Below, piece by piece: positions 1 to 64,000 of a DNA stretch of 64,000 nucleotides (position 1 is its first letter; each line of letters begins with the position of its first letter). The translations under genes and the position numbers were made by a program. The DNA comes from a virus: IMG/VR virus record IMGVR_UViG_3300027779_003464, positions 1 through 64,000 of that record, one strand, 5' to 3'. The notes under the pieces are model-generated. The model was not told the origin of the DNA and ran no database searches. It saw only the letters and a list, made by a program, of their open reading frames with translations.

Positions 1-1065
1 GACTTAAATCTAAATTTTGCGTCATTAACTAAGAGTATGGCAATGATTTCTCAATTAGGAGCAATAAAAGTAGATTTAAATCCATTTGCTCCTTGCTGCA
101 AAAAAGAAGATTTTTCTTTAGATTTAGGGGCAATTGGTCCAATTCTAGTAATACTTATGATGGCTAAAAACTTAATAAAAAGTCAAATAGAATCACTGAG
201 TATACCTGAGTTAAAGGCTCTATTTGGAGGTAAATCTGAAATAAGCGTAAGAGACTTAAGGTTAGGAATATTGACTATTATAAGAACTAAAATTCCGGAT
301 AGTTTAGAAGTTCCAGTACCAAGTATTGATTTCTCAGGAATAGCTAGTGCATTTGGTGGATTAACAAGTGCATTATCTTTACCACAGGCTTCTTTTCCAG
401 CTCCAATGAAAGCATTATCATTTCCAAAGCAATTTACCTTAGATTTAAATATGTTAAAGGCTCCATTAACTCAGCTTCTTCCAGACTTTCTAGAAGGTGG
501 AATGGGGATGGGATCAATACCTCAAGATTTTAATAGTGACTTAATGACAATTAATTCTAAGGATATAAAAGCAATGATTAAATCCTTTGTTGAAACAAAT
601 ATAGATTCTTTAGCTGATATTCTACAGAGTGCATATACATTAGTCGAGATTGCAAAATCAGCAAAGGGAGTAAATTTAAACGTTTTAGAAAATGCAGTAT
701 TCAATGTTCCACCATATGGAAAAGTAAGCGAATTGTTGTTTATAGCAAAAGGATTGATTAAAATGAATTTACCAAACTCATTAGGATATTCAAACATAGA
801 CCTAGCAGCACTAAGACCGGCGCTGGTGCTAATAAAGCCATTGTTATTACCTATTGTATCATCACCAGCAGCTTCAGTATTAGTTGCAGCGGCCGGGATG
901 GCAGAACAGCTTGACACGATTAGACTATTACATCCAATTTTAAACGAAGATGATATTCCGCCATGGGAAAGACTTTCTCTTTCTAATTTATTGTTTTTAA
1001 TTTTCTTAGATGAATTTTGTTCGACAGCAGCAGACCAAGTAGGATTTTTTAGAGCTTACTTATAA
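1..1065 (+). CDS. Unrecognised protein, 5' end outside the window
   Basis: The frame is open from the first base, so the start lies upstream; the first ATG in the window is at 37. The visible 354 residues are rich in Leu, Ala, Ile and Pro, with a hydrophobic patch (GPILVILMMA) near the beginning and another Ala-rich one near the end. No catalytic motif or family signature is recognised. It is followed after 54 nt by the S1-like gene on the same strand. A virion or membrane-associated structural protein would fit the composition, but this is only a guess. Confidence 0.6.
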   Translation, partial: DLNLNFASLTKSMAMISQLGAIKVDLNPFAPCCKKEDFSLDLGAIGPILVILMMAKNLIKSQIESLSIPELKALFGGKSEISVRDLRLGILTIIRTKIPDSLEVPVPSIDFSGIASAFGGLTSALSLPQASFPAPMKALSFPKQFTLDLNMLKAPLTQLLPDFLEGGMGMGSIPQDFNSDLMTINSKDIKAMIKSFVETNIDSLADILQSAYTLVEIAKSAKGVNLNVLENAVFNVPPYGKVSELLFIAKGLIKMNLPNSLGYSNIDLAALRPALVLIKPLLLPIVSSPAASVLVAAAGMAEQLDTIRLLHPILNEDDIPPWERLSLSNLLFLIFLDEFCSTAADQVGFFRAYL

Positions 1066-1119
1066 TATACTAAAACTTATTGTAAAAGCGTTAGTATAAT
1101 TAATATATAAAAAATTAAT

Positions 1120-2397
1120 ATGGAAACTCAACATAGACCAAGAATAATCAATAAAATTGCTGAAGTAGTTGATAAACGCGATTTGTCTGAGGATGCAGAA
1201 TATAATGCTGCATTGGAAGAGCACTCAATAAGTGAAGCAGAATTAGAAGATATTTTCGAAAGAGGAAACAGTAAATATAATACATCTATTAAGCTTACTG
1301 AAGAAGATCAAAGATCAAATATTAAAGTATATTGTAAAGAACCATACGCTCAAGAGCTTTATGATAAAATGAAAGCGTATGAGCTTGAAAATAATATATC
1401 TTTACATCAATGCAAAGATTTAGAGGCTGGTCAAATATATGAAGTTGAAGCAAAAAAGATAAGTTTCGAGGATAAATTAATTTTTACTGAAGAGGTAAAT
1501 ACTCAAGTCGAAATAACTATACCATTTAAAGAGTTTTCAAGATCAACAGATGAACTAACTCGCGGAGAAAAGTTAACATTCCACGTAATGGTATACAAAG
1601 TAGATGCTCAGGGAGAGTTTACTGGTTCTGAGAGAAAATGTGCGGCTATTAATTATAAAAAAGAACTAGTACAACACCAAAATGATAATACTTGGTTTGA
1701 GGTATCAATACTCAAATTAATAAAAGGAGGATATCTAGCAAAATATAAAGATGCAGTCGAGTGTTTTATACCTGGATCCCACGCAGGAGCTAATGTAATT
1801 AGAGATTTTAATAAATTATTAAATAAAACTATAAACGTAATGGTGGATAATTATGATCAGTCTAACGACTTGTTTATTTTATCTTATAAGAAATACATCA
1901 AGCAATCTATGCCTGATAAAGTAACCGATCTTAAATTTGGACATAGATATACTGGAATATTAACCACCTACCCACTTGATTTTGGAATATTTGTAGAATT
2001 TGAAGATTATTATACTGGATTAATTCATTCATCTGAGTTTGAAAACTATAATGAAGCTAAAAAATCATATAGATCCGGAGATGAAATTGAATTTTATGTT
2101 AAAAACGTAACTAATAAAGGTAAAAATTATAGGATAGTTTTAACATTAAATGAAAACAATATAGATCCAGATAAAAAAGAATGGGATAATCTAAGGGAAC
2201 AAACTGAAAATAAAAAGTTTGACTATTTAATAAATGCTAAGAATAATTCAATATCTATACAAATAGATGATATGGCATATGAAGTCTCTCTTAGAAGAAA
2301 AGATTTAGAAAGAAATCTTAATCAATTTCCACAGGTTAGAGTATTTAAAGTAGATCCTATAAATAGAAGATTGAAATTTGAATTCGTAGAAAAGTAA
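1120..2397 (+). CDS. S1-like RNA-binding protein with three OB-fold repeats
   Basis: This 425-residue protein has an acidic N-terminal region (about 1-95) and three consecutive S1/OB-like repeats at about residues 98-185, 190-262 and 267-345. The last is the clearest: it begins LKFGHRYTGILTTYP, continues with FGIFVEF and GLIHSSEF and ends with a KNVTNKGKNYRIVLTL strand, all typical of S1 domains. S1 domains bind single-stranded RNA; in ribosomal protein S1 they recruit mRNA. Bacteroidetes mRNAs lack Shine-Dalgarno signals, so a phage S1 analogue could favour phage messages or protect RNA; this is inference. It lies 21 nt upstream of the IMP dehydrogenase gene, probably in one operon. Confidence 0.72.
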   Translation: METQHRPRIINKIAEVVDKRDLSEDAEYNAALEEHSISEAELEDIFERGNSKYNTSIKLTEEDQRSNIKVYCKEPYAQELYDKMKAYELENNISLHQCKDLEAGQIYEVEAKKISFEDKLIFTEEVNTQVEITIPFKEFSRSTDELTRGEKLTFHVMVYKVDAQGEFTGSERKCAAINYKKELVQHQNDNTWFEVSILKLIKGGYLAKYKDAVECFIPGSHAGANVIRDFNKLLNKTINVMVDNYDQSNDLFILSYKKYIKQSMPDKVTDLKFGHRYTGILTTYPLDFGIFVEFEDYYTGLIHSSEFENYNEAKKSYRSGDEIEFYVKNVTNKGKNYRIVLTLNENNIDPDKKEWDNLREQTENKKFDYLINAKNNSISIQIDDMAYEVSLRRKDLERNLNQFPQVRVFKVDPINRRLKFEFVEK

Positions 2398-2418
2398 ACC
2401 CCTTAAACATTATACATA

Positions 2419-3453
2419 ATGAAGACTGCCCTAACTTATGATGATATTCAGTTAATACCTAGTTATTCAAATGTTAAAACAAGAACAGAAGTAGATCTTT
2501 CTTGTAAAATATCTAAAAATTATTCTATTAAGATCCCGATTGTTGCATCTCCAATGGATACAGTATGTGGATATGAAATGGCGGCTAAGCTATATGAATT
2601 AGGAGGAGTAGGATGCATTCATAGATTTAATACAATAGAAGAACAATCAAGAATAGTTACCAAGTTAGCAGAAAATATAGATATTAATAAATATACTAAA
2701 TGGAAAAAGACTGTAAATTTACCAATAATGATTGCCATCGGCGTTCAAGAAGAAGATAAAGGTAGGGCAAAAGAGTGTATTAACAAAGGAGCAAATGTAA
2801 TAATTATTGATGTAGCTCATGGCGATCATGAAAATGTCATATCTATGATTAAATGGTGCAAACATAATTTACCAAGTAATGTGGATATTATTGCGGGAAA
2901 TATTGCGACCGCTGAGGCAGCAGTTAATCTACAAGAAGCAGGGGCAGACGGGTTAAGAGTAGGAATTGGAGGAGGATCCTTATGCACGACAAGAATTAAA
3001 ACAGGATTTGGAGTTCCAAACGTAACCTGTCTAGAAGAAATATTAGAAGTTGCTGAAGTTCCAATTATGGCAGACGGAGGTATTAGAACATCTGGAGATA
3101 TATCAAAAGCATTAGCGGTTGGGGCAGATTGTGTAATGATCGGCTCCCTTATTGCAGGAACTTTAGAATCCCCAGGTAAATTACAGGAAAAAGGTAATGG
3201 CCTATATAAAAGATATAGAGGTTCCGCTTCTTTAGAAACAAAAACAACCCACGGCCAAACTGAGAGAAATATAGAAGGAGAATCTACAATCATTCCATTT
3301 AAAGGAGGCGTTAAATATATTATAAAGGGCTTAACTGACGGTTTACGATCTGCGTGTTCATATGCCGGAGCAAATAGTCTATCTGAATTTCACCCAAAAT
3401 ACATTAGAGTAACAAATGCTGGATTAACAGAAGGAAAGCCTCATTTGTTATAA
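2419..3453 (+). CDS. guaB: IMP dehydrogenase without CBS domains
   Basis: This TIM-barrel enzyme of the IMPDH/GMP reductase family is expected to oxidise IMP to XMP with NAD in guanine nucleotide synthesis. Visible signatures are PIVASPMDTV near the N-terminus, the catalytic cysteine loop GIGGGSLCTT (Cys about residue 188), PIMADGGIRTSGD, and the flap KRYRG, which carries the Arg-Tyr pair typical of IMPDH rather than GMP reductase. The C-terminal IRVTNAG also fits IMPDH, while RSACSYAGA is closer to GMP reductase. At 344 residues it lacks the regulatory CBS insert of cellular IMPDH. It is followed 8 nt later by the cysteine synthase gene. Confidence 0.85.
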   Translation: MKTALTYDDIQLIPSYSNVKTRTEVDLSCKISKNYSIKIPIVASPMDTVCGYEMAAKLYELGGVGCIHRFNTIEEQSRIVTKLAENIDINKYTKWKKTVNLPIMIAIGVQEEDKGRAKECINKGANVIIIDVAHGDHENVISMIKWCKHNLPSNVDIIAGNIATAEAAVNLQEAGADGLRVGIGGGSLCTTRIKTGFGVPNVTCLEEILEVAEVPIMADGGIRTSGDISKALAVGADCVMIGSLIAGTLESPGKLQEKGNGLYKRYRGSASLETKTTHGQTERNIEGESTIIPFKGGVKYIIKGLTDGLRSACSYAGANSLSEFHPKYIRVTNAGLTEGKPHLL

Positions 3454-3461
3454 ATAATAGC

Positions 3462-4352
3462 ATGAAAGACCTCAGTAATTATGTTGGAAATACACCTCTG
3501 ATACCAATCACAATAGGAAAATATACAGTATGGGGTAAGTGTGAATTTATGAATCCATCAGGCAGCGTTAAAGATAGAATGGCATCGTATATTCTAGATA
3601 ATGCTGAAAGGGAAAAATTAGTTTCTCACGGAGATACTCTAGTTGAGGCTACATCTGGAAATACTGGAATCGCGCTCTCAATGTTAGCTGCTCAGAGAGG
3701 ATATAGCATATATATTATAATGCCTGAAAATATGAGTGAGGAGAGAAAACAAATGATGAAGTTTTATGGAGCTAAGATAATAGAAGTAGATGCTGGCGAT
3801 TTTGACGGTGCAATAAATCTAAGAGATGACATGTGTAAAAAGAAGGGCTGGTTTAACTGTAATCAATTTCATAATCCATTAAATATAATGGCCCACTACA
3901 AAACAACTGGCCCAGAAATATATAATCAGTATAAAGACCAAAATGGGGAAAAACAACCAGATGCACTCATAATGGGAACCGGAACCGGTGGAACTATAAT
4001 GGGAACTGGCAAATTTTTAAAAGAACTATGGCCAGACCTAAAAACAGTAGCAGTAGAACCTGCAGAATCTCCTGTAATGAGTGGTGGAGAGCCAGGTCTT
4101 CATGGAATACAGGGAATCGGAGATGGCAGCAAGTTCTTAGTAGATTTAAATAAAATAGAATCTATAAAAACAGTTAGAACTGAGTGTGCAAAGCAGATGG
4201 CAAAAACATTAGCTTTAGAATATGGTCTATTTGTAGGAATAAGTTCAGGAGCAAATGTTAAAGCATCATTCGAGTGGTTAATGGATAATGATAAAACTCA
4301 CGCAATAACAATACTGTGCGACAGGGGAGAGAGATACTTAAGCTGTCTATAA
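3462..4352 (+). CDS. PLP-dependent cysteine synthase (O-acetylserine sulfhydrylase family)
   Basis: Cysteine synthases make L-cysteine from O-acetylserine and sulfide using pyridoxal phosphate. The 296-residue protein is near family length and keeps the PLP lysine motif NPSGSVKDRM (Lys37), the phosphate and substrate loop EATSGNTGIAL, the Gly-rich PLP phosphate loop GTGTGGTIMGTG, and GISSGAN and DRGERYLS near the C-terminus. No key residue appears lost, so it is probably active. CysK and CysM types cannot be told apart by eye. It forms a tight pair with the IMP dehydrogenase gene, and its 3' end faces a lipoprotein gene on the other strand. Such a gene is unusual in a phage. Confidence 0.9.
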   Translation: MKDLSNYVGNTPLIPITIGKYTVWGKCEFMNPSGSVKDRMASYILDNAEREKLVSHGDTLVEATSGNTGIALSMLAAQRGYSIYIIMPENMSEERKQMMKFYGAKIIEVDAGDFDGAINLRDDMCKKKGWFNCNQFHNPLNIMAHYKTTGPEIYNQYKDQNGEKQPDALIMGTGTGGTIMGTGKFLKELWPDLKTVAVEPAESPVMSGGEPGLHGIQGIGDGSKFLVDLNKIESIKTVRTECAKQMAKTLALEYGLFVGISSGANVKASFEWLMDNDKTHAITILCDRGERYLSCL

Positions 4353-4373
4353 ATTTTAAGAAAAAAGAGGTTA

Positions 4374-4937
4374 TTATATCTCTACAAAATAATAAAAGAC
4401 TATCTCATCTTCTGTAACTACATCTAACGTCCAAGTATATATGTTTTCATACCCCGAATAAGTAGTTTCATTAGTCTCATCATAAGGAGTACGATGCATC
4501 CAACCAAAGCTAATATTTTCATCAGATCCAGTATAAGTCAACCAAGTATTACCCTCACCAAATGTTTGAAACGGGGTAAAATCTGTAAAGGGGGGATAAT
4601 CTGGTTGCGGATTACCAAAACCTATAAGGTTTAAAAGAAGATCTCCGGTGTTTACGTATTGATCACTATTAATATCAAACTCAGAAGGAGATGTATTCCA
4701 TTCTGATAGGAAGTTGTTATTTACCGACGTATTAAAATGATATGTATTGCTATCTGCATACTCTACTCGATAGCAATGGAATTCAGTATTAAAAAGTTCT
4801 CCTAAAGAAGAATAAGATCTTTGATATTTAGCAGCTGGAATAATAGCTTTTTTATTGCAACCCGCAGATAACATAAATACTATTACCATAATAGCTATGT
4901 AAATTAAACTGCTAATATCTAATTTCTGAGTTTTCAT
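4374..4937 (-). CDS. Putative lipoprotein with a dockerin-like calcium motif
   Basis: The N-terminus is a lipoprotein signal: a charged start, a hydrophobic stretch (about residues 12-24) and the lipobox LSAGC, giving an acylated Cys at about residue 27. The mature part of about 160 residues is rich in Tyr, Thr, Asn and acidic residues. It contains FDINSDQYVNTGDLL, which resembles a single EF-hand/dockerin loop (D-x-N-x-D) of the kind common in secreted Bacteroidetes proteins. No enzyme motif is seen. It would sit in the host periplasm or outer membrane and could act in superinfection exclusion or surface change; this is inference. It lies alone on the minus strand, convergent with the cysteine synthase gene. 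Confidence 0.65.
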   Translation of the reverse strand: MKTQKLDISSLIYIAIMVIVFMLSAGCNKKAIIPAAKYQRSYSSLGELFNTEFHCYRVEYADSNTYHFNTSVNNNFLSEWNTSPSEFDINSDQYVNTGDLLLNLIGFGNPQPDYPPFTDFTPFQTFGEGNTWLTYTGSDENISFGWMHRTPYDETNETTYSGYENIYTWTLDVVTEDEIVFYYFVEI

Positions 4938-5277
4938 AAATATCTTTATTATTATCTATTAGCGGATGCCTAGAATATAGTTAGATTGATGTTAACTTTA
5001 AGTTAAATCTATGTAAACTCTATGTAAATTCCAAGTAACAAATAAAACCCTACTTTTTAGAAACTATGTTAACAACCTAAGTATAAAAATCTAAATAAAT
5101 TTTTAAAATTTAAAATACAAATTGACAGTTCAAAATAAATAATCTAAATGATTTACAATTTTAACTCAATACACCTAAGATAAGGCTTTTTTACACAAAG
5201 ACTTTAATGTCGCTGCCTCCCATATCGGAGGCAAACCTATCTTAGATTGTGAATTAATAAAAAAAAAAATAAAAAAG
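4938..5277. other. Non-coding region between lipoprotein and nrdJ genes
   Basis: This 340-nt AT-rich gap separates divergent genes. It holds short direct repeats of CTATGTAAA around 5006-5028, a possible promoter element (TTGACA at about 5122) and, at 5175-5245, a predicted multi-stem RNA element listed separately. No small open frame with a convincing start was found. Confidence 0.5.
5175..5245 (+). promoter_or_regulatory. Structured leader RNA upstream of nrdJ
   Basis: A closing stem pairs CTAAGATA (5175-5182) with TATCTTAG (5238-5245); GG (5184-5185) extends it to CC (5236-5237) past one bulged A. Inside are a strong hairpin, TGCCTCC/GGAGGCA with loop CATATC (5214-5233), and a weak 3-bp GAC/GTC hairpin (5200-5211), giving a possible three-way junction. 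It ends 32 nt before the nrdJ start, so it would lie in the 5' leader. A control element for the B12-dependent reductase is plausible; the sequence does not show the cobalamin riboswitch signature. Confidence 0.5.
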
Positions 5278-7137
5278 ATGGAGATAACCAGTCAAATTTT
5301 ATCGGAGATTACAGTTTATATGAAGTATGCAAAATATGTACCTGAATTAAATAGGAGAGAAACTTGGAAAGAATTAGTTACTCGAAATAAAAATATGCAT
5401 ATTAAAAGTTATCCTAAATTAAAGGATGAAATCGAAAATGTATATAAGTTAGTATATGATAAAAAGGTTTTACCATCAATGAGGAGTTTACAGTTTGGAG
5501 GAAAACCAATTGAAATATCTCCAAACAGAGTATATAATTGCGCATATATGCCAATCGATCATCTTGATTCCTTTAGTGAATGTATGTTTTTGTTGTTAGG
5601 GGGAACTGGTGTTGGATACTCAGTTCAAAAACATCATGTAGAAAAATTACCACCAGTTAATAGACCATACCCTAAAAGAAGAAGAAGGTTTTTAATTGGG
5701 GATTCTATAGAGGGATGGGCTGATGCCATAAAAGTATTAATGAAGTCATACCTTAATGGTAAAGGATCTAGAATAGAATTTGATTATTCAGATATTCGGC
5801 CAAAGGGAGCACAGTTAGTAACATCTGGAGGTAAAGCCCCAGGTCCTCAACCTCTAAAAGAATGTATTGTTAAATTAACAGGTATATTAGACTCTAAAGA
5901 AGATGGAGAACAACTAACTACATTAGAAACTCATGATATTGTATGTTATATAGCAGATGCAGTTCTAGCTGGTGGTATTAGACGTGCAGCCCTTATTAGT
6001 TTATTTTCTGCAGATGATAACCAAATGATATCTTGTAAAACCGGTAGCTGGTGGGAACTAAATGCACAAAGAGGTAGAGCAAATAATTCAGCAGTATTAA
6101 TGAGACATAAAATAACAAGAGAATTCTTTATGGATCTTTGGAAAAGAGTTGAATTATCTGGGGCAGGTGAACCGGGTATATACTTTAATAATGATAAAGA
6201 TTGGGGAACTAATCCATGTTGTGAAATAGCACTGAGGCCATATCAATTCTGTAATTTATGTGAAGTAAATGTATCTAATATAGAAGATCAAGATGATCTT
6301 AATGATAGAGTGAAAGCCGCAGCGTTTATTGGTACACTTCAAGCTGGATATACTGATTTCCATTATCTAAGAGATATATGGAGAGAAACAACAGAAAAAG
6401 ATGCTCTCATTGGGGTGTCAATGACAGGAATAGGATCAGGTGTAGTGTTAGGCTACGATTTGGAAAAAGCAGCAGACGTGGTAAAAAGAGAAAATTCAAG
6501 AGTTTCTAAATTAATTGGAATTAATAAAGCAGCTAGATGTACTACTGTAAAGCCGGCAGGAACAACATCCTTAACCCTTGGGACAAGCTCTGGTATCCAT
6601 GCATGGCATAATGATTACTACATTAGGAGAATTAGAGTAGGAAAAAATGAATCAATCTACGGATACCTGGCAGAACATCATCCTGAGCTAGTTGAGGATG
6701 AATATTTTAGGCCACACGATACAGCAGTAATTAGTATACCACAGTCGGCGCCTAAAGGTTCTATAATGAGAACAGAATCTCCTTTTGATTTACTAGAAAG
6801 AGTAAAGAAAATGTCAAAGGAATGGATTAAACCTGGACATAGATCCGGATCCAATACTCATAATATATCTGCAACTATATCTCTTAAAGAAGACGATTGG
6901 GAATTAGCAGGAGAATGGATGTGGGAAAATAGAAAATATTATAACGGATTGTCAGTTTTACCATATAATGGAGGAACATATATTCAAGCACCGTTTGAAG
7001 ATATTACTAAAGAGAAATATAATGAACTCCTTAAGCCACTTACGGAAGTAAATTTATCTAATGTAATAGAAGATGACGACAATACTAACTTAACTGGAGA
7101 ATTAGCTTGTGCAGGTGGAGCATGTGAAATAAAGTAA
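5278..7137 (+). CDS. nrdJ: Adenosylcobalamin-dependent (class II) ribonucleotide reductase
   Basis: This enzyme reduces ribonucleotides to deoxyribonucleotides for phage DNA synthesis, using a thiyl radical made by adenosylcobalamin. The 619-residue protein resembles monomeric Lactobacillus-type enzymes. It has MRSLQFGG and GGTGVGYSV near the N-terminus, AGGIRRAALI in the middle, NPCCEIALRPYQFCNLCEVN at about residues 312-331 with the expected Cys and Glu of the active site, VKPAGTTSLTLGTSSGIHAW, and a C-terminal CAGGAC Cys pair for re-reduction. NPCC replaces the usual NPCG. At 619 residues it is shorter than the well-known 739-residue enzyme. A structured leader precedes it. It needs cobalamin from the host but no separate subunit. 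Confidence 0.9.
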   Translation: MEITSQILSEITVYMKYAKYVPELNRRETWKELVTRNKNMHIKSYPKLKDEIENVYKLVYDKKVLPSMRSLQFGGKPIEISPNRVYNCAYMPIDHLDSFSECMFLLLGGTGVGYSVQKHHVEKLPPVNRPYPKRRRRFLIGDSIEGWADAIKVLMKSYLNGKGSRIEFDYSDIRPKGAQLVTSGGKAPGPQPLKECIVKLTGILDSKEDGEQLTTLETHDIVCYIADAVLAGGIRRAALISLFSADDNQMISCKTGSWWELNAQRGRANNSAVLMRHKITREFFMDLWKRVELSGAGEPGIYFNNDKDWGTNPCCEIALRPYQFCNLCEVNVSNIEDQDDLNDRVKAAAFIGTLQAGYTDFHYLRDIWRETTEKDALIGVSMTGIGSGVVLGYDLEKAADVVKRENSRVSKLIGINKAARCTTVKPAGTTSLTLGTSSGIHAWHNDYYIRRIRVGKNESIYGYLAEHHPELVEDEYFRPHDTAVISIPQSAPKGSIMRTESPFDLLERVKKMSKEWIKPGHRSGSNTHNISATISLKEDDWELAGEWMWENRKYYNGLSVLPYNGGTYIQAPFEDITKEKYNELLKPLTEVNLSNVIEDDDNTNLTGELACAGGACEIK

Positions 7138-7157
7138 AGATTTCCTATTATTTTTAG

Positions 7158-7171
7158 ATAAATAATAAAAA
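7158..7171 (+). promoter_or_regulatory. T4-late-like promoter motif
   Basis: The motif ATAAATAATAAAAA ends 10 nt before the ATG at 7182. It resembles the T4 late promoter TATAAATA and recurs at nearly the same distance before other capsid and tail genes in this window. Confidence 0.5.
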
Positions 7172-7181
7172 TAATTGAGTA

Positions 7182-7664
7182 ATGAAAAGTCTAAAACATC
7201 TTCATTCTTATACTTCTTATTTAAATGAACAGGAAATGGATCCAATGGGTGGAGATCCTGCTACTACAGCTCCTCCTAAACAACAGGATTATCGATTTAT
7301 TTTCATAAAAAAAGGAGAACTAGGAGATTATCAGTACCCTGATGGTAGCTCATCTAGTAATTTTACTACTTATAAATTGTCTCAATCTGAACTAAATGAT
7401 TGGGTAGGAAAAAATGTAATTAGTCCAAAGGATAAAGACATTCCTTCCTCAGTTTTAGATATAAAGAAGAAAGCACTAATTGAGTATATAGCAGGATTAA
7501 AAGATGGAATATCTCCGGATAGTAAAGATTATGTTGAATCCTTTAGAAAAGCATGTGTAGGTAATCAAATTGGGGTTAACCAACATGCAACAGAGGTAGT
7601 ATTTTCTCCTGGAGATAATATCCCAACAACTGATATACTTGACGTTACTTTTATATTAGTATAA
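7182..7664 (+). CDS. Probable head-packaged protein with capsid-targeting N-terminus
   Basis: The function of this 160-residue protein is unknown. Its first 17 residues, MKSLKHLHSYTSYLNEQ, match the pattern Y-x-x-Y-L-x-E seen in the T4 capsid-targeting sequence and in the scaffold repeats encoded at 39590-40051. L-N-E fits the T4 prohead protease cleavage signal [LI]-x-E, so processing after residue 16 is predicted. The remainder has a Pro/Gly-rich linker and a soluble alpha/beta-like domain without a recognised family. A late-type motif precedes it, and the next gene, which shares the N-terminal signal, starts 1 nt after its stop. Delivery into the host with the DNA is inferred. Confidence 0.6.
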   Translation: MKSLKHLHSYTSYLNEQEMDPMGGDPATTAPPKQQDYRFIFIKKGELGDYQYPDGSSSSNFTTYKLSQSELNDWVGKNVISPKDKDIPSSVLDIKKKALIEYIAGLKDGISPDSKDYVESFRKACVGNQIGVNQHATEVVFSPGDNIPTTDILDVTFILV

Positions 7665-7665
7665 T

Positions 7666-8439
7666 ATGAATAATCTAAAATCATTTAAACAATTTATAAA
7701 TGAAAATCTAGAATCTACTATAATTTTAGTAGAGTCTTGTGTTTCGGATATACTTAATATATTATCTAAAGAAATTGAATCTAATTCCTCAAATGATATA
7801 AATTACATTATACTTCCCAAATTAGAATATAACGATGACGAATATAAAGTAGACATAGAGGTAGAATATAGATTAGATAATTCTCCTGATATTCCGTCGG
7901 ATTCACACTTCAAAACTTTACCTTGGGAAGAAATAAATTTTAATCACTATGGATTTGCAATTGATTCAAATATGATAATAAACAATGATGATTTAATTAT
8001 TCCAAAAATAGTAGTTAGCTTAATAATTAATCCAGAGTTAATTCCTAAGTTATATAAAGAATTAAATTATAGATTAATTGATATAATTACCCATGAATTA
8101 AATCATACTCAGCAAATTGGAATAAACCGTAAACCTTTTAATGTTAGACCGTCTGACCATAATACTAGAGATAAGGCCGATTGCTTTAAATATTTGATAC
8201 TACCAGAAGAAGTTGAGTCGATGGTAGAAGGAATGTATGTAAGATCTAAAAAACAAGGAGTACAGATTGATAAAATATTTGACAAATATTTGACACCATT
8301 TTTAATGTCGAATAAGATAACAAACGAAGAATATCTAGAAGTTTTAAAAACTTGGATATATTACACCCTCGAGAACTATCCTGATGCAAAATTGTCCCTA
8401 GAGGATGAAAAAATACATAAAATAGTGAATTCTATTTAA
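7666..8439 (+). CDS. Putative zinc metallopeptidase with capsid-targeting N-terminus
   Basis: The first residues, MNNLKSFKQFINENLE, match the capsid-targeting pattern F-x-x-F-I-x-E, with an I-N-E prohead protease signal. Further on, THELNH (HExxH at residues 143-147) is a zinc-peptidase signature. It is followed about 45 residues later by EEVESMVEGMY, which may supply the third zinc ligand. The 257-residue product is otherwise not assignable to a family. It follows the preceding packaged protein by 1 nt and probably shares its transcript. I infer a protease packaged in the head, either acting there or injected into the host; an inactive fold remains possible. Confidence 0.6.
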   Translation: MNNLKSFKQFINENLESTIILVESCVSDILNILSKEIESNSSNDINYIILPKLEYNDDEYKVDIEVEYRLDNSPDIPSDSHFKTLPWEEINFNHYGFAIDSNMIINNDDLIIPKIVVSLIINPELIPKLYKELNYRLIDIITHELNHTQQIGINRKPFNVRPSDHNTRDKADCFKYLILPEEVESMVEGMYVRSKKQGVQIDKIFDKYLTPFLMSNKITNEEYLEVLKTWIYYTLENYPDAKLSLEDEKIHKIVNSI

Positions 8440-8485
8440 AACCAATTGTATTTCACCTGTATAATACTATTAAAATTAAATAATT

Positions 8486-8740
8486 ATGACAAACTTTAAT
8501 CAATTCGAAGAGCGTGTAGCTCTAGTAAAATCTGAAATCTTTAATGAGATTGACAGATTAGTAGAAGAAATGAAAATCAGCGGAGACGTTGAAAAATTTT
8601 ATGAGAAAGGTGTTAAAAGCGCTGGCGGTAGACTTAGAAAAAATCTACAGCTTATTAGAAAAGCGATTCATCACCCAACTAATAGAAATAAAATGGCTTC
8701 AATTCAAGACGCTGCTAAAGAACTAAGATCAAATATCTAA
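8486..8740 (+). CDS. Histone H1-like small DNA-binding protein
   Basis: This 84-residue protein has an N-terminal helical part with acidic residues, then the basic segment YEKGVKSAGGRLRKNLQLIR. That segment resembles the repeated basic helix of Bacteroidetes histone H1-like (Hc1 family) proteins, where KAAG and RARK motifs recur. Such proteins bind DNA and shape the nucleoid. Here it could organise phage DNA or act on the host chromosome. A strong terminator follows 26 nt downstream, so it ends the transcription unit. The family match is by eye only. Confidence 0.5.
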   Translation: MTNFNQFEERVALVKSEIFNEIDRLVEEMKISGDVEKFYEKGVKSAGGRLRKNLQLIRKAIHHPTNRNKMASIQDAAKELRSNI

Positions 8741-8765
8741 TATAGTATATTAGAATATATCTTAA

Positions 8766-8803
8766 GATTAAAAAAGGATAGCGAAAGTTATCCTTTTTTA
8801 ATC
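8766..8803 (+). terminator. Rho-independent terminator after the H1-like gene
   Basis: A perfect 15-bp stem pairs 8766-8780 with 8789-8803 around loop GCGAAAGT. The right arm carries a run of six T residues. Confidence 0.85.
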
Positions 8804-8815
8804 ACTAAATGAAAC

Positions 8816-8832
8816 CTTACTAAGAAAGTAAG
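8816..8832 (+). promoter_or_regulatory. Small hairpin in the leader of the ssDNA-binding protein gene
   Basis: CTTACT (8816-8821) pairs with AGTAAG (8827-8832) around loop AAGAA, 40 nt before the start of the gp32-like gene. T4 gp32 represses its own translation by binding its mRNA leader, so an operator role is possible but unproven. Confidence 0.25.
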
Positions 8833-8872
8833 TACAATAAACTAAAATTATAAACAAAAAAACTTAATTAAA

Positions 8873-9919
8873 ATGACTGACTTTTTCGATTTACCGTCTG
8901 ATACTTTTGTTCAAAAAAGATCAGAGAGACGCACAGATACAAATATCTATAATCCAGATCCAAATTCGTTTAACGGATCATATAAATCTGTATTTAGATT
9001 TGTACCATACATTCACGACAAAACCTTAAGCAAATACACTAAGTATTCTGCAAAATTCTATAATCCTTTAACTAAGGAATCTTTATTTGTAGATTGCCCT
9101 TCAAATGTAGGAAAACCTTCTATATTATGGGACTTAGAGAGAACAATTAGATCAATAAAAGATGAAGAGCCTGAGCTTTATAATCAATTAGATAGATCTT
9201 TTTCTAGATGGTATAGCCATTTCTCTCCTGTATATGTTAAAAAAGATCCACAGAGGCCTGAATTAGAGGGATCTGTTAAAATGTTTAAATTCTCTGCTCA
9301 AATTAATAATTTAATTGAGTCACAAATCAATCCAGAAGAAAATGAGCTTATTGAAACAGCACAGGGAGTCAATCCTTATCATCTTCTTAAAGGAAAAGAT
9401 TTTGTATGTATAGTTGGGAAGAAGACAAAAATATTTAGAGATTGGGGTAAATGTAAATTTATGGAAGAAGTTACTCCCCTTGTATTTAAAGTTGGAGATA
9501 AACAAGTAATTGTTGAAAATAATGAAAAATCCATTAATCTTGTTCAAGAATTTTTAAAGAAAAATACTCCAGTCTTAGATGAGTATAAACATCGAGAATG
9601 GACTGATGATACTTATAATAAAGTTGCAGAGTTTATGATTTCTACAATATCTAATAAGACAATACTTAATATGGTAATAGATAGAAGTAAAGATGAGAAA
9701 ATTAAAACCTTATTGAGAGCAAAATTATCAGGGAAGCCTGTAACTAATTCTACTCCCAAAGTAGAGGATGATTTAGTATTCTCTGGAACAAATAACGAGC
9801 CGTTTGCGAAAGAAAAAGTAGAGACTGCTGCTGCTCCAGCTGCTGCTCCAGTTGCTGCTGCAAAATCTGATAGCACTACTGGAAATGATGATTACGATGA
9901 TTTATTTTCAGACCTATAA
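8873..9919 (+). CDS. 32: T4 gp32-like single-stranded DNA-binding protein
   Basis: This 348-residue protein has the plan of T4 gp32: a short basic N-terminal segment (KRSERR near residue 16), a central DNA-binding core beginning near YKSVFRFVPY, an Ala/Pro linker (residues 314-331, repeated AAAP) and a very acidic tail ending DDYDDLFSDL. T4 gp32 also has an acidic tail, which recruits polymerase, helicase loader and recombination proteins. It coats ssDNA during replication and recombination. It has its own transcription start region after a terminator and is followed by a small acidic gene and rnh. The core is diverged; the call rests on architecture, tail and neighbours. Confidence 0.78.
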   Translation: MTDFFDLPSDTFVQKRSERRTDTNIYNPDPNSFNGSYKSVFRFVPYIHDKTLSKYTKYSAKFYNPLTKESLFVDCPSNVGKPSILWDLERTIRSIKDEEPELYNQLDRSFSRWYSHFSPVYVKKDPQRPELEGSVKMFKFSAQINNLIESQINPEENELIETAQGVNPYHLLKGKDFVCIVGKKTKIFRDWGKCKFMEEVTPLVFKVGDKQVIVENNEKSINLVQEFLKKNTPVLDEYKHREWTDDTYNKVAEFMISTISNKTILNMVIDRSKDEKIKTLLRAKLSGKPVTNSTPKVEDDLVFSGTNNEPFAKEKVETAAAPAAAPVAAAKSDSTTGNDDYDDLFSDL

Positions 9920-9946
9920 TAAATATTTATAAAAAAACCAATTAAA

Positions 9947-10321
9947 ATGGCGAAAAACAAAAATTTAAAGAAAGTAGAAGATGATTCTACTGAAGATGTA
10001 ATGGTAAAAGAAGCTGGTGAACAAAGACCTAATCAAAAAGAAGCTCCCGATGCACCTGGAACTCCTGAAGATTCAAAGAAGGGACATGTTTTACTAGGTA
10101 CTATTTCTTATCAAAGTTTAGAAGATTACGAGAAATTTCTTAATAATTTAGATATAAATCAATCTTTATTCGTTTTAATATCAGGATGTGGATTCGCACA
10201 ATCTAGAGGAGCATATAGTTTAGAAGAATCTGAGCTAATATCTAGAGCTATAAAGACTATCAAGAAAACATCTGATTCCTCTCAACCGGCCAAGGATATT
10301 GCCAAGGAGGATAAAGAATAA
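9947..10321 (+). CDS. Small hypothetical protein between gp32 and RNase H genes
   Basis: I do not recognise this 124-residue protein. Residues 1-50 are charged and rich in Lys, Glu, Asp and Pro, and probably disordered. Residues 50-110 look like a small folded domain (GHVLLGTISYQSLEDYEKFL, then SLFVLISGCGFAQSRGAYSL), followed by a charged tail. It follows the ssDNA-binding protein gene by 27 nt; an AATAAATATTTATAAAAA stretch in that gap resembles the late motif. Its position suggests a replication accessory role, but no motif supports one. Confidence 0.6.
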   Translation: MAKNKNLKKVEDDSTEDVMVKEAGEQRPNQKEAPDAPGTPEDSKKGHVLLGTISYQSLEDYEKFLNNLDINQSLFVLISGCGFAQSRGAYSLEESELISRAIKTIKKTSDSSQPAKDIAKEDKE

Positions 10322-10336
10322 AATTAAAAATGATAA

Positions 10337-11476
10337 ATGGATTTTGTTATAGATGGAAATGCATACTTAAATGTAGCACTAAGTGTTACAAGATCTATCC
10401 TTTATAAAGACAAGGGAGTAGGTAAAAAGTACTACGTCAATGATATTTTTAATGAAGGAAAACTTATTTTAAAGGAAGAAGTCAAGCTTCAATTCAAAAA
10501 ATTCTGTATAAGTTACTTAGGATCACTAATTGCGCCTGTTGGAAATAAACTCGAACAGGTGCATTTAGTGTTCGACTCAAGAAGTTGGAGAAAAGAATAT
10601 ATTACTAAAGCTTTTGAAAAAAATATATTTGATTCAGAAGTTGCTCCAGTAAAATTTGAGTATAAGGGAAACAGAAAAAGAGACGATAAAATATATCTAT
10701 TCTTTGAATATTTTCAAAAAGAAATAATTCCAGCTTTAGTAAGAGAAACTAATATAACTTATTACAGAATACCTGGAACAGAGGGAGACGATATCATTGC
10801 TTTTCTATGTGAAAGACTAGAAAATGATATACTAGCATATACAGTAGATGGAGATCTAAAACAATTAGTATATAATAAAGATAAAAATATTATTTTAATA
10901 TATCCTAAGCAGATGTCAAAACATAAGAAGGTATTTGTTCCTAAGGAATTACACCCAGATTTAGCTGATGACGAGGATGATAATTTCTTTTCTTTAACAG
11001 AATCTCATATAATAGAACCATCAATGTCTAGAACTATAAAGGTTCTAAAAAATAAAGATTATTTTGAATATGTAGTAGACCCAGTCACAGAAATATTTAC
11101 TAAAATACTAAGGGGAGACAAAAAGGACAATATTCCTAAGATTTATAAAATGACTCCAACTAAAACTAATAAATTAATATTAGACATCAAAAAAGATTAT
11201 GGAAATAGTGCAATCGATCTACTTGATGTTTTAGATAAAGATTTTATTAGTTATGTTGTTGAAAAAATAAGTATCCTAAATAAGATAACTGATCTTAATA
11301 AATTACATAATATTCAAAAACATTTTATATTTAATTCTAAAATAATAAGACTATCTTCTAGTCTTTTTCCTGAAAAAATAAAAAAATCTTTAGAAAATGA
11401 CTTGAAAAGTAAAACCTTTTTGCAGTTCGATAATAAAAGATTTAGTACTATAAAAAATAATATATCATTAATATGA
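10337..11476 (+). CDS. rnh: T4 RNase H-like 5'-3' exonuclease (FEN-1 family)
   Basis: This flap-nuclease family enzyme removes RNA primers from lagging-strand fragments. Metal-binding acidic motifs appear in order: VIDGNAYL (Asp6), LVFDSRSWRK, EGDDIIAF (about residue 149), YTVDGDLKQL (about 171) and LRGDKKDNIP (about 262), which leads into the helix-hairpin region. The 379-residue length is slightly above that of T4 RNase H. An ATG nine bases upstream hits an immediate stop, so the ATG at 10337 is the start. Its end overlaps the GroES gene start by 4 nt (ATGA), suggesting translational coupling. Confidence 0.85.
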   Translation: MDFVIDGNAYLNVALSVTRSILYKDKGVGKKYYVNDIFNEGKLILKEEVKLQFKKFCISYLGSLIAPVGNKLEQVHLVFDSRSWRKEYITKAFEKNIFDSEVAPVKFEYKGNRKRDDKIYLFFEYFQKEIIPALVRETNITYYRIPGTEGDDIIAFLCERLENDILAYTVDGDLKQLVYNKDKNIILIYPKQMSKHKKVFVPKELHPDLADDEDDNFFSLTESHIIEPSMSRTIKVLKNKDYFEYVVDPVTEIFTKILRGDKKDNIPKIYKMTPTKTNKLILDIKKDYGNSAIDLLDVLDKDFISYVVEKISILNKITDLNKLHNIQKHFIFNSKIIRLSSSLFPEKIKKSLENDLKSKTFLQFDNKRFSTIKNNISLI

Positions 11477-11772
11477 AACCACTATACGAAAGGATATTAA
11501 TTAAGCCTTTAGAAAAAGAAACAACAACTGCACATGGAATAATGCTTCCAGAAAAAGCAGTAAAGCGACCAAACTTAGGAATAGTAATAAAAGCTGGGCC
11601 TGGAACAAAACATCAGCCAATGGCAGTTAAAGAAGGAGACAAAATTATATGCAACCGATTTGCAGGAGTAGATATGATGTATAAAGGAGAAAAGCACTAT
11701 ATTGTAATGGCAAATGATGTAATTGCGATACTAGATTCATTTGATGATGTAAACCTGGAGGAATACGAATAA
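11473..11772 (+). CDS. groES: GroES-type co-chaperonin
   Basis: The 99-residue product reads as a true GroES rather than the diverged T4 gp31. It has LYERILIKPLEKE at the N-terminus, the mobile-loop region (TTAHGIMLPEKA, whose hydrophobic IML would contact GroEL), G-x-V-x-x-A-G-P-G, VKEGDKIICNRFAG and the C-terminal IVMANDVIAIL strand. It would cap host GroEL to fold phage proteins, as T4 gp31 does for the major capsid protein. It overlaps the rnh gene by 4 nt and is followed closely by two tiny genes. Confidence 0.93.
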   Translation: MKPLYERILIKPLEKETTTAHGIMLPEKAVKRPNLGIVIKAGPGTKHQPMAVKEGDKIICNRFAGVDMMYKGEKHYIVMANDVIAILDSFDDVNLEEYE

Positions 11773-11774
11773 AG

Positions 11775-11882
11775 ATGGTGACTGCTATAATATTACATAC
11801 TAGTCTATATCTATTCTTTTTTGCTCTAGGATATAAGATTGGAAGAAAAGTAGAAAAATATGAAAATAACCAAAAACAATAA
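11775..11882 (+). CDS. Small single-pass membrane protein (35 aa)
   Basis: This short frame begins 2 nt after the GroES stop. It encodes a hydrophobic segment (about residues 4-20, with LYLFFFALGY) followed by a basic, charged tail KIGRKVEKYENNQKQ, so one transmembrane helix with a cytoplasmic tail is predicted. Tight spacing on both sides (5 nt to the next ATG) supports expression. Function is unknown; a similar 46-residue protein is encoded at 29526-29666. Confidence 0.5.
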   Translation: MVTAIILHTSLYLFFFALGYKIGRKVEKYENNQKQ

Positions 11883-11887
11883 TATAT

Positions 11888-12103
11888 ATGTTACCCGAAT
11901 TATTTGACATGCTGGAGTCAGACTGTCTAGCACAGATTAAAAAAGCTAAATTAAGCCTAGAATTACTAGGAAACAAATCATCAGGAATTGGAGATCATTC
12001 GACTACTGATTTCTATAAAAATGCTAATGACGCACTATCTAGCTTAGCTGATGCAGAGGATAAAATAGATTGCCTATATAAGAATTATCCAAAAATATTA
12101 TAA
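11888..12103 (+). CDS. Small hypothetical acidic helical protein
   Basis: This unrecognised 71-residue protein is predicted to be helical, with many Leu, Asp and Lys residues and two Cys. It follows the small membrane protein by 5 nt and precedes the Ro-like gene by 64 nt, so it probably ends the rnh-groES unit. No motif was seen. Confidence 0.5.
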   Translation: MLPELFDMLESDCLAQIKKAKLSLELLGNKSSGIGDHSTTDFYKNANDALSSLADAEDKIDCLYKNYPKIL

Positions 12104-12167
12104 AATAAATTAAAACCTTCCCATAAGGTGCAGTATTAGATATAATCGTTAAAACAATATTACTATT

Positions 12168-13607
12168 ATGAAATTTATGGAAGCTTTAAAATCAAAAAAC
12201 AAAGAGACTGAAAATGGGATGCCTACTAATTCCACATCTCTTAATAATTGTCTAGATCTATTCTTTAGATCAGGTGCAATGAGAGCATCTTCTCCTATTG
12301 AAATAAACACACTTATCACTAAAGCATTTTCTGAAGATCCTGCCAGGGCAATAAAGATATTATTCTGGGTAAGGGATATTAGAGGAGGAGCAGGAGAAAG
12401 AAGATTCTTTAGAGTATCAATGAGACACCTATCTAGTTTATTTCCTAATAAAATGTCTAAGGTCTTACCTTTAATTCCAGAATATGGAAGATGGGATGAC
12501 CTAGTGTCCCTTGAAGGGACTAAAGTAGAAAGACAAGTATTACTTATTATAGAGGGAGCTTTGTTAAACGAGGATGCCCTATGTGCTAAGTGGATGCCTA
12601 GAAAGGGAACGTTTGCTAATAAACTTAGAAAATACTTAGGGTGGTCGCCAAAACAATATAGAAAAAAATTAGTTGAATTAACTAAGGTTGTTGAAACACA
12701 AATGTGTGCCAAAGAGTTTGATAAAATAGAGTATTCTAAGGTTCCTTCTTTAGCTATGTCTAGATATGGTAGAGCATTTATAAAAAATGACGAGAATAGA
12801 TTTGGCGAGTATGTAAAAGACTTACTTGATAATAAAGATGGAGTTAAAATTAATGCCGGAGCCGTATATCCATATGATGTAATAAAAGGAATGAGAGCAG
12901 GAAATGAAGCATCTCAATCTCAATGGAATAACCTTCCTAATTATATGGAAGAAAATAAAGAAAGAATTCTTCCCCTAGTCGACGTTTCAGCTTCAATGAC
13001 CAGTACGTGCGGTGGAAATCTAACATGTTTAGACGTTGCCTTGTCACTTGGTTTATATATAAGTGAAAGAAACATTGGTCCATATAAAGATCACTTTATA
13101 ACATTTTCTGGAGCACCGGAGCTTCAACATTTATCTGGAGATTTAATGTCAAGATTACAACAATTAGAAACTGCCAATTGGGATCAGAATACTGATTTAT
13201 CTTTAGTATTTGATTTAATATTAAATCAAGCAATAAAACATAATATTTCTACAGAAGAAATGCCAACTCAGTTACTAATACTATCTGATATGGAATTTGA
13301 TGAGGCAGTAGATACTAATTCTGGATGGAGTGAGGAAATTTCAGATTGGAATCCAAATGCACAGGAAATGATATCTAAAAAATATAATGAGGCTGGATAC
13401 CAAGTTCCAAATATTATATATTGGAATATACAAAGTAGAGGTTCAAATATTCCAGTAAAATTTAATGAAGATGGAACTGCTCTAATAAGTGGATTTTCTC
13501 CCTCAATATTAAAATCTATTCTAAGTGGATCTAATATAAATCCATTAGATATAATGGATAATACAATATTTAACGAAAGATATGATAAAATTATTTTAGA
13601 AAAATAA
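12168..13607 (+). CDS. Ro60/TROVE-like RNA-binding protein with vWA domain (DUF2828-like)
   Basis: This 479-residue protein has an N-terminal HEAT-like helical region of TROVE type (residues about 20-230, with GAMRASSPIEINTLITKAF and RDIRGGAGERRFFR) and a C-terminal von Willebrand A domain. That domain starts LPLVDVSASM, which keeps the metal-binding D-x-S-x-S (Asp271), and later has ILSDMEFDEA. Ro proteins bind small structured Y RNAs and misfolded RNAs as a ring; the related DUF2828 family is known in eukaryotes and large viruses. Directly downstream are two related structured RNA elements ending in a terminator, so an RNA partner encoded in cis is plausible. RNA handling during infection is the inferred role. 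Confidence 0.72.
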   Translation: MKFMEALKSKNKETENGMPTNSTSLNNCLDLFFRSGAMRASSPIEINTLITKAFSEDPARAIKILFWVRDIRGGAGERRFFRVSMRHLSSLFPNKMSKVLPLIPEYGRWDDLVSLEGTKVERQVLLIIEGALLNEDALCAKWMPRKGTFANKLRKYLGWSPKQYRKKLVELTKVVETQMCAKEFDKIEYSKVPSLAMSRYGRAFIKNDENRFGEYVKDLLDNKDGVKINAGAVYPYDVIKGMRAGNEASQSQWNNLPNYMEENKERILPLVDVSASMTSTCGGNLTCLDVALSLGLYISERNIGPYKDHFITFSGAPELQHLSGDLMSRLQQLETANWDQNTDLSLVFDLILNQAIKHNISTEEMPTQLLILSDMEFDEAVDTNSGWSEEISDWNPNAQEMISKKYNEAGYQVPNIIYWNIQSRGSNIPVKFNEDGTALISGFSPSILKSILSGSNINPLDIMDNTIFNERYDKIILEK

Positions 13608-13616
13608 TATAAATAT

Positions 13617-13626
13617 ATAAATAAAA
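13617..13626 (+). promoter_or_regulatory. Late-like motif directly before the RNA elements
   Basis: ATAAATAAAA, preceded by another ATAAATA at 13609-13615, abuts the GGG that opens RNA element 1. It matches the motif before late genes here and could drive the RNAs separately from the Ro-like gene. Confidence 0.4.
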
Positions 13627-13681
13627 GGGATAGTTACAGCAAACACTAACTATAGAAATCAAACATCTACAAATCTATCCC
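13627..13681 (+). ncRNA. Structured RNA element 1 of a tandem pair
   Basis: The ends pair perfectly: GGGATAG (13627-13633) with CTATCCC (13675-13681). Right after the 5' arm comes TTACAGCAAACACTA, shared at 13 of 15 positions with element 2. An alternative 7-bp hairpin (ATAGTTA/TAACTAT, loop CAGCAAACAC) would compete with the outer stem. The element lies 20 nt after the Ro-like gene and upstream of a terminator. It could be a Y-RNA-like partner, a 3'-UTR element or a small RNA. Confidence 0.5.
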
Positions 13682-13694
13682 GATTTTTAATTAA

Positions 13695-13746
13695 AGGATT
13701 GCTACAGCAAATACTACTTACATAACTAATATGAAAAGTCAATCCT
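13695..13746 (+). ncRNA. Structured RNA element 2 of a tandem pair
   Basis: AGGATTG (13695-13701) pairs with CAATCCT (13740-13746) over 7 bp. Compared with element 1, one base pair inside the stem has switched from A-T to T-A on both arms, a compensatory change that supports the stem. CTACAGCAAATACTA follows the 5' arm, as in element 1. The pair looks like a duplication under structural constraint. Confidence 0.5.
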
Positions 13747-13753
13747 GTATTAT

Positions 13754-13784
13754 AAAAGAGTAACTTAACGGTTGCTCTTTTTTT
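13754..13784 (+). terminator. Terminator after the RNA elements
   Basis: An 11-bp stem (AAAAGAGTAAC with GTTGCTCTTTT, one G-U pair) with loop TTAACG is followed by a T run. It ends plus-strand transcription of the Ro-like gene and RNA pair. Confidence 0.8.
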
Positions 13785-13790
13785 ATAAAC

Positions 13791-13821
13791 AAAAAAAGGG
13801 AAGCCTTTCAGCCTCCCTTTT
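13791..13821 (-). terminator. Terminator for the minus-strand membrane protein unit
   Basis: AAAAGGGAAGC (13794-13804) pairs with GCCTCCCTTTT (13811-13821) with one mismatch. A and T runs on both sides allow use in both directions; it lies just past the end of the minus-strand gene. Confidence 0.7.
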
Positions 13822-13839
13822 CAATTAAACAATGATACT

Positions 13840-14064
13840 TTACTTCTTGTCGATCAACCTAACCAGTAATATTACTGCTAATAACCCCACAAATCCAGAG
13901 TTTCCTAAAGATTCAATAATTGCGGTTACGTTTCCAATGACATCAACACCAAATACAGGTGCTCCAAAAAGTACTTGAACTAATATTCCAACTGATAACA
14001 GTGTCATAAGAGTTTCTCCTACTCCGTCAAAGAAATTTTTAATCATTTTAAAAATGTTTTCCAT
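13840..14064 (-). CDS. Small two-helix membrane protein, holin-like
   Basis: The 74-residue product has an amphipathic N-terminus (MENIFKMIKNFF), a first hydrophobic segment at about residues 19-35 (LMTLLSVGILVQVLFG), a polar turn, a second hydrophobic segment at about 52-69 (GNSGFVGLLAVILLVRL) and the short charged tail IDKK. Size, two helices and charged tail fit a holin, but many small phage membrane proteins look alike. It lies downstream of the outer-membrane barrel gene on the same strand and ends at a terminator. Confidence 0.5.
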   Translation of the reverse strand: MENIFKMIKNFFDGVGETLMTLLSVGILVQVLFGAPVFGVDVIGNVTAIIESLGNSGFVGLLAVILLVRLIDKK

Positions 14065-14106
14065 CTTATTTTGATTTTTTTTGGTTTTGGCATTACTACC
14101 ACTGAC

Positions 14107-14523
14107 TTAAAATTTAAGCCCGAATCCAAGAGTTAGATTAGTGGTTTTTAAACCAGAATCATAAATAACCTTTGGATCTACGAAAATACTTTCATTATGA
14201 AATGAGAACATTTTGCCTACTCCCAGTTTAAGACCTTCCGTAGAAAATCCATCACTTTCGATGCATGCAAAGTACTCATTCCAAAAGTATCTCGCGGTAA
14301 AATCTAAATCTAGATCAGCACTCGAGTCAGCCTGTGCAACTGAACATCCAACAACTAAGTTGTTTGTAAAGCCATATCCTACAGTAGGACTAACCGACCA
14401 GTCGGTCCACGAAACATTCCCGATGTCTCCTGTTCCAACATACCAATCACCTTTTGCCTGACCGTTTGATGTATAGCAAACTGCTAACATACAAACTAAT
14501 AAGCTCAAAAAGAATTTTTTCAT
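14107..14523 (-). CDS. Outer-membrane beta-barrel protein with signal peptide
   Basis: The protein begins with a clear secretory signal (MKKFFLSLLVCMLAVCYTS, likely cut near SNGQA, as in Bacteroidetes). The remaining 115 residues alternate polar and aromatic or small residues in short strands separated by turns (VGYGFTNNLVVGCSV, LDFTARYFW, LTLGFGLKF) and end in Phe, the typical last residue of an outer-membrane barrel. Its length suits an eight-strand barrel. It would insert into the host outer membrane, where it could block receptors against other phages or change permeability; that role is inferred. Confidence 0.7.
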   Translation of the reverse strand: MKKFFLSLLVCMLAVCYTSNGQAKGDWYVGTGDIGNVSWTDWSVSPTVGYGFTNNLVVGCSVAQADSSADLDLDFTARYFWNEYFACIESDGFSTEGLKLGVGKMFSFHNESIFVDPKVIYDSGLKTTNLTLGFGLKF

Positions 14524-14664
14524 TTGTTACTTGATTTTTTTAATTTAGAATCTAAAAACACATAAATCTGCTACGAGTTTCTAAACCCTATTGCGCATAA
14601 TTGTTAATTACGCATTTGTAAAACAATAAAAAATTGGGATAAACAATTTGATTTTTTTAAAAAA

Positions 14665-14694
14665 AAAGGAGAAAACCGCTAGGCTCTCTCCTTT
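14665..14694 (-). terminator. Terminator after the tail sheath gene
   Basis: AAAGGAGA (14665-14672) pairs with TCTCCTTT (14687-14694) over 8 bp. A long A run on the plus strand supplies the T run for minus-strand transcripts leaving the sheath gene, whose stop is at 14702. Confidence 0.7.
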
Positions 14695-14701
14695 AGTTTT
14701 T

Positions 14702-17629
14702 TTAGAAGCTAGGCGTAAATCCAGTAGAATCTGAACTTAATTGGCCATCAGCTCTAGTAATAGTAATCCTATTAATAAATTTATGAATTCCTCTTGGGAA
14801 ATTAACTAATACATCAAGTATAGCTGAGTTATTTTCAATAACCTCAGTCGTATTATTTGAAGCATCAAATATAACTTCGTAAGAAGATAATCCTCTAGCA
14901 GCAACTACTGAATCCATATAGTTTTCAACAATAGTTTTTACTCTTAATCTAGTAATTTCGTCATTGAAATCAAATAAGAAATTAAATAAGATTCTAGCAA
15001 GATCTTTTTCAATAGTAGAAAGATTATCTCTAACGTGAGCATTATTCAATGCTGAGTTAATCTTCTGATATGCTGTATTATTTGAGAATAATAAGATACC
15101 AAACCCTCTTCTCTTAACAATTAAGTTATGTCCAATAGGCTCTAAGAAATCTCTATCTTCGTTTGTAAGTTCATATTCAACCCCTACTAATTCAGGATCG
15201 GTTATAACTCCTCGCTTACCTCCAGCTACAATCATAAATGGCGTACCATTTTTGAATTTTCTAACATATAAGTTAGAAATATATGCTGCGGGAGGAACTG
15301 ACATATTTCTATTACCATTTCTAATTATTAAATTAGGGAAAGTAAAATTAGAATATGACGATAACGGAACTCCATTAACATCTTCTTCAGCAAATGCAAA
15401 AGTATAGCTAGGATTCAAGTTTAAATCTCCTCCTTCAGAAATTAATCTAGCAGAAACAAGTTTATTAGAAGTATCAATAAAGCTTGGATCAACTGATTGT
15501 TCAAATTGCTCAATAGATGGAGAATTTAACAATGCCATTGCTTGTCCGTGCATTGCAGCAAGTTTAGCTAAGTAATATTTAGAGCTAGAAGATATTTCAC
15601 CCTCATATGTATCTACAATATATCTAAAGTCGATTACTTCTTTTCCAGCAAGTGCTTCAGGTATAGATGTATAATCAAATAAGTATGATAATATATCTTG
15701 TTGTCTAGCAGCAGTAGAATTAGGAAGTAACGCGTTTCTAAGTTTAAATCCTGATAAAAATTGTCCTCTAAGAGTATCTACAAAATTATGAATTCCCTTA
15801 TAAACAGATATCGTATTGTTACTAACCTCTAGTCCAGAAATTTCATCAACACTAGGAGCCATCGTAGTAACAGTATATTCTAATCTATATGGACTTAACG
15901 TTTCTTTTGATTGAACCGCTATAATCTTATAAAGTTTAGTTCTAGTACTTCCAATTGTGTTTCCTTTAATATAGTGATTTACTTTTATAAATTCATCAAT
16001 TTCTGCTTTATTAGCAGGAGAAGCAGTCTCTATTCCTAAAATTAATTTATTAGGTTGAACTACTTGAAAATCAGTAAAGTAATTTGTATCTGATAAATCA
16101 AACTCTGCTTTAAAGTCTTTTTCATCAGCATTAATTCTAAAGTTATTCGAGTTTGGTCCCACATAAGAAACCGTACTTTGTTGATTTAATAAACTAGCAT
16201 CGGAATAGCTTTCAATACTAACGTAAGGAACAGCTCCACTATCTAAATTATCAGTAAATTTAGCGTATCCGATTATCGCATTAGAAGCATTTAAAAATTC
16301 ATCTCCAGATACAATAAATCCGTTTTTATATGAAACATAAGCATTAGTATCTTTACCTGCAGCATAATAATCATTACCCGATGCAGTTGCAGTAACCAAT
16401 ACACAATCTGCTCCCGTTAAAGTTCCACCTGCAAGTAATTGTGCTTCAGTAATTGAGGCAGTTTCTACATATATTAAATTACCATCCGCTGGTTTAGTGT
16501 AGCTTATTGTATCTAAAAGTGGTGTAGCTAATACTCCACCCGGTCCTTCACCATCATCTGCTGGTCTTATTGAATCATCGTATCCATGTCCAACAATATC
16601 TACTCTATGAGTATCTACTTCTTGATCTACATATGACGATGTTTCTAAATCAACTAAATCTAGTTTATCAGAATCTAATGAACATAAAATTCCAGTAGAT
16701 GGAAATAATCTATTAATTAATCTATCAATTGAAATTGAATTTCCAGATTGATCTATAAAGTCAGGAAGTAAGCATCCCACTGTTCTATTAATAACTTTAA
16801 TTTCTCTAAGTGCAAAGAATTCAGTAGATTTATCCTCTTTTAATCCGGTAGGCTCAAAATAAGTAGCATATACTGGATCCTTAGCTAATTTTAGATAATT
16901 AGTCCAGTCTCCTGCAACCATCATTACTTCAACCATATAGTCTGATATAAAATCATCCTTATGTAAATAAGTTGGGAATTCAATATCTGCGCCAACGGTG
17001 CTATACCATTCTTTTGCAGTTACATCAAATCCGCTAACATTTGCGCGTCTAACCCATATTGTAGCGTTAGTTTTGCCAGTGTTGCAGAATGATAGTATTT
17101 TATTAGATGGTGATGATACCATACCTAGTCCTCCAGGATTAGTAACAAAGTCATCACCTAAGTCTAAATTTTTAGTTCGGTTTAAGTATTCAGAGCTAGC
17201 AAACCACAATCTTCTCTTATTAAAGAAGTTAATAGTTGGCGATTGCTGTGGTCCAGTTAGATTGTTATATGATGATGATTCAGTATTAAAGGTAGTAAAA
17301 TAAGATTTATCTAAGTTTGTACTACCCTCTGTTGTATCAAGAGGCATCACATTTAAAGCAAATACTGGTCCTTCTCTTAAGGCAACCTCTATTGAGCGAT
17401 GGAAGTAACTCCCCGCTTTTTCTAATTTAGAGTCAATCATGCCAAATACTGCATTTAATGTTCTAACATCATTAATTAGTACAACAGTATTAAAGGGTCC
17501 TACTCTACTAGATCCAACTACTAATCTACCAGTAGTTAAAGGAAGAGCAACATTTTCGCTTTGATCAATCTCGACGGTATATACTCCGCTAGACTTATAA
17601 TTATTTAAATTGATCGTTCTTTCAGCCAT
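14702..17629 (-). CDS. 18: Contractile tail sheath protein (T4 gp18-like)
   Basis: The sheath forms the contractile outer tube of the tail. The N-terminus (KSSGVYTVEIDQS, then LPLTTGRLVVGSSRVGP) matches the sheath start. The C-terminal 230 residues contain the typical sheath domain, with FGILLFSNNTAYQKINSALN, the ILFNFLFDFND helix, VVAARGLSSYEVIFDA and NFPRGIHKFINRITITR. At 975 residues it is about 300 longer than T4 gp18; the extra sequence lies in the middle, rich in Asp, Ser, Tyr and Gly, and probably forms outward-facing domains. A late-like motif precedes it and a terminator follows. Confidence 0.88.
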   Translation of the reverse strand: MAERTINLNNYKSSGVYTVEIDQSENVALPLTTGRLVVGSSRVGPFNTVVLINDVRTLNAVFGMIDSKLEKAGSYFHRSIEVALREGPVFALNVMPLDTTEGSTNLDKSYFTTFNTESSSYNNLTGPQQSPTINFFNKRRLWFASSEYLNRTKNLDLGDDFVTNPGGLGMVSSPSNKILSFCNTGKTNATIWVRRANVSGFDVTAKEWYSTVGADIEFPTYLHKDDFISDYMVEVMMVAGDWTNYLKLAKDPVYATYFEPTGLKEDKSTEFFALREIKVINRTVGCLLPDFIDQSGNSISIDRLINRLFPSTGILCSLDSDKLDLVDLETSSYVDQEVDTHRVDIVGHGYDDSIRPADDGEGPGGVLATPLLDTISYTKPADGNLIYVETASITEAQLLAGGTLTGADCVLVTATASGNDYYAAGKDTNAYVSYKNGFIVSGDEFLNASNAIIGYAKFTDNLDSGAVPYVSIESYSDASLLNQQSTVSYVGPNSNNFRINADEKDFKAEFDLSDTNYFTDFQVVQPNKLILGIETASPANKAEIDEFIKVNHYIKGNTIGSTRTKLYKIIAVQSKETLSPYRLEYTVTTMAPSVDEISGLEVSNNTISVYKGIHNFVDTLRGQFLSGFKLRNALLPNSTAARQQDILSYLFDYTSIPEALAGKEVIDFRYIVDTYEGEISSSSKYYLAKLAAMHGQAMALLNSPSIEQFEQSVDPSFIDTSNKLVSARLISEGGDLNLNPSYTFAFAEEDVNGVPLSSYSNFTFPNLIIRNGNRNMSVPPAAYISNLYVRKFKNGTPFMIVAGGKRGVITDPELVGVEYELTNEDRDFLEPIGHNLIVKRRGFGILLFSNNTAYQKINSALNNAHVRDNLSTIEKDLARILFNFLFDFNDEITRLRVKTIVENYMDSVVAARGLSSYEVIFDASNNTTEVIENNSAILDVLVNFPRGIHKFINRITITRADGQLSSDSTGFTPSF

Positions 17630-17642
17630 TTCGTTTAAGATA

Positions 17643-17657
17643 TTTTTTATTATTTAT
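17643..17657 (-). promoter_or_regulatory. T4-late-like promoter motif before the sheath gene
   Basis: On the minus strand this reads ATAAATAATAAAAAA and ends 13 nt before the sheath ATG at 17629. It is the same motif as before other late genes here. Confidence 0.5.
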
Positions 17658-17742
17658 TCTATTAAACCAATAATAAATCTAAAAAATATGTAAAATTGAA
17701 GATCCTAATAGTATATTGACAGTATAAAAAACAAAAAGGTTT

Positions 17743-18246
17743 ATGCGAATATTTAAGATCAGAGACGTAAAGACTCCAACAAGAGGAACAAATATGTCTG
17801 CTGGGATAGATTTATACATCCCAAATGATTTTTATATTAAAAAAGGAGATGAACTACATCCTGCTCCTTCGTATGATAAAGACGAACAATCATTAAAATT
17901 AGAGCCGGGAGAATCCGCCCTTATTCCATCCGGAATAAGAGCAAATGTTCCAAAAGATAGAGCATTAGTTGCTTTTAATAAAAGCGGTGTCTCTGTAAAA
18001 AAGAATTTAATGGTTGGGGCATGTGTAATAGATGAAGATTATACTGGAGAAATACACATAGATATAAAAAATGTAGGAAATAAAAGAACTTGGATAACAT
18101 CAGGTGATAAAATAATACAATTATTATGTATACCTGTTGATTATGTTGATATAGAAGTCTCTGATTCGGAGTTAGAATGTTTTGGAGATTCAATAAATAC
18201 GTCAGAAAGAGGCTCCGGTGGATTTGGATCAACTGGAACTAAATAA
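17743..18246 (+). CDS. dut: dUTPase (dUTP diphosphatase)
   Basis: This enzyme hydrolyses dUTP to dUMP, preventing uracil incorporation. All five motifs of trimeric dUTPases are present: AGIDLY (motif 1), NKSGVS (motif 2), DEDYTGEI (motif 3), GDKIIQLL (motif 4) and the C-terminal P-loop-like RGSGGFGSTG (motif 5). At 167 residues it is slightly longer than usual because of an insert near residues 38-50. It opens the replication gene block; the next gene follows 16 nt after its stop. Confidence 0.93.
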   Translation: MRIFKIRDVKTPTRGTNMSAGIDLYIPNDFYIKKGDELHPAPSYDKDEQSLKLEPGESALIPSGIRANVPKDRALVAFNKSGVSVKKNLMVGACVIDEDYTGEIHIDIKNVGNKRTWITSGDKIIQLLCIPVDYVDIEVSDSELECFGDSINTSERGSGGFGSTGTK

Positions 18247-18262
18247 AAAAAAGAATAATGAT

Positions 18263-18523
18263 ATGAAGATAGTTAAAGATAATGAAGGAAAAAATCAAGA
18301 CGCACAGCCTAATACAGAAGCGCCTGGATTAAATGTAAATATTAAAGACTCTGAAGAAGTAGTATGTGACAGTTGCGGAGGAAAGATTTTTCAAGAAAAA
18401 ATGATGATTAGAAAATTATCTAAATTTATGACTGGATCTGACCGTGATAGCATTACACCAATTCCAGTGATTGCATGTGCTGATTGTAATCACATAAACG
18501 ATATATTTAAACCAAATATCTAA
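18263..18523 (+). CDS. Zinc-ribbon protein of unknown function
   Basis: The start is placed at the ATG at 18263; an in-frame ATG at 18218 lies inside dut and is less likely. The 86-residue product has a charged N-terminal 30 residues, then VVCDSCGG and, about 45 residues later, VIACADCNH, making a CxxC...CxxC zinc ribbon. The segment between is basic (RKLSKFMTGSDRD). Small zinc ribbons act in transcription or replication complexes. Its position between dut and the DNA polymerase gene suggests DNA metabolism, but no partner is identifiable. Confidence 0.6.
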   Translation: MKIVKDNEGKNQDAQPNTEAPGLNVNIKDSEEVVCDSCGGKIFQEKMMIRKLSKFMTGSDRDSITPIPVIACADCNHINDIFKPNI

Positions 18524-18534
18524 AGAGTAAATAT

Positions 18535-19971
18535 ATGATAATAGGAGTAGAGGTAAAAAATAATAATTTGTTAATCTCATATTATGATGAGAGCGGGAAA
18601 ATATCATATATAAGTAAGCGAGTATTAGACCACGAGATATTTAATTGGGTAGAAGCAGATAAGCCATCTATTCTAAAGAATTGGAACGGCAAGAATATAA
18701 GAAAGGCGAAATCTGATGAAAAATGGCTATCTAGAACTAGATTAGAAGAACTTTTAATAGAAAAGTTATCCCCTTCCGAAATAGAAACCATATATAACAG
18801 TGACTATTTTCCTAAGAAAGCTTTTTTAGATATCGAGATAAAGCTAACCAGTGACGAATTTCCAGATCCATCCCAAGCTAAAATGCCAGTAAATATGATA
18901 TCTTTTTGTAATGAAGAAGGAGTAAGCTATGTTTTATCTAATTTAACGTCAGAGGATCATCCAACTGGATTAAGTCAATCTGAAATAGATAAGATGGAAA
19001 AAGATGTAAATAATTATTTTGCAAAAGTTATTCCACATTCAGAAGAAGATAAAATAATATTTGAGGCAGACTTTAAAATAAAACTTAAGCATTTTGATAC
19101 TGAAAAAGAACTATTAGAATTTTATTTTCATAAGATATTACCAAAGCAGCCATTTATTACAGGTTGGAATGTAATTGATTTTGACTGGCAATATCTAATG
19201 AATCGCGCTAAAAAACTAAAAATAGATCCCCTAGCAAATATGGTATCTGATAAAACCTTTTCTAAAAGTCATAAGTTACCAGTTCACGTAGGAATAATTG
19301 ATTATATGAAATTATTTATGGATCCAGGATATAAACCATATAAGGTTGTAGAAAACTATACACTAGATTATATTTCTAGGCTATGTTTAAATACAACTAA
19401 ATTAAAGCACCCATATAAAAACATGCTAGAGTTTCAAAAGGATGTCCCTCTATTTACTATGTATAATGTCATAGATAATTTACTTGTTAAATTAATAGAT
19501 GATAAACATAACATGTTAGATGTTGCCTTTTCGCTAGCAAATGTAGCACAAGTAGAGGTAAATAAAATACAAGCACCCGTTCATATAACTGAAGTATTAA
19601 TGTGCAGGGAATTTTTAAACAAGAATTTAAGAATGCTTAAGAAACCATGGAATAGCGGAAATAATCAAAAAAATGAAACTTACGAGGGAGCATATGTAAT
19701 GCACCCTACTCCTGGTCATTATGATTTTGTTGCGTGCTATGATTTTAAATCAATGTATCCTAACATACAAATGCAATTTAATATTTCCCCAGATACTTAT
19801 ATCGGAAAGACAGGAAAATATCGAGAAACTGGTAGAGAAATAAGAACAAAAAATGAAACCTTATTTTCAAATAAGGAAGACTCAGTAACTCGTACTATTT
19901 TAAGTAGATTATATAGTGCTAGAGTCAAAGCGCAAAATAAAATAAAAAACTTAATTTATAAAAATGAGTAA
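18535..19971 (+). CDS. 43A: DNA polymerase (T4 gp43-like), N-terminal half of a split enzyme
   Basis: This family B polymerase fragment has an intact proofreading exonuclease: Exo I FLDIEI (about residue 97), Exo II GWNVIDFDWQYL, Exo III YNVIDNLLV. The palm motif A follows, CYDFKSMYPNIQMQFNISPD (about 403-422). It then stops at residue 478, within the expected fingers region (SRLYSARVKAQNKIKN). Motif B (NSxYG) and motif C (DTDS) are absent from this gene and from every other frame I read in the window. Some T4-like Aeromonas phages also split gene 43. A separate gene outside the window probably supplies the C-terminal half. The next small gene overlaps its end by 8 nt. Confidence 0.82.
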   Translation: MIIGVEVKNNNLLISYYDESGKISYISKRVLDHEIFNWVEADKPSILKNWNGKNIRKAKSDEKWLSRTRLEELLIEKLSPSEIETIYNSDYFPKKAFLDIEIKLTSDEFPDPSQAKMPVNMISFCNEEGVSYVLSNLTSEDHPTGLSQSEIDKMEKDVNNYFAKVIPHSEEDKIIFEADFKIKLKHFDTEKELLEFYFHKILPKQPFITGWNVIDFDWQYLMNRAKKLKIDPLANMVSDKTFSKSHKLPVHVGIIDYMKLFMDPGYKPYKVVENYTLDYISRLCLNTTKLKHPYKNMLEFQKDVPLFTMYNVIDNLLVKLIDDKHNMLDVAFSLANVAQVEVNKIQAPVHITEVLMCREFLNKNLRMLKKPWNSGNNQKNETYEGAYVMHPTPGHYDFVACYDFKSMYPNIQMQFNISPDTYIGKTGKYRETGREIRTKNETLFSNKEDSVTRTILSRLYSARVKAQNKIKNLIYKNE

Positions 19972-20107
19972 TATTAATATACCTTACGCTGGAACTACTT
20001 ATAATTATCCAGCAATACAGATAGTGTCAAAACTAAATAGTAAAAAAGTAGTTAAAAATGATAAAGAAATTGTCAAGTTGGCTAGACCAAATAAGAAGCA
20101 AATTTAA
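19964..20107 (+). CDS. Small hypothetical protein after the polymerase half (47 aa)
   Basis: This ATG overlaps the last codons of the polymerase fragment (ATGAGTAA), an arrangement that favours translational coupling. The product MSNINIPYAGTTYNYPAIQI continues with a basic tail rich in Lys. It carries no polymerase motif, so it is not a frameshifted continuation. It also overlaps the annotated start of the next gene at 20058, so one of the two starts may be wrong. Function is unknown. Confidence 0.35.
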   Translation: MSNINIPYAGTTYNYPAIQIVSKLNSKKVVKNDKEIVKLARPNKKQI

Positions 20108-20786
20108 AAAAAATAACAAAGTTATGTTTTCAGAAGAAAAATTAATAAACTATAAACAGAACTTTACGGGAGTAAAGTTTCAATGGATTAAACCAGACGA
20201 TCCTTCAAAGTTAGGAACATTAGTAACATGTAAAGAGATATTCCCAAAAGGGAATGATATAATTGCAAAATTCGATGATGGGTCCACATGTTTTGCAAGT
20301 CAAATTACTAAAAATCTTCTTATGATACAGGGAGATATGCCTCCTTTGTCTAAAGAAGAAGTGGCTTCAATATATGGATCAAAGAGATCAGTAAATTCTA
20401 TTCCAACTGAGCCTTCTGTGAAGGATACTGTATATTTTGATACTCCTAATAAGAATGGAAATAATCAAAAGGCCGCGGCGCCTCCACTAAAGTCAACCCA
20501 GGATAATCCATTTAAAATGTTTAATTCTGAAGAAACAAATCTATCTATAAAACTAAAAATAAATTTACCAGATAAGAAATTATTAAAATTAATGTATAAT
20601 AATGCAGAAGATAAAGAGGTATTTTTAAAACAGCTTTCTGGTTTTGTATTATCAATGATAAATAATAAAGTAGTTAAAGAGTCAATGCTTGATATGTTTG
20701 ATCCTAAGCTTAAAGCTAAACCTATAACTAAATCAAAAGTTAGTAAAAAACCTAGCATAAAAGTAACAGAAGTTAAAAATGGATAA
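20058..20786 (+). CDS. Hypothetical protein downstream of the polymerase half
   Basis: This 242-residue protein is not recognised. The N-terminal 22 residues are strongly basic (IRSKFKKNNK). If the overlapping small gene is real, the start may instead be the ATG at 20124 (MFSEEKL). Residues 30-95 look like a beta-rich domain (GVKFQWIKPDDPSKLGTLVT, IIAKFDDGSTCFAS). A Pro/Lys-rich linker follows, then a helical segment (about 170-215) and a basic tail. The layout would suit a nucleic-acid accessory protein. It overlaps the next gene by 8 nt. Confidence 0.6.
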   Translation: MIKKLSSWLDQIRSKFKKNNKVMFSEEKLINYKQNFTGVKFQWIKPDDPSKLGTLVTCKEIFPKGNDIIAKFDDGSTCFASQITKNLLMIQGDMPPLSKEEVASIYGSKRSVNSIPTEPSVKDTVYFDTPNKNGNNQKAAAPPLKSTQDNPFKMFNSEETNLSIKLKINLPDKKLLKLMYNNAEDKEVFLKQLSGFVLSMINNKVVKESMLDMFDPKLKAKPITKSKVSKKPSIKVTEVKNG

Positions 20787-21333
20787 TAAAAAGTTAATAC
20801 ATAAGGACGAATACGATGATGGAAAATATAATATAATTTCTATGAATGGAGGTGATAATCACCTTAGGAGAATTGTATGCAAGTCTGACGGCATCTGTAT
20901 AATTCCATTCGACACAAATCAAAATGGTAAAATAAGAAATTTATATCTTGCAAAATATCTAGACTATCTTAATAATGAACATGGATATACATGTATGAAT
21001 ACTGAATTTAAGGGAGATAAGGAATCCGATTATGATGAAATATCTGATTACTTAAATTCAGAGCTAGGAATAGAGCCCGATGTAGACACGCTGTATTATT
21101 TAGGAAGTATAAACCATCGCCTTCCATTTTCAAAGCAATACAAATGTTATGGACTAGACCTAACTAATTTCTCAAAAGATCCTAATGGATTTTCAGTAAG
21201 TATATCAGATTCCGAGAAAGAAAATAAGTTGTATACTGTTGAAAAAATAAAGTTCAATAGGGTAATTAAGGGAGATATTTCAGATTCCCTATGCTTATCT
21301 GCAGCAATGTTGTTAATTTCTTATCTTAACTAG
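20779..21333 (+). CDS. Hypothetical protein, possibly a degenerate Nudix fold
   Basis: In the 184 residues, residues 30-125 follow the order of a Nudix domain: a strand IVCKSDGICIIPFD, then YLAKYLDYL, and the segment GDKESDYDEISDYLNSELGI. This resembles the Nudix box G-x5-E-x7-R-E-x-x-E-E but lacks its REUxEE residues, so catalysis is doubtful. It lies between the unknown gene after the polymerase half and uvsX. Without a profile search this is only a suggestion. Confidence 0.45.
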   Translation: MDNKKLIHKDEYDDGKYNIISMNGGDNHLRRIVCKSDGICIIPFDTNQNGKIRNLYLAKYLDYLNNEHGYTCMNTEFKGDKESDYDEISDYLNSELGIEPDVDTLYYLGSINHRLPFSKQYKCYGLDLTNFSKDPNGFSVSISDSEKENKLYTVEKIKFNRVIKGDISDSLCLSAAMLLISYLN

Positions 21334-21378
21334 AAACTAAAATTTATTTTCTTAGTAAAATAATATAAAAACATAAAC

Positions 21379-22572
21379 ATGGCAAATACTAAAGATTTAA
21401 TGTCGGCTTTCAGTAGATTTAACGATAATCTTGAAAAACACACAAAGAAAAGAGTAAAACTTAGAGGATTCTCTGATGTAACTGAATATATTGATACCGG
21501 CAATTATTTATTGAATGCACAAATGTCCGGCTCTCTTAGGGGAGGATATCCGAATGCTCGAAGCTTAGGAATAGGGGGAGATTCAGGAACGGGTAAGACC
21601 TTTCTATGCTTAAACGCTATAAAAAATGCACAAGCCATTGACTATGCCGTATTCTATATAGATACAGAAGGAGCATTAGATAGCAATGATTTTGAAAATT
21701 TTGGAGTAAACATGGACCTATTGAATTACAAAAGAATAGGTATTATATCAGAGGTAAAGTTTTTTATTAATGATATAATTAAAATGGTGGAAGAAAATCC
21801 AGGACTAAAGATAATGATTATTGTAGATTCGCTTACTCACTTAGAAACTAATAAAGAAGTTGACGACATTACTAAAGGAAGTAACGCTCAAGATATGGGA
21901 TTAAGAGCGAAAGAATTAAGACAGCTATTTAAATCATTTACGTTAGATTTGTCTAATTTAAAAATACCTTTAATATTTACTTCTCATACATATGCGAGTA
22001 TGGATCAATATACCCCAAAAGCGATGAGTGGAGGGGCAGGTCCTTTATATGGAGCATCAGTAGTTATGATGTTGTCTAAGGGACATTTAAAAGATGATAG
22101 TAAAACAAAAACAGGAGTAATTGTTAGAAGTCAAACGGATAAAAATAGATTAGCTAAGCCAGATAAAATTGAGTTTCACATTAGCTTTCACAAAGGAATG
22201 AATCCATATGTTGGATTACAAGATTATATTAGTTGGGAAAACTGTGGAGTAGGTAGAGGAAATAAGCTGACTGAAAAGGAATTTAGTAAATTAAAAGGAG
22301 CTGAATCTGATAAGTGTAATAAATTTGAAGTAGATGGAGAAACACTCTACTTTTTACCAAAAGAAACAGCAAGAAATTATATAATTAGACACAATGGTGA
22401 TGTTGTCCCATGGAGGGAAATATTTACTAACAAAGTGTTTATAGAGCCAGTTCTAGATGAGTTGGACAAAAACGTAATAATCCCTAAATTCAAATATAGC
22501 TCTCTTGCTGAAGTTGAAAACGATGAATTATCTGATTTAGAACAAATGGAAGGTAATGATTCTAACGACTAG
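21379..22572 (+). CDS. uvsX: UvsX RecA-like recombinase
   Basis: UvsX forms filaments on ssDNA and drives strand exchange for recombination-dependent replication. The 397-residue protein, similar in length to T4 UvsX, has Walker A GDSGTGKT (about residues 69-76), AVFYIDTEGALDSN with the conserved Glu, Walker B MIIVDSLTHLE, and the DNA-binding loop region TKGSNAQDMGLRAKELRQLF followed by PLIFTSHTY. The C-terminal acidic tail (DELSDLEQMEGNDSND) fits RecA-type regulation. It overlaps the next small gene by 17 nt and is followed by the helicase gene. Confidence 0.93.
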   Translation: MANTKDLMSAFSRFNDNLEKHTKKRVKLRGFSDVTEYIDTGNYLLNAQMSGSLRGGYPNARSLGIGGDSGTGKTFLCLNAIKNAQAIDYAVFYIDTEGALDSNDFENFGVNMDLLNYKRIGIISEVKFFINDIIKMVEENPGLKIMIIVDSLTHLETNKEVDDITKGSNAQDMGLRAKELRQLFKSFTLDLSNLKIPLIFTSHTYASMDQYTPKAMSGGAGPLYGASVVMMLSKGHLKDDSKTKTGVIVRSQTDKNRLAKPDKIEFHISFHKGMNPYVGLQDYISWENCGVGRGNKLTEKEFSKLKGAESDKCNKFEVDGETLYFLPKETARNYIIRHNGDVVPWREIFTNKVFIEPVLDELDKNVIIPKFKYSSLAEVENDELSDLEQMEGNDSND

Positions 22573-22888
22573 TCAAGATATATCAATAAAATATGCGTTA
22601 AACATGCATCTTATGGAATCCTTCATTGAGAAGGATTCTGTTGTGTTTGAGATAATCAAATACTTGATAAATCAAGACTTATTTAAAAATGATATGAAAA
22701 ACATTAAGTTTTCCACTAAAACTTTAAAATATATCTTTGGAGAAGATAAAATAAAAGAAGAAAAATTTAAAGAGTTTATTATTAATAGTATTAAAGAATT
22801 AATAAAGGAAAACTTAATCACGATAAAGGGTAAAACATTCTATATATCGGAGGTGCTTGTTAAAAAATTTTATAATATAACAGATTAA
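22556..22888 (+). CDS. Small hypothetical protein between uvsX and helicase genes
   Basis: This 110-residue, mostly helical protein is not recognised. It is rich in Lys, Ile and Glu (EEKFKEFIINSIKELIKENLI) and ends with a short strand pair (ITIKGKTFYISEVL), reminiscent of a winged-helix fold. It overlaps uvsX by 17 nt and ends 5 nt before the helicase gene, so it is translated with the recombination and replication set. T4 has a helicase loader (gp59) working with these partners, but I see no clear similarity to it. Confidence 0.55.
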   Translation: MILTTSQDISIKYALNMHLMESFIEKDSVVFEIIKYLINQDLFKNDMKNIKFSTKTLKYIFGEDKIKEEKFKEFIINSIKELIKENLITIKGKTFYISEVLVKKFYNITD

Positions 22889-22893
22889 AAAAA

Positions 22894-24426
22894 ATGATAG
22901 ATTTTACAGAAAATATAAATTCACTAGAGTCAATGGTTTGGAATTTTATACTAAATTCAGAAAACGATATAAATGACATTAGACCACAAAATCACGCGTC
23001 TCTTCCTAAAGAAGAAATAATACCATTGATTCAACCTAAATATTTCTCTGATGAAACTAGACAGGATACTTATAAATATGCTCTAAAATTCTTTAAGGAA
23101 TATAGTAAAATTCCAAATAAAAAGGAATTAAAGAGCTATATTGACTTAAATAATTATTTTCTTGAGGATTCAGACTTTGATGAACTCTATTTCTTTAGTT
23201 TAAATGAATATAGTTATGATTACTTATACCAATATGTTAAATCATTCGTAATGTTAAGGAACTTAAACTTAACTATGTTTGAGATGTTAGCTTACTTAAA
23301 GACAACAGCAGTTAGTCCAAATAATATTGATAGTATAACTGAAAAAATAAGAAACGACATAAATAATAATTTATCTGTAAACTTTAGTTCAAATAGTAAT
23401 GGATTAAATTTCTTTGATCCCAAATCTCACATACAGATACCTAAATATGGTACTCCAAGTGGATTTGAATTTTTTAATAAAACATTAGGTGGAGGATGGA
23501 ATCTAAAAACGCTGGTTGTTCTACAGGGTAGACCAAAGGTAGGAAAATCTATGGTTTTAGGTAATATTGCAGCACGGGCATTTCTATCTGGAAATAATAC
23601 TGGACTCGTAACAGTCGAGCTAGCAGACAGGAGCTATATGAAAAGAATTGGATCAAATATCTTAGGAATTCAAAAAGATGAATACGAAAACATCACGGAT
23701 GATAATAGAGCAAAACTTGTAGAAGATAAAATAAATGAATTAAAGGAATCCGGTCAAAATTTAGGATATTTAGAGGTTGTTGAGTTTCCAACTGGAGGAG
23801 CAACTGCAATAGACGTAGAAAACTACTTTATACGACTAGAAAGTAGGTTAAATAAAAAATTCAAAATTATTGTCGTTGATTACCTAAACTTACTAAAACC
23901 AATTAAAGATCAAAATGGTTTATATGAAAAGGTTAAAACAATATGCGAAGAACTTAGAGGAGTTGCTATGAGAAATGAGTGGTGTATAATATCAGCTACT
24001 CAAATTAGAAGAGAAGATGTAGAAAACTTTGACTTAGGAATGGATTCAGTTGCTGAATCTTTTGGACTAGTACACACAGTTGATTCTCTATATGGATTAA
24101 TGAGGAGCCCTCTTGAAGGAAGAATGAAAATAAAGGTGATAGCAAATAGAGATAATGGGTATGAAGAAAGTTATAAGTTTTATACTATGGAAAAAGATTT
24201 CTTTAGATTAACTGAAGAATCGGGATCTAATAGCGAATATTATAGCGATGATGATGTAGCAGGAGGGTTGCAAGATCAAGTGAGAGAAGAATATAAAAAT
24301 ATTACTCCTGTTATTCCAGAAAACGGAACTCACCCTAATTCCATTGAATTAAATGGTGTAGATAAAAAGAAAGATACTAGCGCATATTCTGATGATGAAT
24401 ATGACAAGCTCTTTAACTCTATATAA
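22894..24426 (+). CDS. 41: Replicative DNA helicase (T4 gp41-like, DnaB family)
   Basis: This 510-residue helicase unwinds DNA at the fork. It has a helical N-terminal domain (1-170), then a RecA-like ATPase core: SGFEFFNKTLGGGWNLKTL, Walker A GRPKVGKS (about residues 212-219), the arginine-containing VTVELADRSY, Walker B IIVVDYLNLL, and ISATQIRREDV (motif H3/H4 region). The acidic C-terminal tail DDEYDKLFNSI resembles the end of the gp32-like protein here (DYDDLFSDL). Both may bind a common partner; that is inference. Confidence 0.9.
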   Translation: MIDFTENINSLESMVWNFILNSENDINDIRPQNHASLPKEEIIPLIQPKYFSDETRQDTYKYALKFFKEYSKIPNKKELKSYIDLNNYFLEDSDFDELYFFSLNEYSYDYLYQYVKSFVMLRNLNLTMFEMLAYLKTTAVSPNNIDSITEKIRNDINNNLSVNFSSNSNGLNFFDPKSHIQIPKYGTPSGFEFFNKTLGGGWNLKTLVVLQGRPKVGKSMVLGNIAARAFLSGNNTGLVTVELADRSYMKRIGSNILGIQKDEYENITDDNRAKLVEDKINELKESGQNLGYLEVVEFPTGGATAIDVENYFIRLESRLNKKFKIIVVDYLNLLKPIKDQNGLYEKVKTICEELRGVAMRNEWCIISATQIRREDVENFDLGMDSVAESFGLVHTVDSLYGLMRSPLEGRMKIKVIANRDNGYEESYKFYTMEKDFFRLTEESGSNSEYYSDDDVAGGLQDQVREEYKNITPVIPENGTHPNSIELNGVDKKKDTSAYSDDEYDKLFNSI

Positions 24427-24441
24427 AATAATCATGTATAT

Positions 24442-25002
24442 ATGGCAGATAAAACTAAAGAAGAGTTAGCAGAAATTAGGAAGAAACGTAGAGAAGATAA
24501 AATATTTAATAATAGATATAAGTCTGGGGAAGGATTAAGAGAAGATGACGAGTGGAAACGACAAACCACAATTGCAATAAATCCAAATTACGCCGATCAA
24601 TATTTAAACGACATCTATAACTATGAAGAAACTCTAGATTATAATATTGGAATAGAAAGAATATTTAAATTTATAAAAGCAGATAGTGAATTAAATAGTT
24701 TATTATCTAGAAAAGATGAGACCACAAAAATAAAATTATCAAAGGAAGAGATTAATAAATGCTTTACTAAAATTTTAAATTTAATGGAGCAGTCAGGTGC
24801 AGAAGCTGAACAATTCTATAATCCAATATACATACTGGAAGCACTATCTTCTATTTTATTCATTAATTCAGCAGATCCAGTAAAAGACTATAAAAAAATA
24901 TTCGATGCACTAGATGTCGAGTTTCAAGAAGAATTAATAGTTGAGCTTAATAAGAAATACCAATTTTTAGAAGGAAAAATGAATAAGCGAAAAATACATT
25001 AA
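24442..25002 (+). CDS. Hypothetical charged helical protein upstream of gp47
   Basis: This 186-residue protein has no recognised family. The first 45 residues are highly charged (EELAEIRKKRREDKIFNNRY); the rest is predicted to be helical with repeated Glu, Lys, Leu and Ile. Its stop codon abuts the start of the gp47 gene with no spacing, and it follows the helicase gene by 15 nt, so it is part of the replication and recombination operon. A role as a small accessory factor is plausible but not shown. Confidence 0.6.
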   Translation: MADKTKEELAEIRKKRREDKIFNNRYKSGEGLREDDEWKRQTTIAINPNYADQYLNDIYNYEETLDYNIGIERIFKFIKADSELNSLLSRKDETTKIKLSKEEINKCFTKILNLMEQSGAEAEQFYNPIYILEALSSILFINSADPVKDYKKIFDALDVEFQEELIVELNKKYQFLEGKMNKRKIH

Positions 25003-26115
25003 ATGTCATTAAGCGGAATACGAAATATATATCTTTTAGGAGATCTCCACTTAGGCGTACGGAATAACTCAATAGAATGGTTTGAAATTCAAAAATCATT
25101 TATATTAGATTGGTTTATACCGAAAATACTAGAAGATGGCTTTGATCCAGATCAAGACATTTTATTTCAGGCTGGAGATTGGAATCATGTTCGAGAATCA
25201 ACTAATGTTAGAATATCAAATGGATCTCTAGAAATATTTAAGATATTATCTGATACTTTTAAGAGAGGAATTCACATCATTCTTGGAAACCATGACGTTT
25301 ATTATAAAGACAGGAATGATATACACTCTTTAAAAGAGATAAGCTCAATTTTTAATAATATTAATATATATGAACAACCTGAGGCTATAAAAATTAATAG
25401 CCACAATATATTGATGCTACCGTGGGAGCACGACGCAGATATATTATCAAAAACAGTAGAATCCTATGCAAACTCATGTGATTACATATTATGTCATGCA
25501 GATATTAAAGATTTTAAATTAAATAAATGGGCCAAAATAGAACACGGCCTAGAGTTATCTAAGCTATCATCATATAAAAGAATATACTCGGGACATATAC
25601 ACACCCGTCAAGAACATAAAAATGTTTTATATATTGGTACACCTTACCACTTAGATAGGGGAGATGTTGATAACATAAAGGGATTTTATAAGCTAAATTT
25701 AGAGGGAGAAAACATAAAAGAATATTTCTATGAAAATACCTATTCTCCTAGATACATTAAATACGATATTAATAGTATTATTAATTTAAATATAAAAGAA
25801 ATCAGATCAATATTTAATAATAATTTTGTTGATATCAGTATATCTAACGATTTAGCAAAAACGTTTCCACTTACTAAGTTTTTAGACTTAGTAAAGGATG
25901 GACATAGATCAATCGAATTTAGACCATATTCTGATACTGAGGAAATAAATATAGAAAAGATAAGTTCAACAGGTACATATGATTATAATATATATGAGGT
26001 ATTATCAGATTATATTGATATGAGGGAAATTCCAAAAACATTATCTAATAAGATAATTAATAAGTTTAAGGAAATTCACACTGAACTTAAAAATAACCAA
26101 AAATACTATGAATAA
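25003..26115 (+). CDS. 47: Recombination nuclease subunit gp47 (SbcD/Mre11 family)
   Basis: gp47 is the phosphoesterase half of the gp46-gp47 complex that processes DNA ends for recombination and helps degrade host DNA. The metal-binding motifs are in order: LLGDLHLG (residues about 11-18), QAGDWNH, ILGNHDVYY, LCHADI and YSGHIHTRQ. After them come YIGTPYHLDR and a capping domain. The 370 residues are close to T4 gp47. The 3' end overlaps the secreted nuclease gene by 8 nt, and the gp46 gene follows that one. Confidence 0.92.
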   Translation: MSLSGIRNIYLLGDLHLGVRNNSIEWFEIQKSFILDWFIPKILEDGFDPDQDILFQAGDWNHVRESTNVRISNGSLEIFKILSDTFKRGIHIILGNHDVYYKDRNDIHSLKEISSIFNNINIYEQPEAIKINSHNILMLPWEHDADILSKTVESYANSCDYILCHADIKDFKLNKWAKIEHGLELSKLSSYKRIYSGHIHTRQEHKNVLYIGTPYHLDRGDVDNIKGFYKLNLEGENIKEYFYENTYSPRYIKYDINSIINLNIKEIRSIFNNNFVDISISNDLAKTFPLTKFLDLVKDGHRSIEFRPYSDTEEINIEKISSTGTYDYNIYEVLSDYIDMREIPKTLSNKIINKFKEIHTELKNNQKYYE

Positions 26116-26680
26116 AATAATAATAATACTACTTTTCTTAGGTTTAAACCTCGCATGTTTTAGCCAAGTTGTAGTAGAAGGAGATATCTTTAAAATAACA
26201 TATTCTGAAAAATATGAGCAGCCCTTAGAAGTAATCTACACAGTAGATTGTCCTTTAGGAAAAGCGAGCCGCAAAGGAATGGATTTTTATAAAGTAGACT
26301 CTATTAAAACATCAGATAATTATGATTATAAAGGTAATGTATGGGATAAGGGACATATGGCCCCTGCCGCTGCTTTTAATTGTGACGAGGAGACTTTGCG
26401 CAAAACATTTAGCTATTTAAACTGTGCTTTACAACATCAAGGATTAAATAGAGGCCCTTGGAAAGAATTAGAAAGATTTGAAAGAGATTTAGCAAAATTA
26501 TTCACAGTAAATGTTAAAATACAGGTAATATTTGATAAAAATAGTGAAAAATTAGAAACTGGAGCAACTGTCCCGTCATTTTTTATAAAAACTATTACAT
26601 TTGAAAATTACGAATTTATTTATAAATTTCCAAATGGAGATGTTAAGGGAAAAAACTGGGCAACTTTTAAAATAAAATAA
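26108..26680 (+). CDS. Secreted DNA/RNA non-specific endonuclease (beta-beta-alpha-Me type)
   Basis: The first 19 residues form a signal peptide (MNKIIIILLFLGLNLACFSQ), probably cleaved after FSQ. The mature 170 residues belong to the NUC/EndoG family: WDKGHMAPAAAF carries the catalytic His of the DRGH-type motif (here DKGH), and SYLNCALQHQGLNRGPWKE supplies the metal-binding Asn. The predicted product is an exported nuclease acting in the periplasm or outside the cell. Yet it sits between genes 47 and 46, overlapping 47 by 8 nt and ending 1 nt before 46. It may be a cargo gene inserted into a recombination operon, and could break down incoming rival DNA or extracellular DNA. Confidence 0.82.
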   Translation: MNKIIIILLFLGLNLACFSQVVVEGDIFKITYSEKYEQPLEVIYTVDCPLGKASRKGMDFYKVDSIKTSDNYDYKGNVWDKGHMAPAAAFNCDEETLRKTFSYLNCALQHQGLNRGPWKELERFERDLAKLFTVNVKIQVIFDKNSEKLETGATVPSFFIKTITFENYEFIYKFPNGDVKGKNWATFKIK

Positions 26681-26681
26681 T

Positions 26682-28388
26682 ATGAAGTTTAAGAAGTTAA
26701 AGTGGAAAAACTTACTATCCTATGGAAATATTATACAGACAATAGAGTTTGGTGATACTCCTAAGCTTGTATTAGTTGAGGGAGAAAATGGAAGTGGTAA
26801 ATCTTCTATAAAGGAGGCTCTTACTATATCCGCCTACGGTAAATCCGCTCTTCGTAAAATGAAGGATATCCCAAATTGGGTAAATAGGTCAGCATATACA
26901 TATAATGAGTTTGAAACCGATAAGGGAGATACTGTCATAATTGAAAGAGGAATAGACCCAAATTTTAGTAATATTAAAATAAATGGAGTAAATCATAATC
27001 TTCCAGATAAGAGAAAAATAGATGAATTTATAGAAAACGAGCTATTTAATCTATCTTTTCCTATTTTTTGTAATACAATAAGTTTATCTTTTGATGATTT
27101 TAAGTCATTTGTTAATTTAAATGCAAGTGATAAAAGAAAAATAGTTGATCCTATTTTTGGAATAGATATATTATCTGATATGAAATCTAAAGTAAAAGAT
27201 GACATAAAGGAAAGTAAGAACAACCTACAAATAATTGATTCTAGAATATCCGCAAATTCGACACTATTAGAAAAGTCTATATCTCAATTAAAGAAGCTAA
27301 GAGAAAAGTTAAATGAAGAAATAGAAGATAGGACAGAAGAGATAGGTAAAAGCATATCCGACAATAATATAAAACTATCCGATAAAAAAGAAGAGTTTTT
27401 AAAAATTAAAAATAGTATAGATGATATTAGATCAAAGGTTGCCACTCTTAGATCAGATATATCTTCATCAAATACTAAAATATTAGAGTATGATAAGAAA
27501 CTAGATATCTTTAAGAATAATAGATGTCCACATTGTCTAAGCGATCTAACTGGAGAAAAGACTTTAGAAATAAAAGAAGCAATACTTAAAAAGAAAGAAT
27601 CAGAATCTGTATTAGTGACGAGCTTGACTGATAATTTTAATAAATTAAACTCTTCTATATCTAATCTAGTGAAGTCGCAGGAATCTAGCAGAGAAGAGTA
27701 CTCTATAATTAAATCTGAGATAACTTCTTTACAAAAAGAATTAGAAAAAACTCAAAAAGACACCGATAATGACCAAGAAGATTCTATTAATGAAATACTA
27801 TTAACGATAAAGGGAGAAATATCCCAATCTGAGAAAAATAGAGTTGAGCATAGTGAAAATGTAGAATTATATAGTGCTTTAGAAGACGTATTATCTGATA
27901 CTGGGATAAAGAGAATACTAATAGATAAGGTTATACCTCTTTTAAATTCTAGAATATCTGAAATATCTGACCGGCTAGATTTTAAGTTTAATTTCTCATT
28001 TGATAACGAATTTAATCCAATAATTTTGTATATGGGATTAAATATTTCGCCAGAGAGCCTATCAACAGGGCAAAGGAAAAAAATGAACCTAATTGTTTTA
28101 CTATCATTCATAGAACTAATAAAAATGAAACATAGTGGAATGAATACCATGTTTCTAGATGAAATATTTAGCGGATTAGACAAAAAGAATGTATATATGG
28201 CAATAGAGATATTAAAAGAGTACTCAATTAAGTATAATATGACTATATTTGTAGTATCTCATGAATCTCTTCCAGAAGAATTTTTTGACACCAGGATAAA
28301 CGTAACAATGCCTAATCATTTTTCAGAAATAACAATAACATCGAATATAGGAGATAAACAAGAACCTACTAATAGTATTAAAGTATAA
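26682..28388 (+). CDS. 46: Recombination nuclease subunit gp46 (SbcC/Rad50 family)
   Basis: This ATPase partner of gp47 is 568 residues, matching T4 gp46. Walker A is GENGSGKSS (about residues 36-44). A long coiled coil (about 170-420) is interrupted by the zinc hook CPHC at about residue 283, which joins two complexes. The ABC signature SLSTGQRKKMN and Walker B NTMFLDEIFSGLD are near the C-terminus, followed by VVSHE. All parts needed for function are visible. It is followed 6 nt later by the thymidylate synthase-family gene. Confidence 0.93.
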   Translation: MKFKKLKWKNLLSYGNIIQTIEFGDTPKLVLVEGENGSGKSSIKEALTISAYGKSALRKMKDIPNWVNRSAYTYNEFETDKGDTVIIERGIDPNFSNIKINGVNHNLPDKRKIDEFIENELFNLSFPIFCNTISLSFDDFKSFVNLNASDKRKIVDPIFGIDILSDMKSKVKDDIKESKNNLQIIDSRISANSTLLEKSISQLKKLREKLNEEIEDRTEEIGKSISDNNIKLSDKKEEFLKIKNSIDDIRSKVATLRSDISSSNTKILEYDKKLDIFKNNRCPHCLSDLTGEKTLEIKEAILKKKESESVLVTSLTDNFNKLNSSISNLVKSQESSREEYSIIKSEITSLQKELEKTQKDTDNDQEDSINEILLTIKGEISQSEKNRVEHSENVELYSALEDVLSDTGIKRILIDKVIPLLNSRISEISDRLDFKFNFSFDNEFNPIILYMGLNISPESLSTGQRKKMNLIVLLSFIELIKMKHSGMNTMFLDEIFSGLDKKNVYMAIEILKEYSIKYNMTIFVVSHESLPEEFFDTRINVTMPNHFSEITITSNIGDKQEPTNSIKV

Positions 28389-28394
28389 AATTTT

Positions 28395-29264
28395 ATGAAA
28401 CTTTACTCAGGTAACAGCTTTGCTCAGGTATATAAAGATAGTTTAAATGGCTTACTAAATAATCCAGAATTTATAACTAGTCCTAGGGGATTAGAAATAA
28501 AGGAAAATTTAAATGTCTCTCTTGAAATCAATAATCCTTTATTATCTACATATGATAATAGTAGAAGGGGATCTCAGGACAAATATATTGCAGCGGAGTT
28601 AATATGGTATTTCTCTGGAAGAAATGATGTTGACTATATAAAAAAATATGCAAAATTTTGGGAATCTATTCAAAATGAAGATGGAACGGTAAATTCTGCC
28701 TATGGCAATTTAATTTTTACCGAAAGAAATGATAATGAGTATAATCAATATGGATGGGCACTAGATTCTTTATCAAAAGACAAAGATAGTAGACAGGCGA
28801 TTCTACATTTTAATAAACCTTCACACCAATGGCCTAGAAATAAAGATTTTGTGTGTACAATGTATGGTATTTTTCATATAAGAAACAATAAGTTAGACTT
28901 CACTGTAACTATGAGAAGCAATGATGCAATACTAGGTACACCAACTGATGTCGCATTTTTTACATGCTTGCAGCAACAAATGTTAGCCCATTTACAAATA
29001 TTGAAATACCCTGATTTAGAATTAGGAAAATATACTCATATTGTCAATTCCTATCACCTATATCATAAACACTTTAACCTTGTAAAAGAAATGCTTATGG
29101 AAGAATTTAAACCAATAGAATTTCCTAGGTTAGAGGCAGATTTAGTTCTCCCATCTGGATGTCCTTCAAATCAACTAAATAAGTTTATTGATAATGAAGA
29201 TAATATAGAAAAAATAATAACTAGCGACGCATTGCTTAGCTGGATAAAAAATAAATTAATATGA
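28395..29264 (+). CDS. Thymidylate synthase-family enzyme, probably dCMP hydroxymethylase
   Basis: The 289-residue fold matches the thymidylate synthase/dCMP hydroxymethylase family. The catalytic Cys is residue 154 (KDFVCTMYG), followed by VTMRSNDAILGTPTDVAFF. In thymidylate synthases the last segment reads PFNIA, and the Asn selects dUMP; here the residue is Asp185, exactly 31 after the Cys. E. coli TS (Cys146, Asn177) and T4 dCMP hydroxymethylase (Cys148, Asp179) have the same spacing. Asp at this site is known to favour dCMP. I therefore infer hydroxymethylation or methylation of dCMP, giving modified cytosine in phage DNA; a true thymidylate synthase remains possible. dCMP deaminase is encoded just downstream. 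Confidence 0.8.
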   Translation: MKLYSGNSFAQVYKDSLNGLLNNPEFITSPRGLEIKENLNVSLEINNPLLSTYDNSRRGSQDKYIAAELIWYFSGRNDVDYIKKYAKFWESIQNEDGTVNSAYGNLIFTERNDNEYNQYGWALDSLSKDKDSRQAILHFNKPSHQWPRNKDFVCTMYGIFHIRNNKLDFTVTMRSNDAILGTPTDVAFFTCLQQQMLAHLQILKYPDLELGKYTHIVNSYHLYHKHFNLVKEMLMEEFKPIEFPRLEADLVLPSGCPSNQLNKFIDNEDNIEKIITSDALLSWIKNKLI

Positions 29265-29521
29265 AACAATTAACTAAAGTAACATCCTGGGCACTAGCAT
29301 CCGCCCTATTAGCATTAATATGTTATTCACTATATAATATATTTTTAATTTCTGAATTTAAGTTAAACTTAAATTATATACAGTGGTTATCCATAATTAT
29401 AATATTTCAATGCATAATACCAACAGGAATAAAGCAGAATGCTGAAAATACCTCTGGAAAGTCAAATACATCGAAAAATGGATTTGTAAATGACTTCATT
29501 AACTATAAAAATTTAAAATAA
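29261..29521 (+). CDS. Small membrane protein with two hydrophobic segments
   Basis: The start overlaps the preceding stop by 4 nt (ATGA). The 86-residue product has hydrophobic segments at about residues 10-31 (WALASALLALICYSLYNIFL) and 40-57 (IQWLSIIIIFQCIIPTGI), then a polar tail rich in Asn, Ser and Lys. Two transmembrane helices are predicted. It is not recognised; placement between nucleotide enzymes suggests only co-expression. Confidence 0.55.
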   Translation: MKQLTKVTSWALASALLALICYSLYNIFLISEFKLNLNYIQWLSIIIIFQCIIPTGIKQNAENTSGKSNTSKNGFVNDFINYKNLK

Positions 29522-29525
29522 ATCT

Positions 29526-29666
29526 ATGGTAATCCTTATATACTTAATAGCAATATCCGTGTTTATACTTTTATTCAGATATGCGATAAGTGAGGGACAT
29601 AGAATTGAGAAACAAAAAAAGTTCATGCGGGATATGAACAAGTATGGTAAGAATAAAAATAAGTAA
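29526..29666 (+). CDS. Small single-pass membrane protein (46 aa)
   Basis: This frame starts 4 nt after the previous stop and ends 1 nt before the deaminase start, filling the gap exactly. It encodes a hydrophobic helix (VILIYLIAISVFILLF, residues 2-17) and a basic tail with many Lys residues. It resembles in plan the 35-residue protein at 11775-11882. Function is unknown. Confidence 0.5.
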   Translation: MVILIYLIAISVFILLFRYAISEGHRIEKQKKFMRDMNKYGKNKNK

Positions 29667-29667
29667 A

Positions 29668-30096
29668 ATGGAATATAAATCAGATAAATTAACAAGACGA
29701 CATATATCATATCTTAAGATGGCAGAAGAATGGGCGAATAACTCATGCTGCAGTAGAAAAAAGGTAGGCGCTCTTATTGTTAAAGGAGATATGATTATAT
29801 CAGATGGATATAACGGAACTCCTTCCGGTTTTCCAAACGATTGCGAAGACGGAAATGGCGATACTTATTTTTATGTATTGCATTCTGAGGCAAACGCTAT
29901 TACTAAACTCTCAAGATCTACTCAAAATGGAGAAGGAGCTACTCTATATGTAACTATGGCTCCATGCAAAGATTGCGCTAAACTAATTATACAATCAGGA
30001 ATAAAGACTGTTATATACAAAGAGGAATATAGAGAAAATATAGGTATAAAACTCTTACGCCAAGCGTCTATTAATGTTATAAAATTAGAATACTAG
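29668..30096 (+). CDS. cd: dCMP deaminase
   Basis: This zinc enzyme converts dCMP to dUMP. The start is taken as the ATG at 29668 (MEYKSDKLTRR), just after the small membrane protein; the in-frame ATG at 29644 would overlap that gene. The cytidine/deoxycytidylate deaminase zinc site is complete: VLHSEANAI (His and catalytic Glu) and MAPCKDCAK (two Cys). CSRKKVGALIVKGD and NGTPSGFPNDCED are typical of dCMP deaminases. With 142 residues it is near normal length. It competes for dCMP with the predicted dCMP hydroxymethylase encoded upstream, as in T4. Confidence 0.92.
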   Translation: MEYKSDKLTRRHISYLKMAEEWANNSCCSRKKVGALIVKGDMIISDGYNGTPSGFPNDCEDGNGDTYFYVLHSEANAITKLSRSTQNGEGATLYVTMAPCKDCAKLIIQSGIKTVIYKEEYRENIGIKLLRQASINVIKLEY

Positions 30097-30097
30097 A

Positions 30098-30538
30098 ATG
30101 GACGAAAACGAATTAGAAATAGACGAAAACGAATTAGAAATAGATAATAGGGTGCTTAACATAATATTTGTTAGGGAGTTTAGGAGCTTTACTAGCATCT
30201 ACTCTAAAAAAACAAAGGAAGACTATATACTAAATGTAAATAAAATAATAAAGGATAAATTTAACACTAAATTTATAATTCCAAATAAAGTGCAGTCCTT
30301 TTTAATAAATTATGAGATTAAAAAACTATTAGACAAAGCAATTCATATAAAAAACAAGAAATATAAAAAAATAATATATCTAAATTCTAACTTATCAATA
30401 AGCTTAATAAAGAACGCTATGATGTTTGTTGAGGAAGAATATCACCCGGTAACCTTTGAATATCTATTAATAGAACCAAAGGAATTCGATAATACAGGAT
30501 TAGATCAAATAAAAAACTTAGATATAATAACCCTATAG
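30098..30538 (+). CDS. Hypothetical protein with duplicated N-terminal heptapeptide
   Basis: This 146-residue protein starts 1 nt after the deaminase stop. Its N-terminus is DENELEI twice in a row, followed by a basic helical region (YSKKTKEDYILNVNKIIKDK) and a region with alternating strands and helices (KKIIYLNSNLSISLIKNAMM). No family is recognised. A terminator follows 14 nt after the stop, so it ends the 17.7-30.5 kb plus-strand block. Confidence 0.55.
   Translation: MDENELEIDENELEIDNRVLNIIFVREFRSFTSIYSKKTKEDYILNVNKIIKDKFNTKFIIPNKVQSFLINYEIKKLLDKAIHIKNKKYKKIIYLNSNLSISLIKNAMMFVEEEYHPVTFEYLLIEPKEFDNTGLDQIKNLDIITL
30101..30142 (+). repeat. Exact 21-nt tandem duplication inside a gene
   Basis: Positions 30101-30121 and 30122-30142 are identical and in frame, encoding DENELEI twice. 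With no silent differences, the duplication looks recent. Confidence 0.9.
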
Positions 30539-30547
30539 TTTCTTCAT

Positions 30548-30580
30548 AAAAAAAGCGAACCTTTCGATTCGCTTTAATAA
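30548..30580. terminator. Bidirectional terminator between convergent genes
   Basis: AAAGCGAA (30552-30559) pairs with TTCGCTTT (30568-30575), flanked by A and T runs. It lies between a plus-strand and a minus-strand gene that converge here. Confidence 0.75.
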
Positions 30581-30599
30581 TTTAAATATTGTTACTATC

Positions 30600-30986
30600 T
30601 TATTCAGATATCATAAAAGATGTAAAATCAGTGAAACATTTACCTTCGTTAGTTTTTCCTTTTTCTACTGTATCTATAACTTGATCTAGATTAGAATTAA
30701 AATAAGGATCTGGGTAATCATAAGGATTTTTACCATCTTCTTGTTTGTGTATAAGATCTCCTCCCATTGCTTTATATGTAGAATCATATACTGAATGTCC
30801 ATGCAAAGTCTCATCTCTTTTTACTTTTCTGGCAAATTGTTCTAATTTAGGCTCTTTATTTGCACGTTTTCCTTTAGCATCTTTAAAAGGTTCAGCGCTA
30901 TTAGGTCCACCAAACCCTGGATTCTTTAAATCCATATATTGATCAAAGGTGTGAACGTCTCTTCTGTGTACATTAAACATTTCCAT
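30600..30986 (-). CDS. Hypothetical protein downstream of the tail tube gene
   Basis: This hydrophilic 128-residue protein is rich in Lys, Asp, Gly and Pro, with no recognised family. The start MEMFNVHRRDVHTFDQYMDL includes F-D-Q-Y-M-D, which resembles the capsid-targeting pattern but lacks its Glu. It lies 5 nt after the tail tube gene on the same strand, so it is probably late and virion-related. Much of the chain (residues 20-100) looks disordered. Confidence 0.55.
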   Translation of the reverse strand: MEMFNVHRRDVHTFDQYMDLKNPGFGGPNSAEPFKDAKGKRANKEPKLEQFARKVKRDETLHGHSVYDSTYKAMGGDLIHKQEDGKNPYDYPDPYFNSNLDQVIDTVEKGKTNEGKCFTDFTSFMISE

Positions 30987-30991
30987 AATTA

Positions 30992-31561
30992 TTATACGTT
31001 TATTTGACCTACTCTTGTTTCTTTATAAGCATCACATATAAAGCTAGCAGTAATTTGATATACTCCAGTAGCTGAATAATCTAGCTTAATATCATTTATT
31101 TGTTTAGATAAAAATGCAGGTTTAAATCTATATTCTCTAAAAATATCTCCTGCCTTATTTGCTACCCCTACGAATATTTCTCCAATGTAATCTTTCTTTA
31201 ATCCCTGTCTCCCAGTTAATGGATCATATATTAAATCTCCCCATCCTCTTAATATATTATATACATACATATTATTTTCGTCATTTAAGTTGACTTCAAA
31301 TTTTACATTAAGGGTTGTTAATGTATCGTTAGGCACTGCCGCAGCATATGCTCTCTTAGCAAACTTATAATTTTGTACTGCTGTTCCTGGTGTTAAGAAC
31401 TCAGGTAAGCCGTCAATAGTTAAAACTTGTTCAACGAGTAAGTCTACGTTGTCAGTTATTGTTGCAGGAGGTGTAATAATAACCTCGAATTGGTTTTGAA
31501 ATACCGGTTCGTAGTATGATCTTGCCGCCTGTGAATTGTCCCAATGTGGTAATCCAGCCAT
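30992..31561 (-). CDS. 19: Tail tube protein (T4 gp19-like)
   Basis: The tube lies inside the sheath and conducts DNA. The 189-residue protein has the order of gp19/Hcp-fold tube proteins: an early FQNQFEVIITPP strand, a middle TLTTLNVKFEVNLND strand pair, the conserved YNILRGWGDLIYDP segment and a C-terminal YSATGVYQITASFICDAYK. It is slightly longer than T4 gp19. It is preceded by a late-like motif and lies in the minus-strand structural block with unknown tail or head proteins. Confidence 0.75.
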   Translation of the reverse strand: MAGLPHWDNSQAARSYYEPVFQNQFEVIITPPATITDNVDLLVEQVLTIDGLPEFLTPGTAVQNYKFAKRAYAAAVPNDTLTTLNVKFEVNLNDENNMYVYNILRGWGDLIYDPLTGRQGLKKDYIGEIFVGVANKAGDIFREYRFKPAFLSKQINDIKLDYSATGVYQITASFICDAYKETRVGQINV

Positions 31562-31574
31562 GTTAATTAGATTA

Positions 31575-31588
31575 TTTTAATTATTTAT
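31575..31588 (-). promoter_or_regulatory. Late-like motif before the tail tube gene
   Basis: Read on the minus strand it is ATAAATAATTAAAA, ending 13 nt before the ATG at 31561 and overlapping the stop of the upstream gene. It differs by one base from the motif seen before other late genes. Confidence 0.42.
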
Positions 31589-32374
31589 TTGATTAACTGT
31601 TAAAGTTTCTTCATTTTCTCTTTCTTTAAATATTGATTCTACATCTATTTTAGACTTAAATGCGACTTCACTCGATCTAGATCCATATTTTTCAATACTT
31701 ACACCATCACCTTTAAATTCTATAACAACTGATGGGAGTATAGTTTGGAATATAATATCCCATTTATTGTCAACATCGTCATATTCAACAATTTTAGATA
31801 TAGGAGTATTTGACTTGCTATTAATAGCTAATTGTATTCCTCCTCCATTAACATCAACATTAAATTTATTCCAAGTCTCAATCTTATTTCCATCTAACTG
31901 ATCAACCATACCGGTTGATACTTTTAATACAATAGATGGGGATCCTGAGTCTATCCCAGAAGATGATACCTCTCTTAAAGCAATTTTATCAGTATTAAAT
32001 ATTACTTTGAATTTAGAGTTATTAAAGTACTTTGAACTAATATCGCTATACTTGTCAGGGTTATCTTTAATTTCAGTGGCATATTCTGAACTAATTTGCT
32101 TTTTAATCGATTCCGAAGCAAGTTGAAATTTTCTTTTAAGAATATTAACCTCACTTAATATGTAATATGTTGAGGTAGCATATCCTTCTTTATAATTTAA
32201 ATCTGGAAACAAATCTATGCGATGTAATTTTGAATTTATCGAATTTTGATCAAAAACGGTCTCCCCGTTAATTATGTCCCATTCTAGATTATGGCTTATT
32301 ATTGCTTGAAATATAGCTCCGCCGTCTTTTGCGACAGTTTGAGATGAATATGCTTCATTTGTTATCATATTCAA
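31577..32374 (-). CDS. Hypothetical virion-associated protein
   Basis: This unrecognised 265-residue protein appears mostly beta-rich (FKVIFNTDKIALREV, SIVLKVSTGMVDQL, WDIIFQTILPSVVIEF), with a helical segment at about 70-105. Its place directly upstream of the tail tube gene suggests a tail or neck component. It starts 6 nt after the basic 96-residue gene. No enzyme or binding motif is visible. Confidence 0.55.
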   Translation of the reverse strand: MNMITNEAYSSQTVAKDGGAIFQAIISHNLEWDIINGETVFDQNSINSKLHRIDLFPDLNYKEGYATSTYYILSEVNILKRKFQLASESIKKQISSEYATEIKDNPDKYSDISSKYFNNSKFKVIFNTDKIALREVSSSGIDSGSPSIVLKVSTGMVDQLDGNKIETWNKFNVDVNGGGIQLAINSKSNTPISKIVEYDDVDNKWDIIFQTILPSVVIEFKGDGVSIEKYGSRSSEVAFKSKIDVESIFKERENEETLTVNQINN

Positions 32375-32380
32375 TTGGAT

Positions 32381-32671
32381 TTACTTTTTCTTACTTTTCT
32401 TCTTCTTTTCTTCTTTAGCGTCTTTAGCATCTCTAGTTTTAGTGTAATTTTTCCAAAGTTCATTATAAATGTTACATGATGCTCCTAAGAAATTAATTAT
32501 TCCAACATATTTCTTCTTTTGTATACCATCCATATTCGCTACTTTTTTGCCAATTCGCTTAGCATCATTCACGCTTAATTCTTCCTTTGGTTTTTTACCA
32601 ACTAGTTTCTTAAGATCTCCTTTTTTCTCAAGTAGAGAAAATTCATTAAAATTTGTAATAGCTCTATTCAT
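32381..32671 (-). CDS. Small basic protein with capsid-targeting-like N-terminus
   Basis: The N-terminus AITNFNEFSLLEKKGD has F-x-x-F followed by L-L-E, close to the capsid-targeting and prohead cleavage pattern. The rest is very basic (LVGKKPKEELSVNDAKRIG, tail EEKKKKSKKK). This fits an internal head protein that binds DNA after packaging. The 96-residue product is not recognised as a family. It lies in the minus-strand structural block, 12 nt after the next basic gene. Confidence 0.5.
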   Translation of the reverse strand: MNRAITNFNEFSLLEKKGDLKKLVGKKPKEELSVNDAKRIGKKVANMDGIQKKKYVGIINFLGASCNIYNELWKNYTKTRDAKDAKEEKKKKSKKK

Positions 32672-32683
32672 AGTAATTTGGTT

Positions 32684-32938
32684 TTACTTACCTACAACGT
32701 TTCTCTTTTTAGCTTTCTTTAAAAAACCTTTAGTATATTTGTCTAAATTAGGAGTCCCTTTAGATTTAACTCCGCTCGCTAAATCTTGTTTAATTTTAGA
32801 TGCCTTTGTAGAATCTTTTGAATCCTTGTTACCCTTAGTTGCATACTTTTTAGCTGCGCTTTTAAAAATAGACATAAATTGGTTGTAGTTCATAACAGGG
32901 TTCTTTTTCTGCTTTAAAATATCATTCATTGATTTCAT
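32684..32938 (-). CDS. Small lysine-rich protein, probable head or DNA-binding component
   Basis: In the 84 residues Lys is the most frequent residue. After the start MKSMNDILKQKKNP comes MNYNQFMSIFKSA, a partial match to the capsid-targeting pattern (Y-x-x-F-M) without the Glu. The tail is basic (KGFLKKAKKRNVVGK). A late-like motif ends 10 nt before its ATG, making it the first gene of this minus-strand late unit. It probably binds DNA inside the head. Confidence 0.5.
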   Translation of the reverse strand: MKSMNDILKQKKNPVMNYNQFMSIFKSAAKKYATKGNKDSKDSTKASKIKQDLASGVKSKGTPNLDKYTKGFLKKAKKRNVVGK

Positions 32939-32948
32939 CGTAATCCGA

Positions 32949-32964
32949 TTTTTTTATTATTTAT
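32949..32964 (-). promoter_or_regulatory. T4-late-like promoter motif
   Basis: Read on the minus strand it is ATAAATAATAAAAAAA, ending 10 nt before the ATG at 32938. Confidence 0.5.
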
Positions 32965-33045
32965 CTTTAATATTGGGAACTTTTTTAGTAAATTAGGTTT
33001 AATAATTCATTAAATAAAGTTATATTAAGTAAAAATTGACTAAGT

Positions 33046-34911
33046 ATGGCAGATAAGAGAATAGAGAAGAAATATAGAAAGCTTACTGATATAGAGCATG
33101 TTCTGCATCGTCCTTCTATGTATATTGGATCAATAAAGCCACATAGTGGGTTTCAATATATGTATGACGGTGAGAATATCTCATATGAGAATATAACATA
33201 TAACCCTGGATTTTTAAAATTATTCGATGAAATACTATCTAATTCAATAGATGAGCATAGGAGATCTAATAAGTTAAATAAAATCGATATCACAATAAAC
33301 TTAGATGAAAATTCAATAACAGTCAGGGATAATGGTGGAATACCTGTTACCAAACACCCAGTACATAAAGAATGGATACCAGAGATGATATTCTCCAATC
33401 TTAAAGCAGGATCTAATTTTAATGATGAAGAAGATAGAATAGTATCAGGTACAAATGGAGTGGGATCAACCCTCACTAATATATTTAGTAATAAATTTAT
33501 AATATCTACATGTGACGGCAAAAATAAATTTGTGCAGACATATAAAGATAACATGCATAAAAGAAGTAAAGCTTCGGTTAGCCCAGCTAAAATAGGATTC
33601 ACCGAAGTTAAGTTTATACCGGACTTAGAAAGATTTGGAATGAAAGCGATAGGCGAATCTAGTGTAAAATTGATATACAAAAGATGTATAGATGCAGTCG
33701 CATGTAACACTAAGCTTGCACTAACATTCAATACCATTCAAAATAAAATAAAAGTTAGTGATAGAATAAAATACTCTTCATTTAAAGATTACGTTTCTTT
33801 ATATTCTGATGAATTTTACTATGAGGATTCTAAAGATTGGAAAATTGCTTTTTCGTATTCTAAAGATGGATATAAAAACGTTAGTTTTGTAAATTCAGTA
33901 CATACTAAGGATGGAGGTACCCATGTTGAATATATTACCTCTCAATTAGTTAATCATTTACGAGTAATGATAAAGAAAAAGCATAAAGTAGATGCTAGGC
34001 CCAGTGAAATAAAAAATCACCTATGTGTTTATATTGATTCAACAATAGTAAATTCTTTATTTAGTTCTCAAACAAAAGAAAAGCTTATCACTGAGGCTAG
34101 AGATTTTAATACGGATCACGAAGTATCTTTAAAAATAGCTAAAAAAATATTTTCCTCTGAAATAATTGAGTCTCTTCTTGATTGGATTGAGAAAAAACAG
34201 TTAGCTTCTGAAAGAGCAGAGCTTAGGAAGCTTAATAAATCTTTAAGTAGAGGAAGGATATCTAAGTTAATTGATGCTCAATCTAAATCTAATAGAGAAA
34301 ATTGTGTTCTTGGAATATATGAAGGCATGTCCGCTTTATCCGCAGTTAGAAAGTTTAGAAATACACAAATGATGGGAGCATATCCTCTAAAGGGAAAATT
34401 TATAAATGTACATGAACTTCCTAATTCAAAGGTTATTAAAAATGAAGAAGTAAAGGGATTAATGGGATCTATCGGATTAAAATTAGGGGAAGAACCTAAA
34501 AATCTAAGGTATGGTAAAATATACATATATACTGATGCAGATCCTGATGGAAATTCAATAGCAGCTCAACTAATAAACTTTTTTGCAAAATATTGGCCAG
34601 AATTATTTGAACTTGGTATAATACATAAAGTTATGACTCCTCTCGTTGTAGCCAAAAAGGGTAAAATCGCCATCGACTTCTATACTAATAAAGAATTTGA
34701 AGATTGGTGCAACAAAGGTAGTGTAAATATTAATACTTGGAATATTGAATATAAAAAAGGATTAGCTGCACTAGAAGATGATGAATATAGAGAAATAATA
34801 GTAAATCCTAATACATTAAAAGTAAATTTAGATAAAGAATCAAAAAATTCTTTAGAATCTTGGTTTGGAAAAGACTCTCAACCTAGAAAAGATAGATTAT
34901 TGAAACAATGA
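33046..34911 (+). CDS. 39: Type II DNA topoisomerase large subunit (T4 gp39/gp60-like)
   Basis: The 621-residue protein carries a GHKL ATPase domain with DEILSNSIDEH (Mg-binding Asn), VRDNGGIPV and GTNGVGSTLTNIF. It also has a TOPRIM domain with LGIYEGMSALS (Glu) and IYTDADPDGNSIAAQ (Asp-x-Asp), so the T4 gp39 and gp60 parts are fused in one gene. With the gp52-like subunit it forms the ATP-driven enzyme that removes supercoils and supports replication start. It ends in a 4-nt overlap with the SLOG-type gene, which in turn overlaps gene 52. Confidence 0.93.
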   Translation: MADKRIEKKYRKLTDIEHVLHRPSMYIGSIKPHSGFQYMYDGENISYENITYNPGFLKLFDEILSNSIDEHRRSNKLNKIDITINLDENSITVRDNGGIPVTKHPVHKEWIPEMIFSNLKAGSNFNDEEDRIVSGTNGVGSTLTNIFSNKFIISTCDGKNKFVQTYKDNMHKRSKASVSPAKIGFTEVKFIPDLERFGMKAIGESSVKLIYKRCIDAVACNTKLALTFNTIQNKIKVSDRIKYSSFKDYVSLYSDEFYYEDSKDWKIAFSYSKDGYKNVSFVNSVHTKDGGTHVEYITSQLVNHLRVMIKKKHKVDARPSEIKNHLCVYIDSTIVNSLFSSQTKEKLITEARDFNTDHEVSLKIAKKIFSSEIIESLLDWIEKKQLASERAELRKLNKSLSRGRISKLIDAQSKSNRENCVLGIYEGMSALSAVRKFRNTQMMGAYPLKGKFINVHELPNSKVIKNEEVKGLMGSIGLKLGEEPKNLRYGKIYIYTDADPDGNSIAAQLINFFAKYWPELFELGIIHKVMTPLVVAKKGKIAIDFYTNKEFEDWCNKGSVNINTWNIEYKKGLAALEDDEYREIIVNPNTLKVNLDKESKNSLESWFGKDSQPRKDRLLKQ

Positions 34912-35267
34912 AAGTAATAATAGCAGGAAGTAGGAACTTTAATAATTATGACAAGCTAAAGAAGTCATGTGATCATCTTTTATCTAATAATAAAGATACT
35001 GAGATAGAAGTAATCAGTGGCACTGCAGAGGGGGCCGATTCTTTAGGAGAATATTATGCATCTGAGAATGGATACAATTTAAAGCAATTTCCGGCTGAAT
35101 GGGATAAGTATGGTAAGGGTGCAGGATTTAGAAGAAATGTAATAATGGCAAAATACTCAGAATGTCTTATTGCCTTTTGGGATGGGAAGAGTAGAGGAAC
35201 AAAGCACATGATTAATACAGCTAAAAAACACGGGTTAGTAATTAAAATTATCAAAACAGATGAGTAA
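34908..35267 (+). CDS. SLOG-superfamily protein (YAcAr/DUF2493-like)
   Basis: The 119-residue protein has the Rossmann-like SLOG signature: MKVIIAGSRNFNNYDKL at the start, VISGTAEGADSLGEYYA (nucleotide-binding Gly-Ala-Asp loop), FPAEWDKYGKGAGFRRN and WDGKSRGTKHMINTA. SLOG proteins bind nucleotide-derived ligands; some sense signalling nucleotides in defence systems, and others resemble DprA or lysine decarboxylase-like nucleotide hydrolases. It overlaps gene 39 by 4 nt and gene 52 by 8 nt, so it is made together with the topoisomerase subunits. Its ligand is unknown. Confidence 0.8.
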   Translation: MKVIIAGSRNFNNYDKLKKSCDHLLSNNKDTEIEVISGTAEGADSLGEYYASENGYNLKQFPAEWDKYGKGAGFRRNVIMAKYSECLIAFWDGKSRGTKHMINTAKKHGLVIKIIKTDE

Positions 35268-36627
35268 AGAAATAACAATAAGCGAATATTTAGATACTGA
35301 CTATCGTGAGTATGCTAGATATGTGGTTGAAAATAGAGCAATCCCCTCCGTTATAGATGGATTAAAGCCTACTCAAAGAAAGGTAATATACATAGCAGAT
35401 AAAGTATGGAAGACTGGCAAGGAAAAACCATATAAGATATTTCAATTGACGGGTAGAATTGCAGCAGATGCACATTACCATCACGGTGACTCTAGTTTAA
35501 ACTCTTCAATAATAGGTATGGCTCAAAAATTTAAAAATTCAATGCCGCTACTGGAAGAAATTGGACAGTTTGGGTCATTACGTTCCCCTGTTGCAGGGGC
35601 TCCTAGATATATTTCTACTAAATTACATTCTAATTTTAGATTATTATATAAGGACTTTGAATTACTATCTCCTAGGATGGAAGAGGGAGCCCAGATTGAA
35701 CCCGAATACTTTCTGCCAATAATACCTACTGTTCTATTAAACGGGAGCTCAGGGATTGCCGTAGGGTTTGCTACCAATATACTAAATAGAAATCCATTAG
35801 ACCTAATAAATGCGTGTCTTAAAGAATTAGAGGGAAAAGGATATCAAGATCCTGCCCCGTGGGTAAATGGATTTAGGGGAGAATGCGTAAAGAATCCAGA
35901 ATCAGTTAATTCTTGGATATTTAAAGGAATTCATGAAGTAAAAAACATGTCTACTGTAGATATATTAGAAGTTCCACCCTCAGTTACATATGAAAAATAT
36001 GATAACTGTCTTAATCTACTAGAAGATTCTAAATCGATAACATCATATGATAATAATTGTAAATCAGATATAAACTATACTCTTAAGTTTACAAGATCCA
36101 ATCTTAGTAATCTTATAGAAAATAATAGGCTAACTAGAGTATTAAAGCTAGAGGAAAAACAAACAGAAAACTTTACGGTTCTTGATGAGAATGGAAAGTT
36201 AAAGATTTTCAATAACTGTAAGGAAATTATATCTTATTTTGTAAAATTTAGGCTAAGCTTCTATGAAAAAAGAAAAAGATATATTATTGATAAACTATCT
36301 AAGGAATTACTATTTTTATCAAATAAAGCTAGATTTATAAAGGATATCATTTCTGGAAAATTAAAAGTTAATAATGTTCTTAGACAAACCATTATATTAT
36401 ATCTAGGATCAAATAAGTATAATTCAATAGATGATTCATATAATTATCTATTGAATATGGCAATACATACTCTTACTAAAGAAAAGTATGAAGAATTACT
36501 AAATCAAGTTTCTAATAAAAAAGAAGAACTTGAAGAAATAAAAAAGATTAAACCAATTGATATGTATAAAACTGATCTAAGTGATTTAAAGAAAGTACTA
36601 TCAAAGGACCCTAGTTATAAAGTATAA
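35260..36627 (+). CDS. 52: Type II DNA topoisomerase medium subunit (T4 gp52-like)
   Basis: This GyrA/ParC-type cleavage subunit has 455 residues. The N-terminal VENRAIPSVIDGLKPTQRKV and HYHHGDSSLNSSIIGMAQ are family hallmarks. The active Tyr is residue 117 in GAPRYISTKL and joins covalently to DNA. LLNGSSGIAVGFATNI follows, then a coiled-coil arm near residues 330-440. It lacks the GyrA beta-propeller, as does T4 gp52. It overlaps the SLOG gene and is followed 18 nt later by a cupin gene. Confidence 0.93.
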   Translation: MSKEITISEYLDTDYREYARYVVENRAIPSVIDGLKPTQRKVIYIADKVWKTGKEKPYKIFQLTGRIAADAHYHHGDSSLNSSIIGMAQKFKNSMPLLEEIGQFGSLRSPVAGAPRYISTKLHSNFRLLYKDFELLSPRMEEGAQIEPEYFLPIIPTVLLNGSSGIAVGFATNILNRNPLDLINACLKELEGKGYQDPAPWVNGFRGECVKNPESVNSWIFKGIHEVKNMSTVDILEVPPSVTYEKYDNCLNLLEDSKSITSYDNNCKSDINYTLKFTRSNLSNLIENNRLTRVLKLEEKQTENFTVLDENGKLKIFNNCKEIISYFVKFRLSFYEKRKRYIIDKLSKELLFLSNKARFIKDIISGKLKVNNVLRQTIILYLGSNKYNSIDDSYNYLLNMAIHTLTKEKYEELLNQVSNKKEELEEIKKIKPIDMYKTDLSDLKKVLSKDPSYKV

Positions 36628-36645
36628 TCTATTAAATATTGAAAT

Positions 36646-36996
36646 ATGAAATTAAAATTAGATAATATAGGTGGAAGCATTATTAAAGATAATGATACCT
36701 ACACCCTCACGGACAATAACTTCCTTAGCAATTTAACACTATCTCAAACATATTTAAAGCCCGGAATGGCAACACGGGGGCATTCTCATGATAATCAAGA
36801 AGAGGTTTATACCTTTACTAGAGGATACGGAACCATGGTTATCGGAGAAGTTGAGCACGATGCAATACCAGGAGATACTTTTTTAATTAAAGCTGGAAAC
36901 TTTCATCGTGTAATCAATAAATCAAATCAACAACCGTGTGTTTTTACATGTGTGTTTGAAAAGTATGATAGAAATAGCGATGTTGCTAAATATTAA
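36646..36996 (+). CDS. Cupin-domain protein
   Basis: The 116 residues fold as a single cupin. Motif 1 is GHSHDNQEEVYTFTRG (two His and a Glu for metal) and motif 2 is GDTFLIKAGNFHRVIN (third His). Small cupins include sugar isomerases, dioxygenases and ligand sensors; the sequence does not say which. A role with the nearby glycan genes at 42-49 kb is possible but they are not adjacent. It lies downstream of gene 52. Confidence 0.8.
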   Translation: MKLKLDNIGGSIIKDNDTYTLTDNNFLSNLTLSQTYLKPGMATRGHSHDNQEEVYTFTRGYGTMVIGEVEHDAIPGDTFLIKAGNFHRVINKSNQQPCVFTCVFEKYDRNSDVAKY

Positions 36997-37027
36997 TTAA
37001 TATATAAACCATTTAAATCAGAATAAA

Positions 37028-37207
37028 ATGAAAGAATTCGATGAACTAATAGATCTTTTATCCTGGGCATACGTCCAAGGATACAAACACGCGTCCGACG
37101 TAGTTGCTCAAACTGTTCCTAAATCAGATAAACTAAAGGACATGTTTACCAAAATGATGAAGGATAAACAAGAAAAAGAAAAGAACCCTCCCTTAAAAAA
37201 AGAATAA
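37028..37207 (+). CDS. Small hypothetical protein (59 aa)
   Basis: This short frame, 31 nt after the cupin gene, encodes an acidic helix (MKEFDELIDLLSWAYVQGYK) followed by a basic, Pro-containing tail (QEKEKNPPLKKE). A terminator starts right at its stop, supporting it as the last gene of the topoisomerase unit. It is not recognised. Confidence 0.5.
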   Translation: MKEFDELIDLLSWAYVQGYKHASDVVAQTVPKSDKLKDMFTKMMKDKQEKEKNPPLKKE

Positions 37208-37211
37208 AAAA

Positions 37212-37233
37212 AAGGGAGTCTTTCGACTCCCTT
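37212..37233. terminator. Bidirectional terminator before the major capsid gene end
   Basis: AAGGGAGTC (37212-37220) pairs with GACTCCCTT (37225-37233) around tetraloop TTTC, with a preceding A run that serves minus-strand transcripts of the capsid gene. Confidence 0.8.
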
Positions 37234-37267
37234 CTTAAGATGATACTTGCGTATCGTACTGTTACAA

Positions 37268-38929
37268 TTATGCAATTGCAGCAGAACCCGTAAGAACGTC
37301 TGTTCCACCAACAATGTTCATCATACAGTATTGCGTTTCTGGATGCCATCCTGCTTCAGTAATCGCGTATCTTGATTTCATACCGATTTTTGGAGAGAAT
37401 GTACCTTCAGCAATAGTCTGTAATGACTCAGCCATTATATAAGGCATAAACTTAACACCTGGCTCTTCATCAGCTCCTTTTCTACCGATACAAATTCTTT
37501 CATCACCGAACGATAAGTTAGGATCAACATAAACTTGTACACCGTAGACTTTACCAGCTGGGTAAAGATTACCTGCAACTCCAGCCATATCAGTTGGTAC
37601 ACTCGCAATTGAGTAACCAGCAACATCAGCCATCGCAGAAGCAACTTTACCATTAGTAACCATAAATGTTCCAGCTCCGAATCTACCTCTATGGTAAATC
37701 AAGTTAGCTAGTTCAAGAACTTTAGTTACTAATCTTCTTTGCAAAGTAGAAACGTTTTCGAAACCAACACCACCAGTAGTTAGGTTAAGTGTTGCGACGT
37801 TAGCGCCCTCAACAGCTGCAACTTCAGTAGCGTGAACAGCACCTAAATTAAAGATGTTGTCTACTAACCTCTTGTTGATTGATTGAGCTAAATCGTTAAC
37901 TGCAACGTTTTCTAACATAGAAACAACGTCATAGTTCCAAACTCTATTCAAGTCTTGGATTTGCTCAACAGTAGCTGAGATAGCAACTTGGTCAGTTTCA
38001 GCCTCGATGAATTTAGTGAACATTCTAAGACCCATGTTTCTGAATCTAGAAGACTCACTAGCCTCTCTTGACATTGAACCTGCAACATTACCAGTTCCAG
38101 GTAAATAAGGACCAGAGAAATTACCAGCCGGAGCTTGGTCATAATCTGCATCACTTACTCCTGAGAAACCAGAAATGTGGTTTTCAAGTGCTGAGACGAG
38201 CTGAACCATAGCTGCAGTAGTAGCAACCGGTACGGTTACGTTAGCTGCACCTCCAACACCGTCCAGAGTAGCACCTGCCGCAATATCTGCAGCAACTGTA
38301 TCTGTACCGGTAGGGCCAGTCATCACTTTAAGGATAGCGTGACCGTCCACACGTGAGAATCCTACAAGATCATAAGTACCAGTAACTGCTGCTGAGAATG
38401 TTACATTTGACCCTGGAGTCAAAGTACCACCTGCAAGACCAGCTTCTGTTATGCCTTGTAATTTTATCATGTACGGTTCAGTCTCATTATCTGTTTTACC
38501 ACCTGTATATAGGTAGTCTAAATATGGAAGAAATCCTACTGGAGAATCCATAGGTACAACTGGAACTAGGTCGAAACCAATAGTTTTAGCTGCCACCTGA
38601 ATCGCAACCGGTAAAAGTGATGGAAATTTATCACCTGAACCAGTACCTGCGCTAGTATAAGAACCTTTTGCACCAGCTGCAAACGGAGTATCCGTTGCTG
38701 GAACACCAGCTCCCATTCCAGGAACTGCAGGGGGCGTCTGTAGAAATTGACCTGGTCCTGTGTATTGCTCAAATAACGGAGCGCTATTATCAAAAATAGC
38801 GTGGTTATGTGCATACTCAGCTAACCATGGTGTCTTTTCCATGTCTGCGCCGTGAGATTCTAAAATAGGCTTCCACGTTTTGTTCAAACTGTTATCATTT
38901 GAACGTTTAAAAATTTTTGTACGTGCCAT
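37268..38929 (-). CDS. 23: Major capsid protein (T4 gp23-like)
   Basis: This 553-residue shell protein has T4 gp23 features: GFDLVPVVPMDSPVGFLPYLDYLYTGG near residue 120-145, REASESSRFRNMGLRMFTKFIEAETDQVAISATVEQIQDL-type core (only part quoted here in spirit: FRNMGLRMFTKFIEAETD), and FSPKIGMKSRYAITEAGW near the end. Likely prohead protease sites [LI]-x-E occur at PILE (residue 24) and PWLAE (residue 38), so a short propeptide is probably removed. Its G+C content looks higher than its surroundings, as expected for a heavily expressed gene. It follows the protease-scaffold gene by 24 nt on the minus strand. Confidence 0.9.
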   Translation of the reverse strand: MARTKIFKRSNDNSLNKTWKPILESHGADMEKTPWLAEYAHNHAIFDNSAPLFEQYTGPGQFLQTPPAVPGMGAGVPATDTPFAAGAKGSYTSAGTGSGDKFPSLLPVAIQVAAKTIGFDLVPVVPMDSPVGFLPYLDYLYTGGKTDNETEPYMIKLQGITEAGLAGGTLTPGSNVTFSAAVTGTYDLVGFSRVDGHAILKVMTGPTGTDTVAADIAAGATLDGVGGAANVTVPVATTAAMVQLVSALENHISGFSGVSDADYDQAPAGNFSGPYLPGTGNVAGSMSREASESSRFRNMGLRMFTKFIEAETDQVAISATVEQIQDLNRVWNYDVVSMLENVAVNDLAQSINKRLVDNIFNLGAVHATEVAAVEGANVATLNLTTGGVGFENVSTLQRRLVTKVLELANLIYHRGRFGAGTFMVTNGKVASAMADVAGYSIASVPTDMAGVAGNLYPAGKVYGVQVYVDPNLSFGDERICIGRKGADEEPGVKFMPYIMAESLQTIAEGTFSPKIGMKSRYAITEAGWHPETQYCMMNIVGGTDVLTGSAAIA

Positions 38930-38953
38930 TTTAAAAATGATTTTTTTTAGTTT

Positions 38954-40939
38954 TTACTTTCGATAGTCTGCTTCTCTAAGCATTCTGTCTAGGTAGTTTG
39001 AGGTATAACCTCTTGCATTCTCAACTACCCTTTCAATGGGCATCATACCTTCTGTACTTTGGCTTTCGTTAAGATTTTGCAATTTCTTATTATTTTTTCC
39101 TTGTTCAATTCTTTCTACTATTCCGTTTAAGTTTTGCTCATCCCAAAATGTTTTAACTTGGTATGGAGTATTTAAAGTATATAATTGAGATTTAGAATAG
39201 ATGTGATTTTTCTCTGATTCATCCATTTTACTCCAAGTATTCTTATACTCATCTGGCATAAACTTAATCATTACAGGAATATCTTTAGTAGTTTCAGTAT
39301 ATACTGATTCCATTATAGAAATAACATCAGTTTCGTTAAACCAAACTGAAGCTCCTAGTGTTTCAACAATTGATTGTTTAATTCCTTTATCTAGTGCGTA
39401 AAATTTATCTTTATTAGCATCGCCTAATACCTTTAAGAAAGGATATTTTGCTTCTAATACTGCTTTAGAAGAATCTGAAGTAACCTCAGCAATAACTTCA
39501 TCAACTTTTTCAACTAAGCTATCGATAGTTGCACTTTCATTTAATTTAGCAACACTTCCTAATACATTTCTTTTTGTCGGAACAGCAGCTCCTTCGTTAA
39601 GTTGCTCTGCTATATATTCAGCATATCCTATTCCTTGAGCGGATTTTTCTCCAATGTATTGAGAGTATTGTCTATTAGCGTTAACGTTCTCTGCTAAATA
39701 ATTAGCAAATTCATTAGTATTATTAGATCCTTCAGCAACATATTCAGTATATTGAATTCCCTTATCAACTTCTTCAGCTAAATAGTTTTGATAATTAATA
39801 GAGTTATTTAAATTCTCTTTAATATATTCAGTATAATTAATAGTTTCATTTAATTTTTCAGCTACATGATCTTGATGGCCGATGCTAGTATCTAACTTTT
39901 CTCCTAAATAAGAACTATAATCAATAGCCTTATTTGTAGTTTCAGCAACGTGCTCTGTATAGTTAACTGATTTGTTAACCATTTCTTGCAAATAATCAGA
40001 GTAATTAATTACTCCTTCTAGATGCTCAGCTAAATAATTAACAAAGTTAACCAATTTAGGCATATCTACCGTTGAATTACTTTGATCTGATTCAAATGTA
40101 GCTTTCTGATTTTTTAATTCGCCTTTAATAGCGTTAATCTGATCCTTAACTAAGTTAGAATACTTATTCATTGACTCAGAGGTTACAAATTTGTTATTAT
40201 CACCCATCGTTTTTCTATTTTTTTGAGGTTCGATAGAATCTTCAAAAACCGATTCTATAGTATTATTTATTCTATAGATTTTGAAATTATTAGAATATTC
40301 TAAGCTCTCAGAAATTTCTTCTAATCCATTTTGCTTAACAAAGGAATTACTCTTTAAAGAGTCATAACTTTCAGTCAACATTTTAAAATCATTTTGTAAA
40401 GATTCATTAGTTACTTTATTCAAAATAGCTTCAGTAAAACCAGGTTCACCTACTAAATCATAAGTAAATATTCTTTGAAGTTTAACTTTTCCTTCATTCA
40501 TAACTTGACCGGCTGCTCTAGATGAAATGGATAAGTTTACTCCTCCGTTTAATAAAGCTTTCGCGATTTTACCATTGGGTGTATCCTCTAATATTCTTAA
40601 TTTTATATTAACCTTAGTGTCTCCGTCATACTCTAGTTCTTCAATGATATGAGAAGCACTTTTTAATGTAACGTCAAAGTGAGGTGGATGATCTAAATCT
40701 CCAACTAATTGTCGCTTTTCTATCTTTTCTTTTAAGTAAGTTAAGTGAGGTAGATATTCGTCTTTTTCGTAGACTCGATTATTATTATTCTTCGATCCAA
40801 ATACAGCGCAAACCCCTTCTAATATTGTGTTATTAGGTTGATTAGATTTTACACTTAAATCTTCTCCTACGTTTTCAACGATTAATACGTAATCCTCATT
40901 CTTTTTTAAATTACCAGCATTTACTGAACGTGTATTCAA
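38954..40939 (-). CDS. 21: Prohead protease fused to a repeat scaffold (gp21-gp22-like)
   Basis: Residues 1-200 match the T4 gp21 prohead protease: GDLDHPPHF with the catalytic His (84) and NLSISSRAAGQV with the catalytic Ser (about 140). Residues 245-661 are a helical scaffold, including eleven 14-residue repeats (297-450) and a Thr/Glu-rich C-terminal domain. T4 encodes protease and scaffold separately, so this is a fusion. An ATG at 40207 (MGDNNKF) could give the 417-residue scaffold alone. The only start in frame after a late-type motif is TTG at 40939; the 10-nt spacing from motif to TTG matches other genes and supports it. Capsid gene 23 follows 24 nt downstream. Confidence 0.85.
   Translation of the reverse strand: MNTRSVNAGNLKKNEDYVLIVENVGEDLSVKSNQPNNTILEGVCAVFGSKNNNNRVYEKDEYLPHLTYLKEKIEKRQLVGDLDHPPHFDVTLKSASHIIEELEYDGDTKVNIKLRILEDTPNGKIAKALLNGGVNLSISSRAAGQVMNEGKVKLQRIFTYDLVGEPGFTEAILNKVTNESLQNDFKMLTESYDSLKSNSFVKQNGLEEISESLEYSNNFKIYRINNTIESVFEDSIEPQKNRKTMGDNNKFVTSESMNKYSNLVKDQINAIKGELKNQKATFESDQSNSTVDMPKLVNFVNYLAEHLEGVINYSDYLQEMVNKSVNYTEHVAETTNKAIDYSSYLGEKLDTSIGHQDHVAEKLNETINYTEYIKENLNNSINYQNYLAEEVDKGIQYTEYVAEGSNNTNEFANYLAENVNANRQYSQYIGEKSAQGIGYAEYIAEQLNEGAAVPTKRNVLGSVAKLNESATIDSLVEKVDEVIAEVTSDSSKAVLEAKYPFLKVLGDANKDKFYALDKGIKQSIVETLGASVWFNETDVISIMESVYTETTKDIPVMIKFMPDEYKNTWSKMDESEKNHIYSKSQLYTLNTPYQVKTFWDEQNLNGIVERIEQGKNNKKLQNLNESQSTEGMMPIERVVENARGYTSNYLDRMLREADYRK
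39590..40051 (-). repeat. Eleven tandem 14-residue repeats in the scaffold domain
   Basis: The units are exactly 42 nt each with no gaps. Examples are INYTEYIKENLNNS, IDYSSYLGEKLDTS and IGYAEYIAEQLNEG. The consensus is [IV]-x-Y-x-x-[YH]-[LIV]-x-E-x-[LV]-[ND]-x-x, that is, two heptads suiting a coiled coil. Most units contain [LIV]-x-E, close to the T4 prohead protease cleavage signal. DNA copies have diverged, so the pattern is kept at the protein level. Confidence 0.92.
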
Positions 40940-40949
40940 AAGTCTATAA

Positions 40950-40965
40950 TTTTTTTATTATTTAT
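40950..40965 (-). promoter_or_regulatory. T4-late-like promoter motif before the protease-scaffold gene
   Basis: Read on the minus strand it is ATAAATAATAAAAAAA, ending 10 nt before the TTG start at 40939. It supports that start and late expression of the head genes. Confidence 0.5.
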
Positions 40966-40991
40966 ATTAGACTTGTTAAAAAAAAATGAAA

Positions 40992-41945
40992 TTATTTATT
41001 ATAATATGACATTAAGTGATTCTTAAGCTGCTTTAAATTCGATTTGCTTAACTTAGATAAATCGGGAGACTCTATATCGAAGGTGACAATGTACTTTCCA
41101 AGTTCTCCATCCTTTGATTTTATTCCTTCTCCTGGAATGTTAAAGCTTAATCCGTTAATTAGCTCAGGTGAATTTATTTCAGCATTGTATGACTTATTAA
41201 ATATAGTATCAACTAATATCCCCTCTTCTTTAAATATGACTTTATATAGCGGAATCTTTACATTATGTATAATATTTCCACAGTCAATTGATATATCATC
41301 AGGAACATTTATATCTATTTTTATATTTAAGTTCCCACATAGGTGCTCAATCTCACTTTGTCCCCATACATTTAATCTAGATATAATATCCTCATTTCCC
41401 ATCCCGTCAATTTTAAGACTTAGCTGAAAACCTGAATCCGTTTCTACTAGATTCATATACTTTTTCCTTAAATTAATCTTTACAATGATATTTTTATCTT
41501 CCCTTTCTTTACTGTTTATCTCTTTTGAAATATATCTCTCAAAGGATACTTCAATATTTGCTCCTTTGGCTAACTCTGTAAATTCCGCGCTAACTCTCAT
41601 AGATATATCCAAATACTCACTTTGTCTTCTTCTAGATTTAGTATATGATTTTTCAAAGGGAGCATCCTTAAATGATGAATTTGAAAAATCATTAACCCAA
41701 TCATCAAAATTCATTCCTCCTCCTCCTCGGGTTCTTCTTCTAGGCTGAGGTGTGTCATATTGCTGTCGCTTCTTTGGATCTCCTAAAATAGAGTAAGCTT
41801 CAGCTATTTCCTTAAATTTAGCCTCTGCGTCCGACGAATTATTTTTATCTGGATGGTATTTTAAAGCAAGCTGCCTATACGCCTTCTTTATGTCAGATTC
41901 TGGCGCATTTTTTGGCACTCCTAATATTTTATAATAATCTGTCAT
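40992..41945 (-). CDS. DnaJ-type co-chaperone (J-domain protein, no zinc finger)
   Basis: Residues 1-68 are a J domain ([21 protein letters not shown], then the essential HPD in LKYHPDKNN) that would stimulate host DnaK. A Gly/Arg-rich linker ([14 protein letters not shown]) follows. The C-terminal 210 residues look like a substrate-binding beta-sandwich of CbpA/type II J proteins, but are diverged. No CxxCxGxG zinc repeats occur. The 317-residue protein starts 61 nt from a divergent glycan gene, with a palindrome in between. It probably helps head assembly together with the phage GroES. Confidence 0.88.
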
Positions 41946-41958
41946 TTAAATAAACTTG

Positions 41959-41978
41959 CTTATACTATATTGTATAAG
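41959..41978. promoter_or_regulatory. Palindrome between divergent dnaJ and glycan genes
   Basis: CTTATAC (41959-41965) and GTATAAG (41972-41978) form a perfect inverted repeat around TATATT in the 61-nt divergent gap. It could be an operator or a promoter-overlapping hairpin. Confidence 0.35.
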
Positions 41979-42006
41979 ATAATACAAATAAGTTTTATTA
42001 TTATAT

Positions 42007-42642
42007 ATGTTAGTTAAAAGACTCATAGAATTAAAAAATATTTATAAAGGAAAAAAGATTATAGTATGTGGATGTGGTAAATCACTAAACACGTTCTATG
42101 ACTCACCTGAGTTTGCTAAGATTGCGAATAACAACAATGTAATAACAATAGGTGTGAACGACGTTCCTCGACTATTTGATCCAACACATTTAGTTATAAC
42201 AGATCACACAACTAGGTTCAACAAAAATAGAATAGATCTAATAAATAATTGTAGAAGTAAAAGTGTATTAACTTGTGTTAAAGGATGGCAACATCCAAAA
42301 CTAGTATATTTTGAATTAGGAAAAAGAGGAGGACTTACATTAGATGATTATTCTAGAGTAGACCACCACCTTAATTCTCCATACGCTGCAATAAACATAG
42401 CATATAAACTTGGAGCTTCTAAAATAGGTATGGTTGGAGTAGATTTTATAGACGGTCACTTTTATAGTCCCAAAGACGGGCCTCATAATTTAACTAGAAA
42501 ACATCTTCCTTCAATTAACTTGGCTTATAAAAAAATATACCTTCAATTAAAAAATAGAAAGGTTGATTTATATAATTTAAGTGACATAAGTAAAATAGAC
42601 GCTATTCCGTACCTAAGTATTAAAAAATTTATAGAAATATAG
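42007..42642 (+). CDS. Sialyltransferase-like / DUF115-type glycan protein
   Basis: The 211-residue protein begins with a nucleotide-binding-like loop KKIIVCGCGKSLNTF, resembling the GNGPSL start of GT42 sialyltransferases and DUF115 proteins. It later has NSPYAAINIAYKLGASKIGM, VGVDFIDGHFY and a final LYNLSDISKIDAIPYL, which matches the ending of that fold. With NeuA and NeuB homologues in the same cluster, transfer of a nonulosonic sugar is a reasonable guess. It opens the plus-strand glycan cassette; the next gene is 6 nt away. Confidence 0.6.
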   Translation: MLVKRLIELKNIYKGKKIIVCGCGKSLNTFYDSPEFAKIANNNNVITIGVNDVPRLFDPTHLVITDHTTRFNKNRIDLINNCRSKSVLTCVKGWQHPKLVYFELGKRGGLTLDDYSRVDHHLNSPYAAINIAYKLGASKIGMVGVDFIDGHFYSPKDGPHNLTRKHLPSINLAYKKIYLQLKNRKVDLYNLSDISKIDAIPYLSIKKFIEI

Positions 42643-42648
42643 ACACTA

Positions 42649-43284
42649 ATGAAAATTATTATACCAGCACGAAAGGGATCAAAAGGTTTTCCCTTTAAAA
42701 ATAGAAAACTGTTTGAGTATACTGCAGATATTATACCGATCAGTTTATATGATAGTGTATATGTTCTAACTGACGACTTGGAAATCTCCAAAATATCAGA
42801 GTCATATGATTTTAACGTATTACCAAGACCTAGAAGAGTATCCAATGACTCAGCTTCTACAAAAGCTTCAATAGAATACGCTTTAGAAAACATAGAATTA
42901 GATAATAAAGATGAGACTATTCTAATGTTATACTTAACCTATCCTTATAGAACCTGGAGCGAGGTTGAAGATGCGATAGCCGATTTTGCTCGTTCTGGAT
43001 CTGATTCACTTCTTTGTAGAAAGGAAATAGAAACTTCTCCGTTTCTAGTTTTAAAAGAAGAAGAGAATGGAAAGGGATCTCAGTTATTCTATCATGATCT
43101 TTATAGAAGACAGGATTACCCTAAATGTTTTGAAATAAGCCACTATATTTCAATATTTAGAGCAGGTTCTATTTCTAAACTAAACAGCAATTTATATAAT
43201 TCAAATACCTACTTCTTAAAGATAGAAAAAGAAATACTAGATGTAGATTCAAAAAAAGACTTCAATAAAATAGATGGAAAATAA
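42649..43284 (+). CDS. neuA: CMP-nonulosonic acid cytidylyltransferase (NeuA-like)
   Basis: The start MKIIIPARKGSKGFPFKNRK is the nucleotide-binding signature of CMP-sialic acid synthetases (IPARxGSKGxxxKN). It is followed by VLTDDLEISKIS, PRPRRVSNDSAST and LYLTYPYRTWSEVEDAI, which stands where related enzymes have LQPTSPLR. The enzyme would activate a sialic-like sugar with CTP. At 211 residues it is near family length. Its stop overlaps the next gene by 11 nt. The exact sugar is not given by the sequence; legionaminic or pseudaminic acid types are possible. Confidence 0.85.
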   Translation: MKIIIPARKGSKGFPFKNRKLFEYTADIIPISLYDSVYVLTDDLEISKISESYDFNVLPRPRRVSNDSASTKASIEYALENIELDNKDETILMLYLTYPYRTWSEVEDAIADFARSGSDSLLCRKEIETSPFLVLKEEENGKGSQLFYHDLYRRQDYPKCFEISHYISIFRAGSISKLNSNLYNSNTYFLKIEKEILDVDSKKDFNKIDGK

Positions 43285-45007
43285 AATAGATAACTTTTGT
43301 GCTATTACTGAAATTAGTAATAGGGAGTTTCACCTATGTAGAACAGCAATATTCTCATTCATATCAACAAATAAGTGGTTTAATGGATATTTAATTTTAC
43401 TAAATATAGATGGAGAAGAAATAACAGACCATAATATTAATATCTTAAAATTAACATATGAAAAATTTAATATAATTTCTCCTGATGATTCTAAAATATT
43501 ACAAAAACTAAGAAAGAAAAAAAATGTAAATAAAAGATCATCATTCCTATATCTTCAGGCATTTAATATTAAGTCTAAAGGAAATATCTTTTTTTCCAAG
43601 TCCAGTCTATTTATGAATGAGATTTCGTCAATCTTAAGTAATAAAGAATTAAACGTTCCAATAAAGTCGCCTATTTTCCCAGAACTTAACCCAACCGGTA
43701 GCGAAGATCTTAATACTAATTTAATGTTTATTCCTAAAAAATATATTTCTAATAAACGATATAATGATATACTAAATATAGTAAGCTCGTCTGAAATTTA
43801 TAAAAACGAATCGGAATCTAACGTATTAAAAAAATACATTAAGCAATATTCAATAGATGTTAAACTCTGTTCAAATACCCTATCAGTTAACTCGTCGTTT
43901 TTTGATAATTCTAAATATTCTAACTTTATCAGATACCATAAAGCAATTGGAAGCTTAAATATGGATACTGCTAGTGCTTCTGGGACTTTTAACTTTAAGA
44001 GAATACATAATTATTGGAAACAATATAATCACAACTTAGTAAATGGGCTGACTAAATCAGTTCCTACTAAAATTAATACTAAGAATATAAAGATTGCTAG
44101 AAAAAAATATAAACATAAAATAAACAAGTCGCATTCGTTAAAAAATACATTCTCAGATAAATTAGCAATATACACAACATCTGATGAAAATTATATCGAG
44201 CACGCAATTGTTGCATTTCAGACTTTCCGCGAAATTAATCCACATCTAAATCTAGATTTTTTTATTATTTCAAAAGAACTGAGTCATCATAAATTAGAAT
44301 TATTAGATAGAAATTCAATATCACATATTGAATTAGATTTAAGTGGAGTATTTAAAATAGAAGAAAACTGGCCATACCCCAGCGAATGCTTTTGGTTATT
44401 TAAAGGACCTGATCTTTTAAATAATTTAGGATATAAATATTCTATGTATATAGATTCTGATGTGCAGTGTAATCAACCAATGGATTTAAGCTGGCTATAT
44501 TCTTTAGATTTAATTGCTGGAGCGGAAAGGGGAGCTTCGTTAATTAAATTTCTATCTCACGTAGAAAATATTCATAAAATAACAAAAGGATTTAATATAG
44601 ATAGATCAAATATACAAGATATTCCTTCTGTTAATACTGGCGTCTTATTTTTTAATAATGCTGAATATTCTAGATTAAATTTTTATCAAAAAGCAATAGA
44701 TGCGTTCACACTAAGTAAGGAATTAGGTATTCCACGAAAAGGAGATGATTCATTAATGTGTCTTCTAATGTCAATATATTATGAATATTCATATAAAACT
44801 TTACCTAGTTCTTGGAATGACTATAAATTTTACCATAAAAATCCAGGAAAATCGGTTAATCACTTTAACTCTATAATAATTCACCACTCACGCCATAAAC
44901 CTTGGAATAAAAGAGATACGAGGTTTTATAAAAATCAATTTAACACATTATTAGTTTCAAGATGGTGCGAAATGTCAAAAAAATTAAAGCTAGATGGAAA
45001 ACTATAA
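43274..45007 (+). CDS. Large glycosyltransferase with two GT-A-like halves
   Basis: The 577-residue protein has a C-terminal GT8-like domain (about 295-577): LAIYTTSDENYIEHAIVAF, the DxD metal motif in YSMYIDSDVQCNQP, VNTGVLFFNNAEYSR and a late HHSRHKPW. The N-terminal half (1-270) has a similar layout (FCAITEISNREFHLCRTAIF) but no clear DxD, so it may be a degenerate copy. It overlaps neuA by 11 nt and the first pyruvyltransferase gene by 14 nt. Donor and acceptor are unknown. Confidence 0.7.
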   Translation: MENKIDNFCAITEISNREFHLCRTAIFSFISTNKWFNGYLILLNIDGEEITDHNINILKLTYEKFNIISPDDSKILQKLRKKKNVNKRSSFLYLQAFNIKSKGNIFFSKSSLFMNEISSILSNKELNVPIKSPIFPELNPTGSEDLNTNLMFIPKKYISNKRYNDILNIVSSSEIYKNESESNVLKKYIKQYSIDVKLCSNTLSVNSSFFDNSKYSNFIRYHKAIGSLNMDTASASGTFNFKRIHNYWKQYNHNLVNGLTKSVPTKINTKNIKIARKKYKHKINKSHSLKNTFSDKLAIYTTSDENYIEHAIVAFQTFREINPHLNLDFFIISKELSHHKLELLDRNSISHIELDLSGVFKIEENWPYPSECFWLFKGPDLLNNLGYKYSMYIDSDVQCNQPMDLSWLYSLDLIAGAERGASLIKFLSHVENIHKITKGFNIDRSNIQDIPSVNTGVLFFNNAEYSRLNFYQKAIDAFTLSKELGIPRKGDDSLMCLLMSIYYEYSYKTLPSSWNDYKFYHKNPGKSVNHFNSIIIHHSRHKPWNKRDTRFYKNQFNTLLVSRWCEMSKKLKLDGKL

Positions 45008-45806
45008 GCTATTTTGGTGGAGAGGTAAACATTATAATTTTGGTGATGAAATTACGCCTTGGTTGTTTAAAAAAATGTGTGACATTAATCAATCTTCTCC
45101 TTGTAATATAAAATTAGAGAAAGGTCCAATAATACTTGCAGTTGGTAGCATAATGCGGCTTTCTTCTGCTAAAACCTCGATATGGGGATCAGGAATTAGA
45201 AATATAGATCAATCTGATTTTACCGAAGCTAAGAAATACCACGCAGTTAGGGGACCATTTACTAGAAAACAATTATTAAATCTTGGATATACATGCCCTG
45301 CAATATATGGAGATCCTGGATTATTGCTTCCCAAATACTATAATCCTTCTATTTCTAAAAAATTTAAATTAGGTATAATACCTCACGTTAGTGAATATGA
45401 AGATATTAAAAAGAAGTATTCTAAGCTTAAAGATGTTTTAATAATTAATTTAACAACTAATGATATTGAAAAAGTAGTTGATGATATTGTTTCATGTGAG
45501 ACTACAGTTTCTACTTCTTTACATGGAATAATAACATCTGTTGCATATGGAATACCAACTAGGTGGCTAAAATATTCTGATCGTATAACAGGAGATGACA
45601 TAAAATTCTATGATTTCTTTGCTTCTCTAGATAATAGAGTATTTTCAACCTTTAATTATAAAGATATTACATCTCCTATATCTAAATACAACCCTATTAT
45701 CCCTTCAAATAGTATTTCAGATATTATTAAACAGACTGAGCTATATCCAATGGATTCATTGGATATTAATCGTCTCATATCTTCCTGTCCAGTTAAAATA
45801 ACTTAA
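44994..45806 (+). CDS. Polysaccharide pyruvyl transferase family protein, copy 1
   Basis: Members add pyruvate ketals or related groups to polysaccharides. The 270-residue protein has the family start LFWWRGKHYNFGDEITPWL, followed by AVGSIMRLSSAKTSIWGSG, HAVRGPFTRKQLL, YGDPGLLLPKYY and STSLHGIITSVAYGIP. The last contains the SLHG motif found throughout the family. It overlaps the previous gene by 14 nt and is followed by a second copy 9 nt later. Both are intact. Confidence 0.85.
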   Translation: MENYKLFWWRGKHYNFGDEITPWLFKKMCDINQSSPCNIKLEKGPIILAVGSIMRLSSAKTSIWGSGIRNIDQSDFTEAKKYHAVRGPFTRKQLLNLGYTCPAIYGDPGLLLPKYYNPSISKKFKLGIIPHVSEYEDIKKKYSKLKDVLIINLTTNDIEKVVDDIVSCETTVSTSLHGIITSVAYGIPTRWLKYSDRITGDDIKFYDFFASLDNRVFSTFNYKDITSPISKYNPIIPSNSISDIIKQTELYPMDSLDINRLISSCPVKIT

Positions 45807-45815
45807 ATATAATTT

Positions 45816-46574
45816 ATGCATAAAACTGTTAATTTACATTGGTATAAAAAAGATTATAATTTTGGAGATATGTTAAATCCATATTTAATACCTAAGTTAT
45901 TTAATATTAAAGTAAATTGGATAACCCCTGGGTCTAATACTCCTCATATATTTTCTATAGGTTCAATACTTCAAAAGGCCAATAATTCAACTGCAGTATG
46001 GGGATCCGGCTTTATAAGTAATAATAGTCGTATTTCAAATCCTTCTAAGATATTCGCAGTTAGGGGACCTCTCACATATGCTAGACTAATTAATGCAGGT
46101 ATACCCACTCCTAAAATATTTGGAGATCCTGCCTTACTTTTGCCCAATGTATATTCTCCACAATTTAATAAAAAGTGGAAAATAGGAATAATTCCGCATT
46201 ATGTTGACAAAAAATCAAATGTTATTAACATGTGTTCTAAAATAAAAGGAGTCAAAATAATAGACGTTCAAGAAAAAAGTATAGAATCGATTATCAACGA
46301 TATTCTTGCATGCGAAATAATTTTATCAAGTAGTTTGCACGGTCTCATTGTCGCAGATGCTTATGATATTCCTAATATATGGATAAAAATATCAAATAAG
46401 TTAATCGGAGGAAACTTTAAATTTAATGACTATTTTAAGTCAGTTAGTCGAAATATTCGCGAACCTATTATATTTACAACTAAGTCAAATATTTTTGATA
46501 TAGTAAAAAACTATTCACTAGAAAAAATTATTTTTAATTCTCAACCTCTACTAAAATCTAATCCCTTTATATGA
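45816..46574 (+). CDS. Polysaccharide pyruvyl transferase family protein, copy 2
   Basis: This is a paralogue of the preceding gene (252 residues), with the same order of blocks: NLHWYKKDYNFGDMLNPYL, FSIGSILQKANNSTAVWGSG, FAVRGPLTYARLI, FGDPALLLPNVY and SSSLHGLIVADAYDIP. The two differ throughout, so the duplication is old and the copies may act on different sugars or positions. It overlaps the next gene by 4 nt. Confidence 0.85.
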   Translation: MHKTVNLHWYKKDYNFGDMLNPYLIPKLFNIKVNWITPGSNTPHIFSIGSILQKANNSTAVWGSGFISNNSRISNPSKIFAVRGPLTYARLINAGIPTPKIFGDPALLLPNVYSPQFNKKWKIGIIPHYVDKKSNVINMCSKIKGVKIIDVQEKSIESIINDILACEIILSSSLHGLIVADAYDIPNIWIKISNKLIGGNFKFNDYFKSVSRNIREPIIFTTKSNIFDIVKNYSLEKIIFNSQPLLKSNPFI

Positions 46575-47401
46575 AATTAGGAGTATCATATACAGTATTT
46601 GATGGGATAGAGCTCTTAGAGCATTCTATTAAACAAATAAGAAATCACGTTGATTTTATACACGTAGCATATCAAAAATATTCTTGGTTTAATAAGGCAA
46701 TGTCAATTGAAGATTTTAATACATTAAATCGATTAAAAACAATAGGGTTAATCGACTCCTTAGAATGTTTTACAGATTTTAAAATAATAAAACTAAATAC
46801 GAGTAATATTCAAATATCTAAAAAATATGAGACCGAAAAAAGACAATTTGGAATGAATGCTTGTTTAAAAACAGGATGCACCCACTTTATATCTATGGAC
46901 GTTGATGAATTTTATATAGCAGATGAATTTAAAAAAGCAAAGAATATAATAGTAGAAAATAATATATCCCAATCTTCTTGTTCTTTTATAAATTATGTAA
47001 AATTACCAATATACACAAGAGGAATAGATGGATCTACCGTGCCATTCATATGCAAAGTAAATAATTATTCAAATATGTCAAAATACTTTTTTACGAAATG
47101 TGATCCAACCAGAGGAATAACTGATAATATACGAGGAGCCAAGAAAAAATTTACTAAAGATATAATATTAATGCATCACATGGAGACAGTTAGAAAAGAT
47201 TTGACTAAAAAATATGAGTCAACAACGAGAGCAATATTTAATAGGAGTAGAACCAAAGATTTAGTAAAAGGTATAAAATCAGTAAATAAACAAACAAATA
47301 TGTTTAGTTTTGATAAAATAATATTTCCAGGAACACCTCCTGTAAAACTTAAAGAAACCGATAATATATTTAATATACCTTATAAAATATGGGACCTGTA
47401 A
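46571..47401 (+). CDS. Glycosyltransferase, GT2/GT92-like
   Basis: The 276-residue protein begins KLGVSYTVFDGIELLEHSIK and later has THFISMDVDEFYIADEF, whose D-V-D is a likely metal-binding DxD of a GT-A fold. It also contains ILMHHMETVRKDLTKKY. This layout is common in bacterial GT2- or GT92-like transferases. Donor sugar and acceptor are unknown. It overlaps copy 2 of the pyruvyltransferase by 4 nt and neuB by 13 nt. Confidence 0.65.
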   Translation: MKLGVSYTVFDGIELLEHSIKQIRNHVDFIHVAYQKYSWFNKAMSIEDFNTLNRLKTIGLIDSLECFTDFKIIKLNTSNIQISKKYETEKRQFGMNACLKTGCTHFISMDVDEFYIADEFKKAKNIIVENNISQSSCSFINYVKLPIYTRGIDGSTVPFICKVNNYSNMSKYFFTKCDPTRGITDNIRGAKKKFTKDIILMHHMETVRKDLTKKYESTTRAIFNRSRTKDLVKGIKSVNKQTNMFSFDKIIFPGTPPVKLKETDNIFNIPYKIWDL

Positions 47402-48252
47402 AGATAGTAGCAGAAATAGGAATAAATTATGCATACGGTAAAGATAAGTTTAAGTTTTTAGATAATGCTAAAAAATTAATAGACGCCGCTGCTTTGGCTG
47501 GATGTAATTGGGTAAAATTCCAAAAAAGAAATCCAGATATATGTGTAAGTGAAGATCAAAAATTAAAACCAAAGAAAGTTCCGTGGAGAAAAGAAGAAAC
47601 CACATATCTACAATATAAAAAAGATATAGAATTTGGAGTAAATGACTACGCTGAAATTGATGTATATTGCAATAAAAAAGGAATTGGATGGTTTGTATCG
47701 GTATGGGATAAGTCATCCGTCGATTTTATAGTAGATAACGATTATTCTAATTGGGGGTCATTCATAATGAAAATTCCATCAGCTTTAATAAACGATATTG
47801 ATTTATGTAAGTATGCAAGTGAAAAGTCTGACCTTTTAATTATATCAACTGGAATGAGTACGGAAAAAGAGATTATAACATGTATAAAAGCATGTGATCC
47901 CGACGTAATCATGCATACCAATTCAACATACCCAGCAAAAGTAGATGAGCTTAATCTTGAATATATACATTGGCTTAAAGATAAACACTATGGAAAAGAA
48001 ATAGGGTACTCTGGTCATGAGTTTGGCTTAGTTACAACATGGGCAGCAGTTGCCATGGGAGCATCGTGGATTGAAAGACATATTACTCTTGAAAGAACAC
48101 TATGGGGATCTGATCAGATTGCATCGGTAGAGCTAGGCGGGCTTATTAAGCTTGTTAAAGGAATACGGGATATTGAAAAATCTTTTAAAGGATACGGAGA
48201 AAGAGAAGTTTTAGGATCAGAATTAGAAAAATTGAAAACCTTAAGAAAATGA
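47389..48252 (+). CDS. neuB: Nonulosonic acid synthase (NeuB-like), lacking the SAF domain
   Basis: NeuB enzymes condense phosphoenolpyruvate with an amino sugar to give sialic-type acids. The TIM-barrel signatures are present: IVAEIGINY, NWVKFQKRNPDIC, KIPSALIND, LIISTGMSTEKEI, MHTNSTYPAK, IGYSGHEFGL and GASWIERHITLER. The 287-residue length ends with the barrel, so the C-terminal SAF (antifreeze-like) domain of many NeuB proteins is missing. That domain caps the partner's active site in dimers, so activity or specificity may differ. It overlaps neighbours by 13 and 4 nt. Confidence 0.9.
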   Translation: MGPVKIVAEIGINYAYGKDKFKFLDNAKKLIDAAALAGCNWVKFQKRNPDICVSEDQKLKPKKVPWRKEETTYLQYKKDIEFGVNDYAEIDVYCNKKGIGWFVSVWDKSSVDFIVDNDYSNWGSFIMKIPSALINDIDLCKYASEKSDLLIISTGMSTEKEIITCIKACDPDVIMHTNSTYPAKVDELNLEYIHWLKDKHYGKEIGYSGHEFGLVTTWAAVAMGASWIERHITLERTLWGSDQIASVELGGLIKLVKGIRDIEKSFKGYGEREVLGSELEKLKTLRK

Positions 48253-48539
48253 TTACACCAAAACTAATACTTCAATTTATTGAAGGAAATCTTAAAATGC
48301 TTGGAGATAAGTTTGGAACCCTTTCGGAACATACTAAGGAACAAGTTTTATATAGATCTCAAGTATGTAAAAATGATTGTATAGAAAGGGGATATTGCGT
48401 TCAATGTGGATGCTCAATTCCTGGTAAATTATATGTTACTAAATCATGTAATAAAGGAAGTAGATTCCCGGACTTAATGGATGCTGAATCTTGGGAAACA
48501 TATAAAAAGGATAATAATATAAAAATAGAAGGAAAATGA
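48249..48539 (+). CDS. Small cysteine-rich protein in the glycan cluster
   Basis: The 96-residue protein has a cluster of six Cys (QVCKNDCIERGYCVQCGCS, then SCNKG) suited to binding zinc or an iron-sulfur centre. It is followed by SRFPDLMDAESW. I cannot assign a family. It overlaps neuB by 4 nt and the HAD gene by 4 nt, so it belongs to the cassette. Confidence 0.55.
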   Translation: MITPKLILQFIEGNLKMLGDKFGTLSEHTKEQVLYRSQVCKNDCIERGYCVQCGCSIPGKLYVTKSCNKGSRFPDLMDAESWETYKKDNNIKIEGK

Positions 48540-48835
48540 TTTACTATATAGATATAGATGATACTATATGTAGATCAGGGTCACCTAGCGATTACTCTAC
48601 GGCCATTCCAATAGATAACGCAATTAAAAAAGTTAATGCACTATATGATGCCGGACATGAAATAGTTTTTTGGACGGCGCGTGGATCTGGAACTGGAGTA
48701 GACTGGAGGGAAGTCACCAAAAATCAATTAGAAAAATGGGGAGTAAAATATCATAAACTTCGCCTCGGAAAACCAATATATGATTTCTTTATAGATGATA
48801 AAAACATAAACGCAAGAGACTGGTTAAATGAATAG
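48536..48835 (+). CDS. HAD-superfamily phosphatase, small
   Basis: The 99 residues hold the core HAD fold without a cap: motif I YIDIDDTICRSG (nucleophile Asp and general acid Asp), motif II FWTARGSG, then LRLGKPIYDFFIDDKNI, which supplies motif III Lys and motif IV Asp-Asp. Similar small phosphatases occur in capsule and sialic acid clusters, where a phosphate may be removed from a sugar before activation. It overlaps neighbours by 4 and 8 nt. Confidence 0.82.
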   Translation: MIYYIDIDDTICRSGSPSDYSTAIPIDNAIKKVNALYDAGHEIVFWTARGSGTGVDWREVTKNQLEKWGVKYHKLRLGKPIYDFFIDDKNINARDWLNE

Positions 48836-49433
48836 ATATAAAAATAAAGTATTAATTCTTGGAAACGGTCCTGATATTAATAATATAGAATTTAATCGCC
48901 TTCCAAAAATAATAAAAACAGCAGGAGTAAATAGAATATGGCTAAAACACTTTCCTAAATACTATTTCTACCATGATGCTGACATAATGAAGGAAATAGA
49001 TCGTGATATAGTTCTCAGATCTCAACTCATAGCTAAAAGTGTATGCTATACTAGCGATTGGTTGCATACGCAAACATCTAATATTCCAAATTATTTAAAA
49101 GTAATTAATAGATCTAATCCTTCTATATTTGTAGATTCGGTAAACACGTTTATGAGAATTTTAATAAATGATAATGTATTTAACACGAATGATACTATAT
49201 TTTATATAGCAGGAGTTCCACTAAATTGGACAAACCCGAGTCACTTTTGGAAAGATTTAAAATACCATTCTCTAAATAAAAAAGATAAAATATGGTATGA
49301 TGCTAGATTTACTAGAATGCTTTCTAATTTTAAAAATTTAAAAAAATTAGGATATAATATGGTTTCAGTTACTCCTAATTCTAAGTTAAATAAAATAATG
49401 AGATATGAAGGTATAGGTAATTTATATACTTAA
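48828..49433 (+). CDS. Second sialyltransferase-like protein (GT42-like)
   Basis: The 201-residue protein begins NKVLILGNGPDINNIEFNRL. The GNGP start followed by a short helix and RLP is typical of GT42-type sialyltransferases. It continues with a segment KYYFYHDADIMKEI and a late FYIAGVPLNW in place of the family's strand before the active site. It is the last gene of the cassette and overlaps the HAD gene by 8 nt. It may use the CMP-sugar made by the neuA and neuB products. Confidence 0.6.
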   Translation: MNRYKNKVLILGNGPDINNIEFNRLPKIIKTAGVNRIWLKHFPKYYFYHDADIMKEIDRDIVLRSQLIAKSVCYTSDWLHTQTSNIPNYLKVINRSNPSIFVDSVNTFMRILINDNVFNTNDTIFYIAGVPLNWTNPSHFWKDLKYHSLNKKDKIWYDARFTRMLSNFKNLKKLGYNMVSVTPNSKLNKIMRYEGIGNLYT

Positions 49434-49457
49434 AGTATCAACCTTAAGATATTAATT

Positions 49458-51452
49458 CTATTCTTCATAAGTACATGAACCATCATCAATTGTTGCTAAA
49501 GGATCAAAATTTAATGCTGTTGGGTCTGTACAACCGAATACGGCTTCTAAGAAGTGATCATCAGATTTAGATCTTGCTGCTATTGTCTTATCACTTCCGT
49601 CTTCAACGAATTCCTTATCCTGTGGACTTGCCTTCTTAATAAATTCCAATTCTACCTCTTCAACTATTAAATCATCTCTATCATCTAGTTGAGCTTTTGA
49701 TTTTTTCGCTTCCCCAGATTCAATAACGAACTCTTCTAATACTTTTTCTTCACCTAATACCTCTTCTACTTTTATAAGCTTTACATCTTGCTCTTCGTTT
49801 ACATAAATAGCTTCTTCTGTTCTAACTGCACCTTCTATTTCAGCATCTTTCACAACTGGTTCTTCTGCAGGAAAAACTTTATCTAATACTATCTTATCTA
49901 GATCAGAATTAACTGCTGCATCTGCAGCAGATGGCAGAGCAGGTAGTTTTTTTGGATCCCCTAATTCTAATTTGTCAGAAGGAGGAAGTTTTATACTAGC
50001 TATATCATTAGCTGCCATATAAGCTTCTAATGTTACAATTTCTGAAATATATGCTTGTTTTTCTTTATGCCTTTCGTCTGCTTCTTCACCAATTAAACTA
50101 GTTATAGTATATACATGTTTACCAGATAATACTTTATGTTCTTGAGCATCCGAATTCGGCCAGTTATATCTATATAAAATGTCGATTCCTTCACCTACTA
50201 ATTTTCCTACTTTTGAAGTAGTCCATACATTAGCTCCAATTGTAAACGATTTAGCATATATTCTAGCTTGATGTGCAAATAATTGGATATTTCCATCCGA
50301 TTCAGAAGCAAGTATATCTCCAAAATAATGAACAGTCGCCTCAAATATTCCATATCCAGAATAAGATTCCTCTATTACATTTTCTTGGCTTGGGTCAAGT
50401 TGAGCAATCAGACTTCTACCTTCAGTAAAATCATCCCTCATATGATTTACTCCTAAATAATTATTTAGCCATTCTAAATCACCTGATTGATCCTCATCTC
50501 CATCAACTAAGAATGTAATAAGATTTAGTTTTTTCTTTTTTGCAACCATATTAATTGATTGCAATGCTACAGTTTGATGATTTATATTAAGAGCTTGGTT
50601 ACCTGAAACATATGATATTTCTTGTTTACATTGCACAAACACCGTACTTGCTGCCTCCTTCATCGCGTCAGTAATAGTAATAGCTTCAGAAATAGATCCA
50701 ATTACTGCACTTGGAAGTAATTCATCGTGATTAATAATTTTAGTAGCGATGTCATTCCAACACTCATTTTTTCTAGTTTTATAATGACCATCAAAGGCAG
50801 CATCTTCAGCATTACCTTCAACGTCATTTCCAGCAAGCACATTAGCTGAAATATCTGCCAATATTTCAAGGCTATTAGCCATAGCTTGTATTGTTAATGC
50901 ACCATCCTCATTCTTAATAATGGCATCATTAATATAATCAATTTCCAGCAATCTTTCTTTAACGTCATCATTAACAGGTAAAAGATCAAATTCATTTACC
51001 ATTTTTTCTAATAACAATGTTATAGCTCCCTCTTTTGTTTTACCAGAATCCATAATTATCGATATAACAGTTGAAACGGGACTAACTATAAGAGTTCCTA
51101 TGGGTGCTTCTAATTCTCCAGTATATTCAAAACCAGTAAATGTATCTATTCCTCCAGTCACTTTTAATTTTCCTATTGGCAAAGACTTAACTCTAAATTT
51201 TCCAAGTGTATTGGTAGTATATGTTTCTCCAGACGCAATATCTGTAACTGTTGCTCCATGCAGAGGACCATCTAATGCTAATCCACCAATTCCACCGGCC
51301 GCGGATCCACCTACAGATCCAACTTTGGAACCACTTTCTTTTTTAGCAGCTTCAACCAGTCTCCATCTTGCCTGCTCTGCCATTTGTGCATTTTCCCAGT
51401 CTTCACGTAGTCTTCTTTCCTCAGGTGATTCGTCTGTTCTCCATAATATCAT
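49458..51452 (-). CDS. Large virion-associated protein with Bacteroidetes-type C-terminal motif
   Basis: The 664-residue protein starts with a charged helix, then a Gly/Ser-rich linker (about 45-60). A carboxypeptidase-regulatory-like or Ig-like segment follows (GATVTDIASGETYTTNTLGK) and a long helical region. An acidic Glu/Val-rich stretch covers about 500-610. The end, FGCTDPTALNFDP followed by IDDGSCTY, is a motif common in surface proteins of Bacteroidetes, so host-derived sequence is likely. No signal peptide is seen; with a late-like motif before it, a virion protein (fibre or decoration) is the best guess. Confidence 0.55.
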   Translation of the reverse strand: MILWRTDESPEERRLREDWENAQMAEQARWRLVEAAKKESGSKVGSVGGSAAGGIGGLALDGPLHGATVTDIASGETYTTNTLGKFRVKSLPIGKLKVTGGIDTFTGFEYTGELEAPIGTLIVSPVSTVISIIMDSGKTKEGAITLLLEKMVNEFDLLPVNDDVKERLLEIDYINDAIIKNEDGALTIQAMANSLEILADISANVLAGNDVEGNAEDAAFDGHYKTRKNECWNDIATKIINHDELLPSAVIGSISEAITITDAMKEAASTVFVQCKQEISYVSGNQALNINHQTVALQSINMVAKKKKLNLITFLVDGDEDQSGDLEWLNNYLGVNHMRDDFTEGRSLIAQLDPSQENVIEESYSGYGIFEATVHYFGDILASESDGNIQLFAHQARIYAKSFTIGANVWTTSKVGKLVGEGIDILYRYNWPNSDAQEHKVLSGKHVYTITSLIGEEADERHKEKQAYISEIVTLEAYMAANDIASIKLPPSDKLELGDPKKLPALPSAADAAVNSDLDKIVLDKVFPAEEPVVKDAEIEGAVRTEEAIYVNEEQDVKLIKVEEVLGEEKVLEEFVIESGEAKKSKAQLDDRDDLIVEEVELEFIKKASPQDKEFVEDGSDKTIAARSKSDDHFLEAVFGCTDPTALNFDPLATIDDGSCTYEE

Positions 51453-51465
51453 AATATAAGTATTA

Positions 51466-51480
51466 TTTTTATTTATTTAT
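51466..51480 (-). promoter_or_regulatory. Late-like motif before the large virion protein gene
   Basis: Read on the minus strand it is ATAAATAAATAAAAA, ending 13 nt before the ATG at 51452; a variant of the late motif. Confidence 0.45.
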
Positions 51481-51544
51481 CACTACAAAAATACAAGAAA
51501 ACCAAACCTATAACTATAAAATTGGTATTAGGAGTAAAGGTATA

Positions 51545-53254
51545 CTATATATTATCTAGGTATATAGTGCTGGGCTTAAGAACTTCAAACTTCTGATCTT
51601 TGTATATTTTATTTCTAGCTTCGGAATGCCTTACTGAATATCCATCCAGGTCGTCTATTATATCCCATATTACAACCTTATCTTTTCCTTTAAGGTATCT
51701 CATCCCTCTTCCTATTGCTTGTCGTATAGTAATCTCTGCCTTAGTAGATTCGGCAAATATTATATTATGAACATTCTTAAGATCTATACCTGTCGCGAAA
51801 GTTCCATATGATGCAACTATCACAACATCATTATATTTTTCCATATTTTCCTTAAATTCTTCTCTAAATGAGTTTTCAACTGTCCCGTCAATATAATAAG
51901 TTCTGTCATTCCACTCCTTTATAGTATTACTTATATTGATACCATACTCATCTTTAACATTTGAAAAAAGAATTAAAGTATTTTTACCAAGCTTTTTAAT
52001 TAAGGTACTTATAAAACCTAGCCGCTGTTTACTATCAAAAATTATTCCCTTTTCTATCTCAAGCATATTTTTACCAAAATCTTTAGGGTCATTGAATTGG
52101 CTTTTAATCTTATTTCTAAGTTCACTATCTCTTTGAACCTTTAAATATTCTGATACAGCAGGGTGATCTTCGTTATATTTTAAGTATACTTGTTTTATTT
52201 TTACGCTTGGAGAATATTTATTGTCCTGTAGAAATTTTGCATCCAACATCATCACTAGAGGTCCCATATTTTCTTGCATCTTAAAGAAGTCTGAGTATTC
52301 AACATCCATCTTTAAGGTTCCAGATAATCCCAGCTTATACTCCCATTCTTTACATGATTTTAATATATCTGAAATAGAGTCTCCTCTAGATTTATGCGCT
52401 TCATCTATACATACTACTTTAAAACTAGAACATAAGTCTAATATTTTTGCCCCACTAAGTTTCTTCTTTAATTTAGTTATTTCAGCCGCCCTCTTATCTT
52501 CATCTTCCTTCTTTACTCTCTTCTTTATTAATTTTTCTAATCTCTTGTCTATACATATTGGAATCATATTAATTAAACTTTGATATGTTGTAATTAATAT
52601 ATTGCATTCATTAAATTCCTCTAAGTTAAAATCATTATCAGATCCTCCTATTTTATGTATATTCCACTTCACCGTTCCATTATTATATTGATTAAATGCT
52701 TTAGCTGTTTGGTTAACTAATGTAATATTTGGCACAACAAGTAGAGCTTTTGATTCAGTGTTAGTTATATTATTATTATTTAAATAAGAACAAAAAGTAT
52801 AGAATAAAGCAGTTTTACCTGCTGATGTTGCTAATTCTTGACAACAAAATTTATTTTTTAAAGCTCGATATGCACCTTCTTTTTGATAATCTCTTGGATA
52901 AAAAGGTTCCCCTTTATCCGTCTTTATTCCTTTAAATAAAATATCAACAAAATCCTCATATTCTTCTTTATTAAAGGACGGAGGAATTATGTTATCTATT
53001 CCATTAATTTTTACCTCTATTCCTGTTTTTTTAGAAAAACTGTATACCTCTTTCCATAATTCTATTTTAATTATCCCCTGTTTAGTTATAAAATGATCGA
53101 GGCCATCCCATATTCCTCTTTTTACAAGAATATTAAACTTAGCATCTTTGGATTTCTTTTGAAAATGTTTGAATATTGCTTTCTTTTCAGAATTAAGAGA
53201 CCACTCTGAAACCTTTAAAAATTTTTGGTTATCTGATATTTCTAAAGTTATCAT
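51545..53254 (-). CDS. uvsW: UvsW-like SF2 helicase
   Basis: UvsW unwinds recombination intermediates and R-loops, shifting T4 from origin- to recombination-driven replication. The 569-residue protein has FYPRDYQKEGAYRAL (Q-like motif), Walker A LATSAGKT (141-148; T4 UvsW has a similar TSAGKS), DEAH box VCIDEAHKS, motif III GLSGTLK, and motif VI RQAIGRGMR. The N-terminal small domain (1-110) matches in size. It lies directly downstream of the probable uvsY gene on the minus strand, as in T4 where these genes are close together. Confidence 0.9.
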   Translation of the reverse strand: MITLEISDNQKFLKVSEWSLNSEKKAIFKHFQKKSKDAKFNILVKRGIWDGLDHFITKQGIIKIELWKEVYSFSKKTGIEVKINGIDNIIPPSFNKEEYEDFVDILFKGIKTDKGEPFYPRDYQKEGAYRALKNKFCCQELATSAGKTALFYTFCSYLNNNNITNTESKALLVVPNITLVNQTAKAFNQYNNGTVKWNIHKIGGSDNDFNLEEFNECNILITTYQSLINMIPICIDKRLEKLIKKRVKKEDEDKRAAEITKLKKKLSGAKILDLCSSFKVVCIDEAHKSRGDSISDILKSCKEWEYKLGLSGTLKMDVEYSDFFKMQENMGPLVMMLDAKFLQDNKYSPSVKIKQVYLKYNEDHPAVSEYLKVQRDSELRNKIKSQFNDPKDFGKNMLEIEKGIIFDSKQRLGFISTLIKKLGKNTLILFSNVKDEYGINISNTIKEWNDRTYYIDGTVENSFREEFKENMEKYNDVVIVASYGTFATGIDLKNVHNIIFAESTKAEITIRQAIGRGMRYLKGKDKVVIWDIIDDLDGYSVRHSEARNKIYKDQKFEVLKPSTIYLDNI

Positions 53255-53261
53255 ATATCAT

Positions 53262-53690
53262 TTATATACCTAGAGTTTTTTCTATTTCTACTCTAGTCTT
53301 TATTCCAAACAGTACATTATCTACTGTCTTAATAGTATCTGTAAAAAAGGATATTTGATTTTCAATTAAGTCTAGTGACTCTTTTGTATCAGCGGTTTTT
53401 CCATCAATTATAGCATTCTTCTCATTGTACTGGTATCGCTGTTGTAGATTTGTAGATATTTGTTCCATATGTCTACTTCTTTCAGATCTATACTTTTTAC
53501 GTAAAATAGAAGAGTGTTCCAATAATGTATGGCTATCTTCTAATAGTCTTTGTCTTAAGGATAACATTAGAATTTGTACATCCTTTAAATTTTTAAAATT
53601 TCCCATAGTTTCGACACAATTAAGTATCTCAAGCGAAATCTCTTCTCTTTTTTTCTTAAAGGATGCTGAAATTTGATCTATTTTTGACAT
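53262..53690 (-). CDS. uvsY: Probable UvsY-like recombination mediator
   Basis: The 142-residue helical protein matches T4 UvsY in length and in its middle, where LLEHSSILRKKYRSE resembles the LNKHSSIKKE segment of UvsY. It ends in a helix (DTIKTVDNVLFGIKTRVEIE) comparable to the C-terminal oligomerisation part. UvsY helps load UvsX onto gp32-covered ssDNA. Its gene lies just before uvsW (7 nt), as the two are close together in T4. Similarity is weak, so context carries much of the call. Confidence 0.55.
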   Translation of the reverse strand: MSKIDQISASFKKKREEISLEILNCVETMGNFKNLKDVQILMLSLRQRLLEDSHTLLEHSSILRKKYRSERSRHMEQISTNLQQRYQYNEKNAIIDGKTADTKESLDLIENQISFFTDTIKTVDNVLFGIKTRVEIEKTLGI

Positions 53691-53755
53691 GAAATAAATA
53701 TTTTAAATATTTTACTCACGTTTATGATAGGGTTTTTAGAAATTAGGATAAAATA

Positions 53756-54019
53756 TTATATTTCTTCTTCCTCTGAGTCATCTGGTTTAGTTGATTTATT
53801 TGGCGCCCATCTTTCAGCTCCAACAATTCCTAATCCAGCAATAACTATATACATCACAGAAGAAAATATAAATTCTTCTATTGTAAAATCAAAAAATAAG
53901 TTCGCAAAGAATCCAATTATTACCAAAACAAATGATAATAAGGTTATCAATCTTTTAGATGATATCTTAGATCCATCCGATAGTAAATCGTTCATGAAAT
54001 TTTTCTTTTTTCTAGCCAT
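53756..54019 (-). CDS. Small membrane protein with two helices, holin-like
   Basis: The 87-residue product has a basic N-terminus (MARKKKNFMNDLL), two hydrophobic segments at about 23-42 (LITLLSFVLVIIGFFANLFF) and 50-69 (FSSVMYIVIAGLGIVGAERW), and an acidic tail (DDSEEEEI). This is the plan of a holin with both ends in the cytoplasm, but other membrane roles are possible. It is the second small two-helix protein in the window. It lies between uvsY and a late unknown gene on the same strand. Confidence 0.55.
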   Translation of the reverse strand: MARKKKNFMNDLLSDGSKISSKRLITLLSFVLVIIGFFANLFFDFTIEEFIFSSVMYIVIAGLGIVGAERWAPNKSTKPDDSEEEEI

Positions 54020-54040
54020 TTTGTGTTGTGTTTTTTTAAT

Positions 54041-54523
54041 TTAGTTAATTAATCTATAATATGTAGATTCAAACTTATAGTAATCATCTCCTCCGATATC
54101 ATCTGGAGTTCTACTTGTTATTATTTCTCCGCCATATTCCATGGATTCTCCTCCAGCATAAAGAGTAGATTCGGCTTGTCCCATTTTTCCGACAATTATT
54201 CTTTTAATATCGTAGTTTTTAATCAATGATTTAACTTTATCTATTAATTTATCACTTTCTTCAAATATAAAAAGACTAGGATACTTATTTACTTTTAATT
54301 TTCCTTCACCATCACCTAGATAATATCTTTGCTTAACATATGATTCGTCATATACTTCATTTTCTATACATAAGTCCCTAGACTCTGAATCATTAAAGTC
54401 AATTATAATATAAGGCAAGCGAGATTGAAATCTATCTCTAAGGTCCGACCATCCCTTAGAACTTCCAGTATCAGATCCTTCCCCATCTACATAGTCCTCG
54501 AAGAGTTTTAAATATTTAGTCAC
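54041..54523 (-). CDS. Hypothetical late protein with GTG start
   Basis: A longer reading would begin at TTG (54553), but that codon lies inside the late-like motif. I choose GTG at 54523, 13 nt after the motif, giving a 160-residue protein. It starts MTKYLKLFEDYVDGEGSD, which resembles the capsid-targeting signal (Y-L-K-L-F-E-D-Y-V). The rest has the alternating pattern of a small alpha/beta domain (YIIIDFND, YPSLFIFEES, RIIVGKMG). Function is unknown; a packaged head protein is possible. Confidence 0.5.
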   Translation of the reverse strand: MTKYLKLFEDYVDGEGSDTGSSKGWSDLRDRFQSRLPYIIIDFNDSESRDLCIENEVYDESYVKQRYYLGDGEGKLKVNKYPSLFIFEESDKLIDKVKSLIKNYDIKRIIVGKMGQAESTLYAGGESMEYGGEIITSRTPDDIGGDDYYKFESTYYRLIN

Positions 54524-54536
54524 TATTTCTTGAAAC

Positions 54537-54550
54537 TTTTTATTATTTAT
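54537..54550 (-). promoter_or_regulatory. T4-late-like promoter motif
   Basis: Read on the minus strand it is ATAAATAATAAAAA, ending 13 nt before the GTG at 54523. Its overlap with the longer reading frame argues for the later start. Confidence 0.48.
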
Positions 54551-54579
54551 CAATAAAATATTATTGAAATCTAATTAAT

Positions 54580-55176
54580 ATGATAGTTTTAATCGAAGGA
54601 CCCAGGGGAGCTGGCAAATCACATCTAGTAAATAATTTCTTCAAAGGAAATAATAATCAAAATATTTTATACTATAAGTTTGCTTTTTCTGATTATATCA
54701 AAAAATTACGAATAGAAGATCATGAATCTGGTCCAGGGGTACATTATTTTAGTATATCTAATATATTAACAATACTTGGAATATCATCAACTTTCTTTAA
54801 AGATAAATGTATAGTATTCGATAGATCAATATTCTCAGCTTACGTTTGGTCAATATATAGAAAAAGAATGGGAAAGGATAGGTTGATTAGTGAATTCGAT
54901 AAAATATTAAAAGATATTGAGTATAATAATTGTAAACTGATATATTTAACTAGAGATAGCTCGATATCTAGCATATCTAGGACGAAAGAAGATGTATTTA
55001 GTGAATATGAAAACTATTCAGAAGAAAAGTTAATATTTGATATGGTACTATCTAAATTTAAGAATCACACATCGGATAAAAATAGAAATAATGAATTTTT
55101 TGAATTTGTAAATAAATTTGATCAAGATAGTGAAGAAGAATTTAATCGTTTATTAAAAAATATCACAGATAAATAA
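54580..55176 (+). CDS. P-loop deoxynucleoside/deoxynucleotide kinase-like protein
   Basis: The 198-residue protein has Walker A IEGPRGAGKSHL near the N-terminus and FDRSIFSAYVWSIYRK (DR-x-x motif, as in thymidylate and deoxynucleoside kinases) at about residues 87-102. IYLTRDSS then stands at the Walker B/lid position. It may phosphorylate a (deoxy)nucleoside or nucleotide for DNA synthesis, possibly a modified one, since a dCMP hydroxymethylase-like enzyme is encoded elsewhere. The substrate cannot be told. The next late-like motif overlaps its stop codon. Confidence 0.68.
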   Translation: MIVLIEGPRGAGKSHLVNNFFKGNNNQNILYYKFAFSDYIKKLRIEDHESGPGVHYFSISNILTILGISSTFFKDKCIVFDRSIFSAYVWSIYRKRMGKDRLISEFDKILKDIEYNNCKLIYLTRDSSISSISRTKEDVFSEYENYSEEKLIFDMVLSKFKNHTSDKNRNNEFFEFVNKFDQDSEEEFNRLLKNITDK

Positions 55177-55183
55177 TAAAAAA
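55169..55183 (+). promoter_or_regulatory. T4-late-like promoter motif
   Basis: ATAAATAATAAAAAA ends 11 nt before the GTG start at 55195 and overlaps the stop of the kinase-like gene. Confidence 0.5.
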
Positions 55184-55194
55184 TCTTACGTATA

Positions 55195-55728
55195 GTGAAA
55201 AATCGTGTAAATAAATTTAAAGATTATGAGCATCTTAATGAGGATGATGGTAAACAAACTCCTCTGCGAGGATATACCGCATCTGTTATGATATCAAGAA
55301 TAGAGCAATTAATGGAAGTTATGCCAGACCGAATTAAGTTTGGAGTTCCGGCGGATATTAAAGGATATTCTACGTCATATAGAGATGCAAATGGTGCTAT
55401 TCAAAAAATTATGGACATAAGCCATTACTATTCTGGAAAAGGAGAAGATGTTTCTTTCTACTGTTGGAATGTTAGCTACTCAGGAAGCTGGGATGCAACC
55501 AAAGGACTAAGAGCTAAAATTGATGAATTTGGCGGATTTGGTAGAGAACAAAATATGAATCTAAAAAAAGTAGTTGAATATTTTGGAGATAATACTGAGG
55601 ATGCTGATAACGTGAGAAGTCTATCAATATCTATAGATACTATGTCAATTAGAAAAGCAACAAATAAACAATCAGAAGCAGAAGAGACTCCACCATCTAG
55701 AGAACCTATTGAAGATAGTGAAGTTTAA
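55195..55728 (+). CDS. Probable head-packaged protein, GTG start
   Basis: The start is GTG, supported by a late motif 11 nt upstream and no earlier ATG. The 177-residue protein begins MKNRVNKFKDYEHLNEDDGK. F-x-x-Y-x-x-L-N-E resembles the capsid-targeting signal with an L-N-E prohead cleavage site. The body is alpha/beta-like (VMISRIEQLMEV, VSFYCWNVSYSGSWDA) with an acidic Pro-rich tail, not recognised. The next gene starts 21 nt later. Confidence 0.55.
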   Translation: MKNRVNKFKDYEHLNEDDGKQTPLRGYTASVMISRIEQLMEVMPDRIKFGVPADIKGYSTSYRDANGAIQKIMDISHYYSGKGEDVSFYCWNVSYSGSWDATKGLRAKIDEFGGFGREQNMNLKKVVEYFGDNTEDADNVRSLSISIDTMSIRKATNKQSEAEETPPSREPIEDSEV

Positions 55729-55749
55729 TATTTAAATATTAACGCGAAC

Positions 55750-57549
55750 ATGGCTGGAATAAATCATTTAAAGCAAATAAAAGAAAGGAAAGGAGACGAC
55801 TTTTTAAATAGTCTACTTAATAATTATGTTATCATTAATAAGAAAACAGACGGCACTTTCTTTGGTATGAAGAAGGATAAAGATACTGATTCCTTTAAAT
55901 ACTATAAAAAAGCTGGAGAAATTACTTATGTCGATAGAATGTTAATGAAATATTATAATCCGGCAATATCACACTTTGAAAAGCTAGATAAAGATAAAAA
56001 ACAAAGAATCCCTTCTAATTTCTATTTTGGATTTGAATATATGACTAAAAAAGATTCTAATTCTAATAATAGAATAGTATTATCATATATTCATAGATTA
56101 GATGACGAAGGAAAACCTATTGAAACATTTCAAACTAAGCAAGACTTAGAAAAGTGGGCATATTATTTAGGGGTAGATAATCCTCCAATATTATTCGAAG
56201 GAATGCTAGATGATAGTCAAAAGACTAAAATACTAGAATTTGTATACTCGCCATATGAAGAATTAGTAGAAAAATTTAAAACTACGTCATTTAGTAAATA
56301 TATTATTTCTATGTTATCGGAAGATCACGAAGATTCAAAGTCTGATACTGAAGATTTAGATATAAGTAGTATTATATTTAGATTTTATGATGAAAATGAT
56401 GAAAACCCAAAGCAATCTGCCTTTTTAGCTAAAATAGTAGATCCCTTATTTCAAGAATCTAATAAGTCAAATAAGCAAGAAAATCCTAAAAAATCAAGTG
56501 ACTATATTTGGTTAATTGTAATTGATTTAATGAATCATATAGAGATGTTTAGTGAGGATGATCTAAAAAACATGTGCGGCGATACTGAGTCATATGACTC
56601 TAAGTATATCGGATTAATTAACGGCATATTTAAAGAATTTATATCGACTTATGAATATAAGTATGATGGATTGGTTCTAGATATTCCAGAATACCTAAAA
56701 AGAGAAGAATTTGATGTAGATTATAGCTTAATAAATGATGCGAAAGTAACAGATCTAATTAAAGAAAATTCTACGTATCGAGAAATATATCGTATTCTAA
56801 TAAACTTCTTTAGAAAAGTAAGAAGGAAATCATCAGCTCCCTTTTTTAATGAAGAGCTAATAGCTCAATTAAACATACAAGTTGGTAAAATAAAAAGAAT
56901 TGTAATGGGAGACGTGTTATATGAGGGACTATTTCCGTCATTTAACGAATATATTGGAGCAGATATCAATGACCATATATATGTTGGGGAGCATGAAAAT
57001 TTTATAAAGACTAAAAATAAAAAAATAGAACCAATAAAGGTAAACTTATTAATTGGCAAATTTCAACCAATTAATAACGGACATATTAAAGCGGCAGAAA
57101 GCCTACTTAATAAAAATAACCATCCTTGTATATTTGTTTCTGTTATGAATACGCCGAACCCAATATTTAGTGAAAAATCAGTAAATATTATGCTTAAAAA
57201 GGTTCAACAGGAATATTCTAACGTTATAAAAGACGTTAAAATAGTAAAAGATTCATCAATAAAGAATATATTGAAGTCAATTATGCCAGAATACGAGCCT
57301 ATCTTATGGGCATCGGGCTCATCTAAGATAAAGGACTATGCTTTACAATTAGAATATATTAAAAACAAAGATATCCCATTAAGGATATCCAATAGTTTAA
57401 GATTAATTGAAATTCCATCCTATTATAAATCTAAGGATGTAATATCTGCAATTAATAGCTTAGATTTTAATAAATTCAAAGAAATGGTACCAAAAAGCAT
57501 AGCTTCAGAGTTTTTTAACCTACAACGGGAAATGGAAAGCAATAGGTAA
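55750..57549 (+). CDS. Fusion of nucleic-acid ligase-like and NMNAT-like domains
   Basis: The 599-residue protein has two parts. Residues 1-400 look like a nucleotidyltransferase of the RNA/DNA ligase superfamily: motif I KKTDGTFFGM (Lys32 as AMP-binding Lys), motif III-like FYFGFEYM, motif IV-like YDGLVLDIPEYL. Residues about 425-599 resemble the HxGH nucleotidyltransferases such as NMNAT/NadR: LIGKFQPINNGHIKAAE, with H at the second site, and WASGSSKIKDYAL. The pairing suggests NAD-linked metabolism or nucleic-acid repair. Motif V of the ligase is unclear, so catalytic activity of that half is uncertain. It follows a packaged-protein gene by 21 nt. Confidence 0.6.
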   Translation: MAGINHLKQIKERKGDDFLNSLLNNYVIINKKTDGTFFGMKKDKDTDSFKYYKKAGEITYVDRMLMKYYNPAISHFEKLDKDKKQRIPSNFYFGFEYMTKKDSNSNNRIVLSYIHRLDDEGKPIETFQTKQDLEKWAYYLGVDNPPILFEGMLDDSQKTKILEFVYSPYEELVEKFKTTSFSKYIISMLSEDHEDSKSDTEDLDISSIIFRFYDENDENPKQSAFLAKIVDPLFQESNKSNKQENPKKSSDYIWLIVIDLMNHIEMFSEDDLKNMCGDTESYDSKYIGLINGIFKEFISTYEYKYDGLVLDIPEYLKREEFDVDYSLINDAKVTDLIKENSTYREIYRILINFFRKVRRKSSAPFFNEELIAQLNIQVGKIKRIVMGDVLYEGLFPSFNEYIGADINDHIYVGEHENFIKTKNKKIEPIKVNLLIGKFQPINNGHIKAAESLLNKNNHPCIFVSVMNTPNPIFSEKSVNIMLKKVQQEYSNVIKDVKIVKDSSIKNILKSIMPEYEPILWASGSSKIKDYALQLEYIKNKDIPLRISNSLRLIEIPSYYKSKDVISAINSLDFNKFKEMVPKSIASEFFNLQREMESNR

Positions 57550-57598
57550 TAATTAAAACCTGGCGCTTCTTAATGATATAATATAACAAAAATACTTT

Positions 57599-59269
57599 AT
57601 GAGATTTAAAGAATTAACACAAAAAGATAAGGACTTTTTCAAGCAAACATACCTTGATAAAACATATAAGTGGGATCAAAGAATAAGCATATTAATGGAA
57701 TATGCTGGAGTATCTAGACGTACTATACAAAAATGGCTTTCTAAACTTGAGCTAACTTCGTACATAGAGGCAGAATCCCCGGAGCTTATTAAAGCAAAGG
57801 AAAAGAAATTTGATAAAAAGAAGAAAAGATTTATTATATCTTGGGCACAGAATAATACTCCGATTCATGAAAAATTTCTAAATAACATTGAAGGGTACGC
57901 TGAGTATATAGATGCGAGTATACATATAATTGCAGGCAGATATAGAAATCCTACTTCGATATTCACTGATAGTAAAAAAGATATTTGGCACGATAGAGTA
58001 ATACAATATTTAGATGCAGCGAGACATGATGTTCATGAGTATGTATCTATAATGTCAGATGTTAAAATTCAACCGACGGCAATTAATCCAATGACTGGTT
58101 TACAAGGAATGAGTGGAATAAATTCTTGTGTATTCGGTTCTCCTAAAACTCAATTTATAACTATTCCAGTATTGGAAGGATGTAAGCCAAAGGCAATGGT
58201 TACTACTGGCGCATGTACTGTTAAAAATTATACAGATTCTAAATCTGGTAAAAAAGGAGAATTTCACCATACTCTAGGATTTGTTGTTGTTGAAATAAAA
58301 GATAACGAAACGTTTTTTATTAGACAAGTCACAGCAATGGAAGATGGAAGTTTTACCGATCTATACTATGACATATCATTTAATGGATCAGAAGATCCTA
58401 TTGAGTTCGACACTAAAACTGAAGAGATAAATTGGTCCACTTCTAATTTTGGAGCTGAGCCAATTAAATTAAATGGAGAATCTATAGTTTCTAAAATTAA
58501 AGAAATAGATGCATGTGTTCTTGGAGATATACATTATGGACATGAAGATGGCGAAGTAATGTCATCAACCTTTAAAATGCTAGATATTCTTAAACCAAGT
58601 CATGTAATTTTACATGATGTATTTGACGGAAGCTCAATAAGCCACCATCAAATGAAAGATCCTTTTATTCAATATAGAAAGGAAAAGCATGGAACTAATA
58701 ATTTGAAAAAGGAAGTAGATTACATGATAGATGAACTTTCTAAATTTAAAAAGTTTAAAAATGTAATAATTGTTAGAAGTAATCACGATGATTTTGTAGA
58801 TAGGTGGTTAAAAAATACAGATTGGAAAAAACAACCAAGCTATATTAATTCTCCAGAATATATGAGATATAGCCAAATATTATTAACTCAATATGCAGGA
58901 GAAGGAGAAGTAAAAGGAGTTATCCCCGCTCTTATAAATGAAGAATATCCAGAATACATTACATTAGGAAGATCTGAAAGCTATAAAGTCAATGGTTGGG
59001 AAGTAGGTCAACATGGAGACGTAGGATCAGGCGGAAGTAGAGGATCTTTACAGCAATTTAGAAAACTAAATACTAAAATTATAGTTGGACACTATCATTC
59101 TCCTGGTAGATTTGATGGAGCTCTTGCTGTTGGGACGTCATCTAATTTAAGGGTTGGATATAATCTTGGACCGAGTGGATGGTTGCAATCCCATGTTATT
59201 ATACATAAAAATGGAAAGGCTCAGCATATTAATTTTATAGACGGAGAATATACTACGTTAAAATATTAA
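57599..59269 (+). CDS. HTH plus metallophosphoesterase protein
   Basis: The 556-residue protein begins with a helix-turn-helix (residues about 25-55, ISILMEYAGVSRRTIQKWL), a basic linker (KKFDKKKKRF), then a long central domain. A calcineurin-type phosphoesterase occupies the C-terminal half: CVLGDIHYGHEDG, LHDVFDGSSIS, VRSNHDDFVDRWL and VGHYHSPGRFDG, which give the metal-binding Asp, His and Asn set. It may cut or dephosphorylate nucleic acid at DNA-bound sites. Its stop overlaps that of the convergent lysozyme gene by 4 nt. Confidence 0.72.
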   Translation: MRFKELTQKDKDFFKQTYLDKTYKWDQRISILMEYAGVSRRTIQKWLSKLELTSYIEAESPELIKAKEKKFDKKKKRFIISWAQNNTPIHEKFLNNIEGYAEYIDASIHIIAGRYRNPTSIFTDSKKDIWHDRVIQYLDAARHDVHEYVSIMSDVKIQPTAINPMTGLQGMSGINSCVFGSPKTQFITIPVLEGCKPKAMVTTGACTVKNYTDSKSGKKGEFHHTLGFVVVEIKDNETFFIRQVTAMEDGSFTDLYYDISFNGSEDPIEFDTKTEEINWSTSNFGAEPIKLNGESIVSKIKEIDACVLGDIHYGHEDGEVMSSTFKMLDILKPSHVILHDVFDGSSISHHQMKDPFIQYRKEKHGTNNLKKEVDYMIDELSKFKKFKNVIIVRSNHDDFVDRWLKNTDWKKQPSYINSPEYMRYSQILLTQYAGEGEVKGVIPALINEEYPEYITLGRSESYKVNGWEVGQHGDVGSGGSRGSLQQFRKLNTKIIVGHYHSPGRFDGALAVGTSSNLRVGYNLGPSGWLQSHVIIHKNGKAQHINFIDGEYTTLKY

Positions 59270-60258
59270 GAATAGTTATATTCTATTATCTTAGAATCCC
59301 TAGCTGCTTTTGCCCACATATGATTTTTCCAAGCGTGAAAATACTTATCTGGTTTATTATATTTACCCATCGAATATACGATATACTTATATAAAATATC
59401 AGCAGCATCCTTAGTATTCTTTGCATTCTTGAAACTATTGAACTTAGATACTCCCATTTCTGACTTGATAAACTTAATCATTTCTAATATAGTATCGTAT
59501 GTACTTCCTATAATCTTATTATCTTTATATACTCCAGATTCAGCTAGTTTAACTAAAAGAGATTTTCTACGAGATCCCTGCCAACTTATTATTCCAAAAT
59601 TAGTAGCATGATTTTTTGGATCAGAATGGCTAGATGTTATTTTAGACCATCTTAAATTATTTTCTCTTCCTACGTTTCCTATTAAAGCTGCTATTGAATT
59701 AGTGTTCATTCCTAAACTTTTACCTCCTTTTCTAATAGATTCAGCTACCTCCTTTTGTTTATCTGAATTTCTAGAAATATATAATTTTGCCATTTCGAAA
59801 TTACTCTGTTCTTTTTTGCTAGAAAAAACTAACTTATTTGAATCAGAGTCATATACCTTTAAGCTTTTAGAGTATTTCTCATTTAATTCCTTTACACTTT
59901 TTTTGTTTTCAACAAGAGTCCACGACGTAGATCCCATTTTTTGATATTCCCAATATTTCTTAGACGAATCTATCTTATAATAAAAATTAGCCCTGCTTGA
60001 TATTTTGTGCTTATCATATCCAGGTTTAGCATATACTCCTAATTTCTTATTATATTTTGAATTTAATGCAGATACACTTTGCTCATTCTGAACAAAGAAC
60101 CAACTATCAGCATCCTTTTTCTTATACGCCCAATATTTTTTACTACTAGATACTTTGTATACATGGCTTGGACGCGAAGGTATAGTATACTTCTCTTCAT
60201 TATCTTTAGATACTTCTTTTTGTTCAAATATTTTAGTAAACGATATTATTCTTTTCAT
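59266..60258 (-). CDS. Lysozyme-like virion protein with two repeat domains and capsid-signal N-terminus
   Basis: The 330-residue protein has three parts. The N-terminus MKRIISFTKIFEQKE fits a capsid-targeting-like signal (F-x-x-I-F-E). Two repeats of about 47 residues follow (about 33-79 and 88-135), both with SSKKYW and a Trp-containing SW. Residues 150-330 are a lysozyme-like domain related to phage tail lysozymes (IAALIGNVGRENNLRW, with catalytic Glu, then FGIISWQGSRRKSLL). The repeats may bind the cell wall. It could be an injected or tail-borne peptidoglycan hydrolase rather than the lysis endolysin. Confidence 0.7.
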   Translation of the reverse strand: MKRIISFTKIFEQKEVSKDNEEKYTIPSRPSHVYKVSSSKKYWAYKKKDADSWFFVQNEQSVSALNSKYNKKLGVYAKPGYDKHKISSRANFYYKIDSSKKYWEYQKMGSTSWTLVENKKSVKELNEKYSKSLKVYDSDSNKLVFSSKKEQSNFEMAKLYISRNSDKQKEVAESIRKGGKSLGMNTNSIAALIGNVGRENNLRWSKITSSHSDPKNHATNFGIISWQGSRRKSLLVKLAESGVYKDNKIIGSTYDTILEMIKFIKSEMGVSKFNSFKNAKNTKDAADILYKYIVYSMGKYNKPDKYFHAWKNHMWAKAARDSKIIEYNYS

Positions 60259-60273
60259 ATCTTAATTAAGAAT

Positions 60274-60357
60274 TTAATTTAATAGATCCTCCTGCTTTTT
60301 TAACCACTCTTCGGACACTGCTTCATTTAAACTATCGAAGGTTATTACTCTTTTCAT
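60274..60357 (-). CDS. 27-residue peptide resembling a capsid-targeting signal
   Basis: The product MKRVITFDSLNEAVSEEW plus a short KKQEDLLN tail begins like the lysozyme protein (MKRIISF) and contains F-x-x-L-N-E, an [LI]-x-E cleavage signal. A late-like stretch lies 13 nt upstream. The lysozyme gene starts 15 nt later on the same strand. It may be a decayed or freestanding targeting peptide. Confidence 0.45.
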   Translation of the reverse strand: MKRVITFDSLNEAVSEEWLKKQEDLLN

Positions 60358-60370
60358 ATATCAAAGTTAG

Positions 60371-60392
60371 CTTTTATTATATAAATATTTAT
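60371..60392 (-). promoter_or_regulatory. Late-like A/T motif before the small peptide gene
   Basis: Read on the minus strand it contains ATAAATATTTAT followed by ATAATAAAAG, ending 13 nt before the ATG at 60357. It is a looser version of the late motif. Confidence 0.35.
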
Positions 60393-60402
60393 TAGAATTA
60401 TG

Positions 60403-60417
60403 ATAAATAAAATAAAA
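60403..60417 (+). promoter_or_regulatory. Late-like motif before a small basic protein gene
   Basis: ATAAATAAAATAAAA ends 8 nt before the ATG at 60426; a variant of the late motif. Confidence 0.42.
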
Positions 60418-60425
60418 GATTGCAA

Positions 60426-60632
60426 ATGGCTAAAAAGAAAAATTCGTCATACAATAATTATCTAAAATATTTAAATGGAACTGAGAAATTATCTAATGCT
60501 GTATTGCAGCATCCTGATGAGGCCGATGATAATAGTTCAATGTATTCATATATGAAGGGAGAAGTTAAAAGAAACATATGGATAATGCCGTGGAAGAAAT
60601 TTAGAAATATAGGTCTACCTAAAAAGAAATAA
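60426..60632 (+). CDS. Small basic protein, possibly virion-associated
   Basis: The ATG at 60426 is preferred to a TTG six bases upstream. The 68-residue product starts AKKKNSSYNNYLKYLNGTE, where Y-x-x-Y-L-x-Y-L-N-G resembles the capsid-targeting pattern but has Gly instead of Glu. It ends in a basic tail with Trp (WIMPWKKFRNIGLPKKK). It stands 9 nt before the next late gene. No family is recognised. Confidence 0.5.
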   Translation: MAKKKNSSYNNYLKYLNGTEKLSNAVLQHPDEADDNSSMYSYMKGEVKRNIWIMPWKKFRNIGLPKKK

Positions 60633-60641
60633 ACTTATTAC

Positions 60642-62597
60642 ATGAATGTTAAAGATGCTATAAAATTAATGTCCAATAAAGTAGGAGGTAAGTCGAGTAA
60701 TCAGGTGAGCCGACAGGCATCACTAGATGCTGTCAAAAAGACATTTGATGTACTACCTAATAATCTATTAGAAGTTGAACCGAATGACCCGAATATACAA
60801 AGGTTATTTTTCTATTTAACTGATCCTAAAAAATTAGAATATATTGAGGAATTTACTAAAAGCGAAGCATATGCTTTAGAACAAATAATAAAAAAAGAAG
60901 ATCCTTCTGGTGGTTCTAAAAAAATAGAAAATAATGATAAAGAGTATGCTAATTCATTTAGTGCCGCAGCTGTTCTGCTTGCTAGATTAGAAAAACTATA
61001 TAAAATATATTCTAAAGGAATAGAGCAGATAGAAATAGACAGGGATAAGCACCTAATTTCCTCTCTTAGAAACATGGGAATAGTATTAAATTTAGAGCCA
61101 ATTTTAGGTAAAGGCAATGTTGGTACCATCGGTAAAATTGGAGGTATTGATAGTGATATAGATAAAGACTCATTTGAGCTAATTGTAAAGAGAGAATCTC
61201 ACATCACATCTAAAAAAGATATACATAAAATTCTTAAAAAGCTTCCGGCAAGCAGTAATCTAAATAGTAGATCTAGGGGTAACCACCTAAAGACAATGAG
61301 CGATATTAAGAAAACTAGCTCTGACTCTATAAAGAGTTGGTATGAATGGGCATCAAAGACATTTGAAAAAACAATAGATACAATAGAAGCAGATGTAGAA
61401 GAAGATGCAGTAATAAAAATAGAAAACATAAAAGATTTTTCAGAAAGAGTTGGAGGAGATATTATATTAAATTTAGTAGTCAACCATAAAGGAAAAGAAA
61501 CTAGTTTTGGATCCAAAATTAAAGAAAAGGAATTATCTTTACCTAGCTCTAAAAATTTAAAGGAAAAAAGGCAATTATTAACTAGAATTAGACGAGTTCT
61601 TGGCGTAGCAGAGCTTCCTGCATTTGACGATAATCAAATACAAAGACAGGGAGATTACTTTAGATTGTTTAATACGTTAAGAAATGAGAATATTGGATGG
61701 ATGGATACAATACTATTAACTGATATATTTAAAGGAGAAACTAATAAGTTTAATGGGTTTAAACAATACATTGAAAACGAAAGTGCTGAAGAGGCCGAGC
61801 AACTTAATTACTTAACAGCATCTGAGCTTTGGATACTTAAATTTATTGAAAGCGACTATCTCGGGGATTTTAGTCCAAGGGAAATAAAGCAACATACTGC
61901 TACAATTCAATCCATGACTCTTGATAAATCTAAAGATATTAAAAACTCATATCTTTCAAAAGGATTTAATCTAGGTAACTTTAACTCTGTTCAAATTAAC
62001 CCAGAAATAAGTTTACCTTTATATAAAAAAGTTAAACTAGCAGTAAACGAAGCCGATAGAAAAAAAGAAAATCCCTTTAGAAATATAATGTCTGGGATTG
62101 GATCAGTAATAATGGGAATTATGCCAACTAAACTAGATAATTTTGATGCGGGCAGAGCAAAACAAAATAATGACCAAAATAAAGCAGTATTTAAAGGAAT
62201 AAGTAATGTAGTTAAAGGACTTGTTGGAATTACCGGAGGAAAAGATGCTGCTAGAAAATATGAAAAAGGTATGAAAAAAGTAACTAATAATATGGTATCA
62301 AAATCTATAGGTGCAACCACGTTTGATCAAAACGATAATTCTATAAAAGAGGATATGGTAGCTCCACTTGACAGCGGACCTGGGGCGTTTCACCAAACTG
62401 GTCCAAGTATGGGAGGGGGATTTTCCCATCCTGATGGAACACCGGATCCATTTGCACTGATTGGTCCAGCTAGAAACACCACAACAAATAAGAAGAAAAA
62501 GAAGAAGAAGACTAAACCGGTTGACTGGAGAAAGTCTAGTTCTTTTGCAAGTAGCAAAGTACTTTCTTTTTCAGATTTTATAAACAGAGACAGCTAA
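60642..62597 (+). CDS. Large hypothetical virion protein with CTS-like C-terminus
   Basis: The 651-residue protein is not recognised. The first 260 residues are mostly helical with many Lys and Ser. The middle has a beta-rich patch (VGGDIILNLVVNHKGKET), and the C-terminal part has a Gly/Pro-rich linker (GPGAFHQTGPSMGGGF) and a run of Lys (KKKKKKKT). The final residues KVLSFSDFINRDS read F-x-x-F-I-N-R, a capsid-targeting-like motif at the far end, with Arg where Glu is expected. It lies between late genes, so a structural or head-internal protein is likely. Confidence 0.6.
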   Translation: MNVKDAIKLMSNKVGGKSSNQVSRQASLDAVKKTFDVLPNNLLEVEPNDPNIQRLFFYLTDPKKLEYIEEFTKSEAYALEQIIKKEDPSGGSKKIENNDKEYANSFSAAAVLLARLEKLYKIYSKGIEQIEIDRDKHLISSLRNMGIVLNLEPILGKGNVGTIGKIGGIDSDIDKDSFELIVKRESHITSKKDIHKILKKLPASSNLNSRSRGNHLKTMSDIKKTSSDSIKSWYEWASKTFEKTIDTIEADVEEDAVIKIENIKDFSERVGGDIILNLVVNHKGKETSFGSKIKEKELSLPSSKNLKEKRQLLTRIRRVLGVAELPAFDDNQIQRQGDYFRLFNTLRNENIGWMDTILLTDIFKGETNKFNGFKQYIENESAEEAEQLNYLTASELWILKFIESDYLGDFSPREIKQHTATIQSMTLDKSKDIKNSYLSKGFNLGNFNSVQINPEISLPLYKKVKLAVNEADRKKENPFRNIMSGIGSVIMGIMPTKLDNFDAGRAKQNNDQNKAVFKGISNVVKGLVGITGGKDAARKYEKGMKKVTNNMVSKSIGATTFDQNDNSIKEDMVAPLDSGPGAFHQTGPSMGGGFSHPDGTPDPFALIGPARNTTTNKKKKKKKTKPVDWRKSSSFASSKVLSFSDFINRDS

Positions 62598-62629
62598 CTA
62601 ATTTGTAATATCCTATTCTGTATTTTTTA

Positions 62630-62643
62630 ATAAATAATAAAAA
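62630..62643 (+). promoter_or_regulatory. T4-late-like promoter motif
   Basis: ATAAATAATAAAAA ends 11 nt before the ATG at 62655, the same arrangement as at 7158 and 55169. Confidence 0.5.
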
Positions 62644-62654
62644 GAATCTATAAT

Positions 62655-64000
62655 ATGGGCAATATGCCAACTTTACCATTAGTACCCATGATTAATGACT
62701 TGGCTAGCGGTGTATCCTTATCGCTTGGTGACGAAGCCGGCGATCAATTTCATCTTCTGCAAGAAGCATATAGAGAGAAAGGTGATGCAATCGTTGATAA
62801 ACATGAACCTGTTCCAGGATCTCAGTCTCTATTTAATCCATTTAAAATATTTAAATATAGTAAATTTGGATTAAGTGATTATAATTTAGATTTACATTTT
62901 GATACTCCAAATAGTTCAATGAACCAAAATGATAGAGCAGCAATGTCTGGTTTATCAAACGGGGATTCATATTCTGCTCCTGGTGAAGGAGGAGGAACTG
63001 TAACTTCTGGCGGATATGGAGAAATGGCAGCAAATTTCCAACCGTTTTCTGATACTAGACGGTGGATGGAAAATCCAACAGCTACAAATATTATACAATG
63101 GAGTAATCTTCAAACTCAAGCGGATAACACTGCAATTAGCCCTACACCATATGCTACTACTGATTTCCTATGGTGTAAGCATTATGGTAAAGTTCCAAAT
63201 AATAGAATGCTAACTCTTAGGAGATATGCTCTTCCAGTTGAAGATAACTTACAGATTAGACCGGATAAAGGTCCATTAGTTCCGACTGCCCAAGCAGTAA
63301 GCTGGTATGGAACTGATCTTGGAAATCCGCTTAATAGTATCTTAGGATTAAGTTGGGGAATGAATTGGACTGAAGATAAATCTAAAGTTCAAGATATAAC
63401 AGGTAATGAAATATCAGTAGAAGATATTGCGGCTGCTGCTGGCGTAGATGACCCAAAAGTCATAAATATCCTTAAAACTCAAGTTTTTTCTGGGAGTGGA
63501 GGAAAAGTAGACATACTTAAACTCGCAGGATACGATACAGAAATTCAAAAGTATATTAGAGAAGCATATTCTAACGATGGTCCATATTGGAATAGAGTAC
63601 TTGGTCCGGTCAACGTAATTGATAGTACTAAAAGAAGAGATAGAGGATTCACAAAGCAAAAGGGAATAACTATGAAATTTCATTATTCTCTTAGATCATA
63701 TGCTGGAATTAATCCTAAAATTGCATTCTTAGATTTATATTCTAATTTCTTGAGCTTGACTATGAATACTGCGCCGTTCTGGGGAGGAGGAGCTAGGTAT
63801 TTCCAAAAAACTGGAGTAACTCTTCCAGGTTTTGGTATAGAAAATAAAATGTTAGATGGCGATGTAATTGGAGCAATATCCTTAGGATCTAAGCAAATAC
63901 AACAAGCTGCACAACAAAATATTGAGCAATTAGTTGCTTTTGCTCAATCAATTAATGCAGGTAATTATAAAGGATCAAATTCAGATAAGGCAATTGAAGA
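62655..64000 (+). CDS. Large virion-like protein, 3' end outside the window
   Basis: The frame starts MGNMPTLPLVPMINDLAS and stays open to the last base, so at least 448 residues are encoded. It is rich in Gly, Asn, Ser and Tyr with few charged clusters, typical of phage structural proteins. Recognisable stretches include RRYALPVEDNLQIRPD and TMKFHYSLRSYAGINPKIAF, but no family came to mind. A late-like motif ends 11 nt before the ATG. It continues the late structural block. Confidence 0.65.
   Translation, partial: MGNMPTLPLVPMINDLASGVSLSLGDEAGDQFHLLQEAYREKGDAIVDKHEPVPGSQSLFNPFKIFKYSKFGLSDYNLDLHFDTPNSSMNQNDRAAMSGLSNGDSYSAPGEGGGTVTSGGYGEMAANFQPFSDTRRWMENPTATNIIQWSNLQTQADNTAISPTPYATTDFLWCKHYGKVPNNRMLTLRRYALPVEDNLQIRPDKGPLVPTAQAVSWYGTDLGNPLNSILGLSWGMNWTEDKSKVQDITGNEISVEDIAAAAGVDDPKVINILKTQVFSGSGGKVDILKLAGYDTEIQKYIREAYSNDGPYWNRVLGPVNVIDSTKRRDRGFTKQKGITMKFHYSLRSYAGINPKIAFLDLYSNFLSLTMNTAPFWGGGARYFQKTGVTLPGFGIENKMLDGDVIGAISLGSKQIQQAAQQNIEQLVAFAQSINAGNYKGSNSDKAIE

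Follow-up and report, generated by a model that had tools for sequence, protein, structure and literature searches.

A conserved array of 14-residue units bearing candidate cleavage sites in a probable nested protease-scaffold gene of T4-related phages

The window analysed here is a stretch of 64,000 nucleotides, positions 1 to 64,000 of the IMG/VR virus record IMGVR_UViG_3300027779_003464. On one strand of it a head maturation protease is continued, in the same frame, by a long repetitive tail, and the gene lies between a chaperone-like gene and the major capsid gene. The genes and protein regions are the following:

37268..38929, minus strand: major capsid protein gene of the gp23 family, next to the fusion gene
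38954..40939, minus strand: protease-scaffold fusion gene, one open frame of 661 amino acids with a TTG start
40992..41945, minus strand: gene of a J-domain (DnaJ-like) protein, directly upstream of the fusion gene
40415..40894, minus strand: domain of the gp21 (S77) protease type, spanning roughly residues 16-175 and seen in Pfam, PHROG, Foldseek, AlphaFold and alignments
39590..40051, minus strand: array of eleven units of 14 residues each (residues 297-450), in which unit positions 7-9 read [LIV]-x-E; a helix is predicted at low confidence
38957..39472, minus strand: helical region at the C-terminus (residues 490-661), with a core that AlphaFold models at pLDDT of about 75-90

The fusion family is a large group of uncultured T4-related phages; protein searches returned relatives from huge uncultured phages of 462-735 kb and from IMG/VR. 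A relative of the J-domain gene is found 40-145 nt upstream of the fusion gene in 44 of the 72 loci with at least 1.1 kb of upstream sequence, and it is conceivable that the J-domain protein serves as a phage co-chaperone in folding or disassembly of the scaffold.

At its N-terminus the protein carries a serine protease of the gp21 type, as the earlier note on this DNA had proposed. The window protein scores 40.5 bits against the Pfam S77 profile PF03420 (cut-off 27), and residues 19-378 match the head maturation protease profile phrog_207 at E 3e-32. T4 gp21 (5jbl) is the top Foldseek match, with E values of 7.5e-8 to 1.6e-7 and a target TM-score of 0.66-0.70; herpesvirus proteases follow at ranks 4-13 and are far weaker (E 2e-3 to 4e-2). 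H84, S139, S140, and D161, which we take to be the His/Ser/Asp catalytic residues, are invariant in alignments of 10 and of 28 sequences.

Downstream of the protease domain, the eleven units of 14 residues (42 nt) follow each other contiguously, in agreement with the earlier description of an uninterrupted array. The autocorrelation at lag 14 amounts to 242 BLOSUM units over the array and to -92 +/- 26 in shuffled sequences (maximum 20, n=10,000), and lags of 14, 28, and 42 are prominent along the whole tail of the protein. Unit position 9 is Glu in 11/11 units and position 7 is Leu, Val, or Ile (five, three, and three units, respectively), so that [LIV]-x-E, originally noticed in most units, is found in all of them; positions 3 and 6 are Tyr, Phe, or His in 11/11. 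Since the DNA copies have diverged and Tandem Repeats Finder reported no array at 39590-40051, the repeat is one of the protein level and not the product of recent slippage. A second copy of the array was not detected at E 0.001 in the whole 118.6 kb record.

An array of 6-15 units is present in 70/70 complete proteins of the family, close and distant, the window protein included, which makes 819 units in total with the rough consensus I-x-Y-S-E-Y-[LIV]-A-E-N-L-D-K-x. The search for gp21 homologues with the repeat in other phages, which the earlier note had called for, has thus turned up the array throughout the scanned proteins, and the array is old and conserved. Loss of the repeats in close relatives, named in the note as a refutation, was accordingly not observed. 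The scanned sample comprised 79 distinct family tails minus the two Prevotella Lak phage proteins L015 and L016 and minus seven proteins cut by contig ends (L048, L050, L051, L072, L081, L092, and L094); L017 and L018 never fitted the catalytic pattern that was used. In the scan, two motif columns were masked and a cluster was closed at gaps of more than 28 residues, longer interruptions being invisible to it. The relatives are the best 80 of at least 543 confirmed ones, ordered by similarity to the window protein, and hence distant members are under-sampled; as the sequences are related, the counts are not independent. With the repeat region alone as query, 6 of 50,697 phage records were matched, all of them from uncultured huge phages. 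No units were found by the scan in L015 (read in part only) or L016. Both were translated with the standard bacterial code, whereas an alternative code has been described for Lak phages. By eye, the fused protein of Tenacibaculum phage PTm1 is free of YxxY[LIV]AE units.

Successive units are 14 residues apart, and 14/70 proteins have one interruption with a spacing of 21 or 28 residues, the latter of which may conceal a degenerate unit. These interruptions add 7 or 14 residues and therefore keep the heptad phase of a helix. Could the array be a low-complexity expansion devoid of function? The variation in unit number and the near-identical units of some relatives (L010, L079) would fit such an origin; however, exactly eleven units are present in 38/70 proteins, most units of these proteins carry their own position-specific signature, the DNA copies are diverged, and the gaps are heptad-phased. 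A functionless expansion is thus considered highly improbable.

The window phage probably infects a member of the Bacteroidota. Its A-rich gene starts, its kin among Tenacibaculum and Prevotella phages, and the ribosomal protein S21 genes in 7/18 relatives' records (loci L106-L108 and the records of L035, L053, L059, and L010) fit this assignment; in the window's own record no S21 gene was found. A group of bS21-encoding phages with prohead protease and capsid genes has been assigned to Bacteroidota (PMC9723584), and the fusion family might, at a guess, overlap with it.

The question of whether each unit is a protease site is best approached from the composition of unit position 9, which is Glu in 732/819 units and Asp in 0/819. 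The acidic positions 5 and 12, which also lie on the polar face of the helix, mix Glu, Asp, and Asn. Asp should be acceptable in a surface salt bridge but not to a Glu-specific protease, and position 9 thus behaves in a Glu-specific manner. According to published work, cleavage by T4 gp21 follows L/I-x-E, and several fragments arise from gp22 (PMC9026906). The closeness of the unit motif to this signal, as pointed out in the earlier note, holds with regard to Glu and less well with regard to P3, which is Val in 165/819 units, deviating from the published T4 rule. The capsid protein of the same lineage offers a comparison, since it contains a candidate processing site of its own:

38768-38770, minus strand: candidate pro-site PLFE|Q at Glu54 of the gp23-family capsid protein

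A candidate [LIVM]-x-E pro-site is found in 70/70 distinct capsid proteins, with Leu at P3 in 43, Ile in 15, Met in 7, and Val in 5; here, within a set, unaligned stretch, the earliest match to [LIVM]-[NFYHE]-E was counted, Glu being required, and no sequence failed. Among the six 'MFE' cases are proteins in which another candidate follows immediately. Occurrence of Val at P3 in both array and capsid pro-site suggests that proteases of this lineage accept Val.

Many sites per scaffold are common in phages of the T4 type. T4 gp22 contains 16 [LI]xE motifs versus 5.8 expected, and enrichment was found by a shuffle test in 6/8 separate T4-type scaffolds; the numbers for Pelagibacter phage Mosig (9 versus 6.0) and the annotated scaffold of phage PAU (4 versus 2.5) are not significant. 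The fused PTm1 tail has 20 versus 7.7, and the Lak tail is marginal with 10 versus 5.8. The reversed-motif control is not significant in 7/8 scaffolds and in the PTm1 tail. For the array itself this shuffle enrichment was discarded as proof, because the reversed motif is also enriched (p<0.05) in 6/8 repeat-bearing tails.

Several observations would fit an array of purely structural meaning, in which Glu9 would serve packing or salt bridges, the protease would cut at the ends only, and the rod would leave the head whole. Position 9 ranks only sixth of the 14 in conservation (KL 2.23 bits), the aromatic positions 3 and 6 being the most conserved columns (3.55 and 3.57). Glu is absent from position 9 in 87/819 units, and unit 2 is devoid of it in 29/38 eleven-unit proteins; both figures, like Val at P3, speak against the cut at every 14 residues that the earlier note had suggested. 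Furthermore, interruptions keep the heptad phase, and candidate [LI]xE sites are also present outside the array in the window protein. Proteases, moreover, cut a regular helix poorly as long as it is not unfolded. Against the structural reading stand the strict preference for Glu over Asp at position 9, unlike at positions 5 and 12, and the fact that T4-type scaffolds without this repeat, such as T4 gp22 and the PTm1 tail, are likewise dense in [LI]xE. It is, on the whole, rather unlikely that the array has a structural role only. Less likely still would be cutting at a few units, with larger fragments that remain in the mature head, be it as internal peptides or as ejected ones. For this scenario there is a precedent in T4, which keeps gp22* in the head (PMC9026906), and the diverged units of the eleven-unit proteins, with their position-specific signatures, look as if they had roles of their own, but it would be hard to explain why regular eleven-unit chains keep Glu in at least eight units. 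A helical rod with candidate sites in its pieces is the best reading of the array, and, judged from the sequences, complete cutting into 14-mers would be the likely outcome. The interpretation in the earlier note is therefore plausible and now better supported.

Structure prediction is in line with such a rod. AlphaFold models the protease at a pLDDT of about 80 and two long helices, residues 293-370 and 379-448, at about 45; the overall pTM is low (0.29 and 0.38). Of the previously suggested two-heptad coiled-coil rod, helicity is borne out by the predicted helices and by gaps of +7 or +14, while at a pLDDT of about 45 the models are compatible with a coiled coil and do not go beyond that. 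The C-terminal helical domain probably holds the capsid protein and would represent the candidate capsid-binding end; a comparison with predicted viral structures yielded two matches for it with E of at most 0.001. By eye, the region at 38957-39472 (minus strand) apparently contains two similar helical modules of about 45 residues each, both of which seem to be kept, without an array, in the Lak protein L016. A likeness to T4 gp22 in a C-terminal 'ES-x-K' motif, seen by eye, was dropped as a sign of scaffold homology, as profile comparison did not support it: against a profile of seven gp22 proteins, the hhalign probability was 0.1%. The scaffold role of the non-protease part, by inference an internal scaffold, consequently relies on its position between protease and gp23 gene, its helicity, and its density in [LI]xE sites, the test of which is not specific for periodic tails.

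A protein in which protease and scaffold are fused would supply the two in a ratio of 1:1, and a scaffold-only product from a nested start would solve this stoichiometry problem. The features at issue are:

40205..40207, minus strand: internal ATG, Met245, proposed start of a 417-residue scaffold-only product (residues 245-661), pointed to by conservation, leader, and synonymous constraint
40261..40270, minus strand: inner ATAAATAATA, proposed promoter of the scaffold-only transcript, inside the peak of synonymous constraint
40956..40965, minus strand: outer ATAAATAATA, similar to T4 late promoters, upstream of the full-length start
40940..40974, minus strand: inverted repeat directly adjoining the TTG start, with arms at 40968-40974 and 40940-40946 and the promoter-like motif between them

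The internal ATG is kept in 77/77 distinct relatives examined (67 by script and 10 by eye, L015-L018 left out). In the 67 it precedes a conserved V-T (mostly F/Y-V-T) at a distance of 3-6 residues, or 16 in three of them, the Met being constant though the distance varies. In the alignment a Met lies within two columns of Met245 in 67/70 proteins, and the sole equally constant Met is Met561 (69/70). The A content of the 24 nt before the internal ATG is 61%; the corresponding values are 38% for other Met codons and 53% for 42 gene starts of the window. Within this leader, A is found at position -14 in 67 of the 67 sequences, at -11 in 63, at -12 in 58, at -3 in 50, and at -6 in 46. These positions are close to those reported as important for initiation in Flavobacterium, starts in Bacteroidetes favouring A at -14 to -11, -6, and -3 (PMC6847099). 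The second residue is A, S, T, or G in 41/67. By start-context score the internal ATG ranks first among in-frame ATGs in 36/67 relatives and among the top three in 62/67; in the window, Met245 (3.00) is no better than Met572 (3.04).

In the clade of the window phage, ATAAATAA begins 45-75 nt upstream of the internal ATG. The inner motif is present in 46/76 classified relatives, namely in this clade and its nearest kin. Outer and inner ATAAATAA tend to go together: of 77 relatives, 42 have both, 29 neither, and 5 are discordant (one on a cut contig), while the one remaining unclassified relative shows both motifs in a separate listing. In the window, 5/11 copies of ATAAATAATA are situated 12-28 nt before an ORF start versus 0.25 expected, and the complete record of 118.6 kb contains 16 copies of it versus 3 of the backward pattern. 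The control AT-rich motif ATAATTAATA is also found near window starts (2/5 versus 0.11 expected). Two looser definitions were rejected, as TATAAATA alone is under-represented in the window (11 versus 25.6 expected) and TATAAATAATA with at most one mismatch is near chance (27 versus 22.4); it is, thus, the exact ATAAATAATA together with its placement before gene starts that carries the signal. Such placement, 12-28 nt before a gene start, recurs at window positions 3450, 7158, 17657 (minus strand), 55169, and others. ATAAATAATA would therefore represent a probable late promoter of the window phage.

Synonymous constraint within the open reading frame peaks at the scored columns I224-V252 (I224, N225, Q239-N241, F251, and V252) with a value of 0.366 (n=37), practically tied with a second peak of 0.362 at residues 623-630. 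The columns of the first peak encode the inner motif, the leader, and the surroundings of the internal start. The second peak is located at 39023-39091 (minus strand; residues 617-639) in the vicinity of LNESQSTEG, some 140 nt upstream of the capsid gene, and near the corresponding place ATAAATAAT is found in the relatives L055 and L063. Taken as a whole, the sequence comparisons suggest that the fusion gene is probably nested, a feature that the earlier note had not mentioned, with a scaffold-only product starting from the internal Met245.

Control of the full-length start may involve the inverted repeat. In 16/18 aligned upstream regions the TTG follows the right arm and the motif lies in the loop. 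The arms covary moderately: 16 cells are changed on both sides versus 7.3 in shuffles (0/500 as high), and covariation is 0.269 versus 0.161 in shuffled data, with one slid version reaching 0.237; in these 18 regions, a selection by hand in which the 44 motif-bearing loci predominate, pair types are not more numerous than in shuffles. Averaged over all 44 loci, the stem comprises 6.3 pairs versus 5.2 +/- 0.2 with partners permuted, and the relatives L055 and L057 have no convincing stem. Hairpins of this kind are known from the T4 genes e, soc, 49, and I-TevI, and late transcripts of gene e, starting inside the hairpin and thus without its 5' arm, are translated (PMC3014915). The hairpin around the outer ATAAATAATA resembles this late-promoter-in-hairpin control, and by analogy with gene e the full-length TTG start may be subject to a late-only switch.

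Summarizing, the following scenario is proposed for head assembly. Two products would be made from one frame, that is, the full-length protease-scaffold protein from the TTG start and a more abundant scaffold-only protein from Met245, the latter having its own leader and, in the window clade, presumably its own late-type promoter. The scaffold would consist of 14-residue units forming a long, amphipathic helical rod, at whose end the helical domain would hold the capsid protein. After closure of the shell, the targets of the protease would be the enzyme itself, the pro-peptide of the capsid protein, and the rod. With [LIV]-x-E, mostly as [LIV]-A-E, in nearly every unit, the rod would be reduced to peptides of about 14 residues and, by estimate, roughly 1.6 kDa, which would exit before the DNA enters; predicted 14-residue products of the window rod include MVNKSVNYTEHVAE and NLNNSINYQNYLAE. 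That the locus is a maturation protease-scaffold gene with two products, in which nearly every unit is a cutting site and the rod is digested to about 14-mers, is the account we regard as moderately probable. If it is true, the periodicity of the rod would itself provide for removal of the scaffold. Scaffolds, often disordered and lost on maturation, are difficult to observe; with candidate sites in an exact repeat, clearance of the closed shell by the protease becomes testable by mass spectrometry. The unit number of 6-15, in turn, provides a natural series that may be compared with head size, including that of the 735 kb phage.

In comparison with known systems, the fusion of protease and scaffold is not in itself unusual, as it is also found in P2 gpO, herpesvirus UL26, and PTm1. 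With T4 gp21 and gp22 the phage gene shares the protease fold and its conserved residues, the order protease-scaffold-gp23, and a scaffold rich in L/I-x-E. It differs in that T4 keeps protease and scaffold apart, as the earlier note had it, genes 21 and 22 being separate annotated coding sequences in the T4 record, and in that gp22 and the fusion protein have no detectable profile similarity. The fused gene of Tenacibaculum phage PTm1 likewise lies beside a gp23-type capsid gene and has a tail rich in [LI]xE, but, by eye, its repeats are others and there is no Met near the place corresponding to the internal start. The different repeat in this tail (L017, 5094-6788), dense in [LI]xE, is possibly convergent. 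In the Prevotella Lak phage (L016), protease and a long C-terminal region are joined in one frame, but neither L015 nor L016 has yielded any units. UniProt entry A0A6J5PWK8 of an uncultured Caudovirales phage, a protein of 657 amino acids under the name T4 prohead protease, shares 57% identity in the C-terminal region and is probably a close family member, its name being silent on scaffold and repeat.

Outside the T4 lineage, P2 gpO combines protease and scaffold in one gene (PMC7552001). Like lambda C/Nu3, it belongs to another lineage than the phages considered here. In lambda C/Nu3 the scaffold start is nested; we know of no periodic array of sites in either system. The closest parallel is offered by herpesviruses, where the scaffold gene UL26.5 starts inside the protease-scaffold gene UL26 (PMC12474303). 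The phage protein would resemble UL26 in its N-terminal protease, probably of a distantly related fold, fused to what would be a scaffold, but the internal start of the phage is a prediction from sequence. The cleavage specificity of UL26 differs from the one presumed for the phage protease, and UL26.5 has a separate internal promoter; to our knowledge, no such repeat rod exists in UL26. In the literature, of which subscription journals were thinly covered, and among the matches listed, such an array or nesting is not named for any T4-type phage. The novelty is the periodicity of the candidate sites. The chances appear evenly balanced that a herpesvirus-like nested gene is combined here with a rod of tunable length and pre-set sites, cut to uniform 14-residue peptides. 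Nested promoter and start, if true, would provide a case of the herpesvirus arrangement within the T4 lineage and bear on its origin; the larger point would probably be the combination of the site array with a probable nested gene.
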